This document shows, piece after piece, positions 1 through 8,604 of a stretch of DNA of 8,604 nt. Position 1 is the stretch's first letter. Every line of letters begins with the position of its first letter. The DNA comes from Bacillota bacterium (lineage in GTDB: Bacteria > Bacillota > Clostridia > Peptostreptococcales > Anaerovoracaceae): contig JAFYKS010000247.1 in the NCBI GenBank assembly GCA_017537495.1, positions 1-8,604 on the forward strand, written 5' to 3'. The position numbers and the translations under genes were made by a program. The notes under the pieces were generated by a model, which searched no databases, had not been told where the DNA came from, and was given only the letters and a program-made list of their open reading frames with translations.

Positions 1-508
1 CCTTGGATCCGATGTTTACAATCACATCAGTCGGTTCTCCTACAACAACATGCGGTGGGAATACTTCTCCCTGATTCACCAGATCATGAATTCCCTGGAA
101 AAGAATCTCTTCATCGTAGGTCCAGTACATTTTAATGCCCTTGCCTGCCGCCTTGATTTCATCCAGCGGTGCAACAGATGCCGCATACAGTGCTGCAGCG
201 ATGCCGCCCTTCATATCGCAGGCACCGAGGCCGTACAGTTTGCCGTCTTCTTCGGTCAGGGTAAGCGGATCATAGTTCCAGCCGTCAGCAATGTCTACCG
301 TGTCAGTATGGCCCAGGAATCCCAGTGTCGGATTCTCACCAAAACTTGCAACCATAACTTCTTTCCCGGTTTCCGGATTCTTTCTTCTGTCAACTTCGAA
401 CCCCAGAGGTGTAACAAAGTTTTCGATATAGTCCATAATTTCCTTATTGCATTTATCCTTGATCGTGTTAATTTCCACCAGGTCTTTCAAAATTTCTTTT
501 ACTGTCAT
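1..508 (-). CDS. M20 family metallopeptidase / ArgE-DapE-like deacylase, N-terminal part (runs off the window)
   Basis: This is a co-catalytic zinc amidohydrolase of the M20 family (ArgE, DapE, dipeptidases), a cytoplasmic enzyme type that cleaves a peptide or N-acyl amide bond. The 169 residues present carry the family signature in order: the metal/catalytic motif GHTDTV (His67, Asp69), the bridging aspartate in GLGACDMKGG (Asp98), the catalytic base and metal ligand pair in YDEE (Glu133, Glu134), and a further ligand in VGEPT (Glu158). The lid domain and last metal histidine lie beyond position 1; family members are usually about 380-420 residues, so more than half is missing. The ATG at 508-506 was chosen because AAAGGG lies a few bases upstream; an ATG five bases further up is out of frame and closes at once. 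It has its own promoter after the rnf terminator, so it is probably a separate unit. Family is clear; the substrate (acetylornithine, succinyl-DAP, a dipeptide or other) cannot be told. Confidence 0.9.
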   Translation of the reverse strand, partial: MTVKEILKDLVEINTIKDKCNKEIMDYIENFVTPLGFEVDRRKNPETGKEVMVASFGENPTLGFLGHTDTVDIADGWNYDPLTLTEEDGKLYGLGACDMKGGIAAALYAASVAPLDEIKAAGKGIKMYWTYDEEILFQGIHDLVNQGEVFPPHVVVGEPTDVIVNIGSK

Positions 509-575
509 GTCATCGCCCTTTCTGTATTTTTCCCTTTTCCTTACTTTGTTCAAAAAAGACTTCATTCATATTTTA

Positions 576-604
576 ATTTTATCGTTTCACAGAACGCGCG
601 TCAA
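576..604 (-). promoter_or_regulatory. sigma70-type promoter of the M20 peptidase gene
   Basis: On the minus strand, TTGACG (604-599) and TAAAAT (581-576) are separated by exactly 17 nt, each matching the sigma70 consensus at five of six positions. The predicted transcript starts about 60 nt before the M20 ATG at 508 and includes its AAAGGG ribosome binding site. It lies between the rnf terminator and the M20 start, so it would transcribe M20 independently of rnf. Inferred from sequence match and position only. Confidence 0.65.
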
Positions 605-630
605 CCCCAAACAACCAGCTTCAATCTCTA

Positions 631-670
631 TAAAAAAGAAACTCCGGAGCACATCTGTACTCCGGAGTTT
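631..670 (-). terminator. intrinsic terminator of the rnf operon
   Basis: A perfect 11-bp inverted repeat (AAACTCCGGAG at 639-649 and CTCCGGAGTTT at 660-670) encloses a 10-nt loop. Read on the minus strand, the hairpin is followed by CTTTTTTATAG, a good U-tract, about 30 nt after the rnfB stop codon. It therefore closes the rnf transcript. On the plus strand it is followed by only a short, broken T run and there is no rightward gene upstream. Confidence 0.88.
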
Positions 671-699
671 TATTTGATTTTAGAAAGTGAATCTCTTTA

Positions 700-1560
700 T
701 TATTCAGCCTTTGGAGCTTCTGCTGCTGGTGCAGGAGCTTCTGCTGGTGCAGCAGGCTTTCTCTTTGCTCTCATGTTCAGGATAGCATTTGTAGGACATT
801 CCTTAGCACACAGACCGCAGTTCTTACACTTTTCAGGGTCGATGAATGCCAGGTTGTTTTCTACAGTGATTGCTTCGAACTTGCAGACCTTAGCACACTT
901 ACCGCAGCCGATACAAGCGTTGGAGCAGTTCTTTCTTGCAACTGCGCCCTTGTCCTTGGAGTTACACTGAACTACTACCTTGTTCTTAGCAGGAGCAATT
1001 CTGATAACGCTGTTAGGACACTGCTTTGCACAGATACCGCAGCCTACGCACAGTTCTCTGTTTACAACAGCTACGCCGTTGCAAACCTGGATTGCGCCGT
1101 AAGGACATGCAACTGCACAGTCGCCCAGACCCATACAACCGTAAGGGCAAGCGGACAGACCGCCGTACAGCTGCTTTGCAGCCTTACAAGTGGACAGACC
1201 CTGGTATTCCATCAGAGTCTTAGCTGCGTCGCTGTTACCGTTACACATTACAACTGCAACCTGAGGTTCGGAAGAATCAGCTTCTACACCCAGAACAGCA
1301 GCCAGTGCTTCAGCCAGAGCCGCACCACCTACAGGACACTTACCAGTACCAACGGATGGATCTGCACCCAGTGCGTTAGCATAGTCGTCACAACCTGCGA
1401 AACCACAGGCACCACAGTTAGCGCCAGGCAGTTCTGCTCTCAGGTTAGCTACAGTTTCATCTACTGGTACGAAGAAGATCTTGGAAGCAATGGTCAGGAC
1501 AACTGCCAGAACAAAACCGATGGCAGAAACCAGAGCTACAGGTATTAAAATACTAGACAT
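700..1560 (-). CDS. rnfB: Rnf complex subunit RnfB, polyferredoxin electron-entry subunit
   Basis: RnfB accepts electrons from reduced ferredoxin on the cytoplasmic side and passes them through iron-sulfur clusters toward the membrane core. The 286-residue product has one N-terminal membrane helix (about 4-30), then the Fe-S domain motif [12 protein letters not shown] (Cys49, 52, 57, with Cys74). A cysteine-rich middle follows (106, 125, 138, 142, 148, 152), then three CxxCxxCxxxC ferredoxin motifs: 171/174/177/181, 216/219/222/226 and 245/248/251/255. Cys160, 199 and 212 are extra. The multi-cluster arrangement is that of clostridial RnfB. The last 18 residues are an Ala/Pro/Glu-rich tail. 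AAGGAGG lies 10 nt before the ATG. It is the last gene of the operon, 20 bp after rnfA, with a terminator downstream. Arg codons are almost all AGA, as in the rest of rnf. Confidence 0.96.
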
Positions 1561-1580
1561 TTCTCATTGGCCTCCTTCTC

Positions 1581-2153
1581 TTATACCAGTCCGCTGAAGC
1601 CCATGAAGCCCAGAGACAGGAATGCAGCAGTAACTAATGTGATAGGAACACCCTGGAAGCATGCAGGAATGGAAGTGTTTCCTTCCAGCTTGCTTCTCAT
1701 ACCGGAGAACAGTACCATTGCCAGCAGGAAACCGATACCGGCACCTGTGGAGTTCACCAGAGACTGAATGTAGTTGTAACCTTCATCGATGTTGGAGATA
1801 CATACACCCAGTACAGCACAGTTAGTAGTGATCAGTGGCAGATATACACCCAGAGCCTTATGCAGGGAAGGGATGAATTTCTTCAGTGCCATTTCTACGA
1901 ACTGTACCAGAGCAGCGATTACCAGGATGAATACGATGGTCTGTAAGTAGCCGATACCGAAACTGTTCAGTACCTGCTGAATAGGCCATGTAGCAGCAGT
2001 AGCCAGTACCATTACGAAGATAACGGCAATACCCATACCTACTGCGGAGTCCAGCTTCTTGGATACACCCAGGAACGGACAGATACCCAGGAACTGAGCT
2101 AATACGTAGTTATTTACTAAAATAACGCCTAATAAGATACTTGCTAAACCCAT
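1581..2153 (-). CDS. rnfA: Rnf complex membrane subunit RnfA
   Basis: RnfA is an integral membrane subunit that pairs with RnfE to form the core through which electrons cross the membrane; it is homologous to NqrE. The 190-residue product is almost entirely hydrophobic and fits six transmembrane helices. It begins with the family pattern NNYVLAQFLGICPFLGVSKK and has the second half-repeat around TNCAVLGVC. Cys25 and Cys112, one in each half, correspond to the positions that, with matching cysteines of RnfE/NqrD, are known to hold an intramembrane iron-sulfur cluster. The length is normal. Its ATG overlaps the rnfE stop by one base (TAATG), and AAAGGAG sits 10 nt upstream inside rnfE, so translation is probably coupled. 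Confidence 0.96.
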   Translation of the reverse strand: MGLASILLGVILVNNYVLAQFLGICPFLGVSKKLDSAVGMGIAVIFVMVLATAATWPIQQVLNSFGIGYLQTIVFILVIAALVQFVEMALKKFIPSLHKALGVYLPLITTNCAVLGVCISNIDEGYNYIQSLVNSTGAGIGFLLAMVLFSGMRSKLEGNTSIPACFQGVPITLVTAAFLSLGFMGFSGLV

Positions 2154-2854
2154 TATGCTTCAGCTCCTTTCTCTAATTCAGCCAGGCACTTTTCCTGCTG
2201 GCAGGTAGATGCCATTGCGCAGCCTGCGCAGCCGAATTCTTTCTTCTGAATAGCTTTACCGTTGGTAAAGTAGTTGATTGCAGCGATTGCACAAGCGTAT
2301 ACGAAGAAACCGCCAGGTGCCAGAGCAACAATCATGATAGGATGAGCGCTCAGGAAAGGTACTGCGATACCCAGGATGGTACCAGCACCGAATACTTCTC
2401 TGATTGCACCCATTACGCCCAGAGCCAGGGTGAAGCCCAGACCCATACCGATACCGTCCAGTGCGGAATCGAAAGCGTTATTCTTGGAAGCGAACATTTC
2501 CGCTCTTCCCAGGATGATACAGTTTACTACGATCAGCGGAATAAACAGACCCAGGGAAGCGTACAGGGAAGGCACGAATGCCTGCAGTACGAACTGTACT
2601 ACGGTTACGAAGCCCGCGATTACTACGATGTAGCATGGGATTCTTACCTTGTCAGGAATAATCTTCGCTAATAAGGAAATTACGATATTGGAGCAGATTA
2701 ATACTGCTGTAGCGGAAACACCCATACCCAGACCATTCAGGCAGGAGCTGGTTGTTGCCAGTGTAGGACAGGTACCCAGTAACAGAATCAGTACAGGGTT
2801 TTCCTTAATGATACCTTTGGTCAGGATGGCTAATTTACTTACTTTGTTTTCCAT
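2153..2854 (-). CDS. rnfE: Rnf complex membrane subunit RnfE, with cysteine-containing C-terminal tail
   Basis: RnfE is the membrane partner of RnfA (NqrD homologue) in the ferredoxin:NAD+ oxidoreductase. The 233 residues fit six transmembrane helices. The family motifs NPVLILLLGTCPTLATT (about 19-35, Cys29) and NCIILGRAEMFA (111-122, Cys112) are intact; these two cysteines match the RnfA pair thought to hold the central Fe-S cluster. After the last helix comes a roughly 33-residue soluble tail with four cysteines at 209, 212, 218 and 223. The start has AGGAGG 9 nt upstream and overlaps the rnfG stop by one base; its own stop overlaps the rnfA ATG in the same way. Identity is secure; the role of the tail is unknown to me. 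Confidence 0.96.
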   Translation of the reverse strand: MENKVSKLAILTKGIIKENPVLILLLGTCPTLATTSSCLNGLGMGVSATAVLICSNIVISLLAKIIPDKVRIPCYIVVIAGFVTVVQFVLQAFVPSLYASLGLFIPLIVVNCIILGRAEMFASKNNAFDSALDGIGMGLGFTLALGVMGAIREVFGAGTILGIAVPFLSAHPIMIVALAPGGFFVYACAIAAINYFTNGKAIQKKEFGCAGCAMASTCQQEKCLAELEKGAEA

Positions 2855-3423
2855 TAGTTAGCACCTCCTACTAATTTGTACTGTTCCAGAGCAGCACATA
2901 CACCGTAGTGTACAGCGTCGGAGGATACAGTTGCACCGGTTACGTGAGTTACACCAGCATCTGCCTTAGCAGAAGTTGCTGTGTATTCAGCCAGGCCAGC
3001 GTACTGAGCCAGGTAACCAGCGTCGTGTGCCTTGGTACCCAGACCCGGAGTATCTCCGTGTGCAGTTACCTTTACACCAGTGATTGCGCCGTTAGCGTCC
3101 AGACCGATCATTTCAGTCAGCAGACCGCCGAAGGACTTGGTCTTAACGGTTACAACCATACCTGCACCGTTGTTGGCAGTATAGCAGTCAACTACGAATA
3201 CTTTGCCTTCTTCCAGTACAGCCAGATCTCCGCTAAATGCGGTAAAATCGTCAGCTTCAGGCAGCAGTTCAGTTCTTGCTGCGTTAGCTTCTGCGATTGC
3301 GTTTGCTTCAATAATAGGAGCAGTAATAGAGTTTACGAATGCCAGCAGGCCGGTTACAACCAGACAGATAGCAACTAATACTACTACAGGTGCAATATTT
3401 TCTTTGAACATATTACTTTTCAT
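2854..3423 (-). CDS. rnfG: Rnf complex subunit RnfG, covalent FMN-binding protein
   Basis: RnfG is anchored by one N-terminal helix (about 11-31), with a soluble FMN-binding domain outside the membrane, and carries a covalently attached FMN in the electron path. In the 189-residue product the flavinylation motif TGATVSS is at 162-168, with Thr165 as the expected FMN phosphoester site. The conserved HGDTPGLGTKA block (122-132) is also present. Length is typical of the shorter clostridial form. The gene overlaps the preceding rnfD by one base (TAATG), with GGAGG 12 nt upstream. FMN attachment would need an ApbE-type flavin transferase, which is not encoded in this window. Confidence 0.95.
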   Translation of the reverse strand: MKSNMFKENIAPVVVLVAICLVVTGLLAFVNSITAPIIEANAIAEANAARTELLPEADDFTAFSGDLAVLEEGKVFVVDCYTANNGAGMVVTVKTKSFGGLLTEMIGLDANGAITGVKVTAHGDTPGLGTKAHDAGYLAQYAGLAEYTATSAKADAGVTHVTGATVSSDAVHYGVCAALEQYKLVGGAN

Positions 3424-4397
3424 TATTTCTTTGCACCTCCATACATTCTCTTCTGACAGAAGTTGTCAATCAGTGGGCACAGAACGTTCATCAGCAGGAT
3501 GGAGAAGGAAACACCTTCCGGATAGGATCCAAACAGTCTGACGATCATGGTGATTAAACCACAGCCTACACCGAAGATTACCTTACCCATAGGTAAGATT
3601 GGGGAAGTTACATAGTCAGTTGCCATGAAGAATGCACCTAACATAACACCACCCGCCAGTACGTGGAAGATACCCATCTGCAGAGGGTCGCCAGTACCAG
3701 TTGCAGCATAGTAGATAGCTGCGAATGCAAATACAGTACCGATGAATGCCGCAGGGATGATTGGGCTGATAACCTTCTTCCAGATCAGGAACAGGCCGCC
3801 GATCAGCAGTGCAACTGCAGATACTTCACCCATGGAACCGCCGTGCATACCGATGAACATGATCATGTTGCCAGGCAGGTCAGCAGCATTGCCTTCAGCC
3901 AGAATACCCAGAGGGGTAGGACCGGTTACAGCGTCAGCCTGTAAAGCCTTAGGCAGAGGCCATGTAGTCATTTCTGTTGCGAAGGAAATGAACAGAACGA
4001 TTCTTGCAGTGATAGCAGGGTTTACCAGGTTCTTACCGATACCGCCGTACAGCTGCTTAACGATGATAACTGCGATGAAGCAGCCCAGGATTGCAATCCA
4101 TAAAGGCAGACCGGAAGGAACGTTGAATGCGATCAGCATACCGGTAACTGCTGCGGACAGGTCGCCCACAGTCTGCTGCTTCTTCATCATCTTATTCCAT
4201 CCGAATTCGAATAACATGGAAGCAGCGATACATACTGCAGTCAGAACCAGAACTCTCATTCCGAATACGTATACGCTCACCAGCAGGGATGGAACCATAG
4301 CCAGGATTACCATAGACATGATCTTGGTAGTGTCCATGTTGGTTACGATGTGCGGTGAGGAGGATACAATCAGATTATTGTAAAACTTCTTATCCAT
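3423..4397 (-). CDS. rnfD: Rnf complex membrane subunit RnfD, covalent flavin carrier
   Basis: RnfD is a polytopic subunit homologous to NqrB that carries a covalent FMN and takes part in ion translocation. The 324-residue product begins with the family-typical segment VSSSPHIVTNMDT and has about nine or ten hydrophobic helices. GGIGKNLVNPAITARI (118-133) is the conserved loop. The flavinylation region reads DAVTGPTPLG (155-164), with Thr161 as the expected FMN site; the residue before it is Pro, whereas the usual motif is [S/T]GAT. MATDYVTSPI (258-267) is another conserved stretch. The ATG overlaps the rnfC stop by one base; AAAGGAGG lies 13 nt upstream, inside rnfC. Product length is normal and there is no sign of damage. 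Confidence 0.95.
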   Translation of the reverse strand: MDKKFYNNLIVSSSPHIVTNMDTTKIMSMVILAMVPSLLVSVYVFGMRVLVLTAVCIAASMLFEFGWNKMMKKQQTVGDLSAAVTGMLIAFNVPSGLPLWIAILGCFIAVIIVKQLYGGIGKNLVNPAITARIVLFISFATEMTTWPLPKALQADAVTGPTPLGILAEGNAADLPGNMIMFIGMHGGSMGEVSAVALLIGGLFLIWKKVISPIIPAAFIGTVFAFAAIYYAATGTGDPLQMGIFHVLAGGVMLGAFFMATDYVTSPILPMGKVIFGVGCGLITMIVRLFGSYPEGVSFSILLMNVLCPLIDNFCQKRMYGGAKK

Positions 4398-5425
4398 TAC
4401 TTAATTCCAGCCTCCTTTACTACGCCCTTACCCAGCTTGTTAGTGAAAGCCAGAGGTCTTCTTGCAGGACAGATGTAGGAACAGCTGCCGCATTCCATAC
4501 ACTGCATTACCTTCAGATCGCTCAGAGCCTGTGCATCTCTCATATCGTATGCCTTAGCCAGAGCAGTTGGAATCAGCTTGAACGGACATGCCTGGTGGCA
4601 CTTACCGCAGTTGATACATGCAGTTTCTTCCTTCACCAGAGCCTGAGCCTTGGAGAATGCCAGGATTGCGTTGTTGTTCTTTACGATTGGCAGTTCATCA
4701 GAGAAGATTGCACGGCCCATCATAGGACCACCCATCAGGATCTTTCTAGGTTCCTGCTTGTAGCCGCCGCAGAATTCGATTACGTCATGAATCTGAGTAC
4801 CGATTGGAGCGATTACATTGGTTGGACGTGCAACAGCATCACCGTCAACGGTCATTCTCTTAGTGATCAGAGGCATACCGTTTCTGAAGTACTGACCTAC
4901 GAAAGCAATGGTAGTTACGTTGGACAGGATGATGCCCAGGTCAGCTGGCAGTACGCCTGCGTTCATGGTCTTGCCTGTTACTTCGTATACCAGAACTCTT
5001 TCTGCACCCTTTGGATATCTAGCCTGCAGCTTGAAAGTCTTGATGTTGGTGATTCCCTTAGCTGCCAGCAGCTGATCCAGGTGCTGGATTGCATCCATCT
5101 TGTTGTCTTCGATACCGATGAAACCTTCGGACAGACCCAGGAACTTCATAACCAGCTGGCAGCCGGCAATCAGGTCTTCTGCATCTTCCAGCATCAGTCT
5201 GTGGTCAGAAGTGATGAATGGTTCACATTCTGCAGCATTGACGATTAAGGTATGTACAGCATCGATATTCTTAGGGTTAAACTTGATATGTGTAGGGAAG
5301 GAAGCGCCGCCCAGACCTACCAGGCCGGATGCTCTGATTGCCTTAACGAATTCAGGCAGATCGTTTGCAACTGGAACTTCAATTCCTTCATAAATTTCCT
5401 GCTGCTTATCGGTTTCGATAACCAC
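4397..5425 (-). CDS. rnfC: Rnf complex subunit RnfC, main C-terminal part (NADH/FMN and Fe-S domains), downstream of an in-frame TAG
   Basis: RnfC is the peripheral cytoplasmic subunit that binds FMN and NAD(H) and delivers electrons to NAD+. This 342-residue part holds the whole NuoF-like (Complex I 51 kDa) domain, with the glycine-rich loop GLVGLGGASFPTHIK at 35-49 and AAECEPF at 64-70. An SLBB-like segment follows around 190-245. Two ferredoxin motifs end it: Cys270/273/276/280 and Cys309/312/315/319. What it lacks is the N-terminal barrel-sandwich domain, which lies in the same frame upstream, beyond the TAG at 5437-5435. Joined, the gene would be 436 residues, a normal RnfC length. The GTG at 5425 is preceded by AGGA 7 nt upstream, so separate initiation is plausible; the next in-frame ATG is nearly 80 codons further on, inside the NuoF-like domain. 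Arg is AGA in ten of twelve cases, so the coding sequence looks maintained and highly expressed. The functional form of RnfC here is uncertain. Confidence 0.85.
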   Translation of the reverse strand: MVIETDKQQEIYEGIEVPVANDLPEFVKAIRASGLVGLGGASFPTHIKFNPKNIDAVHTLIVNAAECEPFITSDHRLMLEDAEDLIAGCQLVMKFLGLSEGFIGIEDNKMDAIQHLDQLLAAKGITNIKTFKLQARYPKGAERVLVYEVTGKTMNAGVLPADLGIILSNVTTIAFVGQYFRNGMPLITKRMTVDGDAVARPTNVIAPIGTQIHDVIEFCGGYKQEPRKILMGGPMMGRAIFSDELPIVKNNNAILAFSKAQALVKEETACINCGKCHQACPFKLIPTALAKAYDMRDAQALSDLKVMQCMECGSCSYICPARRPLAFTNKLGKGVVKEAGIK

Positions 5426-5437
5426 CAGAGTGTCCTA
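5423..5437 (-). other. In-frame TAG overlapping an AGGA/GTG restart site within rnfC
   Basis: On the minus strand the junction reads GGC TAG GAC ACT CTG GTG, all in the rnfC frame. The TAG (5437-5435) shares its last two bases with AGGA (5436-5433), which stands 7 nt before GTG (5425-5423). That is a workable Shine-Dalgarno spacing for re-initiation by ribosomes ending at the TAG. There is no insertion or deletion: one base change (for example CAG to TAG) explains the stop. Whether it acts as stop plus restart, as a decoded UAG, or is an error cannot be decided from the sequence. Confidence 0.6.
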
Positions 5438-5707
5438 GCCGCCGTTTGCAGAACGCACTTCTTCGATACCGGTTACAGTACCGGAAACGGAAGAGTGAAT
5501 TGGTGCGCTGACGAAAGCTTCAGTGTCGCCCAGGAGCTGACCTACTTTAACGTAGTCTCCCTTCTTCACTAAAGGCTTACAAGGTGCTCCGATATGCTGA
5601 GACATGGAAATTTTTACGACATCAGGTACAGGCATTACTTCTGTAGCACAACCAGCAGTGTGCTTGTAATGGTGCACGTGAATGCTCGGTAAATGTTTTT
5701 GACTCAT
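5435..5707 (-). CDS. rnfC: RnfC N-terminal part (barrel-sandwich domain), ending at an in-frame TAG
   Basis: These 90 residues are the start of RnfC. The segment SQHIGAPCKPLVKKGDYVKV, followed by VGQLLGDTEAFVSAPIHSSV and SGTV, is the hallmark RnfC_N sequence. The His-rich beginning (HVHHYKH) sits where other RnfC proteins have GGxHPPHxKE-like residues. The reading frame stops at TAG (5437-5435). It continues in the same frame as D-T-L-V-V-I-E-T-D, which is exactly how the RnfC_N domain normally ends (VVIE-D), so the break falls before the last strand of that domain. The ATG at 5707 has a GGAAGG element 11 nt upstream and a good promoter further up. Alone, this fragment lacks every cofactor site. 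It may fold with the C-terminal part, may be joined to it by UAG readthrough, or may be the remnant of a nonsense mutation. Confidence 0.8.
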   Translation of the reverse strand: MSQKHLPSIHVHHYKHTAGCATEVMPVPDVVKISMSQHIGAPCKPLVKKGDYVKVGQLLGDTEAFVSAPIHSSVSGTVTGIEEVRSANGG

Positions 5708-5731
5708 TGTAGTTGAGACCTTCCTTTCTAA

Positions 5732-5745
5732 ATTTTGTACAAAAT
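5732..5745. promoter_or_regulatory. 14-bp perfect palindrome in the rnf leader, possible operator
   Basis: ATTTTGTACAAAAT is self-complementary over all 14 bases. It lies between the rnf -10 box (5763-5758) and the ribosome binding site, at about +6 to +19 of the predicted transcript. This is a common position for a repressor operator, and a dimeric regulator is the natural reading. I do not recognise the regulator; the site does not match the Rex consensus. As an RNA hairpin it would have almost no loop and be A/U-rich, so a DNA site is more likely. Confidence 0.4.
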
Positions 5746-5757
5746 CATACAGATAAC

Positions 5758-5786
5758 ATTATACTACAGTCCTCTTTAAATGTCAT
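5758..5786 (-). promoter_or_regulatory. sigma70-type promoter of the rnf operon
   Basis: ATGACA (5786-5781) and the perfect TATAAT (5763-5758) are separated by 17 nt on the minus strand, so the match to consensus is eleven of twelve. The predicted start near 5751 gives a leader of about 44 nt before the rnfC ATG. No other promoter-like match this good is seen upstream of the operon. It fits the strongly biased codon use of the rnf genes, which suggests high expression. Confidence 0.75.
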
Positions 5787-5805
5787 TAAAAAATTTATTT
5801 TTTAA
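5786..5805. promoter_or_regulatory. A/T-rich inverted repeat next to the rnf -35 box (UP-element-like)
   Basis: Nine-base arms TTAAAAAAT and ATTTTTTAA flank a TT centre, forming a 20-bp near-perfect palindrome made only of A and T. It directly abuts the -35 box of the rnf promoter. A-tract/T-tract DNA at this place is typical of an UP element bound by the RNA polymerase alpha C-terminal domain. A regulator site is the alternative. The function is inferred from position. Confidence 0.4.
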
Positions 5806-5816
5806 CGAGAAATTTG

Positions 5817-5844
5817 TTGAAAATCAGGTTTTTTGTGGTATATA
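5817..5844 (+). promoter_or_regulatory. Likely promoter of the secreted GLUG protein gene (extended -10)
   Basis: TTGAAA (5817-5822) is followed after 16 nt by TATATA (5839-5844), preceded by TGG, which makes an extended -10 (TGnTATATA). Transcription would start near 5851 and leave a leader of about 105 nt before the ATG at 5957. It is divergent from the rnf promoter, with about 30 bp between the two -35 boxes. No better rightward promoter was seen in the region. Confidence 0.45.
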
Positions 5845-5851
5845 TGTGGGC

Positions 5852-5889
5852 TTCCTGCAAAACTTCCCGTTCCGCCTGTAACTTTCCCC
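5852..5889 (+). repeat. Imperfect 18-19 bp tandem direct repeat in the leader of the secreted protein gene
   Basis: TTCCTGCAAAACTTCCC (from 5852) is echoed by TTCCGCCTGTAACTTTCCC (from 5870), sharing TTCC, AACTT and CCC at 18-19 bp spacing. It sits in the predicted 5' leader just after the likely transcription start. It could be a paired binding site for a regulator or simple pyrimidine-rich sequence; it is not an obvious hairpin. Confidence 0.25.
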
Positions 5890-5956
5890 CTGGCTTTTTT
5901 GATTTATTTACAGTAGAATAAAGTTGTAAAACAAATAACACCAAGGAGAACCCCCT

Positions 5957-7711
5957 ATGAAACGACTGCTGACAATCATACTTATCTTTACCCTTTGTTT
6001 CACCGCTGCGGTACCCGCTCTGGCTGCAGAAGTCAATGCAGATATGATTCCGCTTGATTCTGCAGATATAACCATCGAAGAGGGTAAGACCTATTCCATC
6101 TCATCAAAAGAAGAACTCTTCAATTTCAGAGACATCGTCAACAGCGGCAGCACCTTTAAAGGTTCCTGCGTTCAGCTTCTTGCTGACATCGCCGTAAACG
6201 AAGGAAGCATTACCTGCGGCGGCAAAAATGAGGAATACAATCCTTATCTTGACAACCAGCTCATAACGTCCACAAGCGATATCATCTGGTGGATTCCAAT
6301 CGGCCGGCATAGCGGTCAGACCACCGCTGTCTTCAGCGGAACTTTCGAGGGCAATAACCATACCATATCCGGTCTGATCTACGACTACAGCAGCGGAGGC
6401 GGCATGGCTGTCTTCGAACGCTGCGACGGTGCCGTAATCCGCAATTTAAAGGTAGAAAACTTCTATTTCCGGGCACATAACTGTGCGGGAATCTGTGCCA
6501 AAGCCTGGGGAGGTACGATTATAGAAAATTGTTTTGCTGCAGGTTTCATTCCAAATCGCGGTCTGTCCGGCGGCATTGTCGGATACGTTTCACCAGCTTA
6601 TGTTCAGTCCGGATTCGCCTGTCAGATTATCAACTGCATCAGTGCATGTACGATTTTCGAAGGTTCCTACCACAGCAGCGGCATCAGCACCAGCCATAAC
6701 ACAGGCGGAATCGTCGGCCTGTGTGACAACACCGAAGTAATCGGGTGCGTAAATCACGGTAAAATTTCCGGCACAGAAAACATCGGTGCCATCATCGGCA
6801 GTTCCGGTGAAAATGTCACCATGACAGACTGTGAGAACCATGGCACTGCTGCAGGTCCTGATTACATAAACCGCCTGATTGGGAATCAGCCGGACACCGG
6901 ACAGCATATTCATGTTTATGACACTTCCAAGTACGCATACGATGAAACAGCACATTTCCACGCCTGCAGCTGCGGCGATGCAATTAACAGAGCTGTACAC
7001 TCCTTCACGTACAGAACGCTCCGTGAACCATCCAAAACGCAGGACGGCATTCAGAGAAAAACATGCCTCGTGTGCAAAGCCTACTTTGATGAAATCCTGA
7101 AAAAAGAGCCTTCCTACACACTGGAAATCGAAAACAGAGACCTTATGGACTATGTTGATTTATGGAACAGTTCCACGTTCCATATTGCAGCAAAAGAAGG
7201 CGCACACATTAAAGATGTCATCCTCAATGGTGTCTCCCTCGGTCCGGTAACAAAAGTTTCTTTCCAGGACGGCGATATCATTAAAATTATCTTTGCCTCC
7301 AACAGCCAGCCAGAGGAAACTCCGAAGCAGGACAAAGAACTGTCCGCTGCAGAAAAAAACCGTCTCATCAAGGGAATCCAGGCCACTACAATCAAAGCCT
7401 CTTCTGTAAACGTCCACAACGGTTCCATCCGCATCACCTGGAAGAAATCTCCTGGCTACAAAGTGGACTATTATCAGATTTACCGTTCCACCAAGAAGAA
7501 CAGCGGCTATGGAAAGAAAGCATTCTATACCACCAAAACAGGCAAAGCCACAACCTACACCAACAGCAAAAGCCTGAAGGTGGGAACCCGCTACTACTAT
7601 AAAGTCCGCGGTGTTCGTGTTATCGACGGCAAGAAATACTACACCCAGTATTCCAACAAGGCGAACCGCCGTGCACAGGCACCAATCGTCCGTGCCAACC
7701 CGCCGTATTAA
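5957..7711 (+). CDS. Secreted GLUG-repeat beta-helix protein with Cys/His module and C-terminal fibronectin-III-like domain
   Basis: The 584-residue protein begins with a signal peptide (about 1-23, cleavage after VPALA-A). Residues about 45-310 form a GLUG-type right-handed beta-helix: FSGTFEGNNHTISGL (126-140) is the classic opening, then coils around CAGICAKAWG, SGGIVGYVSP, TGGIVGLCDN and NIGAIIGSSG. Residues 317-375 form a Cys/His module (His333, His335, Cys337, Cys339, His348, Cys370, Cys373) of a kind seen in many clostridial surface proteins. Residues 385-448 look like a small beta domain. After a charged linker, about 473-573 is a fibronectin-III-like domain with the WKKSPGYKVDYYQIYRSTKK pattern. 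There is no LPXTG motif or C-terminal anchor, so it is probably released or held non-covalently. AAGGAG lies 8 nt before the ATG. The gene is divergent from rnf and monocistronic. Such proteins are thought to act in adhesion or glycan contact; no enzyme motif is visible. Its Arg codons are mixed CGN/AGA, unlike rnf. Confidence 0.85.
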   Translation: MKRLLTIILIFTLCFTAAVPALAAEVNADMIPLDSADITIEEGKTYSISSKEELFNFRDIVNSGSTFKGSCVQLLADIAVNEGSITCGGKNEEYNPYLDNQLITSTSDIIWWIPIGRHSGQTTAVFSGTFEGNNHTISGLIYDYSSGGGMAVFERCDGAVIRNLKVENFYFRAHNCAGICAKAWGGTIIENCFAAGFIPNRGLSGGIVGYVSPAYVQSGFACQIINCISACTIFEGSYHSSGISTSHNTGGIVGLCDNTEVIGCVNHGKISGTENIGAIIGSSGENVTMTDCENHGTAAGPDYINRLIGNQPDTGQHIHVYDTSKYAYDETAHFHACSCGDAINRAVHSFTYRTLREPSKTQDGIQRKTCLVCKAYFDEILKKEPSYTLEIENRDLMDYVDLWNSSTFHIAAKEGAHIKDVILNGVSLGPVTKVSFQDGDIIKIIFASNSQPEETPKQDKELSAAEKNRLIKGIQATTIKASSVNVHNGSIRITWKKSPGYKVDYYQIYRSTKKNSGYGKKAFYTTKTGKATTYTNSKSLKVGTRYYYKVRGVRVIDGKKYYTQYSNKANRRAQAPIVRANPPY

Positions 7712-7743
7712 ACCATAATCTGCACTACCATTTGCTGTACAGA

Positions 7744-7775
7744 AAAAGACACAGTCCACACGGACTGTGTCTTTT
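7744..7775. terminator. Bidirectional intrinsic terminator between convergent genes
   Basis: A perfect 14-bp inverted repeat (AAAAGACACAGTCC at 7744-7757 and GGACTGTGTCTTTT at 7762-7775) encloses a 4-nt loop. It has T-runs on both strands: TCTTTT rightward and TCTTTTTCTG leftward. It lies 32 bp after the secreted-protein stop and about 13 bp after the decarboxylase stop in the other direction, so one element can end both convergent transcripts. Confidence 0.92.
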
Positions 7776-7788
7776 GTATTCTTAAAAA

Positions 7789-8604
7789 TTATTCTTCTCT
7801 GCCCACAACCACGCGGCCCAGTTCATCCAGACCGATGACCTTTTCTTCAGCCTCGCGGCGTGCCTTAATGTATGTGAGAACCTCTTCATCAAAGATTTCT
7901 CCCGGACACACAATCGGAATTCCCGGCGGATACGGAATCACAGAAGACGCACAGACCCTGCCTGCTGCCTCTTCCAGCTTCACACGTTCTTTTCTCAAAG
8001 GTACGGCGGTCATTTTCAGGCTGGCAGTTACAGCAGATGGCTGCTGCGGTTTCACATCCAGCAGCTGACGCTCCGCAGCAATCTTCTTCAGCGCGTTCAG
8101 CAGTTTCTCGAAGTCGCATCGTTTATTGCCGATTCCTGTCATGCACATAAGGATATTGCCGGTTACCAGTTCGATGAAGATATCTTCTTCCATGAGCAGG
8201 TCTTCCAGTTCATTGCCGTTGAGACCATAAGCGGACATATCCAGATTCAGCTTGGTAAAGTCCAGCATCGGATGGCGCATAATGCGAAGGCCTGGCACTT
8301 CCTTCTCAGCAGTTTCGTAGAACCACTGCAGACTTTCTGCCCAGTCCTTCATCAGGTCTTCCCCATAATGTTCCATCAGATCTGCATTGAGATCCAGGGT
8401 TGCCATCAGAGGGTAAGACGGACTGGTACTTTCAATGGCCTGCAGACGGTCTTCCAGATCGTACTTATCTACCCTGTCGGAGCATACGTTCAGCAGTGCA
8501 GTCTGGGTGAAGGATGCCAGCGTCTTATGGATGCTGTTGATAACCAGATCCGCACCGGAAACCTCTGCCGCAGCCGGGAACCCCTGCTGCCCGTGCTTTG
8601 CAAA
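7789..8604 (-). CDS. Orn/Lys/Arg decarboxylase family protein, C-terminal part (N-terminus outside the window)
   Basis: This is the C-terminal 271 residues of a fold-type-I PLP-dependent basic amino-acid decarboxylase (arginine, lysine or ornithine to the corresponding amine; cytoplasmic). The reading frame is open to the window edge, so the ATG at 8406 is internal. The PLP-lysine motif NSIHKTLASFTQTALLNV lies at about residues 23-40 of the partial product, with Lys27 encoded at 8526-8524. Upstream of it, GFPAAAEVSGADLVI matches the segment that follows the conserved DEAHG motif in this family. The C-terminal half carries the small OLDC_C domain, including ASSVIPYPPGIPIVCPGE. The size points to the shorter Gram-positive form (about 480 residues), not the roughly 710-residue enterobacterial inducible enzymes. 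The substrate cannot be told from this part. It shares a terminator with the convergent surface-protein gene. Arg codons include CGT, CGG, CGC and AGG, unlike rnf. Confidence 0.93.
   Translation of the reverse strand, partial: FAKHGQQGFPAAAEVSGADLVINSIHKTLASFTQTALLNVCSDRVDKYDLEDRLQAIESTSPSYPLMATLDLNADLMEHYGEDLMKDWAESLQWFYETAEKEVPGLRIMRHPMLDFTKLNLDMSAYGLNGNELEDLLMEEDIFIELVTGNILMCMTGIGNKRCDFEKLLNALKKIAAERQLLDVKPQQPSAVTASLKMTAVPLRKERVKLEEAAGRVCASSVIPYPPGIPIVCPGEIFDEEVLTYIKARREAEEKVIGLDELGRVVVGREE

What the first reader, a model, noticed from the sequence alone, without database searches (positions are those of the whole stretch)
4397..5707. rnfC is interrupted by an in-frame TAG with no frameshift
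Codon 91 of an otherwise intact 436-codon rnfC is TAG (5437-5435). The reading frame is the same on both sides and conserved RnfC sequence continues directly (SGTV..., then VVIETD). RnfC is the NADH-binding subunit, so a true null would break the operon's known function, yet the downstream part and the five other subunits look intact with strongly biased codon use. The options are UAG decoded as an amino acid (suppressor tRNA, pyrrolysine or a reassigned codon), a two-piece RnfC, a recent nonsense mutation (for example CAG to TAG), or a read/assembly error.
Basis: partly seen in the sequence, partly recalled or inferred. Interest (0 to 1): 0.75.

Follow-up and report, generated by a model that had tools for sequence, protein, structure and literature searches.

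The report
Stray stop codon in draft rnfC
One gene of an ordinary bacterial energy-conserving complex carries a single stop codon that every compared relative lacks, including one with an otherwise identical protein, so it is likely a base error in a draft genome or a recent one-off mutation and not a new way of reading the genetic code.

Summary
The TAG is there: minus strand, 5437-5435, codon 91 of an otherwise open 436-residue rnfC heading a complete rnfCDGEAB operon. It is not conserved. Of 106 distinct rnfC loci compared, only the window has a stop there. All 120 listed proteins (of 7991 hits) have a sense residue, 76 of them lysine; one, P0001, equals the window's product except at this position. 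Against the nearest relative held, G002, rnfC shows 17 synonymous codon changes, one E/D change and the TAG, with no indel. Recoding has no support: TAG ends 23 of 147 long ORFs in 64 sampled contigs, release factor 1 is present, PylS is under its cut-off in 5 of 5 genus genomes, and no CUA-anticodon tRNA was seen. Against my preference for an error: 14 of 32 other family genomes show no clear rnfC, so real loss is plausible. The genome is a fragmented draft (475 contigs, 7.66% contamination). Best reading: a one-base consensus error (0.57); next: a very recent nonsense mutation (0.37). Reads would decide. Ordinary.

The parts
4397..5707 (-). rnfC frame, 436 positions plus TAA, interrupted once by TAG
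5435..5437 (-). in-frame TAG at codon 91; a sense codon in the 105 other distinct rnfC loci compared
5438..5707 (-). 90-residue upstream piece, most of the RnfC_N domain (profile positions 7-88 of 101)
4400..5434 (-). 345-residue downstream piece: FMN-binding 51K-like, SLBB and 4Fe-4S domains
5423..5425 (-). GTG, first possible restart after the TAG (342 codons), with AGGA seven bases upstream; the same AGGA and GTG are in the uninterrupted relative G002
   Evidence: restart itself untested
3423..4397 (-). rnfD, intact
2854..3423 (-). rnfG, intact
2153..2854 (-). rnfE, intact
1581..2153 (-). rnfA, intact
700..1560 (-). rnfB, intact

Best explanation
The TAG is a one-base difference found in this one contig alone among everything compared, and it is likely a consensus (read or assembly) error in a fragmented draft genome that sits in an otherwise intact, ordinary rnfC. 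Shown: the TAG is private among the loci compared, relatives have a sense codon at a variable position, both sides of the gene are conserved, and TAG use, release factor 1 and the tRNAs seen look standard. Inferred: that it is an error and not a rare real variant. On this reading the living cell would make a normal 436-residue RnfC, the FMN-carrying, NADH-binding subunit of the Rnf ferredoxin:NAD+ oxidoreductase.
For: Only the window has a stop at the site among 106 distinct rnfC loci. All 120 listed proteins (of 7991 hits) have a sense residue there, 76 of them K. P0001 (436 aa, on 2 contigs, source not shown) differs from the window's product at this position only, so the change is younger than any other protein difference from it. 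rnfC against G002 shows 17 synonymous codons, one E/D change and the TAG; the six rnf genes show no indel and no other stop. rnfC is uninterrupted in the 4 other genus genomes held. The genome is a draft of 475 contigs, 90.06% complete, 7.66% contaminated.
Against: No reads are held, so the error was not seen directly. The window has no ambiguous letters, and no second disruption in the six rnf genes marks it as low quality. A real, very recent nonsense mutation predicts the same comparisons. rnfC is not universal in the family: 14 of 32 other family genomes gave no match better than E 1e-33 (several are incomplete drafts, but G006 and G009 are rated 100 and 95% complete), so losing it is possible in this group. 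The rate of other lone stops in this genome could not be measured.
Confidence: 0.57

Rival explanations
1. A real and very recent nonsense mutation, fixed or at some frequency in the sampled strain, that would end RnfC after 90 residues and so be expected to disable NAD+ reduction by its Rnf complex.
For: Same comparative evidence: private to the window, with the rest of the gene still looking constrained. 14 of 32 other family genomes show no clear rnfC, so the gene can be lost. No second full-length rnfC was found in the held genome.
Against: rnfC is uninterrupted in the 4 other genus genomes held. No listed protein shows a break at the site, and no other locus has the stop. No second disabling change is seen in the six rnf genes.
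Confidence: 0.37
2. The TAG is real, and RnfC would be made in two pieces by translational restart at the GTG at 5425, nine bases past the stop, the pieces joining into a working subunit.
For: An AGGA lies seven bases before the GTG, and the break falls in the first beta subdomain, ahead of the FMN and iron-sulfur domains (subdomain limits 30-101 in C. tetanomorphum RnfC, PMC9588780, passages).
Against: The same AGGA and GTG occur in the uninterrupted relative G002, so they are not an adaptation to the stop. The break is inside a folded domain, not between domains. None of the 120 proteins listed is as short as 350 aa, and none of the 120 listed ends at the site.
Confidence: 0.04
3. UAG is read as an amino acid (suppressor tRNA, pyrrolysine or reassignment).
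For: The frame is open on both sides and conserved.
Against: TAG ends 23 of 147 ORFs of at least 200 codons in 64 sampled contigs. Release factor 1 is over its cut-off in 3 of 3 genomes searched. PylS is below its cut-off in 5 of 5. No CUA anticodon among the 15 of 15 matched tRNAs of this genome or the 52 called of 55 matched in two sister genomes, the other 3 lying at contig ends. The site is variable, with 14 residue types. No relative compared uses TAG there.
Confidence: 0.02

Closest known systems
Rnf ferredoxin:NAD+ oxidoreductase, subunit RnfC (solved: 7zc6 chain C; 9eri chain C; 8ahx chain C)
   Same: The uninterrupted relative P0001 aligns over nearly its full length (7zc6: E 2e-114, query residues 9-430). 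The domains of RnfC are present in order, and the operon is complete.
   Different: Only the TAG at codon 91, which no relative compared here shares.
Pyrrolysine or other in-frame UAG recoding
   Same: An in-frame TAG inside a conserved frame.
   Different: No PylS over its cut-off, no CUA tRNA seen, TAG in normal use as a stop, codon not conserved, site variable.
Base errors or private nonsense variants in draft metagenome genomes (recalled as a general kind; the one paper listed is unrelated)
   Same: A one-base private change in a fragmented draft, with the gene otherwise conserved.
   Different: Nothing found that differs, but reads are not held.

Membership tests
RnfC (NADH and FMN subunit of Rnf) | RnfC_N, Complex1_51K, SLBB and 4Fe-4S dicluster domains in order | tested here: met
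   the two pieces scanned apart
RnfC (NADH and FMN subunit of Rnf) | gene in an operon with rnfD, G, E, A and B | tested here: met
RnfC (NADH and FMN subunit of Rnf) | single continuous reading frame | tested here: not met
   one TAG in this contig; continuous in G001-G004
UAG recoding (pyrrolysine) | pyrrolysyl-tRNA synthetase in the genome | tested here: not met
   weak matches in 5 of 5 genus genomes, 0 of 5 over the cut-off; matches also in 13 of 14 control genomes, 1 of them over the cut-off. Only the PylS C-terminal family was searched; PylB, C and D were not.
UAG recoding (pyrrolysine) | tRNA with anticodon CUA | tested here: inconclusive
   none of 15 in this genome, but 15 tRNAs are too few for a full set; none of the 52 called of 55 matched in two sister genomes. 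An unusual pyrrolysine tRNA could escape the general tRNA model.
UAG recoding (pyrrolysine) | TAG conserved at the site in relatives | tested here: not met
   1 of 106 distinct loci, the window itself
UAG reassigned genome-wide | TAG rare or absent as a terminator, release factor 1 lost | tested here: not met
   23 TAG, 23 TGA, 101 TAA; RF1 present
consensus error in a draft genome | reads disagree with the consensus at the base | not testable with these tools
   no reads held

The most novel reading that the evidence does not exclude
The TAG is real in this strain and RnfC is a two-piece subunit: a 90-residue N-terminal cap and a 342-residue catalytic piece made by restart at the GTG just past the stop, assembling into a working Rnf complex.
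Probability: 0.03. Interest if true: 0.35.

Novelty: not a real feature. Interest (0 to 1): 0.06.

Why it matters
It matters mainly as a caution. A lone in-frame stop in a draft genome says little until relatives are compared, and here relatives leave nothing for recoding to explain. If the mutation were real, it would mean a strain living without the NADH module of its Rnf complex, which is of modest interest for energy metabolism.

Tried and rejected
Pyrrolysine: the PylS profile over the genus gave only weak matches under the cut-off (5 of 5 genomes), and matches also in 13 of 14 control genomes, one of them over the cut-off; PylB, C and D were not searched. Suppressor tRNA: Rfam tRNA search and ARAGORN, none with CUA. 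In one search I gave ARAGORN 23 of the 30 sister loci (the other 7 lie inside those) and the places not yet covered; 3 of 55 matches, at contig ends, were not called. The tag anticodon in L249 is a leucine tRNA that reads CUA, not UAG. Genome-wide reassignment: not supported, by stop usage and RF1. The "1 TAA" in the RF1 rows fits the alignment running a few codons past RF1's own stop towards the next gene.

Backup rnfC copy: none found; the three other own-genome matches are partial, at 30-33% identity. Split rnfC elsewhere: none among the 120 listed of 7991 hits or the 120 listed of 244, checked; members hidden inside clusters could not be seen.

A home-made scan for other single-stop splits by codon use (580 candidate places, printed list cut) did not separate coding from non-coding frames and was discarded. 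Plasmid search: no match. Paper searches: 4 papers listed on RnfC structure (two of them seen in passages), 1 unrelated paper (listing only), 0 papers holding rnfC, pseudogene and premature stop codon together.

Full report
Observation. The minus strand of the window reads an rnfC frame from ATG at 5707 to TAA at 4397. Codon 91 (5437-5435) is TAG; nothing else interrupts it. The first 90 residues match RnfC_N and the remaining 345 match the 51K FMN-binding, SLBB and 4Fe-4S families. rnfD, rnfG, rnfE, rnfA and rnfB follow, all open, each ending in TAA, each matching its family.

Relatives. The window lies on contig C254 of a draft genome of 2,103,421 bases in 475 contigs, 90.06% complete and 7.66% contaminated. 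The four other genomes of its genus that are held have an uninterrupted rnfC. The nearest, G002, has a lysine codon at the site. For a wider count I took the 29 relatives' loci returned (59 of 61 genomes had some match, own included; 30 loci were returned, one of them the window) and the 80 loci kept of 179, plus the window: 110 loci, 106 distinct after 4 duplicates were dropped. Only the window has a stop at the site. For 94 of the 106, window included, the alignment starts right at the site. For the other 12 the position was extrapolated by up to five codons (offsets), so their residue is less certain, but none is a stop. All 120 listed proteins of the protein search (of 7991 hits) have a sense residue: K in 76, I in 21, M in 14, N in 4, F in 2, and A, V, T in one each. 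P0001, a 436-residue protein on two contigs whose source is not shown, differs from the window's product at this one position only. The 40 best hits all have lysine, while the wider set of loci holds 14 residue types, so no particular residue is needed there.

Selection. Between the window and G002 the rnfC genes differ at 19 codons: 17 synonymous, one E-to-D, and the TAG. There is no indel in any of the six rnf genes and no other stop. The gene looks constrained up to the present, so the TAG is either very young or not real.

A result that favours a real loss. rnfC is not universal in the family. In one search, 18 of 32 family genomes outside the genus have a clear match (E 1e-94 or better), and 14 have none better than E 1e-33 (two of these have only distant relatives near 33% identity, ten only weak matches, two no match). 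Several of the 14 are incomplete drafts, but G006 and G009 are rated 100 and 95% complete. So a strain on its way to losing Rnf would not be strange. All 24 genomes of the order outside the family have a match at E 3e-78 or better.

Decoding. In 64 contigs of this genome (289,013 bases, window included), non-overlapping ORFs of at least 200 codons end in TAA 101 times, TGA 23 and TAG 23 (mechanical ORFs, not curated genes). Release factor 1, which reads UAG (recalled), is present here and in both sister genomes searched. No PylS reaches its cut-off in any of 5 genus genomes. None of the 15 tRNAs found in this genome has a CUA anticodon. Since 15 is far fewer than a bacterium needs, two sister genomes were checked: 52 of 55 matched tRNAs were called, none with CUA; the other three lie at contig ends. 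UAG recoding is therefore unsupported, and with the codon not conserved there is nothing for it to explain.

Two-piece RnfC. A GTG nine bases past the stop has AGGA seven bases before it, so a restart is conceivable. But the same AGGA and GTG are in the uninterrupted G002 gene. In C. tetanomorphum RnfC the first beta subdomain spans residues 30-101 (PMC9588780, passages), and residue 91 of P0001 aligns within it, so the break would cut a folded unit. No split gene was among the hits listed.

What it would do. RnfC is the NADH-binding, FMN-carrying subunit, held to RnfD by RnfD's N- and C-terminal arms (PMC9588780 and PMC11889175, passages only). A true stop at residue 90 would be expected to remove NAD+ reduction. 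No second full rnfC was found in this genome.

Verdict. The sequence observation is correct and the exciting readings fail. A private one-base change remains. Between a consensus error and a real recent mutation the tools cannot decide; I favour error (0.57 against 0.37) because the draft is fragmented, an otherwise identical protein exists with a sense residue, and the other genus genomes held keep an uninterrupted rnfC.

Noticed in passing
window 5957-7711 (+) against L133 1441-3126: Between the same two neighbours (an Orn/Lys/Arg decarboxylase-like gene and rnfC) the window has a 584-residue protein with a weak fn3 match on the strand opposite to rnfC, while G002 has a 561-residue amidohydrolase-like gene (name recalled from its sequence, not from a call): a gene swap at a conserved site.
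   Followed up: partly
window 2-565 (-): The gene after rnfB in the window (peptidase M20, cut by the contig end) has no match in the G002 contig C133, so synteny ends there too.
   Followed up: no
window 2854-3423 (-): rnfG differs from G002 by 9 non-synonymous against 9 synonymous codons, more protein change than any other rnf gene, with three changes at residues 150-154.
   Followed up: no
G000 genome: Only 15 tRNAs found in a genome rated 90% complete: the draft is missing much of its tRNA set.
   Followed up: no
family of the window's genome (handles G005-G036): rnfC is patchy: 14 of 32 family genomes outside the genus have no clear match, including some rated 94-100% complete, which hints at repeated loss of Rnf in this family.
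   Followed up: no
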